Shown: piece by piece, positions 1-64,000 of the stretch
Layout of the letters: the number at the start of each line of letters is the position of its first letter
How positions within the stretch are numbered: position 1 is the first letter of the stretch
Assembly (NCBI RefSeq): GCF_000024185.1
Contig: NC_013790.1
Coordinates: 767,501 to 831,500 of the forward strand
Direction of reading: 5' to 3'
DNA from: Methanobrevibacter ruminantium M1
GTDB taxonomy: Archaea; Methanobacteriota; Methanobacteria; Methanobacteriales; Methanobacteriaceae
DNA length: 64,000 bases
The notes under the pieces: model-generated
Databases searched by the model: none
Told to the model about the DNA's origin: nothing
The model's input: only the letters and a program-made list of their open reading frames with translations
Translations under genes and position numbers: made by a program

Positions 1-482
1 TAATCTGATCTTTCCTTTAAATCCATATCTTTTGTTGATTCATCGCAGTCTTTTAATATCTGTTTTAAGTCATCAACTTCAAGCAGATTTACCGCCAGGC
101 AGAAGAAGATATGTCTGTTGGCAATATTATACCTGTTTAAAATATGGTTTATGATTTCCTTTTTTTCAAGCTGTTCTTTGTGATAGTTTTCGATTCCTAT
201 AGTTTTTGCTTTTTGCAAATCCTTTTTCTGATTCCTGTGTGTGATTAGTGAATCGTATAATTCAATTCCATCATATTTGTCACAGGGATATTCCTCACAT
301 TCGAAGCAGTAGTCTATATTTCCATGTTCAATGCTGCATGGTGCTATTGTGCAGGTCAGATAACAGGCACTGCCTTCACGACAGCCTGTGCATCTTTTTT
401 CAATAAACATTGGGCATAAACTGCAGTTAAGTCCGCACAATGACAGCAGCAGATCAGTCCGTTTAAATTTTTTATTTATCAT
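1..482 (-). CDS. DUF3795 family cysteine-rich protein (3' end outside window)
   Basis: Reading leftwards from an ATG at 482, the frame stays open to the window edge (about 160 codons), so the C-terminus is missing. The translation begins MINKKFKRTDLLLSLCGLNC and has many cysteines (CGLNC, CTGCREGSAC, CTIAPC, DYCFECEEYPC), the pattern of DUF3795, a presumed metal-binding domain of unknown role. The start overlaps the stop of the upstream C_GCAxxG gene in an ATGA, so the two are translationally coupled. The assignment rests on the cysteine pattern; no function is proposed. Confidence 0.75.
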   Translation of the reverse strand, partial: MINKKFKRTDLLLSLCGLNCSLCPMFIEKRCTGCREGSACYLTCTIAPCSIEHGNIDYCFECEEYPCDKYDGIELYDSLITHRNQKKDLQKAKTIGIENYHKEQLEKKEIINHILNRYNIANRHIFFCLAVNLLEVDDLKQILKDCDESTKDMDLKERSD

Positions 483-730
483 AATGACCTTTTATTTCTC
501 CTTATTTGTGCCATCCTTTCGAAATCACCATATTTCAAACCTAATGCCATTATAGCACCAGTGCAAGCTCCACAAACTTCTCCTTTACGCATACCGCCTC
601 CAAATGATATGCTGATTTTAAATGCCTGTTCTCTTGAAAGTCCAAACTCTTCACAAAATACCTCTAAGACAGCTTGTGAACACATATAACCATCTTCAAA
701 TAATTGTACTGCTTCTTCTACATAATTCAT
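479..730 (-). CDS. Truncated C_GCAxxG_C_C family (redox-type) protein
   Basis: An 83-residue protein. The N-terminal half fits the C_GCAxxG_C_C family: a GYMCSQAVLEVF segment, then FGGGMRKGEVCGACTGAIMALG with the VCGACTGA signature near residues 52-59. From general knowledge of the family, members are longer and carry further cysteines after this point. Here the protein stops shortly afterwards in RRNKRSL, so the C-terminal cysteines are absent. Its stop overlaps the start of the DUF3795 gene (ATGA). Either it is a short variant or a deletion or frameshift removed the tail and joined it to its neighbour. Function is unknown. Confidence 0.65.
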   Translation of the reverse strand: MNYVEEAVQLFEDGYMCSQAVLEVFCEEFGLSREQAFKISISFGGGMRKGEVCGACTGAIMALGLKYGDFERMAQIRRNKRSL

Positions 731-780
731 GATATTAAATATCTTTTTGTTAAGTATATAATTTTAATGGACAACACAGT

Positions 781-1060
781 TTAATATATTCCAGACCATA
801 GCAACCTTGCCATACCCATGTTATAAGCGAGCCAATTCGCCCGGCCGACCCCCACGCCGGTGCGTAAGTGGAGGCGTGTGTGGGGAGGCCTGGGTGAATA
901 GAATTGGCGAGCACTACTATAGGGAGGAACCAATCCTCTCCAGTCGGTTCTGTAAATCAAGCATTTGAATAAAAAGTTAAATATCAAACAATCATCATGT
1001 TCCGCCCAACCATAGGTTGGACTGAACGCCTTGAGCATAAGCGAAAGGCCATAATATTGG
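781..1060. ncRNA. Putative structured RNA in a GC-rich island, family unknown
   Basis: This block is strikingly GC-rich in an AT-rich spacer and contains several hairpins. The largest spans 831-908: GCCAATTC (831-838) pairs perfectly with GAATTGGC (901-908), continuing through GGCC (843-846 with 887-890) and ACGCC (854-858 with 873-877). Others are 927-950 (GAACC/GGTTC), 999-1027 (GTTC..CCAACC with GGTTGG..GAAC) and 1028-1049 (GCCTT/AAGGC). The hairpins read on either strand, so the transcribed strand is undecided. I looked for the RNase P motif GAGGAAAGTCC and for the SRP domain IV motif and found neither. An 85-codon minus-strand frame (781-1038) crosses the block but does not resemble a protein. 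Confidence 0.5.
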
Positions 1061-1083
1061 CATAACGCACTTTAAATTATCTA

Positions 1084-1172
1084 CTACTTTTAGTGAAATT
1101 TGTTCTATACCATACGAACAAAAAATTATTAAAAGTAGAAGAATTATCCGCTACTTTTTAGTTAAATTTGTT
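1084..1172. repeat. Pair of short direct repeats beside the GC-rich island
   Basis: CTACTTTTAGTGAAATTTGTT (split: CTACTTTTAGT then GAAATTTGTT) at 1084-1104 recurs with two changes at 1151-1172. Between the copies lies an imperfect palindrome, GTTC...GAAC (1102-1119). The spacer has no gene. It could hold the end of the RNA candidate or of the GNAT transcript. Confidence 0.5.
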
Positions 1173-1187
1173 TAAAAAAATAAGACA

Positions 1188-1667
1188 TTATAATTCAATA
1201 TAATATGGACATATATTAGCGAATTCATCATTATCTAACCTGAATCCTTTTGGAATGACACCAAGCTGTTTGAATCCTAACTTTTCATACAATTGTCTTG
1301 CAGATAAATTATCTTCAACAACAGCATTGAACTGAAGAATTAGAAAATCAAGTTCTTTTGCTTTTTCAATCGAATCCAAAACCAGTTTTTGACCAATATA
1401 TTTTCCTCTGGCTTTTGAGGATACTACATAGCTGGCATTGGCAATATGGCTGCATCTTCCCACATTATTTGGATGGAGAATATACAGTCCGAGAATTTCA
1501 CCGTCAAATGCAACTCCAACATGACTTTGACTGTTGAAAAAATCCAAACCTGTCTTTAATGTCAGTACTTCTTCTTGTGGAAACGCATTGCCCTCCTCGA
1601 CAATTTCATTCCAGATTGAAATCATTTCAGGCAAATCATCCATGGTAAATTCTCTAATAATCATCAT
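1188..1667 (-). CDS. GNAT-family N-acetyltransferase
   Basis: A 159-residue single-domain protein with the GNAT fold signature. It starts MMIIREFTMDDLPEMISIW (beta1-alpha1) and has an acetyl-CoA pyrophosphate loop SSKARGKYIGQ near residues 83-93. A later motif, NLSARQLYEKLGFKQLG, sits near residues 120-136. The overall layout resembles the phosphinothricin/amino-acid acetyltransferase branch, but the substrate cannot be read from sequence. Two consecutive ATGs allow two starts. The gene diverges from the DUF169 operon, and one of the two palindromes in the shared spacer lies about 65 bp upstream of its start, so the same regulator may act on it. Confidence 0.85.
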   Translation of the reverse strand: MMIIREFTMDDLPEMISIWNEIVEEGNAFPQEEVLTLKTGLDFFNSQSHVGVAFDGEILGLYILHPNNVGRCSHIANASYVVSSKARGKYIGQKLVLDSIEKAKELDFLILQFNAVVEDNLSARQLYEKLGFKQLGVIPKGFRLDNDEFANICPYYIEL

Positions 1668-1731
1668 TTAGTTAGTTTAAAAATAATGTTATATAAAATT
1701 TACATTAACAATCTCCAAGATAACAATCTAA

Positions 1732-1747
1732 TGCAACATATGTTGCA
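1732..1747. promoter_or_regulatory. Palindromic operator, copy 1
   Basis: TGCAACATATGTTGCA is a perfect 16-bp inverted repeat. An identical copy lies 55 bp downstream, and the two bracket the TATA-like element of the DUF169-SfsA-TetR operon. Dyad operators of this kind are typical targets of TetR-family dimers, and a TetR gene ends the operon. Binding by that protein is an inference. Confidence 0.75.
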
Positions 1748-1751
1748 AAAA

Positions 1752-1760
1752 TTTATATAT
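1752..1760 (+). promoter_or_regulatory. TATA box of the DUF169-SfsA-TetR operon
   Basis: The segment TTTATATAT sits between the two palindromes and about 60 bp before the DUF169 start codon. That spacing suits an archaeal promoter with a transcription start near 1785, which would place the second palindrome over the start site. Confidence 0.6.
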
Positions 1761-1786
1761 AACCACTACCATAACAAATATTAAAA

Positions 1787-1802
1787 TGCAACATATGTTG
1801 CA
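1787..1802. promoter_or_regulatory. Palindromic operator, copy 2
   Basis: This is a second perfect TGCAACATATGTTGCA, 15 bp before the DUF169 start codon. Its position downstream of the TATA element suits repression by blocking RNA polymerase. Confidence 0.75.
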
Positions 1803-1817
1803 TATTATGGTGATTAT

Positions 1818-2477
1818 ATGAATTATCAAGAAATATCAAATATCATTAAAGAAAGCCTAAACCTTAAAACCAGCCCAGTTAGCGTGAAATTATTTGAAAA
1901 AGAAAAGGATGCAGAAGAAATTTTTGAAAAAACCAATAAAACAATACATTGTCAGGCAATAATAACAGCAAGTAAAGGAAAATCATTTTATGGAACCATA
2001 GATGAAATTGGATGTCCGATTGGAGCGGGAATTTTGGGTCTAAAGGAACTACCTGAAAAAATACTTAACGGATCACAATTCGATAAAATGAATGTAACCT
2101 CATCTCAGGAAAGCGGGAAAGCATTAATTGATTCAGTTGCTAAAAACAATAGAATAGAAGCCATTGCATACATGCCTTTGGAGGATTCAAAAATAGAACC
2201 TGACGTTGTTGTGGTAATTGCCAAACCAAGACAGATTTTCGATTTGATAAGAGCCAATACTTATCAGGAAGGAAAAAGAATGGACAACAGTGTGGGAGGA
2301 ACACAATCACTATGCGGAGACATTGTAGTAAATTCAATTCAAACAAATGAACCCCATATCTCATTTGGCTGTATAGGCTCACACATGGCAACAGAACTCT
2401 CAGAAGACCAAGTAATAATCGGAATACCAATATCCAAACTTGAAGAAATAGCTAATTCTTTAAATATAATTAACTAA
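1818..2477 (+). CDS. DUF169 family protein
   Basis: A 219-residue soluble protein beginning MNYQEISNIIKESLNLKTSPVSVKLF. It matches the DUF169 pattern: an N-terminal 'SPVSVKLF' strand, a central cysteine segment (IHCQAI, then IGCPIGAGILGL) and a late block FGCIGSHMATELSEDQVIIGIP around residues 183-204. DUF169 proteins are common in methanogens and anaerobes, and their function is not established. The conserved cysteines could bind a metal or cofactor. It is the first gene of an operon with SfsA and TetR, directly behind the twin-palindrome promoter, so the regulator at the end of the operon probably controls it. Confidence 0.8.
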   Translation: MNYQEISNIIKESLNLKTSPVSVKLFEKEKDAEEIFEKTNKTIHCQAIITASKGKSFYGTIDEIGCPIGAGILGLKELPEKILNGSQFDKMNVTSSQESGKALIDSVAKNNRIEAIAYMPLEDSKIEPDVVVVIAKPRQIFDLIRANTYQEGKRMDNSVGGTQSLCGDIVVNSIQTNEPHISFGCIGSHMATELSEDQVIIGIPISKLEEIANSLNIIN

Positions 2478-2490
2478 AAGGTAGAATATT

Positions 2491-3240
2491 ATGAAATTTA
2501 AATTCAATACACCATTAACTGAAGGAAAGATAATCAAAAGAAACAGCCAGTTCACCTTGGATGTTGAAATCAACGACAACATTGAAAAAGTGCACTGTCC
2601 CACAACCGGACGGATTGGAAATATTGATTTAAAAAATGTTGCAGGATTACTTTCCAAAAGCGACAATCCCAAAAGAAAAACAAAATATACCTTAGAGGCA
2701 ATATCCATCAGCAATCTCAACAGAAAAGATAAAAAATGGATAGGAATAAATCAAATAGCTTCAAACAAATATATTGAGCTGTTTTTAAAAAATCATCTTC
2801 TCGACGGGATGCTTCCGGAATATAGTGAGATTAAAAGGGAAGTTAGTCTTGGAAAATCCAAATTGGACTTTTTAGTTGGAAGCACATATCTTGAAGTTAA
2901 GACTCCACTTCAAACATTACAAATAGAATACGATACAGATATTAAAACAAAAAAAGTTTCATCATTCTCATCAACTGACAGATTCATAAAGCATATCAAT
3001 GAACTTGCAGACAGTCTTGAAAGTAATGAAAAGGCAATACTTCTAAATACATTTCAATATGACAATCCAGGATATGAAATCTTAAATCCAAGTACAAATT
3101 ATATTGAAGTCAGCGAAAATGTGGACAGATGCATTGAAAAAGGATTGGAGATATGGCAGGTAAATATGAAAATAGACCATGAAGGTGTGGAATTACTCAA
3201 ATACTGGAATACAACATCAAACTTTAGGAAGATAAAATGA
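2491..3240 (+). CDS. sfsA: SfsA family protein (putative DNA/RNA nuclease)
   Basis: A 249-residue protein with the SfsA layout: an N-terminal OB-like part (FTLDVEINDNIEKVHCPTTGRI) followed by a nuclease-like core. Core motifs are GKSKLDFLVGSTYLEVKTPL near residues 126-145 and SENVDRCIEKGLEIW near the end. The Asp and Glu-x-Lys (LDF...EVK) fit a PD-(D/E)xK-type active site. SfsA was named in E. coli for sugar fermentation stimulation, and its true substrate is debated. The C-terminal region looks less conserved than usual. The gene lies 13 bp after DUF169 and overlaps the TetR start in an ATGA, so the three are co-expressed. Confidence 0.8.
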   Translation: MKFKFNTPLTEGKIIKRNSQFTLDVEINDNIEKVHCPTTGRIGNIDLKNVAGLLSKSDNPKRKTKYTLEAISISNLNRKDKKWIGINQIASNKYIELFLKNHLLDGMLPEYSEIKREVSLGKSKLDFLVGSTYLEVKTPLQTLQIEYDTDIKTKKVSSFSSTDRFIKHINELADSLESNEKAILLNTFQYDNPGYEILNPSTNYIEVSENVDRCIEKGLEIWQVNMKIDHEGVELLKYWNTTSNFRKIK

Positions 3241-3746
3241 AAAGCAAGGATAAAATTGTTAAAAGTCTAATTGAACTAATGGAAACTCATGAATTTGAAG
3301 AAATAACTGTAAAAGATATATCCGAACTGGCTGAAGTCAACAGGTCAACATATTATCGCAATTTTAAATCAAAAGAAGACATCATAAAATACAAGTTAGA
3401 ATCGATAATGGACGAATACCTGAAAGAATTTGAAAGTAAAACAGATAAAACAAAAGAGACTTATATCCGAACAATTCTTGAAACATTTCTCAAACATGAG
3501 GAATTTTTAAAAATCATACATAAGCAAAATCAAAGCTACATACTGCAAAAAGTACTCGCCAATTACTTTGGCGACGTATTGAAAGACACCTCTAAAAAGG
3601 AAAGATATCAAGTCTATTACCATATCGGAGGAATTTACAACTTTACAATATGCTGGATTGAAAATGACATGAAAGACCGACCGGAATATCTTGCAAAAAT
3701 AGGTGCGGAGATAACATCAAATATTGAACCGTATTTGCTTAAATAA
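3237..3746 (+). CDS. TetR-family transcriptional regulator
   Basis: A 169-residue protein with an N-terminal TetR helix-turn-helix: LMETHEFEEITVKDIS, then ELAEVNRSTYYRNFKSKEDI around residues 28-48. The remainder is helical and variable, as expected for a ligand-binding and dimerisation domain. It is the last gene of the operon, translationally coupled to SfsA by an ATGA overlap. Autoregulation through the two TGCAACATATGTTGCA palindromes is likely but inferred. The ligand is unknown. The IS begins 5 bp after its stop codon, and the gene looks intact. Confidence 0.9.
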   Translation: MKSKDKIVKSLIELMETHEFEEITVKDISELAEVNRSTYYRNFKSKEDIIKYKLESIMDEYLKEFESKTDKTKETYIRTILETFLKHEEFLKIIHKQNQSYILQKVLANYFGDVLKDTSKKERYQVYYHIGGIYNFTICWIENDMKDRPEYLAKIGAEITSNIEPYLLK

Positions 3747-3750
3747 ACTC

Positions 3751-5010
3751 TTTAGGGGCCTGACGATTTTAGTTTTCAGATAATTGTTGTATGGCCGTTT
3801 TTGAGTAAAATCCTTGTGATATAATCAGTGCTCCTAAAAATACATTTAGATAAACGGTTTTTTCTACTGATTTTGGAGTATATTTGTGGATTTCTCTCAT
3901 ATTCAAGCCTTGTTTTAATAATTTGAAAAAATCTTCTATTTTGCCCCTTATTGGTTTAAATTTTTCCCATGAATCTATTTTTTTCATTAATTCCATTTTT
4001 AAACTGTTGTATAATCTTTTTTCTTTCATTATTCTCTTTGTTTTGTTAAATACGGCTAGTGGATAAGTTAAAATGTCATCCAATCGGGTTCTGCTGAATT
4101 TTTCTTTTGGAAAAATGAAAGGAATGATTTTGTATTTGCTGATTCCGATTTGGTAGTTTTTATAGCTGTAATATCCTTTATCAAAGATTAATGTGTCTCC
4201 TTTTCTGATTATTCGTCTTTTTTGAAGGTTTTCTAAAATTTCTTCGAAAAGTTTTGCATCGTTTGGAGCTCCAGAGTGGACTAAAATACAAACAGGATTC
4301 ATAGAATCATAATCTAATACAACAGTTGCTTTAAATCCAATATAATAACCTTTAGAGGATGAATAACTCCATTTGAGATTAATTTTTTCCAGATGTTCTT
4401 TAGTCTTTTTATTTCTGTGGAAATTAATATCTACGTCCACTGGGGTCGCATCAACAATAAAAGTCTTTTTTCCTCTTCTTTTAACCATATTCCTTGAGTT
4501 TAAGATTCTGTTTAAACATTTTATAAGTTTTTCAGAGTTTATTTCTGAAAAAATTTTATAAACTTGATCTGCAGTCAAAACTTCAGAAATATTAAAGTAT
4601 TTGCGAAGTTCTTTTTTGGATTTAAGCTCGTTTAAAATGAATGGAATGTCAATTCCAAAGAACATACTTATAAATATAATTTTAAAAGTAAATATTGTTC
4701 TATTTAAGTTTTTAAATCCATAGGATGCTAATATACTTTTGGATTTTCTAGAATCCATAATTTTAAATATTTCTTTCAACAAAATATAATTTGGGTCTTT
4801 ATTATCTAAATTTAATCTATGCTTCATTATTATCGCCAATAATATATTTGTAAAGCATATTATTTAAATTTAACGATATTAAAGACCTATTTTTTTATAT
4901 AACTAATAATACAATTGTATTTTTAGAAATAAATACATTTTTATAGGGTAATGAATAAAAATATAGAAAATCTGAACGATTTCATACATAAAAAAATTCA
5001 GGCCCCTAAA
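3751..5010 (-). mobile_element. Insertion sequence, copy 1 (intact)
   Basis: An element of about 1,260 bp bounded by a 13-bp terminal inverted repeat, TTTAGGGGCCTGA at 3751-3763 and its complement at 4998-5010. It carries one transposase gene on the minus strand. Beyond the 13 bp the two ends diverge. I found no clear target-site duplication. A nearly identical inverted copy lies at 57193-58453. Size, single DDE-type gene and host suggest the ISM1-like elements of Methanobrevibacter, but that placement is from memory. Exact boundaries may shift by a few bases because TTTA/TAAA could be target sequence. Confidence 0.9.
3769..4839 (-). CDS. DDE-type transposase of IS copy 1
   Basis: A 356-residue transposase. 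The catalytic core is readable: first Asp in FIVDATPVDVD (near residue 130), second Asp in TLIFDKGYYSYKNYQ (near 215-230) and a Glu in RGKIEDFFKLLKQG (near 300). The N-terminal part holds a region of the DNA-binding type (VLTADQVYKIFSEIN). The reading frame is complete, unlike copy 2, so this copy could supply transposase for both. It starts with ATG at 4839 and sits wholly between the inverted repeats. Confidence 0.93.
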   Translation of the reverse strand: MAIIMKHRLNLDNKDPNYILLKEIFKIMDSRKSKSILASYGFKNLNRTIFTFKIIFISMFFGIDIPFILNELKSKKELRKYFNISEVLTADQVYKIFSEINSEKLIKCLNRILNSRNMVKRRGKKTFIVDATPVDVDINFHRNKKTKEHLEKINLKWSYSSSKGYYIGFKATVVLDYDSMNPVCILVHSGAPNDAKLFEEILENLQKRRIIRKGDTLIFDKGYYSYKNYQIGISKYKIIPFIFPKEKFSRTRLDDILTYPLAVFNKTKRIMKEKRLYNSLKMELMKKIDSWEKFKPIRGKIEDFFKLLKQGLNMREIHKYTPKSVEKTVYLNVFLGALIISQGFYSKTAIQQLSEN

Positions 5011-5046
5011 TTTCTTTTTCAAATAATTTAAAAAAAGGTTTTACTC

Positions 5047-6087
5047 ATGGAATATATTAAATTAGGAAACTCCGATTTAAAAGTCAGTAGAATATGCATG
5101 GGATGCATGGGGTTCGGAGATCCGGAAAATGGAATGCACACATGGACATTGCCTGAAAAGGAATCAATAGAAATAATTACAAATGGCCTACACAATGGAA
5201 TTAACTTCTTTGATACTGCTATCGGTTATCAGAATGGAACTTCCGAGCAATATGTGGGAAAAGCAATCCGGGAAAACGCTTCTCGTGAGGAAGTTGTTGT
5301 TGCAACAAAGTTTCTGCCTAGATCACAGGAAGATATTGGAAATAATGTCTCTGGAAGACAGCATATCCACAATATGGTCGAAAAAAGCCTTATAAATCTT
5401 GGCTTGGATTACATTGACCTGTATATCTATCATATGTGGGACTACAACACTCCTTTATATGATCTTCTTGAAGGATTAAATGAGGTCATTGAAGAAGGTA
5501 AAGTTAAATATATTGGAATATCAAACTGTTTTGCCTGGCAACTTGCAAAGGCCAATGCACTTGCAGAAATGGAGGGTTTTGCTAAATTCGTATCAATTCA
5601 AGGCCATTACAATTTAATTTTCAGGGAAGAGGAACGTGAAATGATTCCATTATGCCACACAGACAATATTGCATTAACACCATACAGCGCACTGGCTTCA
5701 GGAAGATTGTCAAGGCTCCCTGGTGAAGAATCTAAAAGATTAAATGAAGATTACTATGCCAAATTGAAATATCAAAATTCCGAACAGCAAGATTTAAAGA
5801 TTATAGAAAGAGTCAATGAACTTGCTCAAAATTATGGTGTGTCAATGACAGAAGTGTCTCTGGCATGGCTACTTACAAAAGTTACAGCTCCTATTGTAGG
5901 GGCCACTAAAATGCATCATGTTGAAGGTGCAGTTAGTTCCGTTGATTTGACATTAACGGAGGAGGATATTAGTTATTTGGAGGAACCCTATATTGCTCAT
6001 GATTTGGTAGGAGTAATGGCAGACAATAAGGTTTCAGCCAGTGATAACGAGAAAGTCTGGATTAAACACACTAAAAACAAGATTTAA
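5047..6087 (+). CDS. Aldo/keto reductase
   Basis: A 346-residue NAD(P)H-dependent oxidoreductase of the aldo/keto reductase superfamily (TIM barrel). The catalytic tetrad is visible as Asp56 and Tyr61 (FFDTAIGYQNG), Lys88 (VVVATKFLP) and His129 (LYIYHMW). The C-terminal cofactor region includes VSLAWLLTKVTAPIVGATKM. The layout resembles the YajO/YghZ-like branch. The substrate is unknown. IS copy 1 ends 36 bp upstream, so any native promoter further upstream has been displaced. A flavoprotein gene follows 131 bp later in the same direction. Confidence 0.9.
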   Translation: MEYIKLGNSDLKVSRICMGCMGFGDPENGMHTWTLPEKESIEIITNGLHNGINFFDTAIGYQNGTSEQYVGKAIRENASREEVVVATKFLPRSQEDIGNNVSGRQHIHNMVEKSLINLGLDYIDLYIYHMWDYNTPLYDLLEGLNEVIEEGKVKYIGISNCFAWQLAKANALAEMEGFAKFVSIQGHYNLIFREEEREMIPLCHTDNIALTPYSALASGRLSRLPGEESKRLNEDYYAKLKYQNSEQQDLKIIERVNELAQNYGVSMTEVSLAWLLTKVTAPIVGATKMHHVEGAVSSVDLTLTEEDISYLEEPYIAHDLVGVMADNKVSASDNEKVWIKHTKNKI

Positions 6088-6218
6088 AGAATGGAATCAA
6101 ATTTTTAATCCTTTGAGGTTGAATTATTCGGCACTGTTGTAAATGAAAATCGATGATTTATTGGATACTTTAGAGATTTCTGTTTTCGGAGGACATTGTT
6201 ATTATAATAGGTGAAAAA

Positions 6219-6752
6219 ATGAAAATTATAGTTTTGAAAGGAAGTCCAAATATTAATGGTTCTTCTAATCTTCTTGCAGATAACTTCATTAAAGGAGCAG
6301 AAGAAGCGGGCCATGTTGTTGGAGAAATTGATGCTGCTCATGCAGACATTGCACCATGTTCTGGTTGTGTTAGCTGTGGCTATGAAGGTCCATGCATAAT
6401 TAGTGATGATATGGATATTTTTAGAGAAAAAATCCTTGAAGCGGATATGCTGGTGTTTGTAACTCCATTATACTATTATGGAATGTCAGCGCAGCTTAAA
6501 ATTCTAATTGACAGATTCTGTTCAGCAAACAGTTCCATTCAGTCAAGTCATTTCAAATCTGCACTTATAACCGTTGCATATAATTCATCCAATTGGACAT
6601 TTGATGCACTGGAAGCACATTATGATACTCTAGTTAAATATCTTAATTTAGATGATCAAGGCAGAATTTTAGGTTATGGTTGTGGCACTCCCTCAATGAC
6701 AAAATACTCTGATTATCCTAAAAAGGCTTATGAATTTGGAAAAAGTTTATAA
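6219..6752 (+). CDS. NADPH-dependent FMN reductase / iron-sulfur flavoprotein-like
   Basis: A 177-residue flavodoxin-fold protein. The FMN phosphate loop is GSPNINGSSNLLA (residues 8-20). A compact cysteine cluster follows, C47-x2-C50-x2-C53-x5-C59 (PCSGCVSCGYEGPC), then DDMDIF and the flavin-contact segment FVTPLYYYGMSAQLKILIDR. The cluster matches methanogen iron-sulfur flavoproteins, which carry a 4Fe-4S centre and FMN. Related NADPH-dependent FMN reductases share part of it, so either name is possible. It likely acts in the cytoplasm in electron transfer or oxidative defence. It may be co-transcribed with the aldo/keto reductase upstream. Confidence 0.85.
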   Translation: MKIIVLKGSPNINGSSNLLADNFIKGAEEAGHVVGEIDAAHADIAPCSGCVSCGYEGPCIISDDMDIFREKILEADMLVFVTPLYYYGMSAQLKILIDRFCSANSSIQSSHFKSALITVAYNSSNWTFDALEAHYDTLVKYLNLDDQGRILGYGCGTPSMTKYSDYPKKAYEFGKSL

Positions 6753-7445
6753 TCATGTTACATTTAAAATAAGTTTTCACATAACAAAATAATCTATGTT
6801 TCCAATAATAAATTCATTTATTTTCCACTTTAAAACACCAAATATTTTGATAAGATTTATATGAACTGATATTAAATATTATAATGTAGGAGCTAAAAGT
6901 ACATTATATTTTGTATAGTATACGGGCAACAAAAAATCTATATTATTTGGGCTTTATTTAACTTATTATTCATTAATATTGGTTTAATTCTTGATTAACT
7001 TAATATACTTATTTTATAATTTTATTAAGCATTATATGTTGATATTTTTAAAAATTGAGTCTTTTTTTAAGGAATTAATTTGGTCTTTTTTAGCAGGTGT
7101 TTATATTTTGTATAGTTTTTTCAGTATATTGGCTTTATATTCAGTGTAAATTCTTTTAAAAATTTATTGGGGAAATTCAATAATCTGGTTTTAATATAAT
7201 CAGTAATTCCCATAATAATCATTTCATATTTTTTATATAAAATAAGTAATAAAATTAATGTGGATGGAATATGAAAAAAATGATTTTTATGAACTGTAAG
7301 TTTTTTAATGGAATATTCTAACTCTTGTAGAAAAATTAATGATAATGTAAAAATAAATACATAATTATATATATTATATAAAAATTATATTACTATTTCG
7401 CATAATAGAAAACTAACATGATATAAATAATGAAAAATAGATTTG
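6753..7445. other. Gene-free spacer with repeated elements
   Basis: An AT-rich spacer of about 690 bp without a credible gene. It holds a 55-bp repeat (6876-6930) that recurs at 10182-10236, a fragment of the same repeat (TTATATTTTGTATAGT, 7101-7116), and a 29-bp block (7228-7256) that recurs with one change at 10101-10129. Confidence 0.7.
6876..6930 (+). repeat. Intergenic direct repeat, copy A
   Basis: The core AGCTAAAAGTA (6891-6901), then a short variable part, then TTTTGTATAGTATACGGGCAA (20-nt core TTTGTATAGTATACGGGCAA) is shared with 10198-10235 in the same orientation. GTATAGTATAC inside it is a perfect palindrome around a central G. The two copies lie on either side of the DUF3100-PhoU gene pair. 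Confidence 0.75.
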
Positions 7446-8846
7446 TTAAATCATGCCTGTTACAAATAAGACCAGATTTGCAATACTTGCAGAACCGAGG
7501 TAAGTTCCGGAAATTACGATTATTGCTATAATGATTCCTTTCCAACCAATCTTTTTAAATTCCTCCCAATCGTTACCGATTGCAATACCGACATATGCTA
7601 AAAATGCAGTGCAGATTGTAGTTAACTCAATTTGAGAGACATAAGTTATTATAATGTCTGAAGTTGGAACTCCAGGAATGGCTAAAAAAATACCAAGTAA
7701 ACTTATATAAATGATTGATGGGATATCCCATGGAATTATCCTCTCAAGGCACATTCCGATAAGGGTAATAATTGAAATGATTAGCATTCCGATGAACACA
7801 TCAAGCAAAGGGGTATGATAACCTATGAAATTTCCAACTGTGCCGATGATTGAGAAAAGTACGAGGAAAGTGACCCATCTTTCAATCTTACCAGAACTCA
7901 AATCCTCAGAAGTAGCATATTTATCATCTTTTACTCCTTCAATAGCATATTCGTCATCAATGGTTCTCCCCTCACCTTTACCTATGATTGGAGATAACCA
8001 TTTATACAATTTTTCTGCAAGAGGCAGGGAAATGAATATGCACATGTAAATGCCTAAACAAAATGAAAGAATGTTACTGCATCCTGCAAAGGCCTCCAAT
8101 TGGGTAGCCATGGCAGGGTACATATGCACCAATGGAACCAATGCTGCAGCATTCATGCTTGCGCTTCCTATGCCTGAAGCCATTGCAAAGGCATATGGAT
8201 GGTAAGGTATGAGCGAAATGCATATGCTTGATAGGAAGCTGATAAAAGGAGTGCCGATAATGGATCCTATAACAAAAATGGCTAAAACTCCCCTTGTCTC
8301 AGGGGATTTGAAACCATACTTGTCGATAATGACTCCCAAGTTAGGTTCGCGGCAAATGGAACTTGCCATACCGATTACTTCTCTTCTAAATCCTAAAATC
8401 AAAGCAACGGGCAATGCTATAAGAGTGCCCAAATCCCCCAAAAGTTGTAAAATCAAGGAGGGGCCGACATTAAAAATAATATCAATGGATTGTCCGCTCG
8501 AAATAGCTAATTTAGCAATTAAAACTCCTATAAATAAAACCATTGCTCCTTCAGCTACCTTTGATTGCTTTTTACCTATAAATTTTATAGGTTTTGCTAA
8601 AAAAAGAGCCAAACCCATGATTAGGGCATATATTAAAGGCAATAATAAAACACTTATGGTATCAGTGATTCTAATCTCTTTAACTCCAATGGCCATTGAA
8701 ATGGCAACCAGAACAAAACAAACTATATGCAGGTTGTATTCCTTCCATGGGGGTCGTTTCTTAATAGCCCTGTCAGTTTTTCCCCTAAACGTTTCTTGCG
8801 GTTTATTATTTGATATAAGATCTCCTCCTGAGAAGAAATTTGGCAT
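7446..8846 (-). CDS. DUF3100 integral membrane protein
   Basis: A 466-residue hydrophobic protein with roughly ten or more membrane segments, recognisable as DUF3100. Conserved-looking loops include MASSICREPNLGVIIDKYGF and a small-residue region ASGIGSASMNAAALVPLVH. It may be a transporter, and the substrate is unknown. A charged loop of about 50 residues (GEGRTIDDEYAIEGVKDDKY) splits the membrane domain. It starts 7 bp after the PhoU-like gene, so both form one operon and the regulator may govern it. An SD-like GGAGGAGATC lies inside the coding sequence at codons 7-10, not before the ATG, so the start is not firmly settled. Confidence 0.8.
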   Translation of the reverse strand: MPNFFSGGDLISNNKPQETFRGKTDRAIKKRPPWKEYNLHIVCFVLVAISMAIGVKEIRITDTISVLLLPLIYALIMGLALFLAKPIKFIGKKQSKVAEGAMVLFIGVLIAKLAISSGQSIDIIFNVGPSLILQLLGDLGTLIALPVALILGFRREVIGMASSICREPNLGVIIDKYGFKSPETRGVLAIFVIGSIIGTPFISFLSSICISLIPYHPYAFAMASGIGSASMNAAALVPLVHMYPAMATQLEAFAGCSNILSFCLGIYMCIFISLPLAEKLYKWLSPIIGKGEGRTIDDEYAIEGVKDDKYATSEDLSSGKIERWVTFLVLFSIIGTVGNFIGYHTPLLDVFIGMLIISIITLIGMCLERIIPWDIPSIIYISLLGIFLAIPGVPTSDIIITYVSQIELTTICTAFLAYVGIAIGNDWEEFKKIGWKGIIIAIIVISGTYLGSASIANLVLFVTGMI

Positions 8847-8853
8847 TGTCTTT

Positions 8854-9747
8854 TTAAATTTTTTCTCTAAATGAACGTGGAGTTGTTGGCCTTGGAATAT
8901 CCTTATGGAATTCAGCAGCCAAATCCATAATTTCCACTGAGATATCGCCCATTCTTTCGAATGATTTCACTACACGGGATATGTAAATATAATAATTGGA
9001 CATTTCAATATCCTCAAAAGAAGTTTCAACCATTTGGTTGGCAATGAGATTCATGGCTTTTTGTTGAGTTTCATGAATTTTTTCTTCTGTATCCATCAAA
9101 TTTCCACGTGAGTCAATATTCCCATTAATAAAAGCATCAGTTGCATATGAAATAGATTTTTGTGCATATTTATGCATTTTTTTTAATATATCTAAAAGTT
9201 CATCGTCTACGGCAGTCTTCTCATTAATGACAAATTTGGCAATATGGCCTGAATAATCTCCAATGCGTTCATAATTGTATGCCGCTTCGCTGAACAATAA
9301 AATCTTGGAAAGTTTGGAATGGGGATCAACATCAACGACAGTTTCAACAGATGCGCGAACTTTTTCATACATATTATTTGTGGTAAAATCCAGTTTTAAA
9401 GCTTGTTCTGCCAAGTCCTTATCATTAGTTAAAATGGCATCGAAAGACATTTGGACCTGTTCTTTAACATGCTCGCTCATGCTGCTTAGCATGTTTTCAA
9501 TTAAAAAAAATGCGGAATGCTGTTTGAGATTGAAGATAGGGTCTGAAGAGCCATAAATTTCATCATATTTATTCAAGTCGATGACATAAGCCCTTTTGAC
9601 AATGTCTTCTTCAATTAATGGTTTAAGCAATTGAGTAACATATCTTCGACTAATCTTTAATTTTTCGGCAATTTCATCTTGAGTTGACGGTTTATCATAA
9701 AAAATAATATTCAAAATGTCTTCCAAAGTTTTATCGCTCCGCGCCAT
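8854..9747 (-). CDS. PhoU-family regulator with N-terminal winged helix
   Basis: A 297-residue protein in two parts. Residues 1-70 form a winged helix: DEIAEKLKISRRYVTQLLKP is the HTH, followed by a wing with VKRAYVIDL. Residues from about 80 are two PhoU-like three-helix units with the acidic signatures YNYERIGDYSGHIAKF and VVKSFERMGDISVEIMD. PhoU proteins modulate phosphate transport and signalling, and the HTH fusion implies direct DNA binding. A good SD (GAGAGGATTT) precedes the ATG. No Pst transporter is nearby; the partner gene is DUF3100. The upstream region has five TGTGAAT-type half-sites, so autoregulation is likely. Confidence 0.88.
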   Translation of the reverse strand: MARSDKTLEDILNIIFYDKPSTQDEIAEKLKISRRYVTQLLKPLIEEDIVKRAYVIDLNKYDEIYGSSDPIFNLKQHSAFFLIENMLSSMSEHVKEQVQMSFDAILTNDKDLAEQALKLDFTTNNMYEKVRASVETVVDVDPHSKLSKILLFSEAAYNYERIGDYSGHIAKFVINEKTAVDDELLDILKKMHKYAQKSISYATDAFINGNIDSRGNLMDTEEKIHETQQKAMNLIANQMVETSFEDIEMSNYYIYISRVVKSFERMGDISVEIMDLAAEFHKDIPRPTTPRSFREKI

Positions 9748-9801
9748 TGAAAATCCTCTCCATCAATCAAATTTAAAAAATTAACTTCAAAGAAATTTTA
9801 T

Positions 9802-9901
9802 TGTGAATGCAAATATTTTCACATTTGCCTATAATAAAAACAATGATTTTGGACTATTTAAACTTTGCTAAAATGTGAATTTTTATTCACAAAAAGTGAA
9901 T
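9802..9901. promoter_or_regulatory. Cluster of TGTGAAT/ATTCACA half-sites upstream of the PhoU operon
   Basis: Five half-sites lie in 100 bp: TGTGAAT 9802-9808, TTTCACA 9817-9823, TGTGAAT 9874-9880, ATTCACA 9885-9891 and AGTGAAT 9895-9901. The middle pair makes an 18-bp dyad with a 4-nt spacer. The cluster lies 55-155 bp upstream of the minus-strand PhoU start. The HTH-PhoU protein is the obvious candidate binder (inference). Confidence 0.6.
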
Positions 9902-10474
9902 AATATTAGGTGAAAAACATATTTCAAAAATCCGGATTTCAGATAATGGGAATAAAAAATAATGAAAAAATATTTAAACGAAATAAAAAGACATGGGAGT
10001 TTTAATATGTTTGCATTGAAAGAATTATCCCATTTCAAAAACATTATCAAAAAAAAGATTTCATTATTTCCAGTAATATTCTCATTATATTATTTATTAT
10101 ATTTTTTATATAAAACAAGTAATAAAATTTTTGAAATATCGGGTAAATTTAAAAGTAATAAAAATATATACTTCTTTGTTTTATATTATAATTAGAGAGC
10201 TAAAAGTAGTAAATATTTTGTATAGTATACGGGCAAAATATTAAATTAATTATTTTTTATAAAAAGAGTAATTATCAATAAATACTTTATAGTGATGATG
10301 TGTAAATAAAAAAGCGCTTTTAATTGATTAAAACATAAAATAATAATTTTATAGTTATAATCAAAATAAAAGCTTTTAACTATTTTTGAATAAATTTAGA
10401 ACTAATAATTTTTATATGGAGATTATTCTTAATGGATTTTAGATCATTAAGTCTAATATAAACTTTTTTTAAAT
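9902..10474. other. Gene-poor spacer
   Basis: AT-rich spacer of about 570 bp. It contains a doubtful 77-codon frame (9962-10195, Lys/Phe/Tyr-rich, one hydrophobic stretch, no clear SD), a 29-bp block (10101-10129) shared with 7228-7256, and copy B of the intergenic repeat. I would not call a gene here. Confidence 0.55.
10182..10236 (+). repeat. Intergenic direct repeat, copy B
   Basis: Same orientation as copy A at 6876-6930, sharing ATATTATAAT, then AGCTAAAAGTA, then TTTGTATAGTATACGGGCAA, with differences in the short spacers. About 3.3 kb separates the copies, which enclose DUF3100 and PhoU. Confidence 0.75.
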
Positions 10475-12409
10475 TCAGAATTTCTCCAAGATCTTACCAT
10501 AGACCTTTTTCAGTTCAGGACTAGAGTTCTCATACATTCTTTTTATAATGAGCTCAGGTGTACTCTTAGCCAAATAATTCATCTTAGGGGTCCTATCCAC
10601 AATCAGATTATAATTCTCATCCAATCCAGTTGCCTCAATACCATCCACCCTAATGTCTGTATACTTCATAAGCTCATTAGCCATATGGGTTACAATGATT
10701 GCAAAGGAATTGCTGTCCTTTATCATCTCAATAAAGCTTGAAATGATCTTTACAGCGGCTTCCAATTCTGTAATTCCCTCAAGTTCATCAAGAAGAACCA
10801 ATTTTTCACAGTCGCTTGTCACAATTGGCATAAACACATTAAGGAATGATTCAAATGCTCCGGCATCCAATGATCTCTTTTTAGAGAAGTGATAAATCTC
10901 ATCCAATAATTTTATCTTAGCCATATTTGCCGGAACTGGAAGGCCCATCTGTGCAAGAATCGCTATCTGGCTGATTGTCTCAAGAAGTGTTGTCTTTCCA
11001 CCACTGTTTGCTCCAGTTAAAAGCGCCACATTCTCCTGCTCATTCAATTTATAATCTATCCTTTGAATCTCTCCATTCTCATTATCTTCCTCTGTCTCCT
11101 TAAGGCATAATTCCAAATGAAGGGCTCCTTCAAGAGCATATTCGTTTGAAAATTCAGGAGCATTAAGCTTATAATGGTATGCAAAGCTTCCTAGGGCATA
11201 TTCAAAGTCAAATTCAATTGTTTCCTTAACCTCCCTTTCGGCCTGCTCCTTAATGAGAGCCAAATGTTCGGCAGCAGTGATTTTCATGTCAAAATAGTTG
11301 TTCTCGCTGCTTGAGAGAATCTCCATCTTGATTCTCTCCATCTCCATATCATCAATTTCAATAGGATATTTTTTGATGAATGGATCAAAGTCAATTCCAC
11401 TTTTTGCCTTTATGTTCTCTTTTGATTTAGACAAGATTTCGTCAAATATTTTCTCTATCTTAGGGGGCAAGGCATTATTTAATAAGTCAAGGACTTCATC
11501 TCCTTCAAGGTCAACATTGTGTATCCTAGTTTTAAGTTCCTCATCAATATAGGTCTTTTCTTCCTGAACGATTCCATCCAAGTCAATCTCTTGGGTCTTG
11601 TAATTGTCAAGTTCCTCTAAGACCGGACCAACATCCTCCAAGACAGTGCTTTCACCTAGGATCTTTCGGATTTTACAAACATTCTCAAAGAGTTCCCTGT
11701 TTTCCTTGAAGTAATCTAAAATAATCTCAGGCACAAGCTGGTAGTCTTCAGCTTCCTTGCTTATCATGATGAGGTTAGGCATGTCTCCAAAGTCGAGTAT
11801 CCCTTCAGAGTAGATGTAATAGACAAGCTCATATCCGCTGATTTCCTCCTTGAAGAATGGTGAATCGGAGGCAGTTAGGATTGTATAGTATTTGTTCAGT
11901 CCAAGGTCCATTAGATAATCGCTATCCTCAGCGCTTTCAACAAGTATTGCCTTGCTGGCATCGTAGTTTGCCTTTGCATTCTTTGGCTCATGGAGATTTC
12001 TCATCAGCTTGTTCAGCTCATCAAGAGGCAGTTTGCTGACTCTTTCCTTAGCGCTCATGACAAATGAAAGCCTTTCGGCAATAATGAATTCATCCTTTAT
12101 TGGAGCTAAAAGCAAGATTCTGTTTTTAGAGTAGTTTGTATTTGAATATTTGAGGATTTTTTCAATGATTTCTTCATATAGCTGAATTGCACGTTCGCTT
12201 TTTAAAAACTTCTGTGCAGGATTTCCCAATAATTGGTTCATTATTTCAATCGCCTTTCTTTGGCTTATTCCTTCAATTTGGATAAGTCTTTCAAGATCAA
12301 GCTCATTTATGACCCGGTTAAGTTCCTCTTCTCCTCCAAGGTTTAGCAAAATCTTTTGGGACAGCTTATCTCCAATTCCTTTTATGTTCTGTAATTCGCT
12401 TCCTTCCAT
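10475..12409 (-). CDS. MutS-related ATPase with helix-hairpin-helix N-terminus
   Basis: A 644-residue protein. Residues 1-60 hold helix-hairpin-helix motifs (LQNIKGIGDKLSQKILLNLG; IQIEGISQRKAIEIMNQLLG), which suggest binding to DNA backbone. The C-terminal third is a MutS-type ABC ATPase: Walker A GANSGGKTT at 466-474, Walker B KLVLLDELEG at 536-545, and an H-loop-like IIVTHMANEL. The mismatch-recognition domain of MutS1 is absent, and I see no Smr domain of MutS2. It therefore belongs to the archaeal MutS-like group of uncertain role, plausibly in recombination or repair intermediates. Its upstream spacer contains an element also found upstream of mcm. Confidence 0.85.
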   Translation of the reverse strand: MEGSELQNIKGIGDKLSQKILLNLGGEEELNRVINELDLERLIQIEGISQRKAIEIMNQLLGNPAQKFLKSERAIQLYEEIIEKILKYSNTNYSKNRILLLAPIKDEFIIAERLSFVMSAKERVSKLPLDELNKLMRNLHEPKNAKANYDASKAILVESAEDSDYLMDLGLNKYYTILTASDSPFFKEEISGYELVYYIYSEGILDFGDMPNLIMISKEAEDYQLVPEIILDYFKENRELFENVCKIRKILGESTVLEDVGPVLEELDNYKTQEIDLDGIVQEEKTYIDEELKTRIHNVDLEGDEVLDLLNNALPPKIEKIFDEILSKSKENIKAKSGIDFDPFIKKYPIEIDDMEMERIKMEILSSSENNYFDMKITAAEHLALIKEQAEREVKETIEFDFEYALGSFAYHYKLNAPEFSNEYALEGALHLELCLKETEEDNENGEIQRIDYKLNEQENVALLTGANSGGKTTLLETISQIAILAQMGLPVPANMAKIKLLDEIYHFSKKRSLDAGAFESFLNVFMPIVTSDCEKLVLLDELEGITELEAAVKIISSFIEMIKDSNSFAIIVTHMANELMKYTDIRVDGIEATGLDENYNLIVDRTPKMNYLAKSTPELIIKRMYENSSPELKKVYGKILEKF

Positions 12410-12762
12410 AATAATTCCTCAAATTTATTACTTTAGGCTCTTTTATTTCTATCTTGTCATTTTGGCTCTTTTAAAGAATGCTATTCTTTTTAAAAATTAA
12501 TAAGATTGATCTAATCTGTTTTTCATGAAAACCTATTAAGATTTAATTAAATTAATTAATTAATCAATTTATATTTTGATAAGATTCAAATATTGTAATT
12601 TCTATTTTAATTCATTAAGTAATATCCTTTATAATTTTTATTATATTTTAAATCTTTTGTTTTTTCGAAGATTATGATATTTTTCACATCAAAATTGATG
12701 TGACTTCGTAAATGTTTAGTGCATTATAATAATTATTTTTAGTTTTTATGAAATTTTAATAA
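12410..12762. other. Spacer with TCACATCA dyad element
   Basis: No gene is visible. Apart from AT-rich sequence it holds the element at 12684-12711 described separately. Confidence 0.6.
12684..12711 (-). promoter_or_regulatory. TCACATCA dyad followed by CTTCGTAA, shared with the mcm upstream region
   Basis: TCACATCA, AAAT, TGATGTGA form an almost perfect dyad (12684-12703), followed by CTTCGTAA. A sister element at 25278-25305 shares TTTTTCACATCAAAATTG and TTCGTAA. On the minus strand both lie upstream of a DNA-maintenance gene, here the MutS-related ATPase. It is about 275 bp from that start, so it could also be a terminator-side structure. Confidence 0.45.
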
Positions 12763-15700
12763 TTATTTTAATCCTATATCAAAATTTGCTTTAGTCAATT
12801 GCTCTGAATGTTTATTGATAATTTCTTTAAACTCACCTAGGTCATAATCATCATTATCTAGGGAATCCCTATAAACCATTCCAATATCCCTAATATAATC
12901 AATGCCCTTCCATCTGCAGTCAATGGAATAGTTTTTGATTCCAATTGACTTCAAGTAATCAATCTCATCAATCAGGCAAAACTCCTCTGAGTTTAGAATA
13001 ATCAGATTATCCTCATTTATGCTTGTTCTTATTGGGTAATATTGATCCTTTCTGTTTTTTAGGTAAAACTCATTTGAAGAGATGTCCATTTTATCCCTTC
13101 TCATCTTCTTATTATATTTGTCGATTAGCTTCAATTGTTTTTTGGAAATAAGTTCCTTTCTTGTGGTCATGGCTTCAATCTTTCCATGAACCAAGATTTC
13201 CATTTCAGATAATCCCTCATTGTTTTTGTTTGTATAATAGTCTTCCATTAATTTTTCAATATTCTTCTTATATAACTCGGGTGATATGCATAATGTCTTA
13301 TAATTTTTTAATTCCATAACACTATATGCATTATATACATTTAACGGATAATTTCCATAAAGTTCTAGCTTAAACTTATCTTTTAATGAATCGTCTAATC
13401 CAATTAAACTAGTCATAATATTAATGTGCAAATTCATTTTATTTAGTATGCCTAATATCTTTACTATTGATTCCTTGGATTGCTTATGTGCAATGTCTGG
13501 CAATTTCCATATGAGTTCATAGTCTTGGTCTTGGGCCAAGTTGATTGCAGACTTTAGGAAGTTAACACAGTAGCTTATGTTAAGTTCTTTTGAGTCATTT
13601 GGGTTGTAGTTTTCTATTCTATCCTTTGTAATTTCATCCAGTCTTCTATTTGGCGGTATTTCTAAATAGATTCTATTGAATAGAGTATTTGAAAGATCAT
13701 TGATTTTATTTATTTCCTTTAAGCTTTCTAGGCTATTTATGTAGATGGATAGATTTTTTGAATTCTTATTCTTATTTTCCAATTTGGCATTGGATTTTAA
13801 ATCATTGTTTTCTTGTTCTGATTTAACTTTGGCCTTTAAATCAATCTTTCTATCCAGTTCTTTAGACAACTCCTTAATGTTTTCTTCTGCAATTTTTATA
13901 TCTTCATCAGTAGGAATGTATGAATTAATTACTTCCTCTTCAAGCTTGTCAAAGAATTCTCTTCTAAGCTCATTTATTCCGCTTATTGGTGTGAATAGGC
14001 TTTTATTGTTGTTTACTGTAATCTTTTCGATATAATAAGGGAGGTCTCCTATCTTCATCAATTGCTTTTTGATGGTCTCATTTGTAATAGGCTTTTTGAT
14101 TGCCTCTTCCCATGGCATTTCCCCTCTTATTTTAAGGGTGATTACCTTTCCATTGTCCAATTTAAGGTTTCCTTTTAGGTGAGGGTAATTGTCGCTGTCT
14201 ATTCTAAAGTAGAGTTCCAGATTGGATTTCTTTATCATATGCTTGGACTTGTCGCTTTTTAGATTCTTGACTTCATTTATCAGGGAGTTTCTCTTTGTAA
14301 GGTATACCTTTGAGCCCTTCTCAAGAGGAAATGGGATTCTTTTGTTCTCCCTAACTCTTTTTATAACAAGTAGTTTGCCTTCTATGTCCTTGTCCTTTTC
14401 CCTTTTTCTCCAATGCTTGTCTTTGGAATCTTTTAGGACAGGCTTTGAGGATATGTCAAATCCATAAGTCTGAATGATTGAATGATAGTTTTCATCATTT
14501 TCCATCCTTTTTATTTTCTTTTTATTTTTATCTTTCTTATTTGATTTGGATTCATTTTGTTTATTTTTATTGTTTTTATTAGATTTATTGTTTCTTTCAT
14601 CAGAGTTTTCTCTATTGATTCTGCTTTCTATTAATATTCCATCTCCTTTTTCGGGAATGTGAATTAAATTGTCATTTAATAGGATATGAATCTCTTCTGT
14701 TTGAGGATTGTATCTGTGAATATTTCCAATATATAATCCCTGATGGCCAGGTTTCTTTCTGTTCATGATCATAGGATTGTTTTTTGGAATAAGATGACCT
14801 GCCGTAAACTCCCTATTGAAGACCAGTCCTAATTCTTCCTCTGAATTTCTGTTTTCTTCCTTTTGAATCTTCTTAAGGCTTTCTATCTTTTCCTTATCCT
14901 CTATCTTTTTTAAGTCTGATTTTCTTCCTTTCTTTCCCTTTTTGGTTTTTTTGATTGATTCATTTATGTTTCTATTCAATGACTTTGAGGTCTTGTCGTA
15001 TCTTAATCTGTTAAGTCTTTTTCTGTAGTTCTTAACTACAGTTGCCACATAGTCTGTGCTTCTCATTCGCCCTTCTATCTTTAGGCTATCAATGCCTAAA
15101 TTTACGATTTCATCAAGGTTTTCATATAATGACAGGTCCCTTGGGGATAAAAGATAGTTTCCTTCGTTCTTTGGACTGATTCTTTTGCTTTTGTTTATGG
15201 ACAGTTCATATTGCTCCCTACAGGGCTGTGCGCATCTTCCGCGGTTTCCGCTTCTTCCTCCTTGAAGAGAGGATAGGAGGCAATGGCCTGAATATGAATA
15301 GCATAGCGCTCCATGTGCAAATATCTCTATTTCAATTCCTAAGGAATGGGCATATTCCACTATTTCCTTAAGCTCTCTCATCTCAATTTCCCTTGGAAGG
15401 ACTATTCTTTTTATATTGTGATCGTAGGCCCATTTGATGCCCTCTATATTGTGGAGGTTCATTTGGGTGGAAGCATGTATATTGAGTTTTGGAATATGTT
15501 TGTTTATTATATTTATTAGTCCGATGTCTTGAACAAGTACTGCATCAACTCCCATTTTGTATAATTGGAGCAAATATTCGCTTACTTTCTTCAGTTCACC
15601 TTCCTTGATTAGGGTGTTTACTGTTACATAGGCCTTGACATTATGCAAATGGGCATATTTGATCGCTTCTCTTATTTCGGGAAGGGAGAAGTTTTCAGCA

Positions 15701-15816
15701 TACTTTCTAGCACCATAGTTCTCTCCAGAGAGGTATATTGAGTTTGCGCCAGATAAGATGGCAGTCTTTAAGTGTTCAGCACTTCCAACAGGGGCTAATA
15801 ATTCAGGCAATTTCAT
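12763..15816 (-). CDS. U32 peptidase-family protein (long form with lysine-rich insertions)
   Basis: A U32-family protein of 1,017 residues. The N-terminal TIM-barrel-like domain has the family signature AHGALCYSYSGHC, followed by GRSGNRGRCAQPCREQY, with cysteines at about 172, 179, 195 and 199. C-terminal modules follow. U32 proteins include tRNA and rRNA hydroxylation factors (TrhP, RlhA) and proteases; which applies here is unknown. Compared with the adjacent paralogue it carries lysine/asparagine-rich inserts near residues 273-328 and around 400-450, which look disordered. I chose the ATG at 15816, preceded by GAGGAATAAT, over an upstream TTG at 15828. Confidence 0.9.
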   Translation of the reverse strand: MKLPELLAPVGSAEHLKTAILSGANSIYLSGENYGARKYAENFSLPEIREAIKYAHLHNVKAYVTVNTLIKEGELKKVSEYLLQLYKMGVDAVLVQDIGLINIINKHIPKLNIHASTQMNLHNIEGIKWAYDHNIKRIVLPREIEMRELKEIVEYAHSLGIEIEIFAHGALCYSYSGHCLLSSLQGGRSGNRGRCAQPCREQYELSINKSKRISPKNEGNYLLSPRDLSLYENLDEIVNLGIDSLKIEGRMRSTDYVATVVKNYRKRLNRLRYDKTSKSLNRNINESIKKTKKGKKGRKSDLKKIEDKEKIESLKKIQKEENRNSEEELGLVFNREFTAGHLIPKNNPMIMNRKKPGHQGLYIGNIHRYNPQTEEIHILLNDNLIHIPEKGDGILIESRINRENSDERNNKSNKNNKNKQNESKSNKKDKNKKKIKRMENDENYHSIIQTYGFDISSKPVLKDSKDKHWRKREKDKDIEGKLLVIKRVRENKRIPFPLEKGSKVYLTKRNSLINEVKNLKSDKSKHMIKKSNLELYFRIDSDNYPHLKGNLKLDNGKVITLKIRGEMPWEEAIKKPITNETIKKQLMKIGDLPYYIEKITVNNNKSLFTPISGINELRREFFDKLEEEVINSYIPTDEDIKIAEENIKELSKELDRKIDLKAKVKSEQENNDLKSNAKLENKNKNSKNLSIYINSLESLKEINKINDLSNTLFNRIYLEIPPNRRLDEITKDRIENYNPNDSKELNISYCVNFLKSAINLAQDQDYELIWKLPDIAHKQSKESIVKILGILNKMNLHINIMTSLIGLDDSLKDKFKLELYGNYPLNVYNAYSVMELKNYKTLCISPELYKKNIEKLMEDYYTNKNNEGLSEMEILVHGKIEAMTTRKELISKKQLKLIDKYNKKMRRDKMDISSNEFYLKNRKDQYYPIRTSINEDNLIILNSEEFCLIDEIDYLKSIGIKNYSIDCRWKGIDYIRDIGMVYRDSLDNDDYDLGEFKEIINKHSEQLTKANFDIGLK

Positions 15817-15888
15817 ATTATTCCTCAAAATTGATAATCTTTTGTTTTATGGGGATTGTAACTAATTATTTTTGATTCTCTTGCTTTC

Positions 15889-16076
15889 TTTTAGTTTAAA
15901 CTTTTTTCTTTATTTTTCCTTTTAGTTTAATTTTCTTTTAGTTTAAACTTTTTTCTTTATTTTTCCTTTTAGTTTAATTTTCTTTTAGTTTAAACTTTTT
16001 TCTTTATTTTTCCTTTTAGTTTAATTTTCTTTTAGTTTAAACTTTTTTCTTTATTTTTCCTTTTAGTTTAATTTTT
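15889..16076. repeat. Four tandem copies of a 47-bp repeat between the U32 genes
   Basis: The unit begins TTTTAGTTTAAAC and starts at 15889, 15936, 15983 and 16030, an exact 47-bp period. Each unit contains TTTTAGTTTAA twice and long pyrimidine runs. It fills the spacer between the two U32 genes. It may work as a transcription terminator for the upstream gene or simply be slippage product. It is not a CRISPR: there are no spacers. Confidence 0.9.
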
Positions 16077-16090
16077 TCCATTACTAATCT

Positions 16091-18676
16091 TTAACAGTCT
16101 TTTTCATGTAACCTTCCATTTATAAAGTTTCCTTGATTTAGTCTGGATAGGGTTATGTTTCGAATTTGATCCTTTAGCAGGCTTAAGTCATAAGTATTGT
16201 CCTCTTTTAATGCCTGCAGGTATAAAGAGATTATTGTAGAGCTGTATTTGGCTGATGAGAATCTTGTATCGATTATTACAGAATCAACTCCTGTATCCTT
16301 TATAAGCTCCACTTCCTCTATCAGGCATAGGCAGTCCTTATTGATGAAATGGCTATGCTTATTATAGTCAAATACAACCTTATATTTGAATTTCTTTCTT
16401 TTCTTATCCTCAAGGATTGCATAGTCATCTGCAGAGTTTATTATGAAGTCTTTTCCATCATTTAAATTGGAAAAGTCGTCTTTGCTGCTCATGACTTCAA
16501 GGTTTCCTTGAATAATTATGTTTAGGTCGGTTTCTTTGTCTCCTTTAATGTATTGGTATTTTGATACAAGTTCCTTTATTTCCTTATGGGAGAGTTCTGA
16601 TGATAGGATAAGGCTTTTAAATCCAGATTCAGAGAGGTTTTTGACATTGTAGCTGTTCCAGATGTTTAGGTTGTGGTTTCCATAGATGTCTGTATTGAAG
16701 CTTTTTCCTATTCCGGGAGTGTCATACATTATAGGGATGCTTATTCCTTCTTCTTTTAGCTCATCAATGATTTTGCTTAGTTTTTCTATCTCTTCATCTG
16801 AAATAAAGGAAGACAAGACTAGAACTAATCTTTCATCTTCATTTGATTTTGATTTATTATTTGGATTATTGGAATTGCCAACTATTGAATAAGCTTCCTT
16901 CAATAGGTCCTTAATCTTTTCAAAATACTCTTCTGGGCTGTTGAATGAGAATGATGGGTCAAAATAATATTTATGAATAGGAAGTTTCCTTGTCATCTCC
17001 AAAAGCTCAAGGCTGTCAACAAATATTGATAGGTTCAGTTTTTCCTTTCTTAGATCAATGTCACTATATGTTTTATATTCCTTTATAAATTGATTTACCT
17101 TTTTATTTGTAGCCCTCACTTCTTTTTTGCTTGGCTTATAATAATCAAGCAGTAGATTTGTGGCTTTTTCAAGAAGCCTTCTTCTGATTTTGTTTAATTT
17201 TCCAATAGGTATGAAAGTGTTTTCAGGCATGCCATGAATGTTCATTTCCTTTATATAAAATGAGCTGTCTCCAGTCTTTAGCATTTGCTTTTCTATATCC
17301 TCTTTGCTTATTGGTCTATTCAATGCCTTTTCAAACTTGGTTTCGGAAATATAGTTAAAGTTAAAGCGCTCTATTATGTTTTTGTTGTTTATTCCCTTTT
17401 CCTCTATCTGGAATCTTCCTGTGACATTTAGGCTTAAATCCTCATTCCAGTATATGTCTAGGGACAATGGGATGTGCTGCTTTATTGTTTCATTATGGAA
17501 TTTCTTTAATTTATCGTGGGTTGACTTTGAATAGCTTAAGAGTACCTTATCTCCTTCACGGACATTTCTTGTGGTATTTAGGATTATATAATCGTCAGTC
17601 TGTTCTTTAATGTTGTCAATATAGATTCCCTTGATTTTGTCCTTATATTTGAATCCTATTCCGTCACCGATGTCAAGGTTTATTGAAAAGTCCTTGTTTT
17701 CTTTGGAAATCTTAATCTGCTCTCCTTTCTTTTCGATGATCTTTCCGATATAGACTCCCTCGTGGCCTGAGCTTTCCCTTCCTAGGACTTGGCCTGGACT
17801 TTGGTTTAGGATATATCCATCTGTAAATTCTCTATTGAAGACTAAATGAAGGTCTTTTTCATAGTCCCCCTCATCTCCATCGATTATATGTCTGTATGCA
17901 TTAACGATTGTCCCTACATAATCTGCAGACTTCATTCTTCCTTCTAATTTTAGGGAGAATACTCCGGCTTCTTCTATTTTATCCAAACCTTTATAGACTG
18001 CCAAGTCATGGGTTGAAAGAAGGAATCCGTTTCCTACATTGTAGTTTTTGTATTTTAACTTGTATTGCTTACGGCAAGGCTGTGCGCAGGCTCCCCTGTT
18101 TCCACTTCGTCCGCTGTTATAAGATGAGATGTAGCAGTTTCCGCTGAAGCAGTAGCAAAGTGCTCCATGGCCGAATACTTCAAGTTCCATATTTAAGTTT
18201 GAGGATTTTAGCTTTTCGCTGATTTCCCTTATCTTATCCACGCTTATCTCACGTGGAAAGACAATTCTTGATATTCCATTCTCAACAGCCCAAAGAATGC
18301 AGTCATAGTCGCTAAGGGTCATTTGAGTAGATGCGTGAACTTCAAGACCAGGGATTAGGGTTTTGATTAGCTCTATAATTCCCACATCCTGTACAATAAC
18401 TGCGTCTACCCCAAGCTTGTAGAGTTTGAAGAGGTATTGGACAACATCAACAACCTCAAAGTTGTTTATGAGGGTGTTTACTGTTACATGTATCTTTACT
18501 CCATTTAAGTGAGCATATTCTACACTTTTCTCAATTTCTTCAAGTGTGAAGTTTTTGGCAAAGGCCCTTGCTCCAAAGCGTTCGCCAGATATATAAACTG
18601 CATCTGCTCCTGCATTTACAGCAGTAACTAAAATGTCATAGTCTCCTGCAGGCGCTAATAATTCAGGTAATGTCAT
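16091..18676 (-). CDS. U32 peptidase-family protein
   Basis: An 861-residue paralogue of the next gene downstream. The U32 signature reads FGHGALCYCFSGNC, then GRSGNRGACAQPCRKQY, with cysteines near 174, 176, 181, 197 and 201. It is followed by the DLHLVFNREFTDGYILNQSPG block of the long U32 forms and a C-terminal U32 module. A strong SD (AGGAGATCTT) sits directly before the ATG at 18676. Tandem placement and the same order of motifs point to an old duplication. The likely cellular role is RNA-base modification of the RlhA/TrhP kind, but peptidase activity has also been reported in the family. Confidence 0.9.
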   Translation of the reverse strand: MTLPELLAPAGDYDILVTAVNAGADAVYISGERFGARAFAKNFTLEEIEKSVEYAHLNGVKIHVTVNTLINNFEVVDVVQYLFKLYKLGVDAVIVQDVGIIELIKTLIPGLEVHASTQMTLSDYDCILWAVENGISRIVFPREISVDKIREISEKLKSSNLNMELEVFGHGALCYCFSGNCYISSYNSGRSGNRGACAQPCRKQYKLKYKNYNVGNGFLLSTHDLAVYKGLDKIEEAGVFSLKLEGRMKSADYVGTIVNAYRHIIDGDEGDYEKDLHLVFNREFTDGYILNQSPGQVLGRESSGHEGVYIGKIIEKKGEQIKISKENKDFSINLDIGDGIGFKYKDKIKGIYIDNIKEQTDDYIILNTTRNVREGDKVLLSYSKSTHDKLKKFHNETIKQHIPLSLDIYWNEDLSLNVTGRFQIEEKGINNKNIIERFNFNYISETKFEKALNRPISKEDIEKQMLKTGDSSFYIKEMNIHGMPENTFIPIGKLNKIRRRLLEKATNLLLDYYKPSKKEVRATNKKVNQFIKEYKTYSDIDLRKEKLNLSIFVDSLELLEMTRKLPIHKYYFDPSFSFNSPEEYFEKIKDLLKEAYSIVGNSNNPNNKSKSNEDERLVLVLSSFISDEEIEKLSKIIDELKEEGISIPIMYDTPGIGKSFNTDIYGNHNLNIWNSYNVKNLSESGFKSLILSSELSHKEIKELVSKYQYIKGDKETDLNIIIQGNLEVMSSKDDFSNLNDGKDFIINSADDYAILEDKKRKKFKYKVVFDYNKHSHFINKDCLCLIEEVELIKDTGVDSVIIDTRFSSAKYSSTIISLYLQALKEDNTYDLSLLKDQIRNITLSRLNQGNFINGRLHEKDC

Positions 18677-18920
18677 AAGATCTCCTATAATTGTGATTTA
18701 TTTGTTTAAATTCTATTTTATTAGTAATTATTTTTTTATGATTTTGCTAGTTTTTGTTTATTTAATTTTATTTTATTTTTTTTTAATTCTTATTAAATAA
18801 TCTAACTATTAATAAATCTGTTAATTTTGTTATATACATATTTTTATCAAAATTAAGGATTGAAGTCCGATTCTAGATTATTTAGTTTTCTAATCTAGAT
18901 TAATTCTTTTTAAAAAATTG

Positions 18921-18932
18921 CAAAAATATTTA
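18921..18932 (+). promoter_or_regulatory. TATA element of tmk
   Basis: AAAAATATTTAT lies about 25-36 bp before the ATG at 18957, with no SD in between. The distance suggests that transcription begins at or next to the start codon, giving a leaderless mRNA. Confidence 0.45.
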
Positions 18933-18956
18933 TTTTTTAAAATTCAATTTCATATT

Positions 18957-19547
18957 ATGTATATCGTATTAGAAGGAATAGATGGTGCTGGAAAATCAAC
19001 TCAAATAAACTATTTAAAAGGATGGCTGGAAGATAACGGCTTTAAAGTTGAAACAATTGTTGAACCTACCGATTTGGAAGTTGGAAATCTTATTCGTCAA
19101 TTGTTGACTAGGTCTGATGCTACAAGTGACACTATGCAAAAGACTTTAGGCCTTCTTTTTGCAGCTGACAGACTTGTTCTTATGGATAAAATCGAAAAGC
19201 TTGAAAGTGAAAGGACTGTTGTAATAAGCGATAGGTCTTTTTATTCAAGTCTGGTATATCAAAAGCCACAGGATTGGATTCGTGAGATAAATAAGTTTGC
19301 AAAAATCCCTGATTTGGTTTTGCTCCTTGATTTGGATGTTAAAAAGTCAGTTGAAAGATGCGATGGAACTGATGAATTCGAAAATGAGGAGTTTTTAACT
19401 GGAGTTAAAGAGAATTATCTGGCATTATCTAGAGAGAATGATAATTTTAAAATCATTGATGCGAATAATGGTCCAAATAAAGTTGCATCTGATATAAAAA
19501 AAGCTGTTGCTCCTTTATTTGATATCTGTGTAGATTGCATTAGGTAG
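18957..19547 (+). CDS. tmk: Thymidylate kinase
   Basis: A 196-residue dTMP kinase that makes dTDP from dTMP and ATP in the cytoplasm. It opens MYIVLEGIDGAGKSTQINYL, with the P-loop GIDGAGKST at residues 7-15. The nucleotide-monophosphate site is SDRSFYSSLVYQ near 92-103, and EPTD near residue 40 matches the dTMP-binding loop. The ATG at 18957 is chosen because the protein then starts exactly at the conserved first strand; a TTG at 18918 would add 13 unrelated residues. The last 20 coding bases and the stop are duplicated 44 bp downstream. Confidence 0.93.
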   Translation: MYIVLEGIDGAGKSTQINYLKGWLEDNGFKVETIVEPTDLEVGNLIRQLLTRSDATSDTMQKTLGLLFAADRLVLMDKIEKLESERTVVISDRSFYSSLVYQKPQDWIREINKFAKIPDLVLLLDLDVKKSVERCDGTDEFENEEFLTGVKENYLALSRENDNFKIIDANNGPNKVASDIKKAVAPLFDICVDCIR

Positions 19548-19594
19548 TTTGAATATTTATCCTTTGAATCTGTGTAGATTGCATTAGGTAGTTT
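19524..19594 (+). repeat. Duplicated 3' end of tmk
   Basis: A 27-bp segment beginning ATCTGTGTAGATTGC and ending TAGGTAGTTT occurs at 19524-19550, where it includes the tmk stop codon, and again perfectly at 19568-19594. Confidence 0.9.
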
Positions 19595-19683
19595 TAAAAA
19601 TAGTTAAATAAATAATTATTTAAAAAAAATAATCTTATAATTAGCTTTTTTTTTTTAAAAAATAAAAAGGAAATTAAATAGAC

Positions 19684-19890
19684 TTATTGCCTATCTAATT
19701 CTTCTAATCTTTTTTTCATCATTTCAACAATGTATTCTTGAGCTTTTTCCAATTCCTCTTTAGTTCCTTGGAGTTTAGGTCCGAACTCAGTTTGCTTTAG
19801 TTCCACATCGAACTTTTCAAAAACATGAGCAAGCATCTGTTCTCCAATTCCGTTTGTAAGTTTCATTTCGTAAATTGGTTCTTCTTCCAT
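19684..19890 (-). CDS. Small conserved-looking hypothetical protein
   Basis: A 68-residue acidic protein starting MEEEPIYEMKLTNGIGEQML. The second half, GTKEELEKAQEYIVEMMKKR, is predicted helical. It is preceded by an SD-like AAGGTGAAAA, which supports real translation. It lies between tmk (convergent) and tyrS, 108 bp downstream of the tyrS stop, so it could be the last gene of the tyrS transcript. I do not recognise a family. Confidence 0.65.
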   Translation of the reverse strand: MEEEPIYEMKLTNGIGEQMLAHVFEKFDVELKQTEFGPKLQGTKEELEKAQEYIVEMMKKRLEELDRQ

Positions 19891-19998
19891 TTTTTCACCT
19901 TTATGTCCTTTTTATACTTTAAGTATCTTATAATTAAATCTTTTTTTACTATAATTATGACTTATTTTGATAAAGCTTTTTTTAACTTTGATTTAAAC

Positions 19999-20964
19999 TT
20001 ATTCGCCAGATTCCATAAATTCTCTAACTGGCTTTAAGAAATCAATGAGGAATTTAGTGATTCCATTTTTTAAGTCCATTGGATGAAGTTTGCCTTCGCT
20101 GTACATTGTATGCAGTTCATCTTTTGTTAATTCAAGGTTTCCTCCGAATTTTTCAGGTCTTTCTATGACGAATGTGTCTTGTTGGGAGAATACAAAGAAG
20201 TCTGCAATTTCAATCATTGGGTTTCCTTCGATTTCACCTTGCGGACAGTAGCTTTTTCTTATTTTTTCCTTGATTGTCTTTTCGTCATCATCCACAGCGA
20301 TATAGTTTCCTTTGCTTGAGGACATCTTGTCATCGCCGTCGAGACCATGAATCAAAGGAGTGTGAATACATACAGGAGCTTCCTTTCCGATTCTAGGCAG
20401 GTTTTCCCTTGCTAACATTTGGATTTTTCTTTGCTCCATTCCTCCTAAGGCAATATCTACATTTAATGCAGACATATCAGCAGTTTGCATGAGAGGATAG
20501 ACTACGCTTGCAACTTTTGGATTGTCATCGTGTCTGCTTACTTGATCCATACTTCTTTTTGCTCTTTTTAAGGTTGTTATGGTGGCTAATTGGTAAACAT
20601 CATTAGTATATTCGCTTCCGGTTTGGAAAGATGAACCTAAGATGTATTCTGTATCATCAGCTAATCCTAAACCTTGAAAACACCTTTTATTGTATTCTGC
20701 AGTTTCTGCAATCTCTTCTACAGTTCCTTTTCCATTCAAGAAAGCATGGTAGTCTGCAAGAAGGATCTTTATCTTAAATCCTAACTTTTGCAATTGCTTA
20801 AGCTTCATTATGGTAACTGCATGACCTAAATGAATTTTTCCAGAAGGTTCATATCCAGTATAAGCAATTGGGGTTTCTTTTTCAAGCTTTTGCTTTAATT
20901 CTTCCAGTTCTATGATTTCAAGTGTTCCTTCTTGGATTAATTCTATTTTTTCTTCTATGTTCAT
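19999..20964 (-). CDS. tyrS: Tyrosyl-tRNA synthetase, archaeal type
   Basis: A 321-residue class I aminoacyl-tRNA synthetase that charges tRNA-Tyr. The HIGH motif is HLGH at 45-48 in [17 protein letters not shown], and the KMSKS motif is KMSSS at 213-217. The tyrosine-site elements YPLMQTADM and GGMEQRKI are present. It is of archaeal/eukaryotic length, without the bacterial S4 tail. Translation starts at ATG 20964. The gene is in a minus-strand run with nmd3 and the aIF2-beta gene upstream. Confidence 0.95.
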
Positions 20965-21085
20965 ATAATCACATTTTTCTTTTTTGTAATTAGTAAGTAT
21001 AAGTTCTTTCAGTGTTTTTTTTTCAAATAATAATTGTAAATTATTATTTATTTAGTTAATTAATTATTAGATCGTTTTTTTTTAC

Positions 21086-22126
21086 TTAAATAATAAATAT
21101 TCTGCCCTCTATTTTTAATATATCAATTTCATCCCCGATATTAAAGCCTTCTAATTTTTCATTCATATCAAGGTCCAATGGGCTGAAGTCATCTGGATCT
21201 AGGATTTGAATGCTCTTTGGAGATTTTGCAGTTATGATTGCCTTTTGAATTCCATTTAGGTTTTCCATCTTTTCAATTGAATCATACTCTCTCCATTTCA
21301 ATGCCAAGGAGTCCTGATTTTCCAAATTGGCCAGGAGAATTCTATTTCCATCAATGGCTTCCACCCTATAGATTTTATCATTATACTTGATTATATTCTC
21401 TTTTTCAAACTTAGGAAGCCTTAATGATATCCAGATTCTGTATAATCCTTTTCCTGTAGACTTGTCTTCGCTGATTAGCCTTGGAGATTCCTTGACTTTT
21501 CCTCCAAGCTCCTCTTTAAGATGTTCCACAACCTTTTTAGCTGACTTTAAGGAACCGATATAATAGTCATTTCCTTCCTTAAGCTTAGCCACTTGTGGAA
21601 TATATGCCAATTTGTCTTTTTTAAACTGCTTGTCCAGTGTTCTGCCGATTATTTCTTCAGCTTTGATTATTTCATCTTCCTTAAGTTCCCTATTGTCTGC
21701 ACGAAGTTGAATTACTGCTTCATAGTATCCTGCATTTCTTTTGCTGCAGTCTGGACAAACGGAATATTTGATTTTAACATTTGGCGTATGGGTTTCTACA
21801 ATTTCCTCTCCAAGAACTGTCGCCACTGCTTCAATGTAACATTCTGCAATTGTTCCTCGCATTTGGTCTATTTCCAGTTCAATCTCTTCATTTTCTGCTA
21901 AATCATTAAGTTTAATATTGTTTTCTAAGGTACGATATATAATCTCATCCTCTGGAATATATTCGTCTTTCCATTTTCCTTCCTCTAATTTAGCATTACA
22001 GTGTTTACAGATGGTTACGGTAATGTTTTCTGGAATTTCCATCAATTGAAATTTCTTCAAATAGCAATTCTTGCAGATTCCATCTACCATTTCAACATCA
22101 GTGGCACCACATTCTGGACAAAACAT
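21086..22126 (-). CDS. NMD3 family protein
   Basis: A 346-residue homologue of the eukaryotic 60S export adaptor NMD3. The N-terminal zinc-binding pairs CPEC (3-6), CKNC (18-21) and CKHC (40-43) are followed by CPDC in YSVCPDCSKRN, the usual NMD3 treble-clef region. Archaea lack nuclear export, so the protein presumably acts in large-subunit assembly or binding near the tRNA sites; this role is inferred from the family. The C-terminal part carries a small beta domain (FNIGDEIDILKIEGRIF). It lies between tyrS and aIF2-beta, which fits a translation gene neighbourhood. Confidence 0.9.
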   Translation of the reverse strand: MFCPECGATDVEMVDGICKNCYLKKFQLMEIPENITVTICKHCNAKLEEGKWKDEYIPEDEIIYRTLENNIKLNDLAENEEIELEIDQMRGTIAECYIEAVATVLGEEIVETHTPNVKIKYSVCPDCSKRNAGYYEAVIQLRADNRELKEDEIIKAEEIIGRTLDKQFKKDKLAYIPQVAKLKEGNDYYIGSLKSAKKVVEHLKEELGGKVKESPRLISEDKSTGKGLYRIWISLRLPKFEKENIIKYNDKIYRVEAIDGNRILLANLENQDSLALKWREYDSIEKMENLNGIQKAIITAKSPKSIQILDPDDFSPLDLDMNEKLEGFNIGDEIDILKIEGRIFII

Positions 22127-22271
22127 TTAAAACGCCTTTTAATAGTAAAAATAAATAAAATAATTAAAATAAATTGTTCAAATCAAATCTATTAAATTGT
22201 GCTGATTAATAATGGTTTCATATGATTTAATAGAGATTTGGCTTTTTAAAAAAATAAAAGAGAAAAAAGAG

Positions 22272-22679
22272 TTATAATGGTTTAAGCGGAGCTTTTGCAC
22301 CACATGCAGCACATTTTAAAATAAATATTCTATCTTCTCTTATGATTTTAGTATCTGGCCTGTTACATTCATGACAGATAACGTATTTTTCAATATATTC
22401 GTCAATTCTTTCGTTGATTAAAAAGTGATTGAACTTACCTTGAAGGATTGCTCTTACTCCTTCCAGGTTTCCTGCTGTACCTAATTCCCTAAGCAGGTAT
22501 TTTAATATATGCTGAGGGTCTCTATTTAATGAGTCTGCAACATCTTTGAAATTTTGAATGAATGTTCTATTACCTTGAATAACAGAGTAAGCTTTAACTG
22601 GTTCAAACCTTTTGGTTTCAAATACTTCAGGAGGTAATTGATCAATCGCTCTGTTTAATAAATTTTCATAATCGTCCAT
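22272..22679 (-). CDS. Translation initiation factor aIF2 beta subunit
   Basis: A 135-residue protein of the aIF2-beta/eIF5 family. It starts [20 protein letters not shown] and has the core alpha/beta part with [22 protein letters not shown]-terminal zinc ribbon follows: [18 protein letters not shown] and [12 protein letters not shown], giving a CxxC...CxxC set. As part of the heterotrimeric aIF2 it helps deliver initiator tRNA to the small subunit. The length is normal for archaea. An SD-like AAGGCGATAAA precedes the ATG. Confidence 0.95.
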
Positions 22680-23213
22680 TTTATCGCCTTCTTTATGATT
22701 GAATAAATATAATTAAATTAAATGCTTTAGGATAGTTTATATCTTATTATTTTAAAGTTCTAATTTATTTGTATGGTTTTTAAAGCATTTAAGTTATAAA
22801 AATAATTTTTTAAAGTTTTTATAATCAAATAGTTTTCTATTAAAAAGATAGTATTTGAGTTATATTAATATAAATTATATATTTTATCATTTATTAAGTT
22901 AATGTATATAAATGATTTAAATGGAATTATTTGGTTAAGTGGAATTATTTGGTTAAGTGGAATTATTTGGTTAAGTGGAATTATTTGGTTAAGTGGAATT
23001 ATTAATTTTGTTAAAATAGGTGGCAATTATTTTTAAAATAATTAAAAAGAGTTAGGAATTATTAATTTTGTTAAAATAAGTGCTAATTATTTTTAAAATA
23101 ATTAAAAATAAGTAAATTATTAATTTAGTAAAAAAGGAATAAAGAAATAAAAGTAAAAAGAAAAAAAAAGAAAAATGATTTATTTAAAATGCTCTAATCA
23201 AATGTTTTAATTA
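22680..23213. other. Gene-free spacer with tandem repeats
   Basis: A 530-bp spacer between aIF2-beta and the mcm stop. It contains two repeat arrays (22923-23112) and otherwise only AT-rich sequence and purine runs near 23150-23180. Confidence 0.75.
22923..23112. repeat. 18-bp and 60-bp tandem repeats
   Basis: GGAATTATTTGGTTAAGT occurs four times head to tail (22923-22994) plus a half copy. It runs directly into two copies of a 60-bp unit beginning GGAATTATTAATTTTG (22995-23054 and 23055-23112). The units share GGAATTATT, so the second array may have grown from the first. There are no spacers, so it is not a CRISPR. Confidence 0.9.
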
Positions 23214-25211
23214 TTAAGCAGTATTAAAGAAACCATTTCTTGGTTCAAATATGATGCCTTTTCCTTTAAGTTTTTTAACAAGAGTTTCAACCTTTTCAGG
23301 ACTCATATCATATTTCTCTTTCATGTTTTCCTTAAGAGTGTCTATAGGAGCTCGTTCGAATTCCTGTTCAAGAAGCTTGATTTCCTCTTCTATCTTTTGC
23401 ATTCTTTCCCTATCTGAGGTTGTTGTTCCTCCTTCCACTCTTGAAATATCTAACTGTCCTGTTTCAGGGTCTAATCCAATTTGCTCTAATGTTTTCCTTT
23501 GCAATGTGATTGCTCTTTGAGCATCCACTGCCTCTACCTTGTCCTTTAATTGGAGCTTTGCGCTTGCTTCAGCTAGACGGATGATTGCTTCAAGTTGTCT
23601 TGCTGTAATTGGAACTGGAGTGTCTTCCTCCACCCCTGCACTTCTTACAGATACATAAAAGTCTTCCAATACCTTGTTTGCCTCGTCGGTTAGGACTGGA
23701 TTTATGTTTTTACGGGCATATGCGATATATTTTCTAAGGAGATCAGGCTCTATCTCATAGTTTACGCTTTCAGACTGGTGTATCTTTAGAATGTGTTGTG
23801 CCAGTTTTCTATCGTTTTCAATGTTTGGCTTATCTTCAATTACAAAGGTAAGGTCGAAACGAGAAAGAATCGGTGAAGGCAAGTCAATTTGGTCTGCTAA
23901 GGTTTTATATCGGTCGAATCTACCGAATTTAGGGTTTGCAGCTGCAAGAACTGAACATCTTGTATTCAATGTAGCCATGATTCCAGCCTTTGCAATACTT
24001 ACTGTCTGTTGTTCCAATGCCTCGTGAAGGGCTGAACGGTCTTCGGAACGCATCTTGTCCAATTCGTCGACACATACGTTACCTTGGTCCCCAAGCACCA
24101 ATGCACCTGCTTCAAGAGACCAGCCGCCAAGCTCATCTCTTACTGCCGCTGCAGTCAAACCTGCACCTGAAGTGCCTTTACCACTTGTATATACACTTCT
24201 TGGTGCCAATTTTGATACGTACTTAAGTATCTGTGACTTACCGATACCAGGGTCTCCGACAATGAGGATGTGGATATCTCCCCTTAAACGTGTCTTGTCT
24301 TCAAGGTGCTTTACAGATCCTCCAAAGAGCTGCAATGCAATCGCTTCCTTGACCTCTCTGTATCCTCTGATTGAAGGTGCAGTGGAGTTAATGATTTTAT
24401 CATGTATGTTAGGGTCTTGGGATAATTCAAGGATTTTAGCCTCATCCTCTTCGCTAAGGTGCAATTCCTCAAATTCCTGTTCTAAAGGCTCAATATGATT
24501 TACATAAATGTAATTTTTGAATTTTCCGCTTTTTTCTTCTCTGAATGTTTTTAAAGTCCCTGTAATCCTGACCTTGTCTCCTGGACTCAATTCATCCACC
24601 AAGTCATCTTCCAATACCATAAGCATTTGCTTAGGCTCTGTTCCTCCTGAAAGGTTTTCCAAAGGCTCTTGCATTCTGGCGCTTTGAGTGTCTATGTATT
24701 TGGATTCCTCTTGAAGCAGTCTGAATGACCTTCCTCCACATTCTGTACACATGGAAGGTTCCATTATGCGGCTTGAGGATGTCTGTTCAACTTCTTGTTG
24801 TCTCATGCAGCCTCTGCATTCGAAAACACCTTTTTCAATTCTTGGGCGAATCTCATCGGTTTTTCTTACGATTCCATCTGCTGAAACAAACTTTCCAATG
24901 TATTTACTTAAGAGATCGCTTAATGGAACGTTGTTTGTAAGATTTTCGAATCTGATATTTAAATTAGCGTCTTTCATCAATGGATCGATATTCTTGATAG
25001 CCTTTTGTGAAGTTGTAATGACTTCATCAGGCTTATCGATTAATAAATCCGCCAAATCTGGATCAAACATTTCTAAATCGTTATAATCGACTGTCAATGA
25101 CCTTTCATCAGGATATTTTTCTAGAACTTCAAATACATCGTCCTTGTAAATTGTAGAGAAGAATTCTTCAAATCTTGCAAGTGATGCTTTGGTTTTGTTA
25201 GTGGGACTCAT
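23214..25211 (-). CDS. mcm: MCM replicative helicase
   Basis: A 665-residue hexameric 3'-5' DNA helicase of the replication fork. The N-terminal domain has a zinc site C132-x2-C135...C155-x2-C158. The AAA+ core shows Walker [10 protein letters not shown] (319-327), a Walker B region with CVDELDKM (380-387) and an arginine finger in SRFDL (450-454). The C-terminus ends in a winged-helix-like part ([20 protein letters not shown]). Length and order are standard for a single archaeal MCM. The start ATG is at 25211. A dyad element about 65-95 bp upstream also occurs near the MutS-related gene. Confidence 0.97.
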
Positions 25212-25610
25212 AGTATACTATTCTCTATATTTAATATTATAAAAGTTTTATTGATTTTTCATTTTTTGCCTATTTTTTCACATCAAAATTGTTTTGATTT
25301 CGTAACAATATTACTTTGATTCACTAAGTTATATTTATACTTTGCTTCAATTTTACTTATTTTTTTTATTTTACTCCTCTTTTAAGGTTTAGGTTTTAAT
25401 AGTTTGGTTTGATTGATAATCATTTTTTTCATATTCTCTTTTTGCCTTGATTTTATGATAATTTTAAATACTTAAAAGTAAATAATTAATGATGTATAAT
25501 AATTTTATAATAATTTTATAAAAATTTTATAATGTTTTTGTAATGTTTTTATAAGTTTTTTTTAATGTTTTTAAAACATTTATAAATATTTTTATTATTT
25601 TGGTGAATAT
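25212..25610. other. Divergent promoter spacer between mcm and the coiled-coil membrane protein gene
   Basis: A 400-bp spacer without a gene. It contains the shared dyad element (25278-25305) and, from 25495, several imperfect ATAATTTTATA repeats just before the plus-strand gene. Confidence 0.6.
25278..25305 (-). promoter_or_regulatory. TCACATCA element upstream of mcm
   Basis: TCACATCAAAATTG at 25278-25291 is followed by TTTTGAT and TTCGTAA, matching the element at 12684-12711. CAAAATTGTTTTG inside it is a dyad. It is 67 bp or more upstream of the mcm start, a plausible distance for a transcription factor site. The regulator is unknown. Confidence 0.5.
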
Positions 25611-26042
25611 ATGAGAAAATCAAGACTAAATTTATTTAGATCAACTTCTATGTTAATATCAGTCTTGGGAGTGATTGTAATTATCATTATGGTAGTTGCA
25701 GCTGCTTATGTTGGATTTAGCGTTGTTTCATCTAGTTTGACTGGTGGAATTTCCTCTGGTACTCAATATGATGAGTTAGCAACCTTAAAATCCAATTGCT
25801 CTAGTTTAGAAGCCCAATTCAATATAACCGGAACTAAGATTTATGCAATGCAAAACATTACCTTAGAAAGAGAGTTTGTAAATGCTCAAGTGGAGTTAAT
25901 TAAGGTTCAAAATGATTTGGATAGTGTTGAAAGTGCATTGGCATCCGGTCAGCCTGCTTCAGAAGTTGATAAAAGAATACAACAATCAAAAGAAGATTTA
26001 AAAATAGCTCAGCAGGCTTATAATAGTTTATCTGTTAAATAA
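25611..26042 (+). CDS. Membrane-anchored coiled-coil protein, function unknown
   Basis: A 143-residue protein with a short basic N-terminus (MRKSRLNLFR) and one hydrophobic segment at about 15-42 (MLISVLGVIVIIIMVVAAAY). A Ser/Gly linker follows, then a helical region rich in Glu, Gln and Leu (residues about 55-140) that looks like a coiled coil. Positive charge before the membrane span predicts the C-terminus outside the cell. A type IV pilin-like signal was considered, but I see no clear class III cleavage site. It is a single gene between divergent mcm and convergent rlmE. Confidence 0.7.
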   Translation: MRKSRLNLFRSTSMLISVLGVIVIIIMVVAAAYVGFSVVSSSLTGGISSGTQYDELATLKSNCSSLEAQFNITGTKIYAMQNITLEREFVNAQVELIKVQNDLDSVESALASGQPASEVDKRIQQSKEDLKIAQQAYNSLSVK

Positions 26043-26232
26043 ATAATCAAATTATTTATTTAATCTTTTTTTATTTTTTTTAATCAATATTTTGCTATTT
26101 TTATGGTTTTACTTATTTATATTAATTTTTAATTTATTTTATAATAATTTTTAACTTATTTTTATTAATTTTATTAATTTAATGGATTTTTATTTATTAT
26201 GTATTAAAGCCTTTTTTATTATTTAAAAGGAA

Positions 26233-26874
26233 TTACTCTTTATTTCTACTTTTTCTACTTCCAGGACCTTTTCTATAGCCTAATCCAACAATATACATCT
26301 CTTTGCTTCTGTGTCTTGATGATGGTGGCTTTGTGGATTTGACTTTTCTAAAGTCCTGCTTGATTTCATCCAATAAGCGCTTGTATTCAGGGCCTTGGAA
26401 TGCTTTGATTACCATATTTCCTTCGGTTTCAAGGATATTGTCTGCTATTTTTATAACGGTTTCCACTAAATCAACTGAATTTAAATGGTCTATTGTCTTA
26501 ATTCCAGTTAATGAAGGTGCTGCATCTGAAATAAGGACTTTTGCTTTGCCGTTTGTAAGTTCCATAATCTTATCTTGAACTATCTCTTTGGTGAAGTCCC
26601 CTCTAATTCCATAGAAGTTCTTTTCAGGGAATGGCTTGATTCTGTTCAAATCCACTCCAACAACGATTCCCTCTTCCCCAACCTTTTCCAAGGCCACTTG
26701 AGACCATCCTCCTGGAGCTGCACCTAAATCCACTACAGTGTTTCCTTCTTTGATTATTTTATACTTTTTATCAAGTTGTTTAAGTTTATATGATGCTCTT
26801 GAACGATATTCTTCACTTTTAGCTCTTCTATAATAGGGATCTTTCTTCTTTTCCACTTGCCATCTACTTCCCAT
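26233..26874 (-). CDS. rlmE: 23S rRNA 2'-O-ribose methyltransferase, RlmE/FtsJ type
   Basis: A 213-residue SAM-dependent methyltransferase. The SAM-binding loop is VVDLGAAPGGWSQVA (47-61). The K-D-K-E catalytic set is represented by Lys in SRASYKLKQLD (near 30), Asp117 in LISDAAPSLTG, Lys157 in MVIKAFQG and a later Glu (EMYIVGLGYR). FtsJ-family enzymes methylate the 23S rRNA A-loop uridine. The C-terminal basic tail (RKGPGSRKSRNKE) probably contacts RNA. The length is typical. Confidence 0.93.
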   Translation of the reverse strand: MGSRWQVEKKKDPYYRRAKSEEYRSRASYKLKQLDKKYKIIKEGNTVVDLGAAPGGWSQVALEKVGEEGIVVGVDLNRIKPFPEKNFYGIRGDFTKEIVQDKIMELTNGKAKVLISDAAPSLTGIKTIDHLNSVDLVETVIKIADNILETEGNMVIKAFQGPEYKRLLDEIKQDFRKVKSTKPPSSRHRSKEMYIVGLGYRKGPGSRKSRNKE

Positions 26875-26889
26875 TTTGATACATCCTTT

Positions 26890-27020
26890 TTAAATATTAG
26901 TTAATTATCGGTTAATTATTAGTTTATTATTGATTATTCGTTGTTTATTTATTAGTTTATTATTGCTTTATTATTAGTTTATTATTACTTATTTGTTGTT
27001 TATTTATTAGTTATTATTAA
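26890..27020. repeat. Imperfect repeats of TTATTAGTTTATTATT type
   Basis: Between rlmE and the phosphoesterase gene, TTGTTTATTTATTAGTTTAT occurs twice and TTATTAGTTTATTATT several times with variations. It is a slippage-type array that fills the whole spacer. Confidence 0.7.
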
Positions 27021-27031
27021 TTGAAACTTAT

Positions 27032-27571
27032 TTATTCTTTATTTGCTTTGTCTTTAAAGAAATTTAAAGCAGAACAAACAGGATTTCCCACTTTAACGAA
27101 TTCAAAATTAATATCATTTCCATTTATTTCCATAATTGCCACTGAAGGGTCTGACAATCTTGGATTTGTAGGGCTTCCCGGATTAACCAGAATCACATTT
27201 TTAATCTTTTCAAGCTGTGCAACATGGGAATGGCCGCTTACAAGGATGTCTACACCTAATTCCAATGCAGTGTAATAGAGCTGTTGGGTGTCTCCTCTTG
27301 GATAGACTTCTCCATGGACTATTCCTATTTTATGGCCTTCAGCTTCAACTATTTTAGATGGAGGAAGATTCATTTCCCCTACAACCCTGTCCATATTTCC
27401 TTCAACTGCATGGACCGGTGCAATTGCCTCCAAATCATCAATAACGCTTTGGCTGGTGATGTCTCCTGCATGAAGAATCATTTCAACATCTTCAAATGCA
27501 TCCAATACTTTTTGGGGAAGTTTCATTCTTCTATCTGGAATATGGGTGTCTGATATTAATCCAATTAACAT
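27032..27571 (-). CDS. YfcE/MJ0936-type metallophosphoesterase
   Basis: A 179-residue calcineurin-like phosphodiesterase. All metal-binding blocks are present: LISDTHIPDR, LHAGDIT, VEGNMDRV, GIVHGEVY and VSGHSHVAQ, followed by NPGSPTNPR. Archaeal MJ0936-type enzymes hydrolyse model phosphodiesters with Ni or Mn, and the natural substrate is not known. I prefer the ATG at 27571, because the bases before it (AAGTGACTAAA) resemble an SD. An upstream GTG at 27580 overlaps that motif. Confidence 0.9.
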   Translation of the reverse strand: MLIGLISDTHIPDRRMKLPQKVLDAFEDVEMILHAGDITSQSVIDDLEAIAPVHAVEGNMDRVVGEMNLPPSKIVEAEGHKIGIVHGEVYPRGDTQQLYYTALELGVDILVSGHSHVAQLEKIKNVILVNPGSPTNPRLSDPSVAIMEINGNDINFEFVKVGNPVCSALNFFKDKANKE

Positions 27572-27580
27572 TTTAGTCAC

Positions 27581-27896
27581 TTAAATGATTGATTTTAAAT
27601 AGTTCTTAAAGTTAAATTAATAATTCTTAATTTAGAAAATATAATTCTAATAAAAATCAAATTTAATTATTTGTTCATAGACATATAAACAATTGTTTTC
27701 TTTTAACATTAATAAATTTGTTTCACATTCATTATATATTTTGTCTGAATCGGTTCCTTTTTTTATAACTTTCTTAAGTTGCTTATTGTTTTTTTCCAAT
27801 TTTCAATTTTCCACTCAAGTTTAATAATAAAACTTTATAAGTTTATAATTATATAATATTAATTATCTGATAATTATTTTGTTCAGGAGATTAAAA
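27581..27896. other. Divergent promoter spacer upstream of purP
   Basis: About 315 bp without a gene. AT-rich TATA-like stretches (for example TTATAATTATATAATATTAA near 27843) precede purP. Confidence 0.5.
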
Positions 27897-28988
27897 ATGG
27901 GAAAAGTTAGTAAAGAAAAAATATTGGAGATTTTAGATGGCTATGATAAGGAAAACATTACCATAGCTACTCTCGGTAGTCACACTTCCTTGCATATTCT
28001 TAACGGTGCTAAAGAAGAAGGCTTTAGAACTGCTATTGTATGTGAAAAAGGTAGGGAAGTACCTTATGAACGTTTTGAAGTTGCAGATGAATTCATTATG
28101 GTCGATGAATTTAAAGACATAGTGAATGAAGATGTACAGCAAAAGCTAAGAGATATGAATGCAATCGTTATTCCTCATGGTTCCTTTGTTGCATATGCGG
28201 GTTTGGACAATGTTGAAGACAAATTCAATGTTCCTATGTTTGGAAACCGTGATATTTTAAGATGGGAAGCTGAAAGAGACCTTGAAAGAAAACTATTGGT
28301 CAATGGTAAAATTAGAATCCCAATGAAATATGATGACCCTTCAAAAATCGACCGTGCAGTAATGGTTAAATTCCCTGGGGCAAGAGGTGGAAGAGGATAC
28401 TTTGTAGCTTCATCTCCTGAAGAATTTGATGCTAAAATCGATGCAATGAAAGAACGTGGATGGATTGAAGATGAAGATGTGGCACAAGCTCACATTGAAG
28501 AGTATGTTTCAGGCTGTAACTACTGTATTCACTACTTCTACTCTGCTTTGAATGACGAAGTGGAATTGATGGGTATGGACAGCAGATATGAATCCAGCAT
28601 TGACGGATTTGTAAGAATGCCTGCTAAGGGTCAATTAAGCATTGATATCAGCCCTTCATATGTTGTAACCGGTAACCACCCTGTTGTAATGAGGGAATCC
28701 TTGCTTCCACAAGCATTTGAAATCGGTGACAAATTGGTCAAAAGTGCAGCAGAGCTTGTAAAACCAGGTTTGAACGGTCCATTCTGTATACAAACTCTTG
28801 TAAACGATAACCTTGAAGTTGTTGTATTTGAAACAAGTGCAAGAACTGACGGTGGTACTAATACCTTTATGGAAGGTTCTTCCTACAGTTACCTTAAGTA
28901 TGGTGAAGGTATGAGTATGGGAAGAAGAGTTGCACGTGAGATTAAAAACGCTTTAGAAAACGGTGGTTTTGAGAAAATTATTACATAA
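27897..28988 (+). CDS. purP: Formate-dependent AICAR formyl ligase PurP
   Basis: A 363-residue ATP-grasp enzyme that makes FAICAR from AICAR, formate and ATP in archaeal purine synthesis, replacing the folate-dependent PurH step. It begins [20 protein letters not shown]. Motifs include [50 protein letters not shown] (ATP-grasp glycine loop) and [15 protein letters not shown] near the end. The ATG at 27897 follows a CAGGAGATTAAAA SD. Upstream frame extension would use that SD as coding sequence and is rejected. A T-rich stretch follows the stop. Confidence 0.96.
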
Positions 28989-29060
28989 TTTTCTTTTCTA
29001 CTTTTTTTAGTTTTTTTTCTTATTTTTATATTCTTTTATTTTCTATTTTTCTTTCTTTTT
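28989..29060 (+). terminator. T-rich terminator after purP
   Basis: Several runs of T (for example CTACTTTTTTTAG then TTTTTTTTCTTATTTTT) directly follow the purP stop, the usual form of archaeal intrinsic termination. Confidence 0.55.
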
Positions 29061-29180
29061 TTTGACTCTTATTTTTCTATTTTTCTAATTTTTATCATTT
29101 TAATTAGTTCGTATGGTATAAAATTATTTTTTTTTAGAAATTCGTTCCTATTTTTGAAAAACTATATTAAATGAGTTTCA

Positions 29181-29295
29181 TTTAATAAATTATAAAAATG
29201 TAGTTTTTACTTTAATAGATTATAAAAAAAGAGTTTTTACTTTAATAGATTATAAAAAAAGAGTTTTTAGTTTAATAGATTATAAAAAAGAGCTT
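29181..29295. repeat. 30-bp tandem repeat in the spacer between purP and the next gene
   Basis: The unit GAGTTTTTACTTTAATAGAT plus TATAAAAAAA recurs with a 30-bp period at about 29201, 29231 and 29261, with degenerate flanking copies. The whole 28989-29373 spacer holds no gene. Confidence 0.85.
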
Positions 29296-29373
29296 TTCTA
29301 TTTTAAATTATTAAAAAATTTATTTAATAAAAAAAGAGATAAAAGAATTCCATTTGGAATTCAATTAATTAAA

Positions 29374-29886
29374 TTATTTTTTCCTTCTGCTTTTTGGAAG
29401 GAATAAGTTAGCAACATTCTTTTTGACACTTCCAGTGTCTTCAAATTGTTTTTCTTTTTTAGGAGTGTCTTCGACTACAATACCCCCTGCTTTTGCTTTA
29501 TTTCTTTGCCTATCTCTGTAGAGGTATCCTCCAAAGTATCCCATCAATGCGCCAAGTCCGAGAATTCCGACAGTCATGATTATATCTGCCATTTCACCTG
29601 ATCCGTATGATCCTAACATGCCTGAAAAAGCTAAATATAATAGTGGAGTTGCACCTACAATTCCTAAAATGATTGATTTAAGTTCAGTTTTTGCAGTATA
29701 TCCTATGTATAATGGACCTATTGCTGCAAATACCATTAAAATGTCTAGATTGTATTGGTATGCAACAAGCGGGAAAAATGCATATGCTGCTGCACCAAAA
29801 ATTAATGCTTTAAAATCAATATCTGGAAGGTTACTGTTTTTATTCTTTCTCTCCTTAGGTTGTTTTGCTTTTTCTGCATCTACCAT
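29374..29886 (-). CDS. Four-helix membrane protein with basic tails, function unknown
   Basis: A 170-residue protein. A charged N-terminus (residues 1-25, Lys/Asn-rich) precedes hydrophobic segments at about 27-45, 48-62, 70-90 and 102-122. A long charged C-terminal tail ends PKSRRKK. Both tails are basic, so they probably face the cytoplasm. An SD-like TTTTAGGTGATTCA precedes the ATG, supporting expression. I do not recognise the family. It stands alone between two gene-free spacers. Confidence 0.65.
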   Translation of the reverse strand: MVDAEKAKQPKERKNKNSNLPDIDFKALIFGAAAYAFFPLVAYQYNLDILMVFAAIGPLYIGYTAKTELKSIILGIVGATPLLYLAFSGMLGSYGSGEMADIIMTVGILGLGALMGYFGGYLYRDRQRNKAKAGGIVVEDTPKKEKQFEDTGSVKKNVANLFLPKSRRKK

Positions 29887-30239
29887 TGAATCACCTAAAA
29901 CTCAAAATTATTACTTTCTATTATCTTTATTAATCTTTATTTTTCATATAATTTAAAGGTTAATGTTTTTTTTTAAATTTAAAATGTGTTTTTCATTATT
30001 TAAAAAGGATAAGTGAGTTAATATTTTTATAAAAATAATAATTGGGATAATGTTTATCCGGTCTTTTTAAATAAGATTTTAATCAGTTAAATAAAAATTA
30101 AAAACAGATTTATAAAAAAGAAAGAAAAAACGAATAAAAAAATTTTCTCTAAAAAAGAAAGAAAAAAAGTAATAAATCAAAGATAGAAAAAAAGAAATAA
30201 AAAAAGGGAATAAAAAGATAAAAATTTAAATAAATAATC
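29887..30239. other. Gene-free spacer
   Basis: About 350 bp. The part near the DUF5518 stop (30100-30235) is a purine-rich run of AAAGAAAGAAAAAA type, which on the minus strand becomes T/C-rich and may terminate the DUF5518 transcript. Confidence 0.5.
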
Positions 30240-30614
30240 TTATTCTTTTTCTCCGCTTAAGGCTCCACCTACAGCACCAGTTATTCCCATAACAATCATA
30301 TATTTGATTATTGTAAATACAATATCAATCAAGCTTGTAATTCCTGAAACTGTAAATCCAGCAAGTCCTCCGAGGAATCCCATCATTGCAGTTCCTCCAA
30401 TTGTGACAAGTATTATGAATAGGATTGCTGATATGATTGTTCCGAATGCTCCTGCAAGGGCTGCATTCCACATTCCGCCTAATATTCCTTCGTGAGCTAT
30501 ATATCCTACAATGAATCCTACAATTAAAAGACCCCAGAATTCATAGCGTCCAAAGAATAGGTAAACAACAAGTGTCAATATAAATCCTAATATCACAGCA
30601 TTCATTTTTGCCAT
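30240..30614 (-). CDS. DUF5518-like small membrane protein
   Basis: A 124-residue protein with about four hydrophobic segments rich in Gly and Ala (IVGFIVGYIAHEGILGGMWN; GGTAMMGFLGGLAGFTVSG). This matches the small glycine-rich DUF5518-type proteins frequent in Methanobacteriales, of unknown function. The start is set by the SD: GGAGGTGAAAAA lies directly before the ATG at 30614, so the upstream ATG at 30629, which would include the SD as codons, is rejected. It follows the SPFH gene by about 25 bp and probably belongs to that operon. Confidence 0.7.
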   Translation of the reverse strand: MAKMNAVILGFILTLVVYLFFGRYEFWGLLIVGFIVGYIAHEGILGGMWNAALAGAFGTIISAILFIILVTIGGTAMMGFLGGLAGFTVSGITSLIDIVFTIIKYMIVMGITGAVGGALSGEKE

Positions 30615-30638
30615 TTTTTCACCTCCCAATTATTTTGT

Positions 30639-31604
30639 CTATTCATTATCTGCTGTTTCTTTAGCATTTTCTAGAACTTTTATACTTTCAAATTTTTCCA
30701 ATGCTTCAGGATCGTCCTTAAACAATTCTGCAATTCCTCCAACTGAGCCTAAGATTCCTGAAACTTCAGTAGGCAAGAATATTTTAGTTGCTCTTCCATC
30801 AGCAATGTTTTCAAGAGCCTCCAGATACTTGATTGCAATCAGGTCATTAGTAGGATTACCTGCATGGATTGCATTATAGGTGATTTCGGTTGCCCTTGCC
30901 TTACCTTCAGCAATGGCAATTTCCTGATATTTGTTTGCATCTGCAACTTGCTTTATGGCTTCAGCTTCCGCTTGGGCTGCAAGAATCTTGGATTGCTTGT
31001 CCCCTTCTGCCTTTTTGATTTCAGATTCCTTATAACCTTCAGACTCTAGAATTGTAGCTCTTTTCATCCTTTCGGCTTTCATTTGTTTACTCATTGCTTC
31101 AACGATGTCCTTTGGAGGTTCTATTCTTTGAATTTCTACACGGACAACTTTTGTTCCCCATTTGTCAGTTGCAACATCAAGGGTTTCACGCAATTCTGTA
31201 TTGATCATCTCTCTTGAAGTCAGGGTTTGGTCCAATTCCAAGTCACCGATGATATTTCTTAGATTGGTTTGTGCAAGCTTGGTAATTGCCTGATAGAAGT
31301 TAACAACATTGTATACTGCATTGAAGGCATCTATGACCTCGCAAAAGATAACGCAATCTACAACTACAACGGTGTTGTCCTTTGTAATTACCTCTTGAGG
31401 AGGAACATCTACGACCTGTTCCCTTAAGTCAACCTTTCTGATTGTCTCTATAAATGGAATAACAATGTTCAGACCTCTTTCTACAGTTCGGTTGTACTTT
31501 CCTAATCTTTCTACAACCCCTTTTTCATAAGGTCTTATGATCTTTATGCTTTTGTATGCGATTATTGCAATGATAATTATTATTAATATGTAAATTAAAT
31601 CCAT
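30639..31604 (-). CDS. SPFH/stomatin-like membrane protein (QmcA type)
   Basis: A protein of about 321 residues. An N-terminal membrane anchor (residues 4-20, IYILIIIIIAIIAYKSI) is followed by the SPFH domain: IRPYEKGVVERLGKYNRTVE, VDVPPQEVITKDNTVVVVDC, and WGTKVVRVEIQRIEPPKDI. A coiled-coil stretch rich in Ala, Glu and Lys (about 210-255) then leads to a C-terminal tail. SPFH proteins form ring-like membrane assemblies that organise or protect membrane proteins. The partner NfeD gene is directly upstream, the classic stomatin-NfeD pair. Of two adjacent ATGs I prefer the second, which is better spaced from GGGTGAT. Confidence 0.92.
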   Translation of the reverse strand: MDLIYILIIIIIAIIAYKSIKIIRPYEKGVVERLGKYNRTVERGLNIVIPFIETIRKVDLREQVVDVPPQEVITKDNTVVVVDCVIFCEVIDAFNAVYNVVNFYQAITKLAQTNLRNIIGDLELDQTLTSREMINTELRETLDVATDKWGTKVVRVEIQRIEPPKDIVEAMSKQMKAERMKRATILESEGYKESEIKKAEGDKQSKILAAQAEAEAIKQVADANKYQEIAIAEGKARATEITYNAIHAGNPTNDLIAIKYLEALENIADGRATKIFLPTEVSGILGSVGGIAELFKDDPEALEKFESIKVLENAKETADNE

Positions 31605-31625
31605 CATATCACCCTTTTATTGGAT

Positions 31626-32045
31626 TTAGAGTTTTTCAACCTTTAACTTAACTCCATCTATACCTATTATTTTTACTTCTTCCCCTTTAGATATCTCCTC
31701 ATCTGAAATGGCTTTCCAGACTTCTCCTTTTATGCTTATTGCTCCAATATTTTTTTGCCCAATATCTTCCATAGCTTCTCCATTCAATCCAATCAATCGC
31801 TCTGTGTTTGATTTTTTATCAATTGTGTTTCTATTAAGCCGATTAAAGAGAGGCCTAGAAAGAATGATAAAAATGACTGTAACTAAAATAAATGCCACAA
31901 TTTGGATTGTAATGCTAAATTGGAAATAGTTAAATATTGCAGCAGCTAGCGATCCAAGTCCTATGGATAATAGGTAGAATCCACCTGTCAGCAGTTCTCC
32001 AATTATGAGGATAATGGCTAAAATTATCCAAAATTCTAAATACAA
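31626..32045 (-). CDS. NfeD-family membrane protein
   Basis: A 139-residue NfeD protein of the short type. Three hydrophobic segments fill residues 3-70, followed by a soluble OB-fold domain (RLIGLNGEAMEDIGQKNIGA, then IKGEVWKAISDEEISKGEEV). It lacks the N-terminal ClpP-like protease of long NfeD forms. The start codon is TTG at 32045, fixed by the SD GGGTGATAAA directly upstream. It lies 18 bp before the SPFH gene on the same strand; NfeD and SPFH proteins are known partners in membrane quality control. Confidence 0.88.
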   Translation of the reverse strand: MYLEFWIILAIILIIGELLTGGFYLLSIGLGSLAAAIFNYFQFSITIQIVAFILVTVIFIILSRPLFNRLNRNTIDKKSNTERLIGLNGEAMEDIGQKNIGAISIKGEVWKAISDEEISKGEEVKIIGIDGVKLKVEKL

Positions 32046-32322
32046 TTTATCACCCGCTAATAAAATTTGTTTTTAAGTTTTCACTAATCTTTTCGTTTTT
32101 TGTAAAATTCTCCATTCTTTAATTAATTTTTCTTAAGTGAAATAAGATATATTTTAATAGTATTTAAACTTTCTTATTTTATTTTAAAAGTTTAATATAT
32201 TAAACTATATATGTTTTTATTTATTCTAAGAATTCTCCTATATTTAAATTTACTCTAATTGGATTAAAATGCTTATTTTTAGATATCATATATTAATTTT
32301 AAGTTATTTTTTGCTTTTTTTA
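32046..32322. other. Spacer between the Lhr helicase and NfeD
   Basis: AT-rich, no gene seen. It would hold the NfeD-operon promoter (minus strand). Confidence 0.5.
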
Positions 32323-34920
32323 TTAAAACTGATTGTCCATCTCTTCCTTGATCTTATCTAGAACTGCCCTATGCATCCTTTTTGTAAACTCTGCCTTATC
32401 GTCCTGGTGGAGAACTTCCAAATATCCTTGGGAAACCAGATTGAATGCAAATGGGGTGGGGATGATTGTATTTATTGTTTTTATTTCCATCTCTCCGCTG
32501 TCAATCCATGAGATGACTCTCTTTGCATTCTTGATGTCCATATAGTCCTCTGTAGCTTCCCTTCGGGACTCCTTAAGAATTGGGAAGTTATTGTCCATCT
32601 CTTGAATGTGCTTTAGCAGTATTTTTCCTCTGACTTGCTGGCGCCCTACAGACTTCTCATGGCCTTTATATCTCCTTAGGGTCATGAGGGAGCGTCCTGC
32701 GCAATGCCTGAACCTGCTTGCTAGGGTTTCAGTCTTGTCAAGTGATTTGATTAGAATGTTTTCAAAGTTTTGAGGATTTAATCTGTTCAATGCCTCTAAG
32801 GCCCCCATCTTTCCATCTGAACTTAAATAAAATCCATTGTCTGTAATGGATATTGTTATGTTTCGCTTATTGAAGTCTGAGGCTAGAAATGCAACTGCCC
32901 TAGCTATTGCATCATTTGTCTTTCGTCCGAATAGGCTATGGAATATGACGAATTTGCGCCCTCCAAATCCTGTGTAGTACTCTACAAGGAGCTTTTGCTT
33001 ATGTGGTATCTGCGCATAGAGATACTGCTCATTGAAGTATTCATAGATGGAATTTGCTGCAAAATCATCCACATAGAGATAGTCGTGGAGAAACTCCATT
33101 ATCTCTTCCTTGCTTCTGCCATACTGGAACTTGCTGTCAAGGATATATCTGAATCTTTGAATGTCCACTGCAAGGTCAAATGCAAGTGGCAATTGCTCTG
33201 AATACCAAGATGGAATTGATGGAGGTCCAGATGCAGGGGATACATTTATTGTCATTCCCTTTCCATATTTGAACTTATATGTTCGACCTCCCAATACAAA
33301 GCTGTCTCCTTTCTTAAGCTTTTCCATAAAGTCCTCTTCAACCTTTCCTATGACCTCTCCGTCGCATTTTACAATAACTGCCGAATGATCAGGGATTGTT
33401 CCAATGTTTGTTGAATAGAGCATTCTTGCAAGCTTTCCCCTTTTTCCAAAGGTGTTCTCCTCATAGTTTATCCAGATTTTGGCATAGACATATCTCTCTT
33501 CAAGCTCTACATATTCTCCGGCAAGATAGCTTAATACGTCTTCATAGTCGTCTCTTGAGAGATCTTTATAGCAGTAGCTTTTTCGGATGATATCAAAGGC
33601 ATAGTCAATGTCCCATGGGTTTTCTATTCCCATTCCATAGATATGCTGTGATAGGACATCTAAACAGTTTTTAGGAATCTTTATATTATCTATCTTTCCT
33701 TCCTTTGCATTCTTTAAAAGCACACTGCATTCGACAAGCTCATCTCTGTCTGTAACGATTATCCTTCCCTTTGATTTCTCATGCAGCCTGTGTCCGCTTC
33801 TTCCAATCCTCTGAAGTGCCCTTGAAACTGATTTTGGAGAGTTTATCAGGATTACAAGGTCAATGTATCCGATATCTATTCCAAGCTCAAGGGATGTTGA
33901 GGATACAACTGCCTTAAGCTCTCCTTTCTTTAGCTTTTCTTCAGTTTCCAGTCTCAGTTCCTTTGATAAGGAAGAATGGTGAGCCATAATGTTATTGCTG
34001 TTGAAGTGCTCTCCATAGAGCTTTTTAAGATTATATACATACCTTTCGGTGGCGCTACGGGTATTTGTAAAAATCAGGCTAGTCTTATGCTCCATAATCA
34101 AATCATCCAATAGGGCATAGGTAGCAAGGCGAGTGTCTTCGCTATCAGCTATTACAATGTCATCCACAGGGGATATGACCTCTATGTCCAGTTCCTTTAG
34201 ATAATTGATGTCCACTAGCAAACAGTCCCTTTCTGTTCCATATTCGTATCCAACAAGAAATCTTGCCACTTCCTCCAATGGAGATACCGTTGCAGAGAGC
34301 CCTATTCTTACAAACCCTCCGATTAAGGCCTGTAGCCTTTCAAGGGATAGGCTAAGGTGAACTCCCCTTTTGTTTTCAGCAAGTGAGTGGATCTCATCGA
34401 TTATCACATATTTCACATGGGAAAGCTTTTCCCTAAACTTAGGGGCCACAAGAAGGATGGATAATGTTTCAGGGGTTGTGATAAGGATATGCGGAGGGTA
34501 TTTTAACATCTTGTTTCTTTGATATTGTGTGGTGTCTCCTGTTCTTACAGATTTTCTTATGTTTAATGGCTTTCCAGCTATTTTTTCTATCTCTTTAAGC
34601 GGAGTGTCTAGATTGCGCTCAATGTCATTGTCCAATGCCTTAAGGGGAGATATGTAAATGCAGTATACCTTATCTTCAAGCTCTCCTTTGTCTGCAAGGG
34701 TTGTAAGCTCGTTAATTACTGATAGAAAGGCGGTTAGTGTCTTACCGGAACCTGTTGGTGATGAGACAAGTATGTTTTTTCCCTTTTGTATTTCTGGAAT
34801 TGATTGTTTTTGTGCTGGTGTAAAGTCTTCGAAGCTATTTTCAAACCATTCTCGTACAAACGGATGAAGATTCTTGTAAATCTGCTTCTTTGAATATGTT
34901 TTAGTTTGTTTTTTAATCAT
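32323..34920 (-). CDS. Lhr-type superfamily 2 ATP-dependent helicase
   Basis: An 865-residue helicase. Walker A is SPTGSGKT (54-61), with the Q-motif-like [13 protein letters not shown] before it. The Walker B/DEVH box is [14 protein letters not shown] (173-186). Motif III is [10 protein letters not shown], and motif VI lies in [16 protein letters not shown]. The C-terminal part carries the winged-helix and Lhr-core domains ([14 protein letters not shown]-like). Archaeal Lhr enzymes unwind RNA:DNA hybrids and forked DNA 3'-5' in repair. Length fits Lhr-core without the bacterial extension. A single gene with no operon partner. Confidence 0.93.
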
Positions 34921-35235
34921 AGTATCATTTTATGGTGGCTTTTATTGATTTAATTTTTCGGTTTTTGGTTATATTTATTTTATAATTCATTTATTTTATA
35001 GTTTGGTTTTATTAATTTCAAAGTAGTTTATTTTATAGTTTGGTTTTATTTATTTGAATAGTAGTTTATTTTATATTTTGCTTTTATTTAGTTCAAATTA
35101 ATTTAAATATTAGTTTTTACTTAAATAGTATTAAATCAAAAATAATATTGTGTTTTAAATATTTTTTAAGATAATTAAATACTATTGTGTTTAAATACTT
35201 TTTTAGTTTAAATATTTTTTTAACGAGGATTTATT
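34921..35235. repeat. Spacer with imperfect ~44-bp repeats
   Basis: TAGTTTATTTTATAGTTTGG followed by TTTTATTTA recurs about three times between 34978 and 35100, with decay. The remainder is AT-rich and includes the promoter of the HEAT-repeat gene. An SD (ACGAGGATTT) lies just before the ATG at 35236. Confidence 0.7.
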
Positions 35236-36087
35236 ATGGTTGAAAAATTATCAATTGATGAAGCTATTGAAGCATTGAAAGATGAAGATGTGGCTAATAG
35301 GAAATTAGCCATCAAAAGCTTAGAGCATAAGAGCGACGATAAGATTATCGAACCTTTGATTGAAGCCACTAAGGATGAAAATGCTCAAGTTAGATTTGGA
35401 GCTGCTGAAATATTAGGGGATATTGGAGATTCAGCAGTTGATAAATTATTGGATGAATTTAATAAGGAATCCGGTTCAAATAAACGTTTTTTAGCTGTTG
35501 CACTTCAAAAAACTGGCAGCGAAAAGGCAGTTGATGCATTTGCTGATGCATTGAATGATGAAGACTTTGGAGTTCGAAAAGTAGCTGTAAGGGCGCTTGG
35601 AGAACTTAGGGCTGAAGATAAGATTGATGCCATTGCCGAATGCATAAATGATGAGGATGGTGGAGTAAGGACTGCTGCTATCTTTGCTTTAGGAGATATT
35701 GGAACTGATAAGTCCATTCAAATCATTAAGGATGCAAGACGTAAGGAAAAGGACAAGGACTTTAAGAAGTATTGCAATAAAGCAATAAAGCAAGCTGAAA
35801 AAGTTCAAAAGTCTGGAGGCAAAGTCAAGTCTTCCAAAGGTCAGCCAATGAGCACAATTAAGGAAATGGAAAAGCAAGATCCAGAAGCTGCCATTAAGGC
35901 TTATGAAGTTCATGTAAAAAGCGGCAGCACTAAGGACACTCCTTATAAGCGTCTCGCTATATTGTATAGGAAGATAAATGATTATGATAATGAGACTAGG
36001 GTTTTAAAATTAGCTATTGAAGTTTTATCTAAAGAAAATCCTAGCAAGGTTGGATGGTTTGAGAAAAGATTGGAAAAAATGACCTAA
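35236..36087 (+). CDS. HEAT-repeat protein
   Basis: A 283-residue protein. Residues 1-190 hold about five HEAT/PBS-lyase-type repeats of about 30 residues with the recurring pattern VRFGAAEILGDIGDSAVDKL, VRKVAVRALGELRAEDKI and VRTAAIFALGDIG. A Lys-rich linker (KSGGKVKSSKGQ, about 197-208) leads to a C-terminal helical part with TPR-like spacing (EAAIKAYEVHVKSGSTKDT). It is probably a scaffold for protein-protein contacts. HEAT proteins of this type occur widely in Methanobacteriales without a defined role. An SD (GAGGATT) precedes the ATG. Confidence 0.88.
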   Translation: MVEKLSIDEAIEALKDEDVANRKLAIKSLEHKSDDKIIEPLIEATKDENAQVRFGAAEILGDIGDSAVDKLLDEFNKESGSNKRFLAVALQKTGSEKAVDAFADALNDEDFGVRKVAVRALGELRAEDKIDAIAECINDEDGGVRTAAIFALGDIGTDKSIQIIKDARRKEKDKDFKKYCNKAIKQAEKVQKSGGKVKSSKGQPMSTIKEMEKQDPEAAIKAYEVHVKSGSTKDTPYKRLAILYRKINDYDNETRVLKLAIEVLSKENPSKVGWFEKRLEKMT

Positions 36088-36400
36088 TCTTTTTTTTTAT
36101 CTTTTTTTTTAGCATTTCTGCTCTTTTTTATGTTTTAGGTTTATTTTTTTCATAATTTTATTCATTTTTACTCTTTTTACTCTATTTATTCTATTTACTC
36201 TATTTATTCTATTTACTCTATTTACTCTATACTCCTTTTATTTATTTTAGATTTTGCACTGTCATTTTTATTCTAATAAATATTTTATTGGACTATTTGG
36301 TCTTTAATTAACCTAATTAAGTTTTATATGGGCTAATAAAGTTATATATTCTTTAAAAAATTATTTAAACTAAAAATAGAAAGATAAATCTAGGGATACT
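36088..36400. repeat. Spacer with T-rich terminator and TCTATTTAC repeats
   Basis: After the HEAT gene stop come runs of T (36089-36125, likely terminator). Then a short-period array ACTCTATTTA/TTCTATTTAC repeats about six times (36176-36232). No gene is present. Confidence 0.7.
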
Positions 36401-37207
36401 ATGGATATTTTCAATTATATATTTCAAATTATCGTTTCGGTTTTGATTTTTGCAGCAATCTTTGCTGTTGGAATATTGCTAAGGGATAAAATAGTCCATA
36501 AGCTAAATTTCTTTGTAAATCCTCAGAATTATTTGCCTGAAGAGGAAATACAAACATTGAAGCAGGTTTATTATTTGATTTTAATTCTAATTTTAGTTGT
36601 GTGTATTCTAAACTTCTTCTTTGACAATAATATCATATTGCCAAACAGTCCGGAATTCTATGTATTCAATTCCTTTTTAGATATTATAGTTTCAGTATAT
36701 ATAGCAATAATCATTTATGACGGCTCTAAAAAAAGCAAAATATTATTGATATTCCTAATTCCTATTCCATCAATTGCATTCCTATTATTTGGCGAATCTT
36801 TAATTGAATATTGGGATTTTGTACGTATTCCTGCATTATTATATATTATGAAGATATTTTATGATAAGTTCCATATTTATACTGATAAGTATAATTTGGA
36901 AAAATCAATACTTCTTCTCTTTTCAATAGTGTTCATTAGTTTTATTATAACATTGGTTGCTGAAAACGAAGATCCATTAAACGCATTGGTTATGGTCTCC
37001 AATGCATTTACAAGCAAGGGATATACAATTTTAGGTGAAAGCACTATAGGAAAAATAGATAGCATATTTCTAGTTTGGGGAGGTTATATTATATCTGGAG
37101 CTGCTACAGCTACTTTGACTGCTGCAATTTTAATTAAACACTTTAATGCTAAAATAGAGAAATTTGATGAAAAATTTGAAGAATTAGAAAAGTTAATTTC
37201 CGAATAA
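36401..37207 (+). CDS. Ion-channel-like membrane protein with an atypical pore motif
   Basis: A 268-residue membrane protein. Hydrophobic segments lie near 7-27, 56-74, 86-106, 112-131, 168-188 and 222-245. Before the last helix, ALVMVSNAFTSKGYTILG (195-212) resembles the pore loop of potassium channels, followed by a helix ending SGAATATLTAAIL as in KcsA-type inner helices. The usual filter T-x-GYG is replaced by S-K-GYT (205-209). The C-terminus is a short coiled coil (FDEKFEELEKLIS). A channel or channel-derived sensor is likely. No RCK domain is attached. The gene stands alone. Confidence 0.65.
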   Translation: MDIFNYIFQIIVSVLIFAAIFAVGILLRDKIVHKLNFFVNPQNYLPEEEIQTLKQVYYLILILILVVCILNFFFDNNIILPNSPEFYVFNSFLDIIVSVYIAIIIYDGSKKSKILLIFLIPIPSIAFLLFGESLIEYWDFVRIPALLYIMKIFYDKFHIYTDKYNLEKSILLLFSIVFISFIITLVAENEDPLNALVMVSNAFTSKGYTILGESTIGKIDSIFLVWGGYIISGAATATLTAAILIKHFNAKIEKFDEKFEELEKLISE

Positions 37208-37306
37208 AAGGATGATTGATTCTTTAATCTATAAATATCAAATCTTTATTTTACATTGGTGCATATAAGTCTTATCTTATTCTTTTATTTTTCTATTTTT
37301 TTTTAA

Positions 37307-38152
37307 TTATTTTTCATTGATGTCATACAAGTCGGTTCTTCTATTTTTTAGTACAGGTATCTCTTCTCGAACTTGCTTAATCAAATCAAGATCCAATTCA
37401 ACTATTTTTAACTCTTCATCATAGTCTAATTCTTCAATTACTTCTCCCCAAGGACTTACAATAATTGAATGCCCATAGGAATTATAGCTTGCCTCCTTAT
37501 CCAAAGCGGGGGCCACTCCTATTGCATAAACCTGATTGTCCAATGCCCTTGACCTAAATAGAAGTTCCCAATGTGCAGGGCCGGTTGTCAGATTGAATGC
37601 CCCTGGGAAAATTAATATCTCTGCTCCGTTTAAAGCTAAAATTCTTGAAAGCTCTACAAATCTTATGTCATAGCATATTCCAATTCCGATTCTTGCAAAA
37701 GGTGTTTTAATGATTGTAAAGTCATCTCCTGCACTTAAAGTGTCTGATTCCTTAAAATAGATTTTATCCTTTATATCTATGTCAAATAGGTGGACCTTTC
37801 TATGTTTTCCCAATATCTTTCCTTCATTGTCAAAGAAAACTGATGTGTTGTATAAGTTATTTTCATTAGAAGAATCATTTAAGACAAGTTCAGGTACAGA
37901 TCCTGCTAGAACATAGATATTTTCTTCATTTGCAGTTTCAGATATTGATTTCAATGTTCTGCTATCTTCTAGGGTCTCTCCATATTTAATGAACTTTTCG
38001 TTTTCATATGGGCAGTTAAACATTTCAGGCAATATTGCAAGGTCTGCTCCTTGTTTTTTAGACTCTTTTATCATTTCAATTGCCTTTTTGATATTCTCGT
38101 CCTTATTGTCTACTACATTCATCTGACAAAGAGCTATTTTGATTTTATTCAT
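37307..38152 (-). CDS. Carbon-nitrogen hydrolase (nitrilase superfamily)
   Basis: A 281-residue enzyme with the Glu-Lys-Cys triad of the superfamily: Glu43 in LPEMFNCPYE, Lys119 in HRKVHLFD and Cys160 in GIGICYDIRF. The fold runs the full length. It is closest in layout to the omega-amidase/NIT branch (deaminated glutathione or omega-amidase type) rather than true nitrilases, but the substrate is not certain. It is cytoplasmic and stands alone, convergent with the channel-like gene upstream. Confidence 0.92.
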   Translation of the reverse strand: MNKIKIALCQMNVVDNKDENIKKAIEMIKESKKQGADLAILPEMFNCPYENEKFIKYGETLEDSRTLKSISETANEENIYVLAGSVPELVLNDSSNENNLYNTSVFFDNEGKILGKHRKVHLFDIDIKDKIYFKESDTLSAGDDFTIIKTPFARIGIGICYDIRFVELSRILALNGAEILIFPGAFNLTTGPAHWELLFRSRALDNQVYAIGVAPALDKEASYNSYGHSIIVSPWGEVIEELDYDEELKIVELDLDLIKQVREEIPVLKNRRTDLYDINEK

Positions 38153-38370
38153 TTTAACACCTTGATTTGCTTATTTTATGATTTTAAGTTTTATAAGTTC
38201 TGTTTTAGTTTAATTTCAATATTTGACATTTAATTAGTTTATTAAAAGAAGTAAATAAAATAGTTTAAAAAATAATAAAAAAAGTTATTTTCAATGCTTT
38301 TAATGCATTGGAAAAAATATAAAAAAAGAAATTATTAAAAAAGTAGAAAAGTTAAAAAAGGATTAATAGA

Positions 38371-39552
38371 TTAGTAATTGCTTGTGTCTTCATAGTTATA
38401 GTTGTCGTAGCTTTCCTCTTGGTAACTGCTTTCCTGATAGCTTGTATCAAGGTTTGCAGTGTCTCCAGCTACAACATCCTTAAAACTAATACTATTAATC
38501 ATATTTTGAATTTCAGTTGTATTCAAAGATGTCAAGTTCTGATTGTCAGATTTTGCATTGTTTGCAACGAAGCAATAGTAGACTCCGTCATGCAAGATGC
38601 ATAGGTATCTGGAATAGCCTTGATCTTGAGTGCTTATGATTATCTCTTGAGCTGGGACGCCTCCCACATTAACCTCTTGATATTCAAGGATTTCTCCATT
38701 TAAGGAATGGGCAGTGTCATTTACATCTGATAGGATTTTTTCATAAGTGATTTCATCGCTTTGAATTGTTGTAAATCCAATTAAAGTTTTATCTTTAGTT
38801 TTGAATGCAAGATCGGTCATGTTGGAATCTGCATTGGTATTGTTGTATACAGACCAGTTACCAGAGTAGGTGAAATTGATGATGCCGTCTGTATAGTTCA
38901 TCACCTCATCAGTTGTCTGGTTTTGCATTTGATTAAGTCCGATTCCTGCGATTAAAAGAATGATTAGTATGATTATTGCTATAATTCCAATCTTTTTAAG
39001 GTTTATTCCGCCAGATGAACCTTCATCTGATTTTTTAACAATATTTGGTTTAATTTCTTTTTTAGGAGCTTCTTTTTTAACTTCTTTCTTAGGGGATTCC
39101 CTTTTAATTTCTTTTTTAGGAGCTTCCCTTTTAGGAGCTTCCTTAGCTTTAGCATCAACAGTTTCTTCTTTTTTAGGCATATTATATTTTGTAGCAGGAT
39201 TTTTTATTCCTTTATCCTTTTGCTTAAATCCTTCTGTTGCAGTTTTAGAGAAACTTGGTTTTGAAGTTTGTTTTAAGAAAGCTTCTTCTCTTTCCTGTTT
39301 ATTTTCAACAGCAGTGTTAGTGCTGCTCACTTGGAAACTGCCAATTTTTTTGCCTATTTTGGAACTAAATCCGTCGGATTTGCTTGAAAATATGGAACTT
39401 TCACTAGAAGTTGATGTTGATTTAGCTTTTTTATCACGACTTGGGGGTGTAGAATTTGCCTCTGACTTTGGACCTAGCTTAGCACCACAGTTTCCACATA
39501 CTGGTGCACTATCATAGCTTGCATTTCCACACTCTTGACAATATTTCACCAA
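38371..39552 (-). CDS. Zinc-ribbon, single-span membrane protein with Lys/Glu/Pro repeats
   Basis: A 393-residue mosaic protein. A zinc ribbon at the N-terminus (C5, C8, C19, C22) is followed by a Ser/Thr/Lys-rich region. Then come APKKE/SPKKE repeats (about residues 135-180: EAPKREAPKKEIKRESPKKE and on), one membrane span at about 187-208 (IGIIAIIILIILLIAGIGL) and an outer domain of about 150 residues (FTYSGNWSVYNN...) resembling PsbP-like or DUF4352-type folds. The end is a Tyr/Ser/Glu-rich tail. The zinc ribbon should be cytoplasmic and the domain external. Function is unknown; many methanogen surface proteins share this layout. Confidence 0.7.
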   Translation of the reverse strand: MVKYCQECGNASYDSAPVCGNCGAKLGPKSEANSTPPSRDKKAKSTSTSSESSIFSSKSDGFSSKIGKKIGSFQVSSTNTAVENKQEREEAFLKQTSKPSFSKTATEGFKQKDKGIKNPATKYNMPKKEETVDAKAKEAPKREAPKKEIKRESPKKEVKKEAPKKEIKPNIVKKSDEGSSGGINLKKIGIIAIIILIILLIAGIGLNQMQNQTTDEVMNYTDGIINFTYSGNWSVYNNTNADSNMTDLAFKTKDKTLIGFTTIQSDEITYEKILSDVNDTAHSLNGEILEYQEVNVGGVPAQEIIISTQDQGYSRYLCILHDGVYYCFVANNAKSDNQNLTSLNTTEIQNMINSISFKDVVAGDTANLDTSYQESSYQEESYDNYNYEDTSNY

Positions 39553-39947
39553 AGTTTTAACCTCCTACTTTTTTATAACAATAATCTTTATATCTTAAAT
39601 AATATTTAAATATTTTTAATTTTAGTATAATTTTTTCCTAGTTTTTAAAATCAATTTAATTTAAAGACTTTTTAGACATTTTAGAAACAGATTAATTTGA
39701 GGAGGTTTAGTTTTTCTTCAAGTATTTTGGTAAATTTTTTTAGTTTTTCTTTAGGTATTTTGATAAATTTTTTCTTAGTTTTATGTAATCAAGTTTTTGG
39801 TAAATTATTTTATTTAGTTTTAAGAAAAGTATAATTAATCAAAAATTATTATAATATTAGAAAGGTTCTAAATAGATTATTAATGATTTTTCATAAATAT
39901 TCGTTATAAAAGTGATTTAAATTTAAAATAAGCACAATGTGATAATT
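39553..39947. repeat. Spacer with imperfect TTTTGGTAAATTTTT repeats
   Basis: Three decayed copies of about 42-50 bp (GTTTTTCTTCAAGTATTTTG then GTAAATTTTTT and relatives) lie between 39708 and 39808. No gene is seen. The plus-strand promoter for the next gene lies near the end. Confidence 0.65.
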
Positions 39948-40448
39948 ATGGTAAAGAAAGAAAAGATTAAATGTGATAATATTAATTATGCAGTTTATAG
40001 GATTGATGATTGGGAAAACGATTATGAAATAAACATTATTGGAACTGCAAGAGAGATTCCAGTAACACAGCCTACCCTTGAGCATATGCTAAAGCAGATG
40101 GATCATATTCGCCAATCAGTATTTGAAATAGGTGGAAAAAAGGTTAATGGAATGATTGGATTGTCTATGCAGTTTAATCCAAGCTTTGCTTCAAGAGACA
40201 TTGATGAGCTTATCGAACAGGAGCAAAAGGAGTTTGATTCAATCATGGCTGAATTGAATGCCCTTGAATTGAAGGACGCTAAGGATGTAATATTCTTGGA
40301 CACAGATGAGTATGTCATATATAAATTAGAGTATGATGGGCATAGCTTAAGCCCAAAGCCTTATAATGACTACGCTAAACAGCATCATTTGGATGAAATT
40401 AAACGTTTGAAGGAATTAAGTGGAGAAAGGTTTGTTTTAGAGCTTTAG
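39948..40448 (+). CDS. Hypothetical protein
   Basis: A 166-residue acidic soluble protein starting MVKKEKIKCDNINYAVYRID. The middle (LEHMLKQMDHIRQSVFEIGG) and the part EQEQKEFDSIMAELNALELK look helical, and the ends look like beta strands. I do not recognise a family. The ATG at 39948 is chosen because GTGAT just before it serves as SD; the GTG at 39939 would be part of that SD. It lies 71 bp upstream of sir2 in the same direction, so the two may be co-transcribed. Confidence 0.6.
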   Translation: MVKKEKIKCDNINYAVYRIDDWENDYEINIIGTAREIPVTQPTLEHMLKQMDHIRQSVFEIGGKKVNGMIGLSMQFNPSFASRDIDELIEQEQKEFDSIMAELNALELKDAKDVIFLDTDEYVIYKLEYDGHSLSPKPYNDYAKQHHLDEIKRLKELSGERFVLEL

Positions 40449-40519
40449 TTCTTTAGTATTTTTTATCTAAATAGTTTATTTAAACTTTTTATGCATTCTA
40501 CAAACGCTGATTTGATATC

Positions 40520-41245
40520 ATGTCTAAAATTCAACAATTGCAGGAAATAATAAATTCATCAGACAATATTGTTTTCTTTGGAGGGGCTGGTGTTTCAACA
40601 GAAAGCGGAATTCCAGACTTTCGCTCTGAAAGCGGAATCTTTAAAAGCCTGGAAAAATATGGGGATGTTCCGGAGAATCTGGTGTCTCATACTTACTACT
40701 CAGACCACACAGAGGAGTTCTTTGAGTATTATAAGGACACTCTTGTATTTGATGGTGCTAAGCCAAATCCAGCTCATTTGAAGTTGGCAGAGCTTGAAGA
40801 AAAAGGCAAGTTAAGGGCAGTTATTACACAGAATATTGATGGCCTTCATCAAAAGGCCGGAAGCAAGAATGTCCTGGAGCTTCATGGAAGCATTCATAGA
40901 AATTATTGTCAGATTTGCAATAAGGAGTATTCTCTTGATTTTATTTTAAAAAGCGAAGGCATTCCAAGGTGTGATTGTGGTGGTGTTGTAAAGCCAGATG
41001 TTGTCCTTTATGAAGAGCCTTTAGACAATAGGATTCTAGCTTATGCAATCGATTACATTCAAAATGCAGATACATTGATTATTGGGGGAACTTCCTTGGT
41101 TGTTTATCCTGCAGCAGGTCTTATAAATTATTTCCATGGTGGCAATCTGGTTTTAATTAATAAGAGTGAGACTGGCTTTGATTATATGGCTAATTTGGTT
41201 ATTAATGAGCCAATTGGAGAGACATTGTCTCAAATCAGAGTTTAA
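40520..41245 (+). CDS. Sir2-family NAD-dependent protein deacylase
   Basis: A 241-residue sirtuin. The NAD-binding part is GGAGVSTESGIPDFRSESGI (21-40), and the catalytic region is TQNIDGLHQKAGSKNVLELH, containing the active-site His. The zinc module has CQIC and CDCGG. Later motifs are VVKPDVVLYEE and GTSLVVYPAAGL. Sirtuins remove acyl groups from lysines using NAD. In archaea they act on proteins such as Alba, though the target here is unknown. It starts at ATG 40520, with an unknown gene upstream and MntP convergent downstream. Confidence 0.93.
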   Translation: MSKIQQLQEIINSSDNIVFFGGAGVSTESGIPDFRSESGIFKSLEKYGDVPENLVSHTYYSDHTEEFFEYYKDTLVFDGAKPNPAHLKLAELEEKGKLRAVITQNIDGLHQKAGSKNVLELHGSIHRNYCQICNKEYSLDFILKSEGIPRCDCGGVVKPDVVLYEEPLDNRILAYAIDYIQNADTLIIGGTSLVVYPAAGLINYFHGGNLVLINKSETGFDYMANLVINEPIGETLSQIRV

Positions 41246-41254
41246 ATATATTGT

Positions 41255-41827
41255 TTATAAAACTAAAATTCCAAGACCTTCAAGGAGTATTTTTACACCA
41301 AGAAGAATTAAGATCACTCCACCGACTATCTCAAACTTGTCTCCAAAGTAATTTCCTATTTTTTTACCTAAATAAAGTCCAATTATTGTAAAGATAAATG
41401 CTACAACTCCAATCATTATTATAGGAATTAGAATATCTACTTTTAGTACTGCATATGTTATTCCAACTGCAAATGCATCAATGCTTGTAGCTATTGCAAG
41501 CAATGTCAATTCCTTAAATGAAAACTTATCAGAGTCCTTCTCATCCTCTTCATCACCAGAGAGACTTTCTCTAATCATATTTGAACCGATTAAAAGAAGA
41601 AGTATGAATGCAACCCAAGGTGCAAAGGTTGTAATGAGCCATTCAAGTTGGATTCCTCCTAGCCATCCGAGAACAGGCATTAAAGCCTGAAATCCACCAA
41701 AGAATATTCCAAACCATAAAGCTTGGCTTTTTGTGAGGTTCTTTAAGGTGAATCCCTTTGTTAGGGAAACGCTAAAGGCATCCATTGCAAGTGCGATTGC
41801 AATCAGTAGAGTTGAAATAAAATCCAT
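41255..41827 (-). CDS. mntP: MntP-type manganese efflux pump
   Basis: A 190-residue membrane protein with six predicted spans in two homologous halves. Each half carries the acidic signature of the family: ALAMDAFSVSLTKGF near residues 12-26 and ATSIDAFAVGITYAV near 112-126. It exports Mn2+ and protects against manganese stress. An acidic loop (SLSGDEEDEKDSDKFSF) between the halves is typical. In bacteria the gene is often under a yybP-ykoY riboswitch; I saw none here. It ends 10 bp from the sir2 stop (convergent). Confidence 0.9.
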   Translation of the reverse strand: MDFISTLLIAIALAMDAFSVSLTKGFTLKNLTKSQALWFGIFFGGFQALMPVLGWLGGIQLEWLITTFAPWVAFILLLLIGSNMIRESLSGDEEDEKDSDKFSFKELTLLAIATSIDAFAVGITYAVLKVDILIPIIMIGVVAFIFTIIGLYLGKKIGNYFGDKFEIVGGVILILLGVKILLEGLGILVL

Positions 41828-41856
41828 AATAATCTAAAACCTTTTCATCTTGTTTG

Positions 41857-42639
41857 CTATTTAAATGCATCTAAAGTTACTTTTTTATCTTTTTTAAGCT
41901 CACGAGGTGGTTCTACTGAGACAAATTCAATACCTTCTTCCTCTAAAAGCTCAAGGGCATCATCACCTATTGAAGGAGCAACAAGCAAGCCTCTTACCTT
42001 TTGCTTTTCCTCTTCATGTCTTATTTCCTTGTTTTCCCTATTTTCAAAGTCAGTGAGATAACGCCTTATCTGTTTTACTGCAGTGATCCCTGCCTTTCTT
42101 GCCTTAAGCTCTAAAACCATAAGGTTTCCGTCGGCATCCTTTCCTAAAATGTCAATGAAACCATGCTCTGTAGCATATTCCCTTACAGTCGGGCGGAATC
42201 CTTCCTCTATGATATGTGGATTGTCCCAAATCATATCTCCCATATCCTTTTCATAGCCTGCCCTTTCAAGCTCTTCATAATCTTCAATCAGGTTATATCT
42301 TGCATAATGAATCTTTTTAACTTCAACTTCCAATAGTTCAGGTGGCTTTCGCCTGTGGCTTTCTAAGTAAAGGGTTTCATCTTTTATCAAAGCTTTTGTT
42401 TTTGATTTTGGAGGTTGCCAATTGACCGGATCCACCTTATTGTCTTGGTGTATCAAAAAGCAGCCGTCTGGCTTAATCATGATTATTCTTTCTCCATAGT
42501 CAAGTTCACTTAATGCACGGCCTTCATAGCTTACCTTACAGCATGCAAATAGGAGCATGGTTGCTTTTTTCACTAATCCTTCTTCGATTAGCTCATATGC
42601 CTCTTTATAATTGGGATTTTCTAAGATTTTATATTTCAT
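41857..42639 (-). CDS. nucS: Endonuclease NucS
   Basis: A 260-residue NucS/EndoMS enzyme. The N-terminal beta-rich domain ([37 protein letters not shown]) is followed by the nuclease core with [20 protein letters not shown] (near 163-182), matching the RecB-like D...ExK site, then [12 protein letters not shown]. NucS cleaves mismatched or branched DNA and works with PCNA. The end ([16 protein letters not shown]) is short and resembles a PCNA-contact tail. It lies upstream of mntP by 29 bp on the same strand. Archaeal mismatch repair by EndoMS makes it functionally complementary to the MutS-related gene. Confidence 0.93.
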
Positions 42640-43001
42640 TTTATCAGTTTTATTGTTAATTATTTAAATTTTTCTTTGCTTATCAAATATTTGTTTTTGG
42701 ATTTTATAAACTTATTTGATTTATTATGTTTTGATTTCATTTTTTAATACTTTTTTAATCCATTTTTGATTTTTGTATTAACTGAGATAAAATTATTTTA
42801 TTTAATTTATGTGATGGGAGTTAAGCTTATGGTCTTAAAAATAGTTTGACAAGTTCAGATAAAGTTTATTTTCTAAAAAGAAGGTCTTGAAAATTAAGCA
42901 TTAAATTACTTTTAAAATATATGATTTTAGTTCTATCTTCATCAAACATTTACTTTATATATAATCAATTATATATTATTAATAGTTGGGAATTTGATAT
43001 T
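42640..43001. other. Divergent promoter spacer between nucS and the MATE gene
   Basis: About 360 bp with no gene. A TATA-like TTTATATATAAT at 42952-42963 lies about 40 bp before the chosen MATE start. Confidence 0.5.
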
Positions 43002-44378
43002 ATGGAAATGAATGAAAATGTTGAAATGATTACAGGAGACCCTAAAAAGGCAATCAATAAACTTGCTTGGCCTTTGATAGCAAGCATGCTCTTGATTTTT
43101 TTAAATAACATTATAGACAGTATCTGGGTTGCAGGGCTTGGGCCTGACCCTCTTGCTGCAATCGGCTATGTCACACCTCTCTTTATGGTGCTTGTAGGAT
43201 TTGGAAACGGTATCGGTGCAGGTGCAACCTCACTTATCTCCCGTTATATCGGAGCTGAAAAGAGGGATGATGCAAACAATGCAGCGATTCACTCTGCCAT
43301 ATTAAGTGTGGTTGTTTCATTGGTTCTCACTGTCATTGCCCTTTTGATATTAGAGTCCTTGCTTAAGCTAATGGGTGCTGGGTCTGTATTGAAATATGCA
43401 ATGGACTATGGTGTGATTATATTTCTTTTCACTGCCCCTATATTGATACCTCCTATATTTGGTGGTGCTTTCAGGGCTGAAGGAGACATTAAACGGGCAA
43501 CTGTGCCTATTGCACTTGTTGCTGTAATCAATATGATTCTAGATCCGATATTCATGTATGTATTTGGCTGGGGAATTTCAGGTGCTGCCTTTGCAACAGG
43601 TCTTGCTCCATGCTTCGGTCTTTGCATGATGCTCTATTGGATATTCATTAAAAAGGACACTTATCTCTCATATAATAGAAAGGATTTCCATAATAATTTG
43701 AATATGTATAAGGATATTTTAGTTGTTGGAATACCTGCAAGCCTTGAGCAGTTAATCATGGCTGCACTTGCAGTTACAGTCAATTATATGCTCACCCTTG
43801 TTTCAGGTTCAGTTGCAGTGGCTGTATATACTGCAGGATGGAGAATAATCTCATTAGGACTCTTGCCAGCTATTGGAGTTGGAACTGCTGCCATTACAGT
43901 CACAGGTGTTGCATATGGTGCAAAGAAATATGAAAACATAAGGACTGCATGCAGATATTCAGTTAAGCTAGGTCTCATATCCTCTATTATAGTATGCATA
44001 TTGCTCTTTATATTTGCAGATCAGATAGCATATATCTTCTCTTATTCAGAAGCAAGTGCACATCTCTTGCCTTTAATTGCAGGATTCATACAATTGATGT
44101 GTCTATTTATTTTATATGTTCCATTCGGTGCAACTGCAGGTAACGTTTTCCAAGGACTTGGAAAGGGAACCACTTCATTTGTATTGACCACATTCAGGGA
44201 GTTTGTCCTTGTATTGGTCTTTGCATATCTTTTAGGATTTGTATTCCATATGGGAGAGACTGGAATTTATTATGGAATGCTTATAGGTGGATTTATTGGT
44301 TCTGTAATTGCATATGGATATATTGAATATTATGTTGATAGATTGATTAAGGGAAAGGTTAAAGGAAGCGATATTTAA
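43002..44378 (+). CDS. MATE-family multidrug/Na+ antiporter
   Basis: A 458-residue membrane protein with about twelve spans in two halves. It opens MEMNENVEMITGDPKKAINKL, then LAWPLIASMLLIFLNNIIDS, the standard MATE helix 1. Internal repeats such as GFGNGIGAGATSLISRYIGA and GVGTAAITVTGVAYGAKKYE mark the start of each half. Such exporters use a Na+ or H+ gradient to expel drugs or metabolites. The frame could open 27 codons earlier, but those residues would add a non-homologous hydrophobic end and overlap the TATA box, so ATG 43002 is used. Confidence 0.92.
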   Translation: MEMNENVEMITGDPKKAINKLAWPLIASMLLIFLNNIIDSIWVAGLGPDPLAAIGYVTPLFMVLVGFGNGIGAGATSLISRYIGAEKRDDANNAAIHSAILSVVVSLVLTVIALLILESLLKLMGAGSVLKYAMDYGVIIFLFTAPILIPPIFGGAFRAEGDIKRATVPIALVAVINMILDPIFMYVFGWGISGAAFATGLAPCFGLCMMLYWIFIKKDTYLSYNRKDFHNNLNMYKDILVVGIPASLEQLIMAALAVTVNYMLTLVSGSVAVAVYTAGWRIISLGLLPAIGVGTAAITVTGVAYGAKKYENIRTACRYSVKLGLISSIIVCILLFIFADQIAYIFSYSEASAHLLPLIAGFIQLMCLFILYVPFGATAGNVFQGLGKGTTSFVLTTFREFVLVLVFAYLLGFVFHMGETGIYYGMLIGGFIGSVIAYGYIEYYVDRLIKGKVKGSDI

Positions 44379-44400
44379 CTTGCTTTTTCCTATATTTATT

Positions 44401-44585
44401 TTTATAACTTAATCGAGTTAAATAAACTCTTTTAAATGATTTTAAACAGATATATGATAGAAAATAATTTTTTATTTAATCCTTTTAAAGGATTATTAAA
44501 CAGATAGGATAATAAATAATAATTTTTTAAATCCTTGAAGGATTTTTGAACAGATATGATTATAGATAATAATTTTTATAAGGCG
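44401..44585. repeat. Short imperfect repeats after the MATE gene
   Basis: Three related blocks of the type TTTTAAANGATTNTTAAACAGATA...ATAATAATTTTT recur about every 60 bp (near 44433, 44482 and 44528). The spacer has no gene. Confidence 0.6.
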
Positions 44586-44596
44586 GTTTTTTAAAT

Positions 44597-45364
44597 ATGC
44601 AAAAAGTAATTAATTCTCATTGTCACATTTATCCAGATAAGATTGCAGCAAAGGCTGTTAAAGGAATACGTGATTTTTATGACCTTCATATGTCTTTAAA
44701 TGGGACTGTAGATGATTTGATTGAAGACGGTAAAAAAGTAGGGGTTGTTCATTATCTCATCCACTCAGTTGCAACAACTCCAAAGCAGGTCGAGTCAATC
44801 AATGAATTCATTTCATTTGAAGTAAACACTCATCCTGGCTTGTTTACAGGCTTCGGCACCCCTCATCCAGATAGCGAAGACATTGAAAGGGACCTAGACC
44901 ACATAATTGAACTTGGCCTTAAGGGCGTAAAGGTTCATCCAGACTTCCAGCAGTTTGCCTTAAACGAGGAGCGTGCTTTTAGGATGGGTGAGGCAATCAA
45001 TGAAAGGGGATTGCCTATTATGATTCACTGTGGCGATTTCAGGTATAATTATTCTAATCCCGAACAGTTAAGGCCTTTCCTTGAAGAGTTTCCAGACCTT
45101 ACAGTGATTGGAGCTCATTTTGCAGGATGGAGCATGTGGGAGAAGGCTACAGAGGAATTGGCTGGAACTCCTAATCTGATTGTTGACTGCAGTTCAAGCT
45201 TATATTCATTGACTCCAGAGACTGCAAAGGACTTGATTCATGCATATGGTGCAGATAAGGTTCTATGGGCTACTGACTTTCCGATGTGGGAGTCTGTAAG
45301 CGAGATGGAAATGTTTAATAAGATTGATCTTAGCGAGGAAGAGAGAAATACTTATTCTTTATGA
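44597..45364 (+). CDS. Amidohydrolase (TIM-barrel, ACMSD-like)
   Basis: A 255-residue metal-dependent hydrolase of the amidohydrolase_2 type. It starts MQKVINSHCHIYPDKIA with the metal-binding HCH near residue 7. Later metal and catalytic blocks are GLKGVKVHPDFQQFAL, PIMIHCGDF, VIGAHFAGWS and VLWATDFPMWE (catalytic Asp). The substrate is unknown; relatives act as hydrolases or non-oxidative decarboxylases. It is cytoplasmic. A MetX-like hydrolase gene follows 138 bp later on the same strand. Confidence 0.87.
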   Translation: MQKVINSHCHIYPDKIAAKAVKGIRDFYDLHMSLNGTVDDLIEDGKKVGVVHYLIHSVATTPKQVESINEFISFEVNTHPGLFTGFGTPHPDSEDIERDLDHIIELGLKGVKVHPDFQQFALNEERAFRMGEAINERGLPIMIHCGDFRYNYSNPEQLRPFLEEFPDLTVIGAHFAGWSMWEKATEELAGTPNLIVDCSSSLYSLTPETAKDLIHAYGADKVLWATDFPMWESVSEMEMFNKIDLSEEERNTYSL

Positions 45365-45502
45365 AAATGCTAGACAAAGCTAATTGGGGCTTAAGGATTA
45401 ATCCATTTCTTTTAATTTTATAATAATTGATCTATTTTTATTATTTTAACAAATCTTATTTTTATTTAGATAATTTTAATTCATTTTAAAGGAAGTTTTA
45501 AA

Positions 45503-46501
45503 ATGTTTGATGTGGAAAGTATTGAAGTGGAGTATTTTACTCTCAAGGAATTTAAATTTAAAAACGGAGAAGTCCTGAAGGATGCAAAAGTCGAATATAT
45601 CACCTTTGGAACTCCCAAATATGATGATAATGGAATTATAAATAATGCAGTAATCTATTTCCATGGAACAAGTGGCAATTGTCATTCTGCAAAGCGTTTA
45701 TGCGAATCTATGGGTAGCGGAGATATATTGGACACAGATAAGTTCTTCTTTATTTCATTAAGCACTTTAGGCAGTCCAAATTCAGCAAGCCCATCTTCAA
45801 CTGGCCTTATGAACAAGTTTCCAGAATATGACATAGAAGATATGGTCAATTTCCAAAAGCAGTTTGTTGAGGAAAGATTCGGAATCACCCATATTAAGGG
45901 GCTTATTGGAAACTCTATGGGTGGATTTGAAGTCCTGACATGGGGATGTGTCTATCCAGATTCTGTTGACTTTATAATTTCTCTTGTAAGCAGCTTTAAG
46001 GTAGGGGGCCACAATTATATATTAAGCAAGGTGATTGACAATATATTCACTTCAGATCCGGATTATAATGATGGCGCATATGATTTGCCTATTTCCGATT
46101 CTTTAAAGAGAAGCTTAAAGCTCTCATCAGATGCAATGTATTCATTTGGATTGTCACGGGAGGAATATCGAAATAACCTTACAAATGAGGAATTAACCGA
46201 ATTCATGGCAGAATTTGCAGAGGAAAGCCTTGAAGAGGATCCTAATGATGTGGTCTATATGAATAAGGCTTCCATTGATTTTGATATAAGTGAAGATTTA
46301 AAGAATATAAAGGCCAAGGTTTTAATTATAGCAATCAATCAAGATCAGTATTTCCCTCCTAATTTGGATGCAATTCCAATGAGCAAGATGATTGAAAACA
46401 ATAAATTGGTCATATTTGATTCCTGTATGGGTCATGTTGGCTCTGGTGAATTGTTTAAGATAGAAGATGACTTAAGGGAGTTTTTAACTGAATTCTACTA
46501 G
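45503..46501 (+). CDS. MetX-like alpha/beta hydrolase (homoserine O-acetyltransferase family)
   Basis: A 332-residue alpha/beta hydrolase of the MetX type. The nucleophile elbow is LIGNSMGGFEVLTWG with Ser in GNSMGG. The oxyanion segment is IYFHGTSGNCHSAKR, LSTLGSPNSASPSSTG matches the MetX loop, and the late IAINQDQYFPP and MGHVGSGE supply the Asp and His. Genuine MetX acetylates homoserine in methionine synthesis. In this branch the conserved GSxxP region and the long lid are changed, so another acyl transfer or hydrolysis is possible. The 3' end with its stop codon is duplicated in tandem. Confidence 0.82.
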   Translation: MFDVESIEVEYFTLKEFKFKNGEVLKDAKVEYITFGTPKYDDNGIINNAVIYFHGTSGNCHSAKRLCESMGSGDILDTDKFFFISLSTLGSPNSASPSSTGLMNKFPEYDIEDMVNFQKQFVEERFGITHIKGLIGNSMGGFEVLTWGCVYPDSVDFIISLVSSFKVGGHNYILSKVIDNIFTSDPDYNDGAYDLPISDSLKRSLKLSSDAMYSFGLSREEYRNNLTNEELTEFMAEFAEESLEEDPNDVVYMNKASIDFDISEDLKNIKAKVLIIAINQDQYFPPNLDAIPMSKMIENNKLVIFDSCMGHVGSGELFKIEDDLREFLTEFY

Positions 46502-46550
46502 ATATTAGTAGTTAATTTTTAACTGAATTCTACTAGATAAAAGTAGTTAA
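46481..46550 (+). repeat. Tandem duplication of the MetX-like gene end
   Basis: The 35-bp segment 46481-46515 (TTTTTAACTGAATTCTACTA, then GAT, then AGTAGTTAA), which spans the stop codon, is repeated directly at 46516-46550 with two or three changes. Confidence 0.9.
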
Positions 46551-46607
46551 TTTAAAAGAGTTAAATTTTTATTTATTTTCTAAATTATTAATTTTTCAGG
46601 TGTTTTT

Positions 46608-47012
46608 ATGGAAATAACTTATAAGGATACTCATGACTTTAAGGAAGAGGACCTAAAAGACTTGTTCTTATCAGTGGAATGGTCTTCAGGCCATTTTCCA
46701 GACAAGCTTGTCATAGCCATGAAAAACTTTGAGACAGTTTATTCTGCATGGGATGGCGATAAGTTGGTAGGTCTTGTTTCAGCTATGGATGATGGAATAA
46801 TGACTGCATATGTTCATTATGTTCTCATAAGACCTGAATATCAGGGAAAGGGAATTGGAAAAGAGCTATTGAAAAGAACAACAGATCATTATAAGGATTA
46901 TTTGAGAATAGTTGTGGTTTCATATAATGAAGAGATTGAATTCTATGAAGCCTGCGGCTTTGAAAAGGCAGATGATGCAAGCCCTATGTTTATAACAGAA
47001 TTATGGACTTAG
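46608..47012 (+). CDS. GNAT-family N-acetyltransferase
   Basis: A 134-residue single-domain acetyltransferase. The acetyl-CoA loop is RPEYQGKGIGKELLKR near residues 76-91, preceded by the beta4 strand AYVHYVLI. The B-motif EIEFYEACGFEKADDA follows near 107-122. An SD-like TTCAGGTGTTTTT is found before the ATG. The substrate is unknown. It is in line with the MetX-like gene upstream (106 bp) and a small unknown gene downstream; its stop region is duplicated in the downstream spacer. Confidence 0.88.
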   Translation: MEITYKDTHDFKEEDLKDLFLSVEWSSGHFPDKLVIAMKNFETVYSAWDGDKLVGLVSAMDDGIMTAYVHYVLIRPEYQGKGIGKELLKRTTDHYKDYLRIVVVSYNEEIEFYEACGFEKADDASPMFITELWT

Positions 47013-47117
47013 TTTAAAAAAGGTTTTATACTTACTAGTGGACTTAGTTTAAAAAAAGGTTTTATACTTACTCACGGACTTAAAAAAGGTTTTTTAACTG
47101 TTAAGGACTTAAAAAAG
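47005..47117 (+). repeat. Repeats derived from the GNAT gene end
   Basis: The segment GGACTTAGTTTAAAAAAGGT plus TTTATACTTACT (47005-47039), containing the TAG stop, recurs at 47040-47075. Shortened copies GGACTTAAAAAAGGTTTTTT at 47076 and GGACTTAAAAAAG at 47105 follow. Confidence 0.85.
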
Positions 47118-47146
47118 TTCAAATCAATTAATTAAAGAGGATTAAT

Positions 47147-47431
47147 ATGTTTAGCGTTAAAGTTGATGATTATGGTGAAACTGAAGATGATATGCATTTT
47201 GTAACTTATATGATTTCAGGATTAAGTGAAGCTGAATTGGATTATCTTATTGCTAATCTTGAAGGAGAGCTTGCCCTTGAGGATGGCAATCTGTTTTTAA
47301 ATATATTCTATTCAAAGCAGTTCTTCCCATTTGGTTCAGATGATGCTCATTTCAAATTGGACGACTTTATTAAAAGGGAAGAAATAGAAATGACTTATTT
47401 CATTGCAAGCTTTTTAGAGGATATGAAATAA
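47147..47431 (+). CDS. Small acidic hypothetical protein
   Basis: A 94-residue acidic protein starting MFSVKVDDYGETEDDMHFVT. Secondary structure appears mixed (beta in the first 20 residues, helix around SGLSEAELDYLIANLEGEL). A good SD, AAAGAGGATTAAT, precedes the ATG, so translation is well supported. It is the last of a run of plus-strand genes after the GNAT. I do not recognise a family. Confidence 0.65.
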   Translation: MFSVKVDDYGETEDDMHFVTYMISGLSEAELDYLIANLEGELALEDGNLFLNIFYSKQFFPFGSDDAHFKLDDFIKREEIEMTYFIASFLEDMK

Positions 47432-47528
47432 GTTTAATCTTTTTTCTTCTTTATTTTTTTATTAATTCATTAAAAAATTTCTATTTTTCTATAAAAATGA
47501 TATATTAAACTTATGATTCTTTTTTTTA

Positions 47529-48470
47529 TTAAACAACCAAATCTGGCTTGTTCTTGCTTTGATACGCATACCAAGTACTGTTTTCAATCAGGAACTCTCT
47601 AGCTGCATATGAAAGTATCTCATCAGTTTCTCCTTCTGTTCTTATTCTGTCTTCTATAATTCCATATAGTTCAACCATCCTTTCATGGTCATCTATCTTT
47701 TCGCTTAAGGACATCTTTCCGTAATAGCTTCCTAAAAAGAGTGTGAATGCAGACATTCCAGCCATAGCTAATTTGATGCCTAGATGAATTATATCTCCAT
47801 TTAAATTGAAAGTTGAAGCGGGTATGAGATATTCAAAGATCAATGCAATTATATAGGTGGCTATTGTCACTGTAATTGATGCATATGTGACTATTTTCTG
47901 TGTCCTCATTTTCTTTTTTGACTTTTGAAGAGCCCCTTCATGATATTTCTTTTGGTGTATAATCCAGTTATCCCTTATTTCTCTCTTTTGAGGCAATTCA
48001 GTGAAATCCAAGGTTCCCAATACCTCTTTAACCAATGGAACTCCATGCTCGATAAACCAAGGGAGGATATCTATAACCTTTTCCTGGGCTCCTGCATAGC
48101 TTAGGAAAAACTGAAGCCTTAATGATTCTGCTAAGACCCTGTATTCAAGATATTTATCATGATAGTTCAACTTATTTGAGACTAAATGAATTCCTATTAG
48201 GATAAACATCAAAAGCACGCAAGGTATGATAAAGGCGCTTATGTCCCATTCAAAATAGATGAAGAATATGATTGTAATTATGGTTCCTATGCTGGCAAGC
48301 AAAAGCAGGATATTATTGTGTATGTTTTGGTTTTTTCCGCTTAATGCCCCTGCAATTCCATGTAGTTCATCTATTTGAAGCAGTGTAGGATTGTCTATTT
48401 CCTTTAGCAAAGGACGATATGTTCCTTTAAAGTTTGCCTTGTCCTTATCAAATGTTTCTTTGCTTATCAT
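47529..48470 (-). CDS. Four-TM protein resembling SMODS/SLOG-associating 2TM effectors
   Basis: A 313-residue protein with two pairs of membrane helices: residues about 53-73 and 77-97, then 192-216 and 228-248. After the first pair comes YLEYRVLAESLRLQFFLSYA (108-127), and between the pairs REIRDNWIIHQKKYHEGALQ (163-182). After the second pair comes AAREFLIENSTWYAYQS (289-305). These 'EYRxLAExLR', 'WIxxQxxYH' and 'xENxxWY' blocks are those I associate with 2TM effector domains attached to SLOG/SMODS or NTP-sensing proteins in conflict systems. No sensor gene is adjacent. The effector role is inferred, and a different transporter-like role remains possible. Confidence 0.6.
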   Translation of the reverse strand: MISKETFDKDKANFKGTYRPLLKEIDNPTLLQIDELHGIAGALSGKNQNIHNNILLLLASIGTIITIIFFIYFEWDISAFIIPCVLLMFILIGIHLVSNKLNYHDKYLEYRVLAESLRLQFFLSYAGAQEKVIDILPWFIEHGVPLVKEVLGTLDFTELPQKREIRDNWIIHQKKYHEGALQKSKKKMRTQKIVTYASITVTIATYIIALIFEYLIPASTFNLNGDIIHLGIKLAMAGMSAFTLFLGSYYGKMSLSEKIDDHERMVELYGIIEDRIRTEGETDEILSYAAREFLIENSTWYAYQSKNKPDLVV

Positions 48471-48484
48471 AGTATCCGTTTAGT

Positions 48485-48600
48485 AGTTTCTATAAAAATA
48501 GATGGTTTTAATAATTGATTGATAGTTTTAGTTCTTAAAATGGATTAAATCTTTAATTAGATTTTTAAGAACTGATTAATAGTTTCAGTTCTTAAAAAGC
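48485..48600. repeat. Repeat pair in the upstream region of the 2TM gene
   Basis: A 27-bp segment of the type TGATTGATAGTTTTAGTTCT followed by TAAAA occurs near 48515-48541 and again, with three changes, near 48572-48598, separated by ATTAGATTTTTAAGAAC. Confidence 0.6.
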
Positions 48601-48639
48601 GATTTGATATTAAATATTAAAAAAAGAATAAATTAAATT

Positions 48640-49557
48640 TTATTTAGAAGCGTCAAGCATTCTTTCAACTGCAGAAATAGACCTTTCTGCAATGTCTTCT
48701 GGAACGGTGATTAAAGGCTCCTCATTAACAAGACAGTCTTTAAGCTTTTCAAGTGTGTGAAGCTTCATTGTCTTGCAGATAGCTCCTTCAAGCAAAGGAT
48801 AGTATGTTTTATCTGGGAATTCTGCTTCAAGTCTTGTAATGAGATCCACTTCAGTTCCAATGACAAATTCTTGCTTTTCGCTATCTCTGATGTGTGAAAG
48901 CATTCCTCCAGTGCTTAAGACGTAATCTGCCATATCCTGAACTTCCTTATTGGATTCTGGGTGAATGATTATCTCAGCATTAGGATATTTTTTCCTTGCA
49001 TCATCTATATCCTCCTTATGGAATAGCTTGTGAACATAGCAGTGACCGTCACCTGGAATCGGAATGATCTTTTTGTCAGTGAATGGTTGTACAAACTCTC
49101 CAAGGTTTGTATCTGGTCCAAAGAGAATGGTATCCTCTTCTATGCTTTCTACAACCTTTTTAACATTTCCAGAGGTACAGAGAATATCGGATTCTGCCTT
49201 TGCCTCTCCGAGACTGTTTACATACAGGCATACTGCAGCGTCAGGATATTTTTTCTTAGCTTCTATTACTTGTTCTCCTGTAAGCATATGTGCCATAGGA
49301 CATTCCGCTTCAATATCTGGTATTAAAACCTTCTTGTCTGGATTTAACATATATGCAGTTTCTGCCATAAAGTCTACGCCACAGAAGACTATGATGTCCT
49401 TGTCATCAATCTCTTTTGCTTTCATGCATAATTCAAGAGAATCTCCTAGAAAATCAGCTATTTCCTGAATCTCTTTAGGCTGATAATTGTGAGCAAGAAT
49501 GATTGCATTCTTCTCTTCTTTCAATTGAATAATTTCGTTCTGTAATTCTGTTGTCAT
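48640..49557 (-). CDS. nadA: Quinolinate synthase A
   Basis: A 305-residue 4Fe-4S enzyme that condenses iminoaspartate with dihydroxyacetone phosphate to quinolinate in NAD synthesis. It shows the three-fold repeat structure with AILAHNYQPKEIQEIADFLG at the start and FCGVDFMAETAYMLNPDKKV. Further conserved blocks are IPDIEAECPMAHM, VNSLGEAKAESDILCTS, DTNLGEFV and PGDGHCYVHKLF. Conserved cysteines in these blocks ligate the cluster. An SD-like GTGATAAA precedes the ATG. The partner nadC lies 2.3 kb to the right on the opposite strand. Confidence 0.96.
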   Translation of the reverse strand: MTTELQNEIIQLKEEKNAIILAHNYQPKEIQEIADFLGDSLELCMKAKEIDDKDIIVFCGVDFMAETAYMLNPDKKVLIPDIEAECPMAHMLTGEQVIEAKKKYPDAAVCLYVNSLGEAKAESDILCTSGNVKKVVESIEEDTILFGPDTNLGEFVQPFTDKKIIPIPGDGHCYVHKLFHKEDIDDARKKYPNAEIIIHPESNKEVQDMADYVLSTGGMLSHIRDSEKQEFVIGTEVDLITRLEAEFPDKTYYPLLEGAICKTMKLHTLEKLKDCLVNEEPLITVPEDIAERSISAVERMLDASK

Positions 49558-49797
49558 TTTATCACTAAAAATACTTGTTTAAAATGATATTTTCTTATTT
49601 GTTGTTTTATAAAGAATTTCTTCTTTAATAAAAGGTTTTTGTGAATTTTGGGTTTAATAAAGAATTATTCTTATGATTATGAATATTGTTGTTTTTAAAT
49701 ATATTTTGTTTAAACTTAATATTATATTTATGTTTAATAAGATTAAGTAGTTTAGTCATATTTTTTTAATTTGCCGTAAACTTGCTTTTAGCGGATA

Positions 49798-50604
49798 TTA
49801 TTTAACTATCCTTAAGATGCCTGCATTCTTTTCATCCATGAGATAGTCATAAATTAGTTTATTGCTTTCTTCTAAGATTACAGCTTTTCCAGGGTCTCTA
49901 TCCTTATAATCATTTATCCAAAAGCTGATTTCAACTTTAGAGCCTTCTTCATTTATTTCTCTAGCTAAAATGACTGGTTCTTTGTCTTTATTGATATATT
50001 CATATTTTTCCATAGCCTCTGTCATCTTTTGCTTGTATTCGAAGATATCAAATCCATGAGGCAATATCACATCAAGCCTAAGCCTATAATCCTCTCCCAT
50101 TGGGAAGTTTTTATATGTTTTGGTTGAAAGAACAGAGTTTGGAATGGTTACCTTAAAGTTATCCATACCAATCATTGTTGTATTTCTAAACCCAACCTTT
50201 GTGATGGCTCCTTTTCTCCCGTCAATCTCTATGGTTTCTCCAACTTGGACGTTCTTATCTCCAATTACAAATATTCCAGATATGAAATTGGATACGATGT
50301 CCTTAGATGCAAAACCGATGACGATACTGACAATTCCTAAGCTCAATATGATGTTTTGAAGGTCTATTCCAATTAGATTCAATATCAAAGCAAGTGCAAT
50401 TATAATAATTCCATATTTAAGGATGTCTTTTAGGAGATAATGGGCAGTAAGATTGATTTCATACTTTTTCTCTATTCTTAGAAGTGATTTTTCTCCTAGC
50501 TTTATGATTATTGCTGCAGCTATGATTATTACAATAATTGATATGATTGTGCTTAAATCAAGCAGATTTAGTAGAATTTGATAAAGCCATTCTGTTGTTG
50601 TCAT
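49798..50604 (-). CDS. MscS-family mechanosensitive channel
   Basis: A 268-residue small-conductance mechanosensitive channel. N-terminal helices lie at about 17-35, 60-82 and the pore helix at 85-110 (LGIVSIVIGFASKDIVSNFI, with the Gly/Ala ridges). The beta domain follows with VGETIEIDGRKGAITKVGFR and MIGMDNFKVTIPNSVL, the hallmark of MscS. It releases solutes on hypo-osmotic shock. An SD (AGAGGAGC) precedes the ATG. Unusually, a run of eight Gs sits just upstream (50619-50626). RNase Z lies 93 bp upstream on the same strand. Confidence 0.92.
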   Translation of the reverse strand: MTTTEWLYQILLNLLDLSTIISIIVIIIAAAIIIKLGEKSLLRIEKKYEINLTAHYLLKDILKYGIIIIALALILNLIGIDLQNIILSLGIVSIVIGFASKDIVSNFISGIFVIGDKNVQVGETIEIDGRKGAITKVGFRNTTMIGMDNFKVTIPNSVLSTKTYKNFPMGEDYRLRLDVILPHGFDIFEYKQKMTEAMEKYEYINKDKEPVILAREINEEGSKVEISFWINDYKDRDPGKAVILEESNKLIYDYLMDEKNAGILRIVK

Positions 50605-50618
50605 TTTTGCTCCTCTTT

Positions 50619-50626
50619 GGGGGGGG
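50619..50626. repeat. G8 homopolymer in the mscS leader
   Basis: Eight consecutive G (C on the coding strand), 15 bp upstream of the mscS ATG and next to the SD. Long G/C runs are unusual in this AT-rich sequence. Confidence 0.85.
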
Positions 50627-50697
50627 ATTACTCCTTATCTTTGCTCTTTAATGATAATTTATGCTTTTCATTGTCTAATTATTTAAGGATATTGTAT

Positions 50698-51609
50698 TTA
50701 TTCCTTGTCTTTGCTGTTTATATTAAAAACCTTAAAGTCTTCAGCCACTTCAACATTATCGAATGCTTCCTTGGCTTCTCTTTCCAAGACGCTGAATTCC
50801 TGATACCTTGGGCTTATGTGTGTTAGAATCAATTTCCCTACATTTGCCTCTCTAGCTATGTCTGCAGCGTCCCTTGCTGTGGAATGATCATGTTCGTATG
50901 CATGAAGCCGGTCTTCTTCTTCAAAGGTCGCTTCGTGGATTAAAATGTCGCTGTCTCTTGCAAGTTCGATAAGCTTAAAGGAAGGTCTTGTGTCTCCTGA
51001 ATAAGTTACCTTAAGGCCTTTTCTAGGAGGACCAAGGACTTGTTCTGGCTTGATTATTTTGCCGTCTATTTCAACTTCTTCTCCTCTGTGAAGCTTTCCA
51101 AAGGCAGGTCCTACTGGAACACCAAGCTCAATGGCCTTTTCCCTTATGAAACGAGGTTTTTTCTTTTCAATAATTGAATAAGCATTATTTGGGACGCTAT
51201 GTTTTGTTTTTGTGGTTTCTATTCTGTACTTTTCTGTTTCTACAACAATTCCTTCGTCGATTTCATGAATGTTAAGATTGAAGTCAATCTTGAAGTATCC
51301 GGTATGGGTGATTGCATTCATCACTTTTTTAAGTCCTCTTGGCCCATAGATATCTAGATCCTCTTCCCTTTGCCTAAGTCCCATTGATTGAATTAGTCCT
51401 CCTAATCCAAGTATGTGGTCTCCGTGGAAATGGGTGATGAATATTTTATCCACTTTCATTGGACTTACATTTGCTTCAATGAACTGTCTTTGGGTTCCTT
51501 CTCCACAATCAAAGAGAAATACTTCTCCAAATTCTCTTATGACAATTGCAGCATGGTTTCTCTCCCTTGAAGGCACTGCAGAGGATGTTCCTAAAAATAT
51601 GATTTCCAT
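50698..51609 (-). CDS. rnz: Ribonuclease Z
   Basis: A 303-residue metallo-beta-lactamase-fold tRNA 3' processing endonuclease. The metal site ITHFHGDHILGLGG (58-71) contains H60-x-H62-x-D64-H65. Further blocks are FDCGEGTQRQF, VTYSGDTRPS, LIHEATFEEE with the DRLHAYEHDHSTARDAADIA switch region, and LTHISPRYQ near the C-terminus. It removes the 3' trailer of pre-tRNAs before CCA addition. The length is standard for the short RNase Z form. It starts at ATG 51609. Confidence 0.95.
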   Translation of the reverse strand: MEIIFLGTSSAVPSRERNHAAIVIREFGEVFLFDCGEGTQRQFIEANVSPMKVDKIFITHFHGDHILGLGGLIQSMGLRQREEDLDIYGPRGLKKVMNAITHTGYFKIDFNLNIHEIDEGIVVETEKYRIETTKTKHSVPNNAYSIIEKKKPRFIREKAIELGVPVGPAFGKLHRGEEVEIDGKIIKPEQVLGPPRKGLKVTYSGDTRPSFKLIELARDSDILIHEATFEEEDRLHAYEHDHSTARDAADIAREANVGKLILTHISPRYQEFSVLEREAKEAFDNVEVAEDFKVFNINSKDKE

Positions 51610-51883
51610 ATGATCACTAGATTTTAATTTATTAATCGATTCGGTTTTATTCCATTATTTGGATTTAAAATAATTTTTTTCTCTTATTTTTAATTTTTGT
51701 TAATTTAAATATATAAACTATAACAACTAATATTTATTTAAGTAAAATATTTAGAAAATATTTAATTTATCTGTTTAAATATTTTTTTCGATTATGTAAT
51801 TCTTAAATATTTAAATCTTTGAGTACTATTTAATTCTTAGAAATATTAGTTATTCTTATTTAAAATTTATTATTGGTGTAAAG

Positions 51884-52714
51884 ATGGATGATATAATTAA
51901 ATTTATGCTTGAAGAGGATGAAGGCTTTGGCGATATCACTTCAAATGCATTGATTCCTCAAGATAAGGTTTTTTATGCTAAGCTAATCTCAAAGGATGAA
52001 GGAATCCTTGCTGGGATTGAGATAATTAAGGAAATCTTTTTGGAATATGGAATAGATATTCTGTCCTCTAAAAATGATGGGGATGAAATCAAAAAAGGAG
52101 ATATTCTTCTTGAAATTGAAGGAAACGCAAGAAAAATTCTTCTTTTAGAGAGAACTGCACTTAACCTTCTTATGAGGATGTCTGGCGTAGCCACCAAAAC
52201 CCATAGGGTTGTAAGCAGTGTAAAAGAAGTCAATGATAAGGTTAGAGTTGCAGGAACTCGTAAGACTGCTCCAGCACTTCAAAAGTATGATAAGATAGCT
52301 ATTTCAATTGGGGGAGGAGACCCTCACAGGTACGGTTTGGATGATATGGTTTTAATTAAGGACAATCATATTGCAGTGGTCGGATCTGTTAAGGATGCTC
52401 TTAGATTGGCTAAAGAGAATGTCAGCTTTTCTAAAAAGATTGAAATAGAGGTTGAATCTGCCGATGATGCGGTGATTGCAGCAGAGAATGGTGCAGACAT
52501 TATCATGTTTGATAATATGAGTCCCAAAGAAGCTCAAGATAGTTTAGATGCTCTTATTGATAATGATTTAAGGAATGGTGTCCTTATTGAAATCTCAGGG
52601 GGAATTACTGAGGATAATATACTTGATTATGCTCCTTTAGATGTTGATATCATATCTTTAGGCTCTCTTACCCATCAAGCAAGCAGCTTGAACTTTAGCT
52701 TGGATATGGATTGA
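51884..52714 (+). CDS. nadC: Nicotinate-nucleotide pyrophosphorylase (quinolinate PRTase)
   Basis: A 276-residue enzyme that converts quinolinate and PRPP to nicotinate mononucleotide. It has the usual N-terminal open-faced sandwich (EDEGFGDITSNALIPQDK, ILLEIEGNARKILLLERTAL) and the barrel with VAGTRKTAPALQKYDKIAIS, GGGDPHRYGLDDMVLIKDNH, KIEIEVESADDAVIAAENGA and GGITEDNILDYA. Catalytic Arg, Lys and Glu residues are present in these blocks. It completes the pathway after NadA. An SD-like GGTGTAAAG precedes the ATG. An aspartate dehydrogenase or NadB was not found in the window. Confidence 0.96.
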   Translation: MDDIIKFMLEEDEGFGDITSNALIPQDKVFYAKLISKDEGILAGIEIIKEIFLEYGIDILSSKNDGDEIKKGDILLEIEGNARKILLLERTALNLLMRMSGVATKTHRVVSSVKEVNDKVRVAGTRKTAPALQKYDKIAISIGGGDPHRYGLDDMVLIKDNHIAVVGSVKDALRLAKENVSFSKKIEIEVESADDAVIAAENGADIIMFDNMSPKEAQDSLDALIDNDLRNGVLIEISGGITEDNILDYAPLDVDIISLGSLTHQASSLNFSLDMD

Positions 52715-52868
52715 TTTTATCTGTTTATTTCAAATTTTATTTATTTTCTTATATTTTAAAGACTTTATAAAGTTCTTGAAGCTATATATAAGTCTTTTTC
52801 CTTAATGGATAGTAGGAAATTTTATATATTTTATTAATTAATTTAATATTAAGCTTTGAGGTGATAAC

Positions 52869-53126
52869 ATGGCTGAACTTGATAACAACATAAAGGAAAA
52901 ACTTACAGAAGTGTTTAAAGAAGAATTAGGCAAAGACGATTTTGAATTGAATTATCTGATTACAGACAACGAAATCACATTTTTCTTTGGCATCTCTGAA
53001 GGAAAGGAACTTTCTCTCGATGGAATTGAAAAGATTTCTAGCATAATCGATGGAGGTTATGAGGGAAATTCCATTGTTAATCAGGAATACAGGTACAAAT
53101 TCAATTTAGACCCTTGTTCTGATTAG
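52869..53126 (+). CDS. Small acidic hypothetical protein
   Basis: An 85-residue acidic protein (MAELDNNIKEKLTEVFKEEL...). A helix at residues 5-20 is followed by strands such as NYLITDNEITFFFGI and YRYKFNLD. The SD GAGGTGATAAC is one of the best in the window, so translation is well supported. It lies 155 bp after nadC. I do not recognise a family. Confidence 0.65.
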   Translation: MAELDNNIKEKLTEVFKEELGKDDFELNYLITDNEITFFFGISEGKELSLDGIEKISSIIDGGYEGNSIVNQEYRYKFNLDPCSD

Positions 53127-53198
53127 ATAAAATCTATTTTTCATATTTTTATTTTTTTTATTCTATTTTTTGAAGATTTGCTTTTTTTTTATTGCTCA

Positions 53199-55295
53199 TT
53201 ATAATCTTAAGGATAATGCTCTTTTCAGCTCTTCAGTAGTCATTTCAGTAATGAATGTTTCATCAACGCTTATTGCCTTTTCAGCTAAATCCAATTTGGT
53301 CTTAATGATTGAATCAATTTCTTCCTCAAGAGTTCCTTTTGTTATAAATCTATAAACCATAACATCCTTTTCCTGTCCTATCCTATGTACCCTGTCTGTG
53401 GCCTGGTTTTCCACTGCAGGATTCCACCATAGGTCATAGTGAATCACATTTGAAGCTGCAGTGAGATTCAAACCCACTCCTCCTGTCTTAAGGGTTGCAA
53501 TCAATATCTTATAGTTGTCATCTTCCTGGAATCTGTCTATTATCTCTGCCTTTTCGTTTCTGCTTTGTGAGCCGTGGAGGAAAAGAACCTCTCTTTTAAG
53601 TTTTTTTGAAACAAGATCTTGAATTATCTCTCCCATCTTAACGTACTGGGTGAAAATCAAGACCTTCTCATCCATATCCATTATATTTTCCAGAATTGTG
53701 ATTAAGAGTTCCATCTTACCTGATTCTTTGATTTTTGGTTTGCCTGAGCCTAAAAACTGTGCAGGGTGGTTGCAAGTTTGCTTTAGGGAAGTTATTGTCT
53801 TTAGGATGGTTCCCCTTCTTTCAATTCCTTTGAGTTCATCTATCTCTTCAAATATTCCATCTAAGACAGCATTGTATAGCTTTATCTGTTTTTTGCTAAG
53901 GCTTGCATAGATATCGTTTACAATCCTATCAGGCAGTTCTCCCTTGATTTGCTCATCGGTCTTAAGTCTTCTCATTACAAATGGTTTTGTTATTGCAAGA
54001 AAGTTCTCAAGGGATCTTTCATCTTCCAGCCTTTCAATTCTAAAGACATAGCTATCCTTAAAGTCACTGAGGCTTGAGAGGTATCCCTTATTTGTAAAGT
54101 CAAATATTGACCAATAGTCTGTGAGTCTGTTTTCGATTGGAGTTCCAGTCAATGCTATCTTATTGTATGCATTAACCTCCTTAATCGCTTTTGTCTGCTG
54201 TGTATGTGGGCTCTTAATGTTTTGGGCCTCATCAATTATGTATAAAAACCATTCCTTATCTAAGAAAAGGTCTAAATCATTCCGAATAACTCCATATGAG
54301 CTTAGTACAATGTCATAGTCTTCCAATGGAAATCTTCTGTTTGTGCCGTGATAGATGTAATATGATAGTTCTGGGGTGAATTTCCTAATCTCATGTTCCC
54401 AATTTGAAATCAGGGTTGGGGGAACGACAATCAGGCTTGGTCTTTCTTCAAGCAATCCTTTTTCCTTAAAATATAGGATTGCAGTTAAGACTTGGAGGGT
54501 TTTACCTAAACCCATATCATCTGCCAATATGGATCCAAAGCCAGATCTTATGTTTTGCACAAGCCATGAATAGCCAATCTTTTGATAGGTCCTCAATTCA
54601 CCCTTTAATGTCCTTGGAACCTCATAAACCCTTGAAGGATTTATAAGTCTCTTTAAGTTTTCCCCCACTTCAAATTTAAAGCCATCTATCTCTTCGGATA
54701 ATGCCAATTTTAGTATTTCGCTATTTTCAGTGGTTTTTAAAAGTGAGGATGCGTAGAATTTTATATCAAGGAACTCATTCCTATTAAGTATGAAGAAGTA
54801 ATTTCTGGTTATTAGGATTTCCTTATTGTTTTCTGTTTGCTTGTCAAAGTCTCTTAAGGCAATTCTTCCTTTGTTTAATCTCACTATCCATTTGATTCTG
54901 TTTAGTTTTTTTAAAGAGAATTCATTTTCCTTTAAATCAGTATCCATGATAAGTTTCAAATCGCTTTCTATAATCTCTTTTGATGAGATAAGCTCTGCAT
55001 TATTGTCCCTTAGGATAGGTTTAATGTTTAGGGCGAATTTTATGAATGCCTTTTTGTCCATTTGGATTTTTTCATATCTTGTATTTTCTATTGCAAATTG
55101 GTCGAATAAGTCATATATCCTGCCGATATCTTCTAATTCCTTATCACTTGCTTCTTTAATTGTGAAAATATTATCTTTTAGGTTCTTTTCACTGGCATTG
55201 CCTTCTCTTCTTATTTTTATTTCACATTCCAAATCATCATTGATGATTAGGAGATATTTGAAATCTGATTGATGTTCTTGATAGCGATTTTCCAT
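53199..55295 (-). CDS. SNF2/RapA-family helicase-like ATPase
   Basis: A 698-residue Swi2/Snf2 ATPase. Walker A is ADDMGLGKTLQVL (near 259-271), motif II is IDEAQNIKSPHTQQ, motif III is ALTGTPIENRL, and motifs V-VI are TGGVGLNLTAASNVIHYD and ATDRVHRIGQEKD. The N-terminal 230 residues carry the SNF2-associated region seen in bacterial and archaeal HepA-type proteins. No SWIM zinc finger is seen. Such proteins translocate on duplex DNA, often to remodel protein-DNA complexes. In the coiled-coil histone neighbourhood this is intriguing, but no operon connects them. Confidence 0.92.
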   Translation of the reverse strand: MENRYQEHQSDFKYLLIINDDLECEIKIRREGNASEKNLKDNIFTIKEASDKELEDIGRIYDLFDQFAIENTRYEKIQMDKKAFIKFALNIKPILRDNNAELISSKEIIESDLKLIMDTDLKENEFSLKKLNRIKWIVRLNKGRIALRDFDKQTENNKEILITRNYFFILNRNEFLDIKFYASSLLKTTENSEILKLALSEEIDGFKFEVGENLKRLINPSRVYEVPRTLKGELRTYQKIGYSWLVQNIRSGFGSILADDMGLGKTLQVLTAILYFKEKGLLEERPSLIVVPPTLISNWEHEIRKFTPELSYYIYHGTNRRFPLEDYDIVLSSYGVIRNDLDLFLDKEWFLYIIDEAQNIKSPHTQQTKAIKEVNAYNKIALTGTPIENRLTDYWSIFDFTNKGYLSSLSDFKDSYVFRIERLEDERSLENFLAITKPFVMRRLKTDEQIKGELPDRIVNDIYASLSKKQIKLYNAVLDGIFEEIDELKGIERRGTILKTITSLKQTCNHPAQFLGSGKPKIKESGKMELLITILENIMDMDEKVLIFTQYVKMGEIIQDLVSKKLKREVLFLHGSQSRNEKAEIIDRFQEDDNYKILIATLKTGGVGLNLTAASNVIHYDLWWNPAVENQATDRVHRIGQEKDVMVYRFITKGTLEEEIDSIIKTKLDLAEKAISVDETFITEMTTEELKRALSLRL

Positions 55296-55901
55296 ATGAT
55301 TAGATATGATTTTAAATGTATTAAATTTTTCAACTTCTGATTTTATTATGATTAAAAAAATGGCTTCTGTCTAATTGATTTTTCAACATTTTATTTTAAT
55401 AATTCCCATAAAAAATCATAATTTAAAAAGGGTTTTTTCTTATTTAATAAAGCATTAAAATTATTGACTTTAGATATGATAATTCATATAGTGTAAGTTC
55501 TAACTTAACAAATTATTAATCATAAAATCAATATTATGCGATATCTTTATATATTCCTTTAAACAAATATATCATTACATCTAGATATGTAAATGAATTT
55601 TTGGATTTTTTTAAAGTTTTTATTAAAAAATCATTTAATCTAAAATTTTAAAATTTTAATTCAATTACTTATCATGATTTATATGAGAATTAAATAAATT
55701 TTATTAATATTTTATTTTCAGTGAAATTCTTATAGATTTCGGATGAAAATTTTGAAAATTTTCTTAAGATCTTTTATAAGTTTTGCTGATTTGTGGAGTA
55801 TTGTTTTTAAAATATCATTCTTTATAGATATTTTTATGAATTGCATTGCATTGCGAGTTGAATTAATAAAATTATTTAATTTCTATTATGGAGTCGTAAA
55901 T
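55296..55901. other. Long spacer upstream of the histone gene
   Basis: About 600 bp between divergent genes. Frame 55743-55901 is open but looks like leader sequence (Phe/Ile-rich, no SD). TATA-like CTTTATATATTCC lies near 55542-55554. A run TAATTAAATTTT-type sequence fills most of the rest. No gene is called. Confidence 0.55.
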
Positions 55902-56336
55902 ATGGCTGAAGATGAAAAAATCGAAGAAATCGAAGAAATCGAAGACAAAGAGGAAGAAAACTTACCTTTTGCTAAAGCAGAAGTAGTTCGTTTAATGAAA
56001 GAAAACCTCGATGATGACAAGATGATTAGGGAAAGAGTTAAAGTTGAAATGAACAAGTTCTTAGGAGACATTCTTAAACAAGTATGTGAACAACTTAACG
56101 ATTATCCTTACACTACCATTGAGTATGAAATGCTTAAGGAGTCAATCTATCCATACACTAACATTAAAAGGATTAACCAAGAAAAAGAAAGAATTTTATT
56201 ACACTTAAATGCTATTAAAGCAGACTGTGATGCATTAGCTATGGATGTTGAAAAGACTCTCAAATTAAAAGATGTTGCAGATGAAGATGCATTCACTCCT
56301 TTATCTGAAGCACAAGATGAAGAAATGGATGAATAA
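55902..56336 (+). CDS. Histone-fold protein with C-terminal coiled coil (CC-histone type)
   Basis: A 144-residue protein. An acidic N-terminus (1-20) is followed by a histone-like fold: [16 protein letters not shown] (21-36, alpha1), [20 protein letters not shown] (40-59, alpha2) and [13 protein letters not shown] (71-83, alpha3). Then come a long helix (88-122) suited to a coiled coil, and an acidic tail. Canonical archaeal histones are about 67 residues and carry an R-x-T pair before alpha3, here replaced by YTT. Long CC histones are known from surveys of Methanobacteriales. ATG 55902 follows GGAGTCGT; the 53-codon upstream extension is rejected. Confidence 0.7.
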
Positions 56337-56635
56337 TTCTTCTTCTCTTACTTTTTTTTATTTTTTATAATTTTATCTACTTTTAGTAATTATTTTTTAT
56401 TTTAACCTATTTTAGGACTATTTTTTTATTATCACTACTTTTTAGGGCTTTTTTTACTTTCAGAATTTTCAGATTTATTTTTATTTAAATTTTAAATATT
56501 GCAAAAAGTAATTAATATTGAAAAAAAGTAATTAAATATCACAAAAAAGTAATTAAATCATTAAAAAAAAGAAGAAAAAAATGAAGATTTAATTGTGTAG
56601 AGATATAAAAATCTTCATTTGTTGTATGGGTGGTT
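56337..56635. repeat. Spacer with T-rich terminator and AAAAAGTAATTAA repeats
   Basis: T-rich runs directly after the histone gene (56340-56400) probably terminate it. Between 56500 and 56565, CAAAAAGTAATTAA-type units recur three times. No gene is present. Confidence 0.65.
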
Positions 56636-57192
56636 TTATCTGCTGTATATGTAATTTGCAACGGCTATGGCTCCTAAAATAAAAGTCACTATATAGCCTA
56701 AAACTGCAATTAAAGGCATGTCAAATAACATTGGCCCTCTATTGATGGTCATAGTTATTGAAGAGCTCATCAGAAGGGCTGCAATTATAACAACCAATGA
56801 AAACTTGCTTACAATATGGTCGATTCTGTCAATTTCAAAGCGAAGCTTCATATCTCCATTGTTTATCTTATGAACGCTGTTTGTTAAAAGTGGAGGAAGT
56901 GTCTTAAGCATGTTCTTATAATAAACCAAACTGCCTTTTTTGTTTGAAAGAGATTCCTTAATGTTCATTCTTTCTTCCATTACCTCTTTGACTATCGGTT
57001 CGATGGAAGCCATGACATCTATTTTAGGATCTAATGTGGTGGCAACAGATTCAATCATGGATATTCCTCTAGCCATTGAAACGAACTCATTAGGCAGAAT
57101 GACATTATAATCCTGCATAAGGTCTAGCAATTTAGTCAATGCTTCATTCAATCCACGGGAATCCTGTGCAAAATACCTGAATAATAAATCTC
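56636..57192 (-). pseudogene. UbiB/AarF-family kinase-like gene, C-terminal remnant cut by IS copy 2
   Basis: The minus frame encodes the C-terminal 180 or so residues of a UbiB/ABC1-type atypical kinase: YFAQDSRGLNEALTKLLDLM, then YNVILPNEFVSMARGISMIE, SVATTLDPKIDVMASIEPIV and two C-terminal membrane spans (VVIIAALLMSSSITM; LGYIVTFILGAIAVANYI). The frame stays open upstream of the annotated TTG (57151) up to the IS border, so the coding sequence once continued. The kinase core (Walker-like loop, KxGQ, DFG) is missing. I found no matching 5' part beyond the IS. UbiB proteins are linked to isoprenoid quinone or lipid metabolism. Confidence 0.85.
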
Positions 57193-58453
57193 TTTAGGGG
57201 CCTGAATTTTTTTATGTATAAATCGTTCAGATTTTCTATATTTTTATTCATTACCCTATAAAAATGTATTTATTTCTAAAAATACAATTGTATTATTAGT
57301 TATATAAAAAAATAGGTCTTTAATATCGTTAAATTTAAATAATATGCTTTACAAATATATTATTGGCGATAATAATGAAGCATAGATTAAATTTAGATAA
57401 TAAAGACCCAAATTATATTTTGTTGAAAGAAATATTTAAAATTATGGATTCTAGAAAATCCAAAAGTATATTAGCATCCTATGGATTTAAAAACTTAAAT
57501 AGAACAATATTTACTTTTAAAATTATATTTATAAGTATGTTCTTTGGAATTGACATTCCATTCATTTTAAACGAGCTTAAATCCAAAAAAGAACTTCGCA
57601 AATACTTTAATATTTCTGAAGTTTTGACTGCAGATCAAGTTTATAAAATTTTTTCAGAAATAAACTCTGAAAAACTTATAAAATGTTTAAACAGAATCTT
57701 AAACTCAAGGAATATGGTTAAAAGAAGAGGAAAAAAAACTTTTATTGTTGATGCGACCCCAGTGGACGTAGATATTAATTTCCACAGAAATAAAAAGACT
57801 AAAGAACATCTGGAAAAAATTAATCTCAAATGGAGTTATTCATCCTCTAAAGGTTATTATATTGGATTTAAAGCAACTGTTGTATTAGATTATGATTCTA
57901 TGAATCCTGTTTGTATTTTAGTCCACTCTGGAGCTCCAAACGATGCAAAACTTTTCGAAGAAATTTTAGAAAACCTTCAAAAAAGACGAATAATCAGAAA
58001 AGGAGACACATTAATCTTTGATAAAGGATATTACAGCTAAAAAAACTATCAAATCGGAATCAGCAAATACAAAATCATTCCTTTTATTTTTCCAAAAGAA
58101 AAATTCAGCAGAACCCGATTGGATGACATTTTAACTTATCCACTAGCCGTATTTAACAAAACAAAGAGAATAATGAAAGAAAAAAGATTATACAACAGTT
58201 TAAAAATGGAATTAATGAAAAAAAAATAGATTCATGGGAAAAATTTAAACCAATAAGGGGCAAAATAGAAGATTTTTTCAAATTATTAAAACAAGGCTTG
58301 AATATGAGAGAAATCCACAAATATACTCCAAAATCAGTAGAAAAAACCGTTTATCTAAATGTATTTTTGGGAGCACTGATTATATCACAAGGATTTTACT
58401 CAAAAACGACCATACAACAATTATCTGAAAACTAAAATCGTCAGGCCCCTAAA
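57193..58453 (+). mobile_element. Insertion sequence, copy 2 (degenerate)
   Basis: A 1,261-bp copy of the element at 3751-5010 in opposite orientation, with the same TTTAGGGGCCTGA termini (57193-57205 and complement 58441-58453). Sequence is nearly identical; I saw five differences, including an in-frame stop, a 2-base insertion and a 1-base deletion in the leader. It interrupts the UbiB-family gene. No target-site duplication is recognisable. Confidence 0.92.
57363..58435 (+). pseudogene. Transposase of IS copy 2, disrupted
   Basis: It is almost identical to the intact transposase at 3769-4839, but a TAT to TAA change creates a stop at 58038-58040, directly after FDKGYYS, near codon 226. 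An A-run has grown from seven to nine (58208-58216), shifting the frame after ELMKK. The catalytic Glu lies beyond both lesions, so no active protein is expected. It may still be mobilised in trans by copy 1. Confidence 0.92.
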
Positions 58454-58742
58454 TAATTGTCTTGATTTGTTATAGGAATATCTTTTCTCTTTAATTTCTC
58501 TTTTTTTACCAACATTTTTTTATTTTTAGGCTTCTTTTAGTTTTTTCTATTTTTTTATTATTTTTTGCAGTTGAGGAAATAGTTGTGATGGGGTTAAATA
58601 GCCTATGAAAAATAGTTTGTATGCTTTATGGTGGAGTTCTATGAATAAAATAGTATCTTCACTTTTAATGGTGGTAAAAAATAAAATAAAATAAAATGTT
58701 TTTTATTCAGTTTTTTTTAACTAAATAATTTAAAAGACTTTT
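58454..58742. other. Spacer right of IS copy 2
   Basis: About 290 bp with no gene. A short minus frame reading into the IS (MLVKKEKLKRKDIPITNQDN, ending inside the terminal repeat) could be a remnant of the interrupted region, but it does not look like a UbiB N-terminus. Confidence 0.45.
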
Positions 58743-59090
58743 TTAAAGCTTTTCAATAAACATTTTATTATTATACTCATAAGCAAAAGCTTCCTGTTCC
58801 AATATTTTATTGTTCTTTTTAAACCATTTTTTAAATATTCTGTCTGGAAACTCCTGATTTTCTTTTGCTAAGCGTTCAGTTGATACAAAGATGCTTATTA
58901 AAATCTCTGTTAAGAATCTATATTTATAATATGTTTCTATATTTGTCATATATAGACTGTCATATCCGTTTTGATAGAATTCGTCTATTAATTCATCAAG
59001 AATGTCATCCATATCAATAGGGATTAATTCTTCATCTTTGTATTTATAAAGTGGAACATGAAAAACATATTTCTTATTTAATTCTATCAT
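58743..59090 (-). CDS. Hypothetical protein
   Basis: A 115-residue soluble protein starting MIELNKKYVFHVPLYKYKDE. It mixes an N-terminal beta part with helices (MDDILDELIDEFYQNGYDSL; LTEILISIFVSTERLAKE) and ends AFAYEYNNKMFIEKL. It has many Tyr and Phe. A good SD (AGTGTGGAGAA) precedes the ATG at 59090. I do not recognise a family. It stands alone between IS copy 2 and the ZPR1-type gene. Confidence 0.65.
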   Translation of the reverse strand: MIELNKKYVFHVPLYKYKDEELIPIDMDDILDELIDEFYQNGYDSLYMTNIETYYKYRFLTEILISIFVSTERLAKENQEFPDRIFKKWFKKNNKILEQEAFAYEYNNKMFIEKL

Positions 59091-59338
59091 TTCTCCACAC
59101 TCCTAAAATTTAAGCATTTTTTTTACTTTTAAGTTTTAATTAATTTTAAATCTTTTTTTAAACTTATATAAATATTATTATTCTTTTATTAATTTGTTTA
59201 AGTGTTTTCTTGATTTTATTGGTGAAATCTTATTTTTTTTTAAGAATTTTTTATGATTTTTTGATGAAATCTATTTTGAGTATTTTGTTTTTTTTTAAGG
59301 TCTAATTTATTTATTAAGTTATTTTCTTTACTTAAGCA

Positions 59339-59938
59339 TTATTGTTCATCATCAATAACAGTAAAGCCTGTTTTCAAGTTCTTTAACTCTTCATCGCTTA
59401 AAGGCTCGCTCTTTGCACGAACGTCCATGATTTTGCTCTGTCCAAAGGGATCTTCAATAAGTAGGAGGGTTTCCAATTCTCCAGCAAGGACTTGATTTAT
59501 CTTATCTAGAACTGCATTTGCATTCTTTTGGGACTCCTCATCATCAAACATTCTTAATGCACTTTCTGTGGCTTGCTTGAATCTTATAAGAACTCCTTCC
59601 ACATTTGAGATGTATCCTTCGGATTTTGGGCCAGGTTCTACCTTTATTCCGATTTCTGGCAGTGAAACTGTGGCAGATTGGGATCTGACCACCCTTGAAT
59701 TCAATGATTTCTTTGTAATTATCAGGCTATGCTTTGCAGGATCCTTCTGTTCGGTTGTTATAATGTCGCTATGGCGAAATCCGCATTTTTCACATTGGAT
59801 TGTGGATTCCACTATCTCTCCAAAATAGGCAAGCTCGTGAGTTTGAGTGATGTAATTAGCTGTTTTATTGCCTCCGCATACTGGACAGTCCATTTTGATT
59901 ATTGCTTGTTTTCCAGTTATAATATCATCCTTAGTCAT
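59339..59938 (-). CDS. ZPR1-type zinc finger protein
   Basis: A 199-residue archaeal ZPR1 homologue. One zinc finger C18-x2-C21...C49-x2-C52 ([10 protein letters not shown] ... [13 protein letters not shown]) is followed by the ZPR1 beta domain ([39 protein letters not shown]). Eukaryotic ZPR1 has two such modules and binds eEF1A; archaeal forms have one. A role as EF1A chaperone is plausible here. An SD-like CGAGGATAAAAA precedes the ATG. Confidence 0.88.
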
Positions 59939-59989
59939 TTTTTATCCTCGTAAATTATGATTTGTTCTTGTTTTGGTCTTTAATTTCTT

Positions 59990-60168
59990 TTTGATTTAAT
60001 AAGTTTGAATTTTTTTTTAATTCTACAATCTTTTGGTTTTTTTGGTTTAATAAGTTTGAATTTTTTTTTTTAATTCTACAATCTTTTGGTTTTTTTGGTT
60101 TAATAAGTTTGAATTTTTTTTTTAATTCTACAATCTTTTGGTTTTTTTGGTTTAATAAGTTTGAAAGT
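59990..60168. repeat. 52-bp tandem repeat between the ZPR1 and 2-phosphoglycerate kinase genes
   Basis: The unit, TTTAATAAGTTTGAATTTTT followed by TTAATTCTACAATCTTTTGG and TTTTTTTGG, occurs three times plus a partial fourth. Copies differ only in the length of a T-run (9-11), which points to slippage. Confidence 0.9.
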
Positions 60169-60178
60169 TTTTCTAATT

Positions 60179-61126
60179 TTACATATCTTCTTTAAAGAGC
60201 AAACCTTCCTTATCAAGGTCATTTTTAATTTTTTCAATTGTTTCATTATTTATTGCACAAATGCGATATGCTCTATAGTCAGTTAAACTATAAAGTTCTT
60301 TAAGTTCTTCCTTTTTCTCTGGGAACTTATTCAGGTTCTTTATAAACTTATCATATTCCCTTATCTCGCTTACATCTATCTTTCTTATGAGAGGCTCTTT
60401 AAATCCCTTGATCGGATAGGAGATATTCTTTATGCTTCCGCTGTATCTGTCTAATATGATTTCTCCTACCTTATCCAATTCATCAACTGTGTTTTTCAGA
60501 TATATTGTTTCACAGGTTTCATTAATGTAGGATAGCATCTTCTTGACGGTTGATTCAATCTCATAGCTTTTTATGATTGGAACATTATGCTTTTGAGCCT
60601 GTTCTATAAGATGGTCGTGGATTATTCTGTTTTCCTTAAAGTAGTCTAGCTGCTTTCCTCCCCTTCTTATTTCCATGGCTCTTTTTACAAATCGGTTCTT
60701 GTGGTCCTCCTCATCGGAGCTTAATATGAAGAAAAAGACCGATGCCTTGTCTGTAAACTGTTCTATGTCAATAAAGCCGGGTATTAAATGAACCCCTTCT
60801 AGTATAATGTCATCATGGTCCTTTATTGCCCTATCGATTACCCTTTCTACTGCTGGAAGCACAAATGATGCATGCTCTTCAAATCCTGCATTGATAAGCT
60901 CTGCTTGGTTTTTGTAATTTTCCTGATTTCTAAGGCTGGAATATGCATTGTAGGATGATGAGTGAAGGGCTGGAGCATATTCCTTTCCTATGATTCCTCT
61001 AACTACTTCTCTTATAAAATCGGTTTCCACCAAGTGCTTAATGTTTAATGTTTTTGCAAGTTCAGCTGCAACTGTGGATTTTCCTATCCCTGAAGCGCTT
61101 CCTATGAGAATTACATATGGTTTCAT
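60179..61126 (-). CDS. pgk2: 2-phosphoglycerate kinase
   Basis: A 315-residue P-loop kinase that phosphorylates 2-phosphoglycerate to 2,3-bisphosphoglycerate, the first step to cyclic 2,3-diphosphoglycerate in Methanobacteriales. The P-loop GSASGIGKST lies at 8-17, VETDFIREVVRGI contains the conserved acidic pair, and ILEGVHLIPGFID is the substrate-side motif, followed by RFVKRAMEIRRGGKQLDYF. The length fits the archaeal enzyme. The cyclase gene was not found in this window. It starts at ATG 61126, close to a GGTGATTAA SD. Confidence 0.92.
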   Translation of the reverse strand: MKPYVILIGSASGIGKSTVAAELAKTLNIKHLVETDFIREVVRGIIGKEYAPALHSSSYNAYSSLRNQENYKNQAELINAGFEEHASFVLPAVERVIDRAIKDHDDIILEGVHLIPGFIDIEQFTDKASVFFFILSSDEEDHKNRFVKRAMEIRRGGKQLDYFKENRIIHDHLIEQAQKHNVPIIKSYEIESTVKKMLSYINETCETIYLKNTVDELDKVGEIILDRYSGSIKNISYPIKGFKEPLIRKIDVSEIREYDKFIKNLNKFPEKKEELKELYSLTDYRAYRICAINNETIEKIKNDLDKEGLLFKEDM

Positions 61127-61642
61127 TTAATCACCTTTTTAGGCTAATTGTCATTTTTTCATTCCATTTTTTTATTATATTTATTGTTTTATTTATTTAA
61201 AACTATCTTAAATCTTTGTGCTTTGTTTGAAACTATCTTGGTTTTTTCTTCTTTGGCTTGTTTTCTTATTTAAAATTTTCATAAGAATGTTCATTTTTTC
61301 TTATTTTATCTAAGGAATTTTTAAAAAAAATTGTCCAATAATAAGAATCTTTATTAATAATAATAAATATATAATTACACTAGGATAAATTATATAATGT
61401 TGTATGTTGTATTTTTGCATTGCATTGTGTGTTTTTTAAATACGATATTAATTATTATAATTTCAAAATATTAATTTAGAATTTAATCAAAACTTATTTG
61501 ATTTTAGAGATTTTAAATTAGTTTCTTTATTTGTCTAATTTAATCTTCTTTAGTCAAATCCCCTTATTGATTTTTCTTTTAATTAATATTTTAGTTTTAT
61601 CTATCAATCAATTTTATTATTTATTGTTTAAGGAGTGATTAC
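61127..61642. other. Divergent promoter spacer
   Basis: About 515 bp with no gene. It is AT-rich, with TGTTGTATGTTGTATTTTTG and similar short repeats near 61398-61420. Confidence 0.5.
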
Positions 61643-62695
61643 TTGTATTCTATAACTTCAGTTGAGGATCTTCAAGAACTCAATCCATATGTGATTATCG
61701 GATGTGGCGGAGGCGGAGAGAAATTCTCCAATCTTGAAGGTATTGAAACAGTTGGTTTTCTAGACGATAATCCTGAAAAGCAAGGAAAACTATTCTGTGG
61801 TTTAGAAGTAGCATCAAATTTATCTGATTTATTTGAATCAACTGATGCAAATACAGTTGCTGTCATGTTGCCTATTGGCGCTGAAGGCGCAGCATTGAAA
61901 TATGCAGTTGAAGCATTGGCAAATGGCAAGAATGCAGTTGTTTCATTTAGATCATTATCTTTATGTGAAAATGAGTCTTTATTAAAATTAGCAAGTCAAA
62001 ATGATGTAGTTATTAAGGAAATTAGTCCAAGATTGGATGTAGTTCGTGAAATCTGTGGTACAGCACCTGAAAAATGCTGTGAAGTGCTTCCTAAGATTTC
62101 TTATGAACCAAAAGCTAAAGTTGTCTTTGTTGGTGGAACTTCCCAAGAGTGTGGAAAGAGGACAACTACCAAGTCTCTTGGTATTGAAGCCGAAAAGAGA
62201 GGCATGAAGGCTGCTGTCATTTCCACTGATGAGATGGGATTGGAAAAGCCTACTGTATTTAACTTTAGGGCAGGAAGCTTGTCAGCTATGGATATTCCTT
62301 CTGCAATTCTCTCATCCATGAAATATGTGGAAGAAAGGGACAGTCCGGACATCATATTCATTGAAGGTCAATCCAGCTTGACTGAAGATGGAAACCCTCA
62401 TCCAAGAGGATTGTCTGCTTGCATATTGATTGGAGCAAATCCTGATGCAGTCATTGTCGGACACAGGCCAAACCACCCATATCGTGAGCCAAGAGGAATC
62501 GATTATGAGGTTAAGGCTATTGAAGCTGTTGTTCCTACAACAAAAGTCGTTGGATTATCTATAAACCTTAGAAATAAGGATGAAGGCATGACTGTGGAAG
62601 ACTTTGAAAAAGAGTATGGATTGCCTGCAGCAGATATGTATGATGGCGGAGCATCTAAGTTATTAGATGCTATTTTAGATTATTTAGATGAATAA
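61643..62695 (+). CDS. DUF1611 / DgcN-family protein
   Basis: A 350-residue protein. It has an N-terminal Rossmann-like part ([33 protein letters not shown]) and a P-loop-like central segment [20 protein letters not shown] (about 157-176). [20 protein letters not shown] and [20 protein letters not shown] follow. This matches DUF1611, whose studied member DgcN N-acetylates D-glutamate. Usually a racemase-like partner (DgcA) is adjacent, but none is seen here. Translation begins at TTG 61643, decided by the SD AAGGAGTGATT immediately upstream. Confidence 0.85.
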
Positions 62696-63073
62696 TTTTA
62701 TTATTCTACTTTTTTTAAGAAATAACTTGTTTATTTCTTTTACTTTTTTTTAGTTTTTTTTAAGCTTTTTTTTATTTTTCTTTTTATTTACTTTTTTTAA
62801 GCTTTTTTATTATATTCTAACGTTTTTTCTATTTTTTTTAAAATAATTAATTTTAGTAATTTATTTTATCACTTGAGAAGTATAAATTCTTTTTTTGGAA
62901 ATATTTAAGTTATTCAAAAAAAGGGTATTGGCTGATAAAAAAGGGGTGTGTCAATATAAAGTCATTGTTCAATAAAAAAGAGAAAATAATAAAGTTTAAG
63001 GAGTTTATTTGCATCCTTAAACTGTGTTTTGATAAAGATTGTTAAAATAGAAAAACATTTATAAAAAGAAAAA
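62696..63073. other. Gene-free spacer with T-rich terminator
   Basis: After the DUF1611 stop come many T-runs (62708-62830), a likely terminator. The rest is AT-rich without a gene. Confidence 0.55.
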
Positions 63074-63358
63074 TTAGAGTTTAAAGAAGTCATTAGCCCA
63101 GCTTATGTGGGATTTATAATCTTCAATTGCTATATCATATGTTTTTACAGTTAATTGAGTTTGCTCTGCTTTGGCTTCTTCTGTATTTGGAGTATCGTCT
63201 TCTAGATCTTTTTCATCTATATCATCTATGATGGATATAACCCTATCTCTGGCTTCAAAAAGCATGTCTATAGCATCACCGACACTTATGTCATGTGATT
63301 CTAGTATTTTTACTTTTTCAAGTTGTTCATCATTTAATTCAATTTCCATTTTAGTCAT
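63074..63358 (-). CDS. Small acidic hypothetical protein
   Basis: A 94-residue acidic protein starting MTKMEIELNDEQLEKVKILE. A helix-rich N-terminal region (20-55, GDAIDMLFEARDRVISIIDD) is followed by an acidic linker (EKDLEDDTPNTEEAKAEQ) and a helical C-terminus. No family is recognised. The ATG at 63358 is preferred over an earlier one (63385); the SD support is weak in both cases. Confidence 0.6.
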   Translation of the reverse strand: MTKMEIELNDEQLEKVKILESHDISVGDAIDMLFEARDRVISIIDDIDEKDLEDDTPNTEEAKAEQTQLTVKTYDIAIEDYKSHISWANDFFKL

Positions 63359-63531
63359 AATATTGCCTCTAAAATCATTAAACAAGAATAGTATTTTTTT
63401 ATTTACATAAGTACTTTTCTATATGATCGTTATTTTGAAGATTAAATGTTAATTCACTTAAGAATGGAAATGTTTATGCTATTTTGCTTTGAAGAAGGGG
63501 TGTGGAACTATTTTTCTTCTAGGGGATTAAA

Positions 63532-63876
63532 TTAATGCATTATCTTGAAATAAATGTTTATTAATATAGTAATTGCAGTTAGAGCTATTCCCATTCGTGC
63601 AATTCTTCTTTGGGATTCTAATTTTTGATTTTGAATATCGGTTTCTATCTTTGTTAGCCTAATTTCCATTTTTTTGTTTTCCTGGGAATTTCTCAATAAA
63701 AAATTATTTATATTGTTATTTAGAACATCTAATTTTTCTTCAATCTTATCGATTTTGCGGTATAATTCATCCATTCTTTTGTCTTTGAAATCGGCATCTG
63801 ATTCAAGAGATTTTAATTGGAGACTATGCTCTTGGATTTTCTCTTCATTTATGCAGATATGTTCTTGAACAACCAT
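63532..63876 (-). CDS. Tail-anchored coiled-coil protein, holin/XhlA-like
   Basis: A 114-residue protein. Residues 1-85 form a charged coiled coil (KIQEHSLQLKSLESDADFKD; RKIDKIEEKLDVLNNNINNF), and the C-terminus holds one hydrophobic span (MGIALTAITILINIYFKI, about 94-111). The same plan occurs in phage XhlA-type hemolysin/holin accessories. An SD AGGTGGTGAAATA precedes the ATG. No other phage gene is visible, so a domesticated or unrelated small membrane protein is equally possible. Confidence 0.65.
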   Translation of the reverse strand: MVVQEHICINEEKIQEHSLQLKSLESDADFKDKRMDELYRKIDKIEEKLDVLNNNINNFLLRNSQENKKMEIRLTKIETDIQNQKLESQRRIARMGIALTAITILINIYFKIMH

Positions 63877-64000
63877 TATTTCACCACCTTCTAACTTAAG
63901 GGGTTTTCATTTGTTTAATTCTTTTTGCAAGAAACTGGTTGAAAATATTTTAAAAGTGCTAAATCATTTTTTTTAGATTATTGTTGTTGTGAGTGTTGCT

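Follow-up and report, generated by a model that had tools for sequence, protein, structure and literature searches.

What kind of sequence forms a GC-rich block full of hairpins in an AT-rich archaeal genome? The block lies at 781–1060 of the 64-kb stretch of Methanobrevibacter ruminantium M1 DNA that was analysed (the window), which is part of a genome assembled as one contig of 2,937,203 bp. An earlier note had taken it for a possible unrecognised RNA and had proposed an Rfam search, BLASTN against related genomes, and covariation analysis of the stems as checks. We describe below the structure, the relatives, the genomic setting, and the possible role of this island.

A structured island that matches no Rfam family

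A GC scan of the window bore out the contrast with the AT-rich surroundings: 811–960 is the top 150-bp GC stretch, at 0.56 against a mean of 0.32 (sd 0.08). On the + strand, 781–1070 folds with −97.4 kcal/mol (z = −4.3), and none of 200 shuffled sequences folded equally well, while the − strand gave a weaker z of −2.2. Three small hairpins were resolved where the earlier note had placed them, at 999–1027, at 1028–1049, and at approximately 926–950. The 78-nt hairpin at 831–908, which had been called perfectly closed, is indeed closed, yet it contains internal loops and a 3′ bulge.

ARAGORN found no tRNA in the whole window, and Rfam at the gathering threshold returned nothing over the same range. 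At permissive thresholds, the window and the full viral copies described below gave chance matches only, and the best match to a C/D or H/ACA guide RNA in Rfam reached 21.2 bits (E 2.2), compared with the 45 bits needed. The island therefore matches no Rfam family. RNase P and SRP RNAs, whose motifs the earlier note had sought in vain, gave no match to the island either, and the RNase P RNA is located elsewhere in the genome. As that note had judged, the long frame across the island is not protein-like: this antisense frame of 85 aa found no counterpart in Pfam. No open frame is kept throughout the relatives, and indels of any length separate them in the alignment. The island looks like a new RNA family.

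Homologs in other Methanobrevibacter genomes

A 301-nt blastn query against the 61 nearest relatives yielded no convincing homolog. A 176-nt query against the whole family (139 genomes) did recover strong copies, many with 75–94% identity and with E values as low as 1e-68. Almost all of these were in a single other genus (g5), with a few more in g3; no credible copy was detected with this query among the 18 other genomes of the host's own genus. With the covariance model of domain D1 (see below), 41 copies in the sense orientation were recovered from 28 of 151 Methanobacteriales genomes; most of them belong to one Methanobrevibacter genus. A conserved 19-mer occurred in 15 stretches of named contigs, almost all of them gut-sample Methanobrevibacter assemblies, with M. 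millerae and M. thaueri among the species. The AT-rich spacer also gave short matches in many genomes, which were set aside as chance, as were the plasmid matches.

Alignment with these relatives defined the parts of the window copy, all on the + strand. A moderately conserved 5′ leader at 787–823 (GCAACCTTGCCATACCCATGTTA) is followed by D1 at 824–913, a long hairpin with its stem at 831–908 and a GUAA loop plus a G-A step as closure at the tip; the D1 covariance model matches 824–913 with 77 bits (E 5e-19), and the domain is further defined by covariation. Domain D2 at 914–1056 comprises ACTATAG, hairpin A (926–950), an AT-rich variable spacer, and hairpins B (999–1027) and C (1028–1049). Hairpin A is partly decayed when set against the relatives, and hairpin B carries a compensatory change, with CAACC/GGTTG in the window and CGACC/GGTCG in the relatives. 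In the minimum-energy fold the island is closed by a long helix (approximately 818–824 with 1051–1057) that has no counterpart in the relatives and draws partly on inserted foreign sequence; this outer helix is accidental.

Covariation and the sense strand

Covariation is strong in D1 and also present in the 3′ helices. Among 32 distinct D1 sequences, aligned by fitting them to the model (a procedure biased towards the structure), 94.5% of the cells are paired and 14 of the 28 pairs show a double change. The double-change cells number 60, compared with 15 under shuffling, and shifting the partner by 1–3 columns reduces the pairing to 28–44%. In the 3′ part, 13 sequences aligned by plain MAFFT showed 95.8% of cells paired and 18 double-change cells versus 4.5 when shuffled, with a type count no higher than under shuffling. 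RNAalifold on a plain MAFFT alignment produced a poor consensus because D1 occurs in several lengths, and building the D1 covariance model from one length class solved this problem. Unconserved stems or a match to a protein or rRNA, which the earlier note had named as grounds for giving up the RNA, were not what we found in the tests that we ran.

The pairs also discriminate between the two strands. D1 contains 53 G-U cells but only 18 A-C cells (an A-C cell reads as G-U on the opposite strand); a G-U pair is conserved at one D1 position in 25 of the 32 sequences; and the + strand repeatedly shows GNRA-type loops together with tandem G-A steps. Because the G-U asymmetry, the GNRA loops, and the tandem G-A motifs all favour this strand, we infer from the sequence that the RNA is read from the + strand, opposite to the head genes described below.

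Intact viral copies are considerably longer than the copy in the window. They extend approximately 320–350 nt past the part present there and, as estimated by conservation with the ends not mapped, measure approximately 550–640 nt from the leader on. The 3′ extension holds the conserved hairpins E, F, and G and one more near the protease stop codon. Five loci tandemly duplicate the unit from D2 to hairpin E, which brings the length to approximately 840–880 nt (again estimated by conservation, with unmapped ends). Hairpins B and F each occur in two interchangeable versions, and the D1 tip in several. The fold z-scores of the copies are mostly between −4 and −10, and several copies fold well on the − strand too.

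Palindromic modules, tandem duplication, and module swapping, together with cargo genes collected on both sides, are features one might expect of a DNA element, in which the hairpins would work at the DNA level as part of a replication origin or of a site for packaging or recombination. We regard this explanation as quite unlikely, since neither the conserved G-U pair and the strand-asymmetric G-U counts nor the recurrent GNRA loops with tandem G-A steps would be expected of DNA hairpins. The island probably represents the 5′ portion (approximately 265 nt) of a new RNA, large, structured, and noncoding, that is carried by vir323-like Methanobrevibacter tailed viruses and proviruses; the evidence is given in the following sections.

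The window copy is truncated

Similarity between the window and the viral copies starts at approximately 786–791 and stops at approximately 1051–1066. The region of approximately 787–1056 is thus the 5′ part (leader, D1, and D2) of a larger structured RNA without an Rfam match. In place of the 3′ half, an AT-rich dispersed repeat recognised by sequence identity occupies 1057–1144 (no strand assigned) and cuts the RNA at approximately 1056. This repeat is 92% identical to one in a locus of another species (L060), parts of it recur at three more places in the host genome, and it holds the inverted repeat CTACTTTTA...TAAAAGTAG; it is perhaps a miniature transposable element. The viral genes near the island are all gone. 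Given the interruption by the repeat and the loss of both the 3′ half and the viral genes, the window copy is most likely a dead relic. The idea of an unrecognised RNA thus stands insofar as the island is structured and covarying, encodes no protein, and belongs to no Rfam family; it does not stand as an intact host RNA gene.

Could M. ruminantium have domesticated the short copy as a functional RNA in its own right? Its intact D1, the compensatory change in hairpin B, and a TATA-like box upstream (752–762, + strand) would fit such a role. The box is a tentative promoter proposed from its letters, and upstream comparison showed no conservation of it in front of the viral copies. The copy is also single, present in 1 of 19 genomes of the genus, it is interrupted by the repeat and has a partly decayed hairpin A, and other copies without viral genes resemble remnants too. 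These observations make domestication improbable, and the reading of the window copy as a relic is preferred.

The neighbourhood of the relic suggests how it arrived. The adjacent gene at 479–730 (− strand) encodes a C_GCAxxG_C_C protein (Pfam PF09719), and in another genus a gene of this family likewise adjoins the RNA in two species (L078 and L081), so the stretch probably moved together. Window positions 525–916, including part of this gene, are 93% identical to L078 (genus g5), which points to transfer between Methanobrevibacter genera, and 525–958 are 89% identical to L081.

Other features of the window were observed in passing. A DDE transposase gene (PF01609) lies at 3769–4839 on the − strand, and 3751–3852, at the end of this gene, is 91% identical over 102 nt to the edge of another locus (L071); this segment is probably an insertion-sequence end. 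Two adjacent large genes for U32-family peptidases with a DUF3656 domain are located at 12763–15828 and 16091–18676, both on the − strand.

The RNA lies beside head genes of vir323-like viruses

In the phage collection, the island matched one virus, Caudoviricetes sp. vir323 (two records), with 71% identity over 242 nt, and the copy occupies the gap after the gene annotated as prohead protease. An IMG/VR contig provided an additional link to viruses. Vir323 was probably described by Medvedeva et al. in 2023. Intact copies lie between the head-maturation (prohead) protease gene and the next late genes, and most genome copies are arranged with the RNA's 3′ end pointing at the end of the protease gene and with the portal gene on the far side of the latter. 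Many loci carry more vir323 genes, including tail, head, terminase, and pseudomurein endopeptidase genes. Judged by these gene neighbourhoods, the RNA belongs to tailed viruses and proviruses resembling vir323, found in other Methanobrevibacter. We had considered the protease, portal, and RNA block as a stand-alone cassette and dropped this idea, as wider gene maps better fit proviruses, partly incomplete.

The names portal and protease follow the annotation of the record and the gene order. A family search gave one weak PHROG hit in support of a head-maturation protease, neither protein matched the PDB, and the AlphaFold model of the portal, with a pLDDT of 32, is uninformative. In motif scans of viral contigs, hairpin C picked up the vir323-like contig together with 12 unrelated ones, mostly GC-rich, and hairpin G picked up none. 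Outside the RNA locus, neither the vir323 genome nor the other scanned virus stretches contained any of the RNA modules.

D1 is present in 33 of the 44 protease loci examined, including one (L067) in which the motif missed it and the covariance model found it; association rates among these loci are biased because they were picked via RNA or portal matches. Eight of the 11 loci without D1 retain 3′ modules; of the others, L120 appears degraded, L124 has no 3′ modules, and the sequence of L122 ends too early to judge. Since some portal loci have no D1, the full RNA is not strictly required.

The flanks of the portal-protease-RNA block in vir323-like loci contain many known or candidate defence genes, namely Gabija GajA/GajB (L068), PDC-S37 (L057), PDC-M68B (L061), a type II restriction-modification pair (L079), and GmrSD-like (L056) and MkoA-like (L089) matches. 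On both sides, these flanks resemble a cargo hotspot.

The position of the locus between the protease gene and same-strand genes, as well as the good − strand folds of several copies, might suggest control of the head operon, either by a structured intercistronic region of the late mRNA or by an antisense RNA facing the protease gene. The G-U, GNRA, and tandem G-A features point to the opposite strand, the locus by far exceeds a terminator or leader in size and elaboration, and it does not overlap coding sequence. Such control is therefore unlikely, albeit the least unlikely of the alternatives considered.

Comparison with known large viral RNAs

GC-rich structured RNAs in AT-rich archaeal genomes include the archaeal RNase P and SRP RNAs, which the island resembles in this respect and neither of which it matches. 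Another parallel, as a structured viral RNA tied to head assembly, is the phi29 pRNA, although the tie is here one of gene position. By analogy, the viral RNA might bind the portal and join in DNA packaging, and its fixed place beside the protease and portal genes would agree with this. It is, however, far larger than pRNA (three to four times), the search of all Rfam gave no pRNA match, and the RNA is absent or reduced, rather than intact, beside some otherwise very similar portals. A packaging role thus appears the least probable of the roles considered.

The large ornate RNAs GOLLD and ROOL have been described from bacteria and their phages. Like them, the RNA in vir323 and the proviruses is a large multi-hairpin molecule (approximately 550–880 nt). 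The likeness extends to encoding by viruses or proviruses, a length of hundreds of nucleotides, many hairpins, and modular conservation (PMC12286853), and GOLLD and ROOL have been demonstrated to form RNA-only nanocages (PMC12286853). By this analogy, we tentatively suggest that the viral RNA could be a scaffold in the manner of GOLLD and ROOL, a reading we favour without holding it to be probable. It would act in late infection or virion assembly, and the scaffold would possibly self-assemble via capped hairpins and self-complementary CUAUAG segments. The two groups also differ. GOLLD and ROOL often lie near tRNA islands, whereas the viral RNA lies beside head genes, and no tRNA gene was found in the virus loci scanned; they come from bacterial phages, whereas this RNA comes from archaeal hosts; and their Rfam models matched neither the window nor the full viral copies, permissive thresholds included. 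More speculatively still, the RNA may form a class of its own among large ornate RNAs, a new one belonging to archaeal head-tailed viruses, which would serve particle assembly or as a scaffold beside the head genes and would be an independently arisen counterpart of GOLLD and ROOL. A large RNA of this kind in archaeal tailed viruses, without a match to either family, would point to more than one origin of big structural RNAs in viruses. Fixed beside head genes and present in many gut methanogens, with natural truncations, duplications, and module swaps, it offers a well-sampled family for testing the role of such RNAs.
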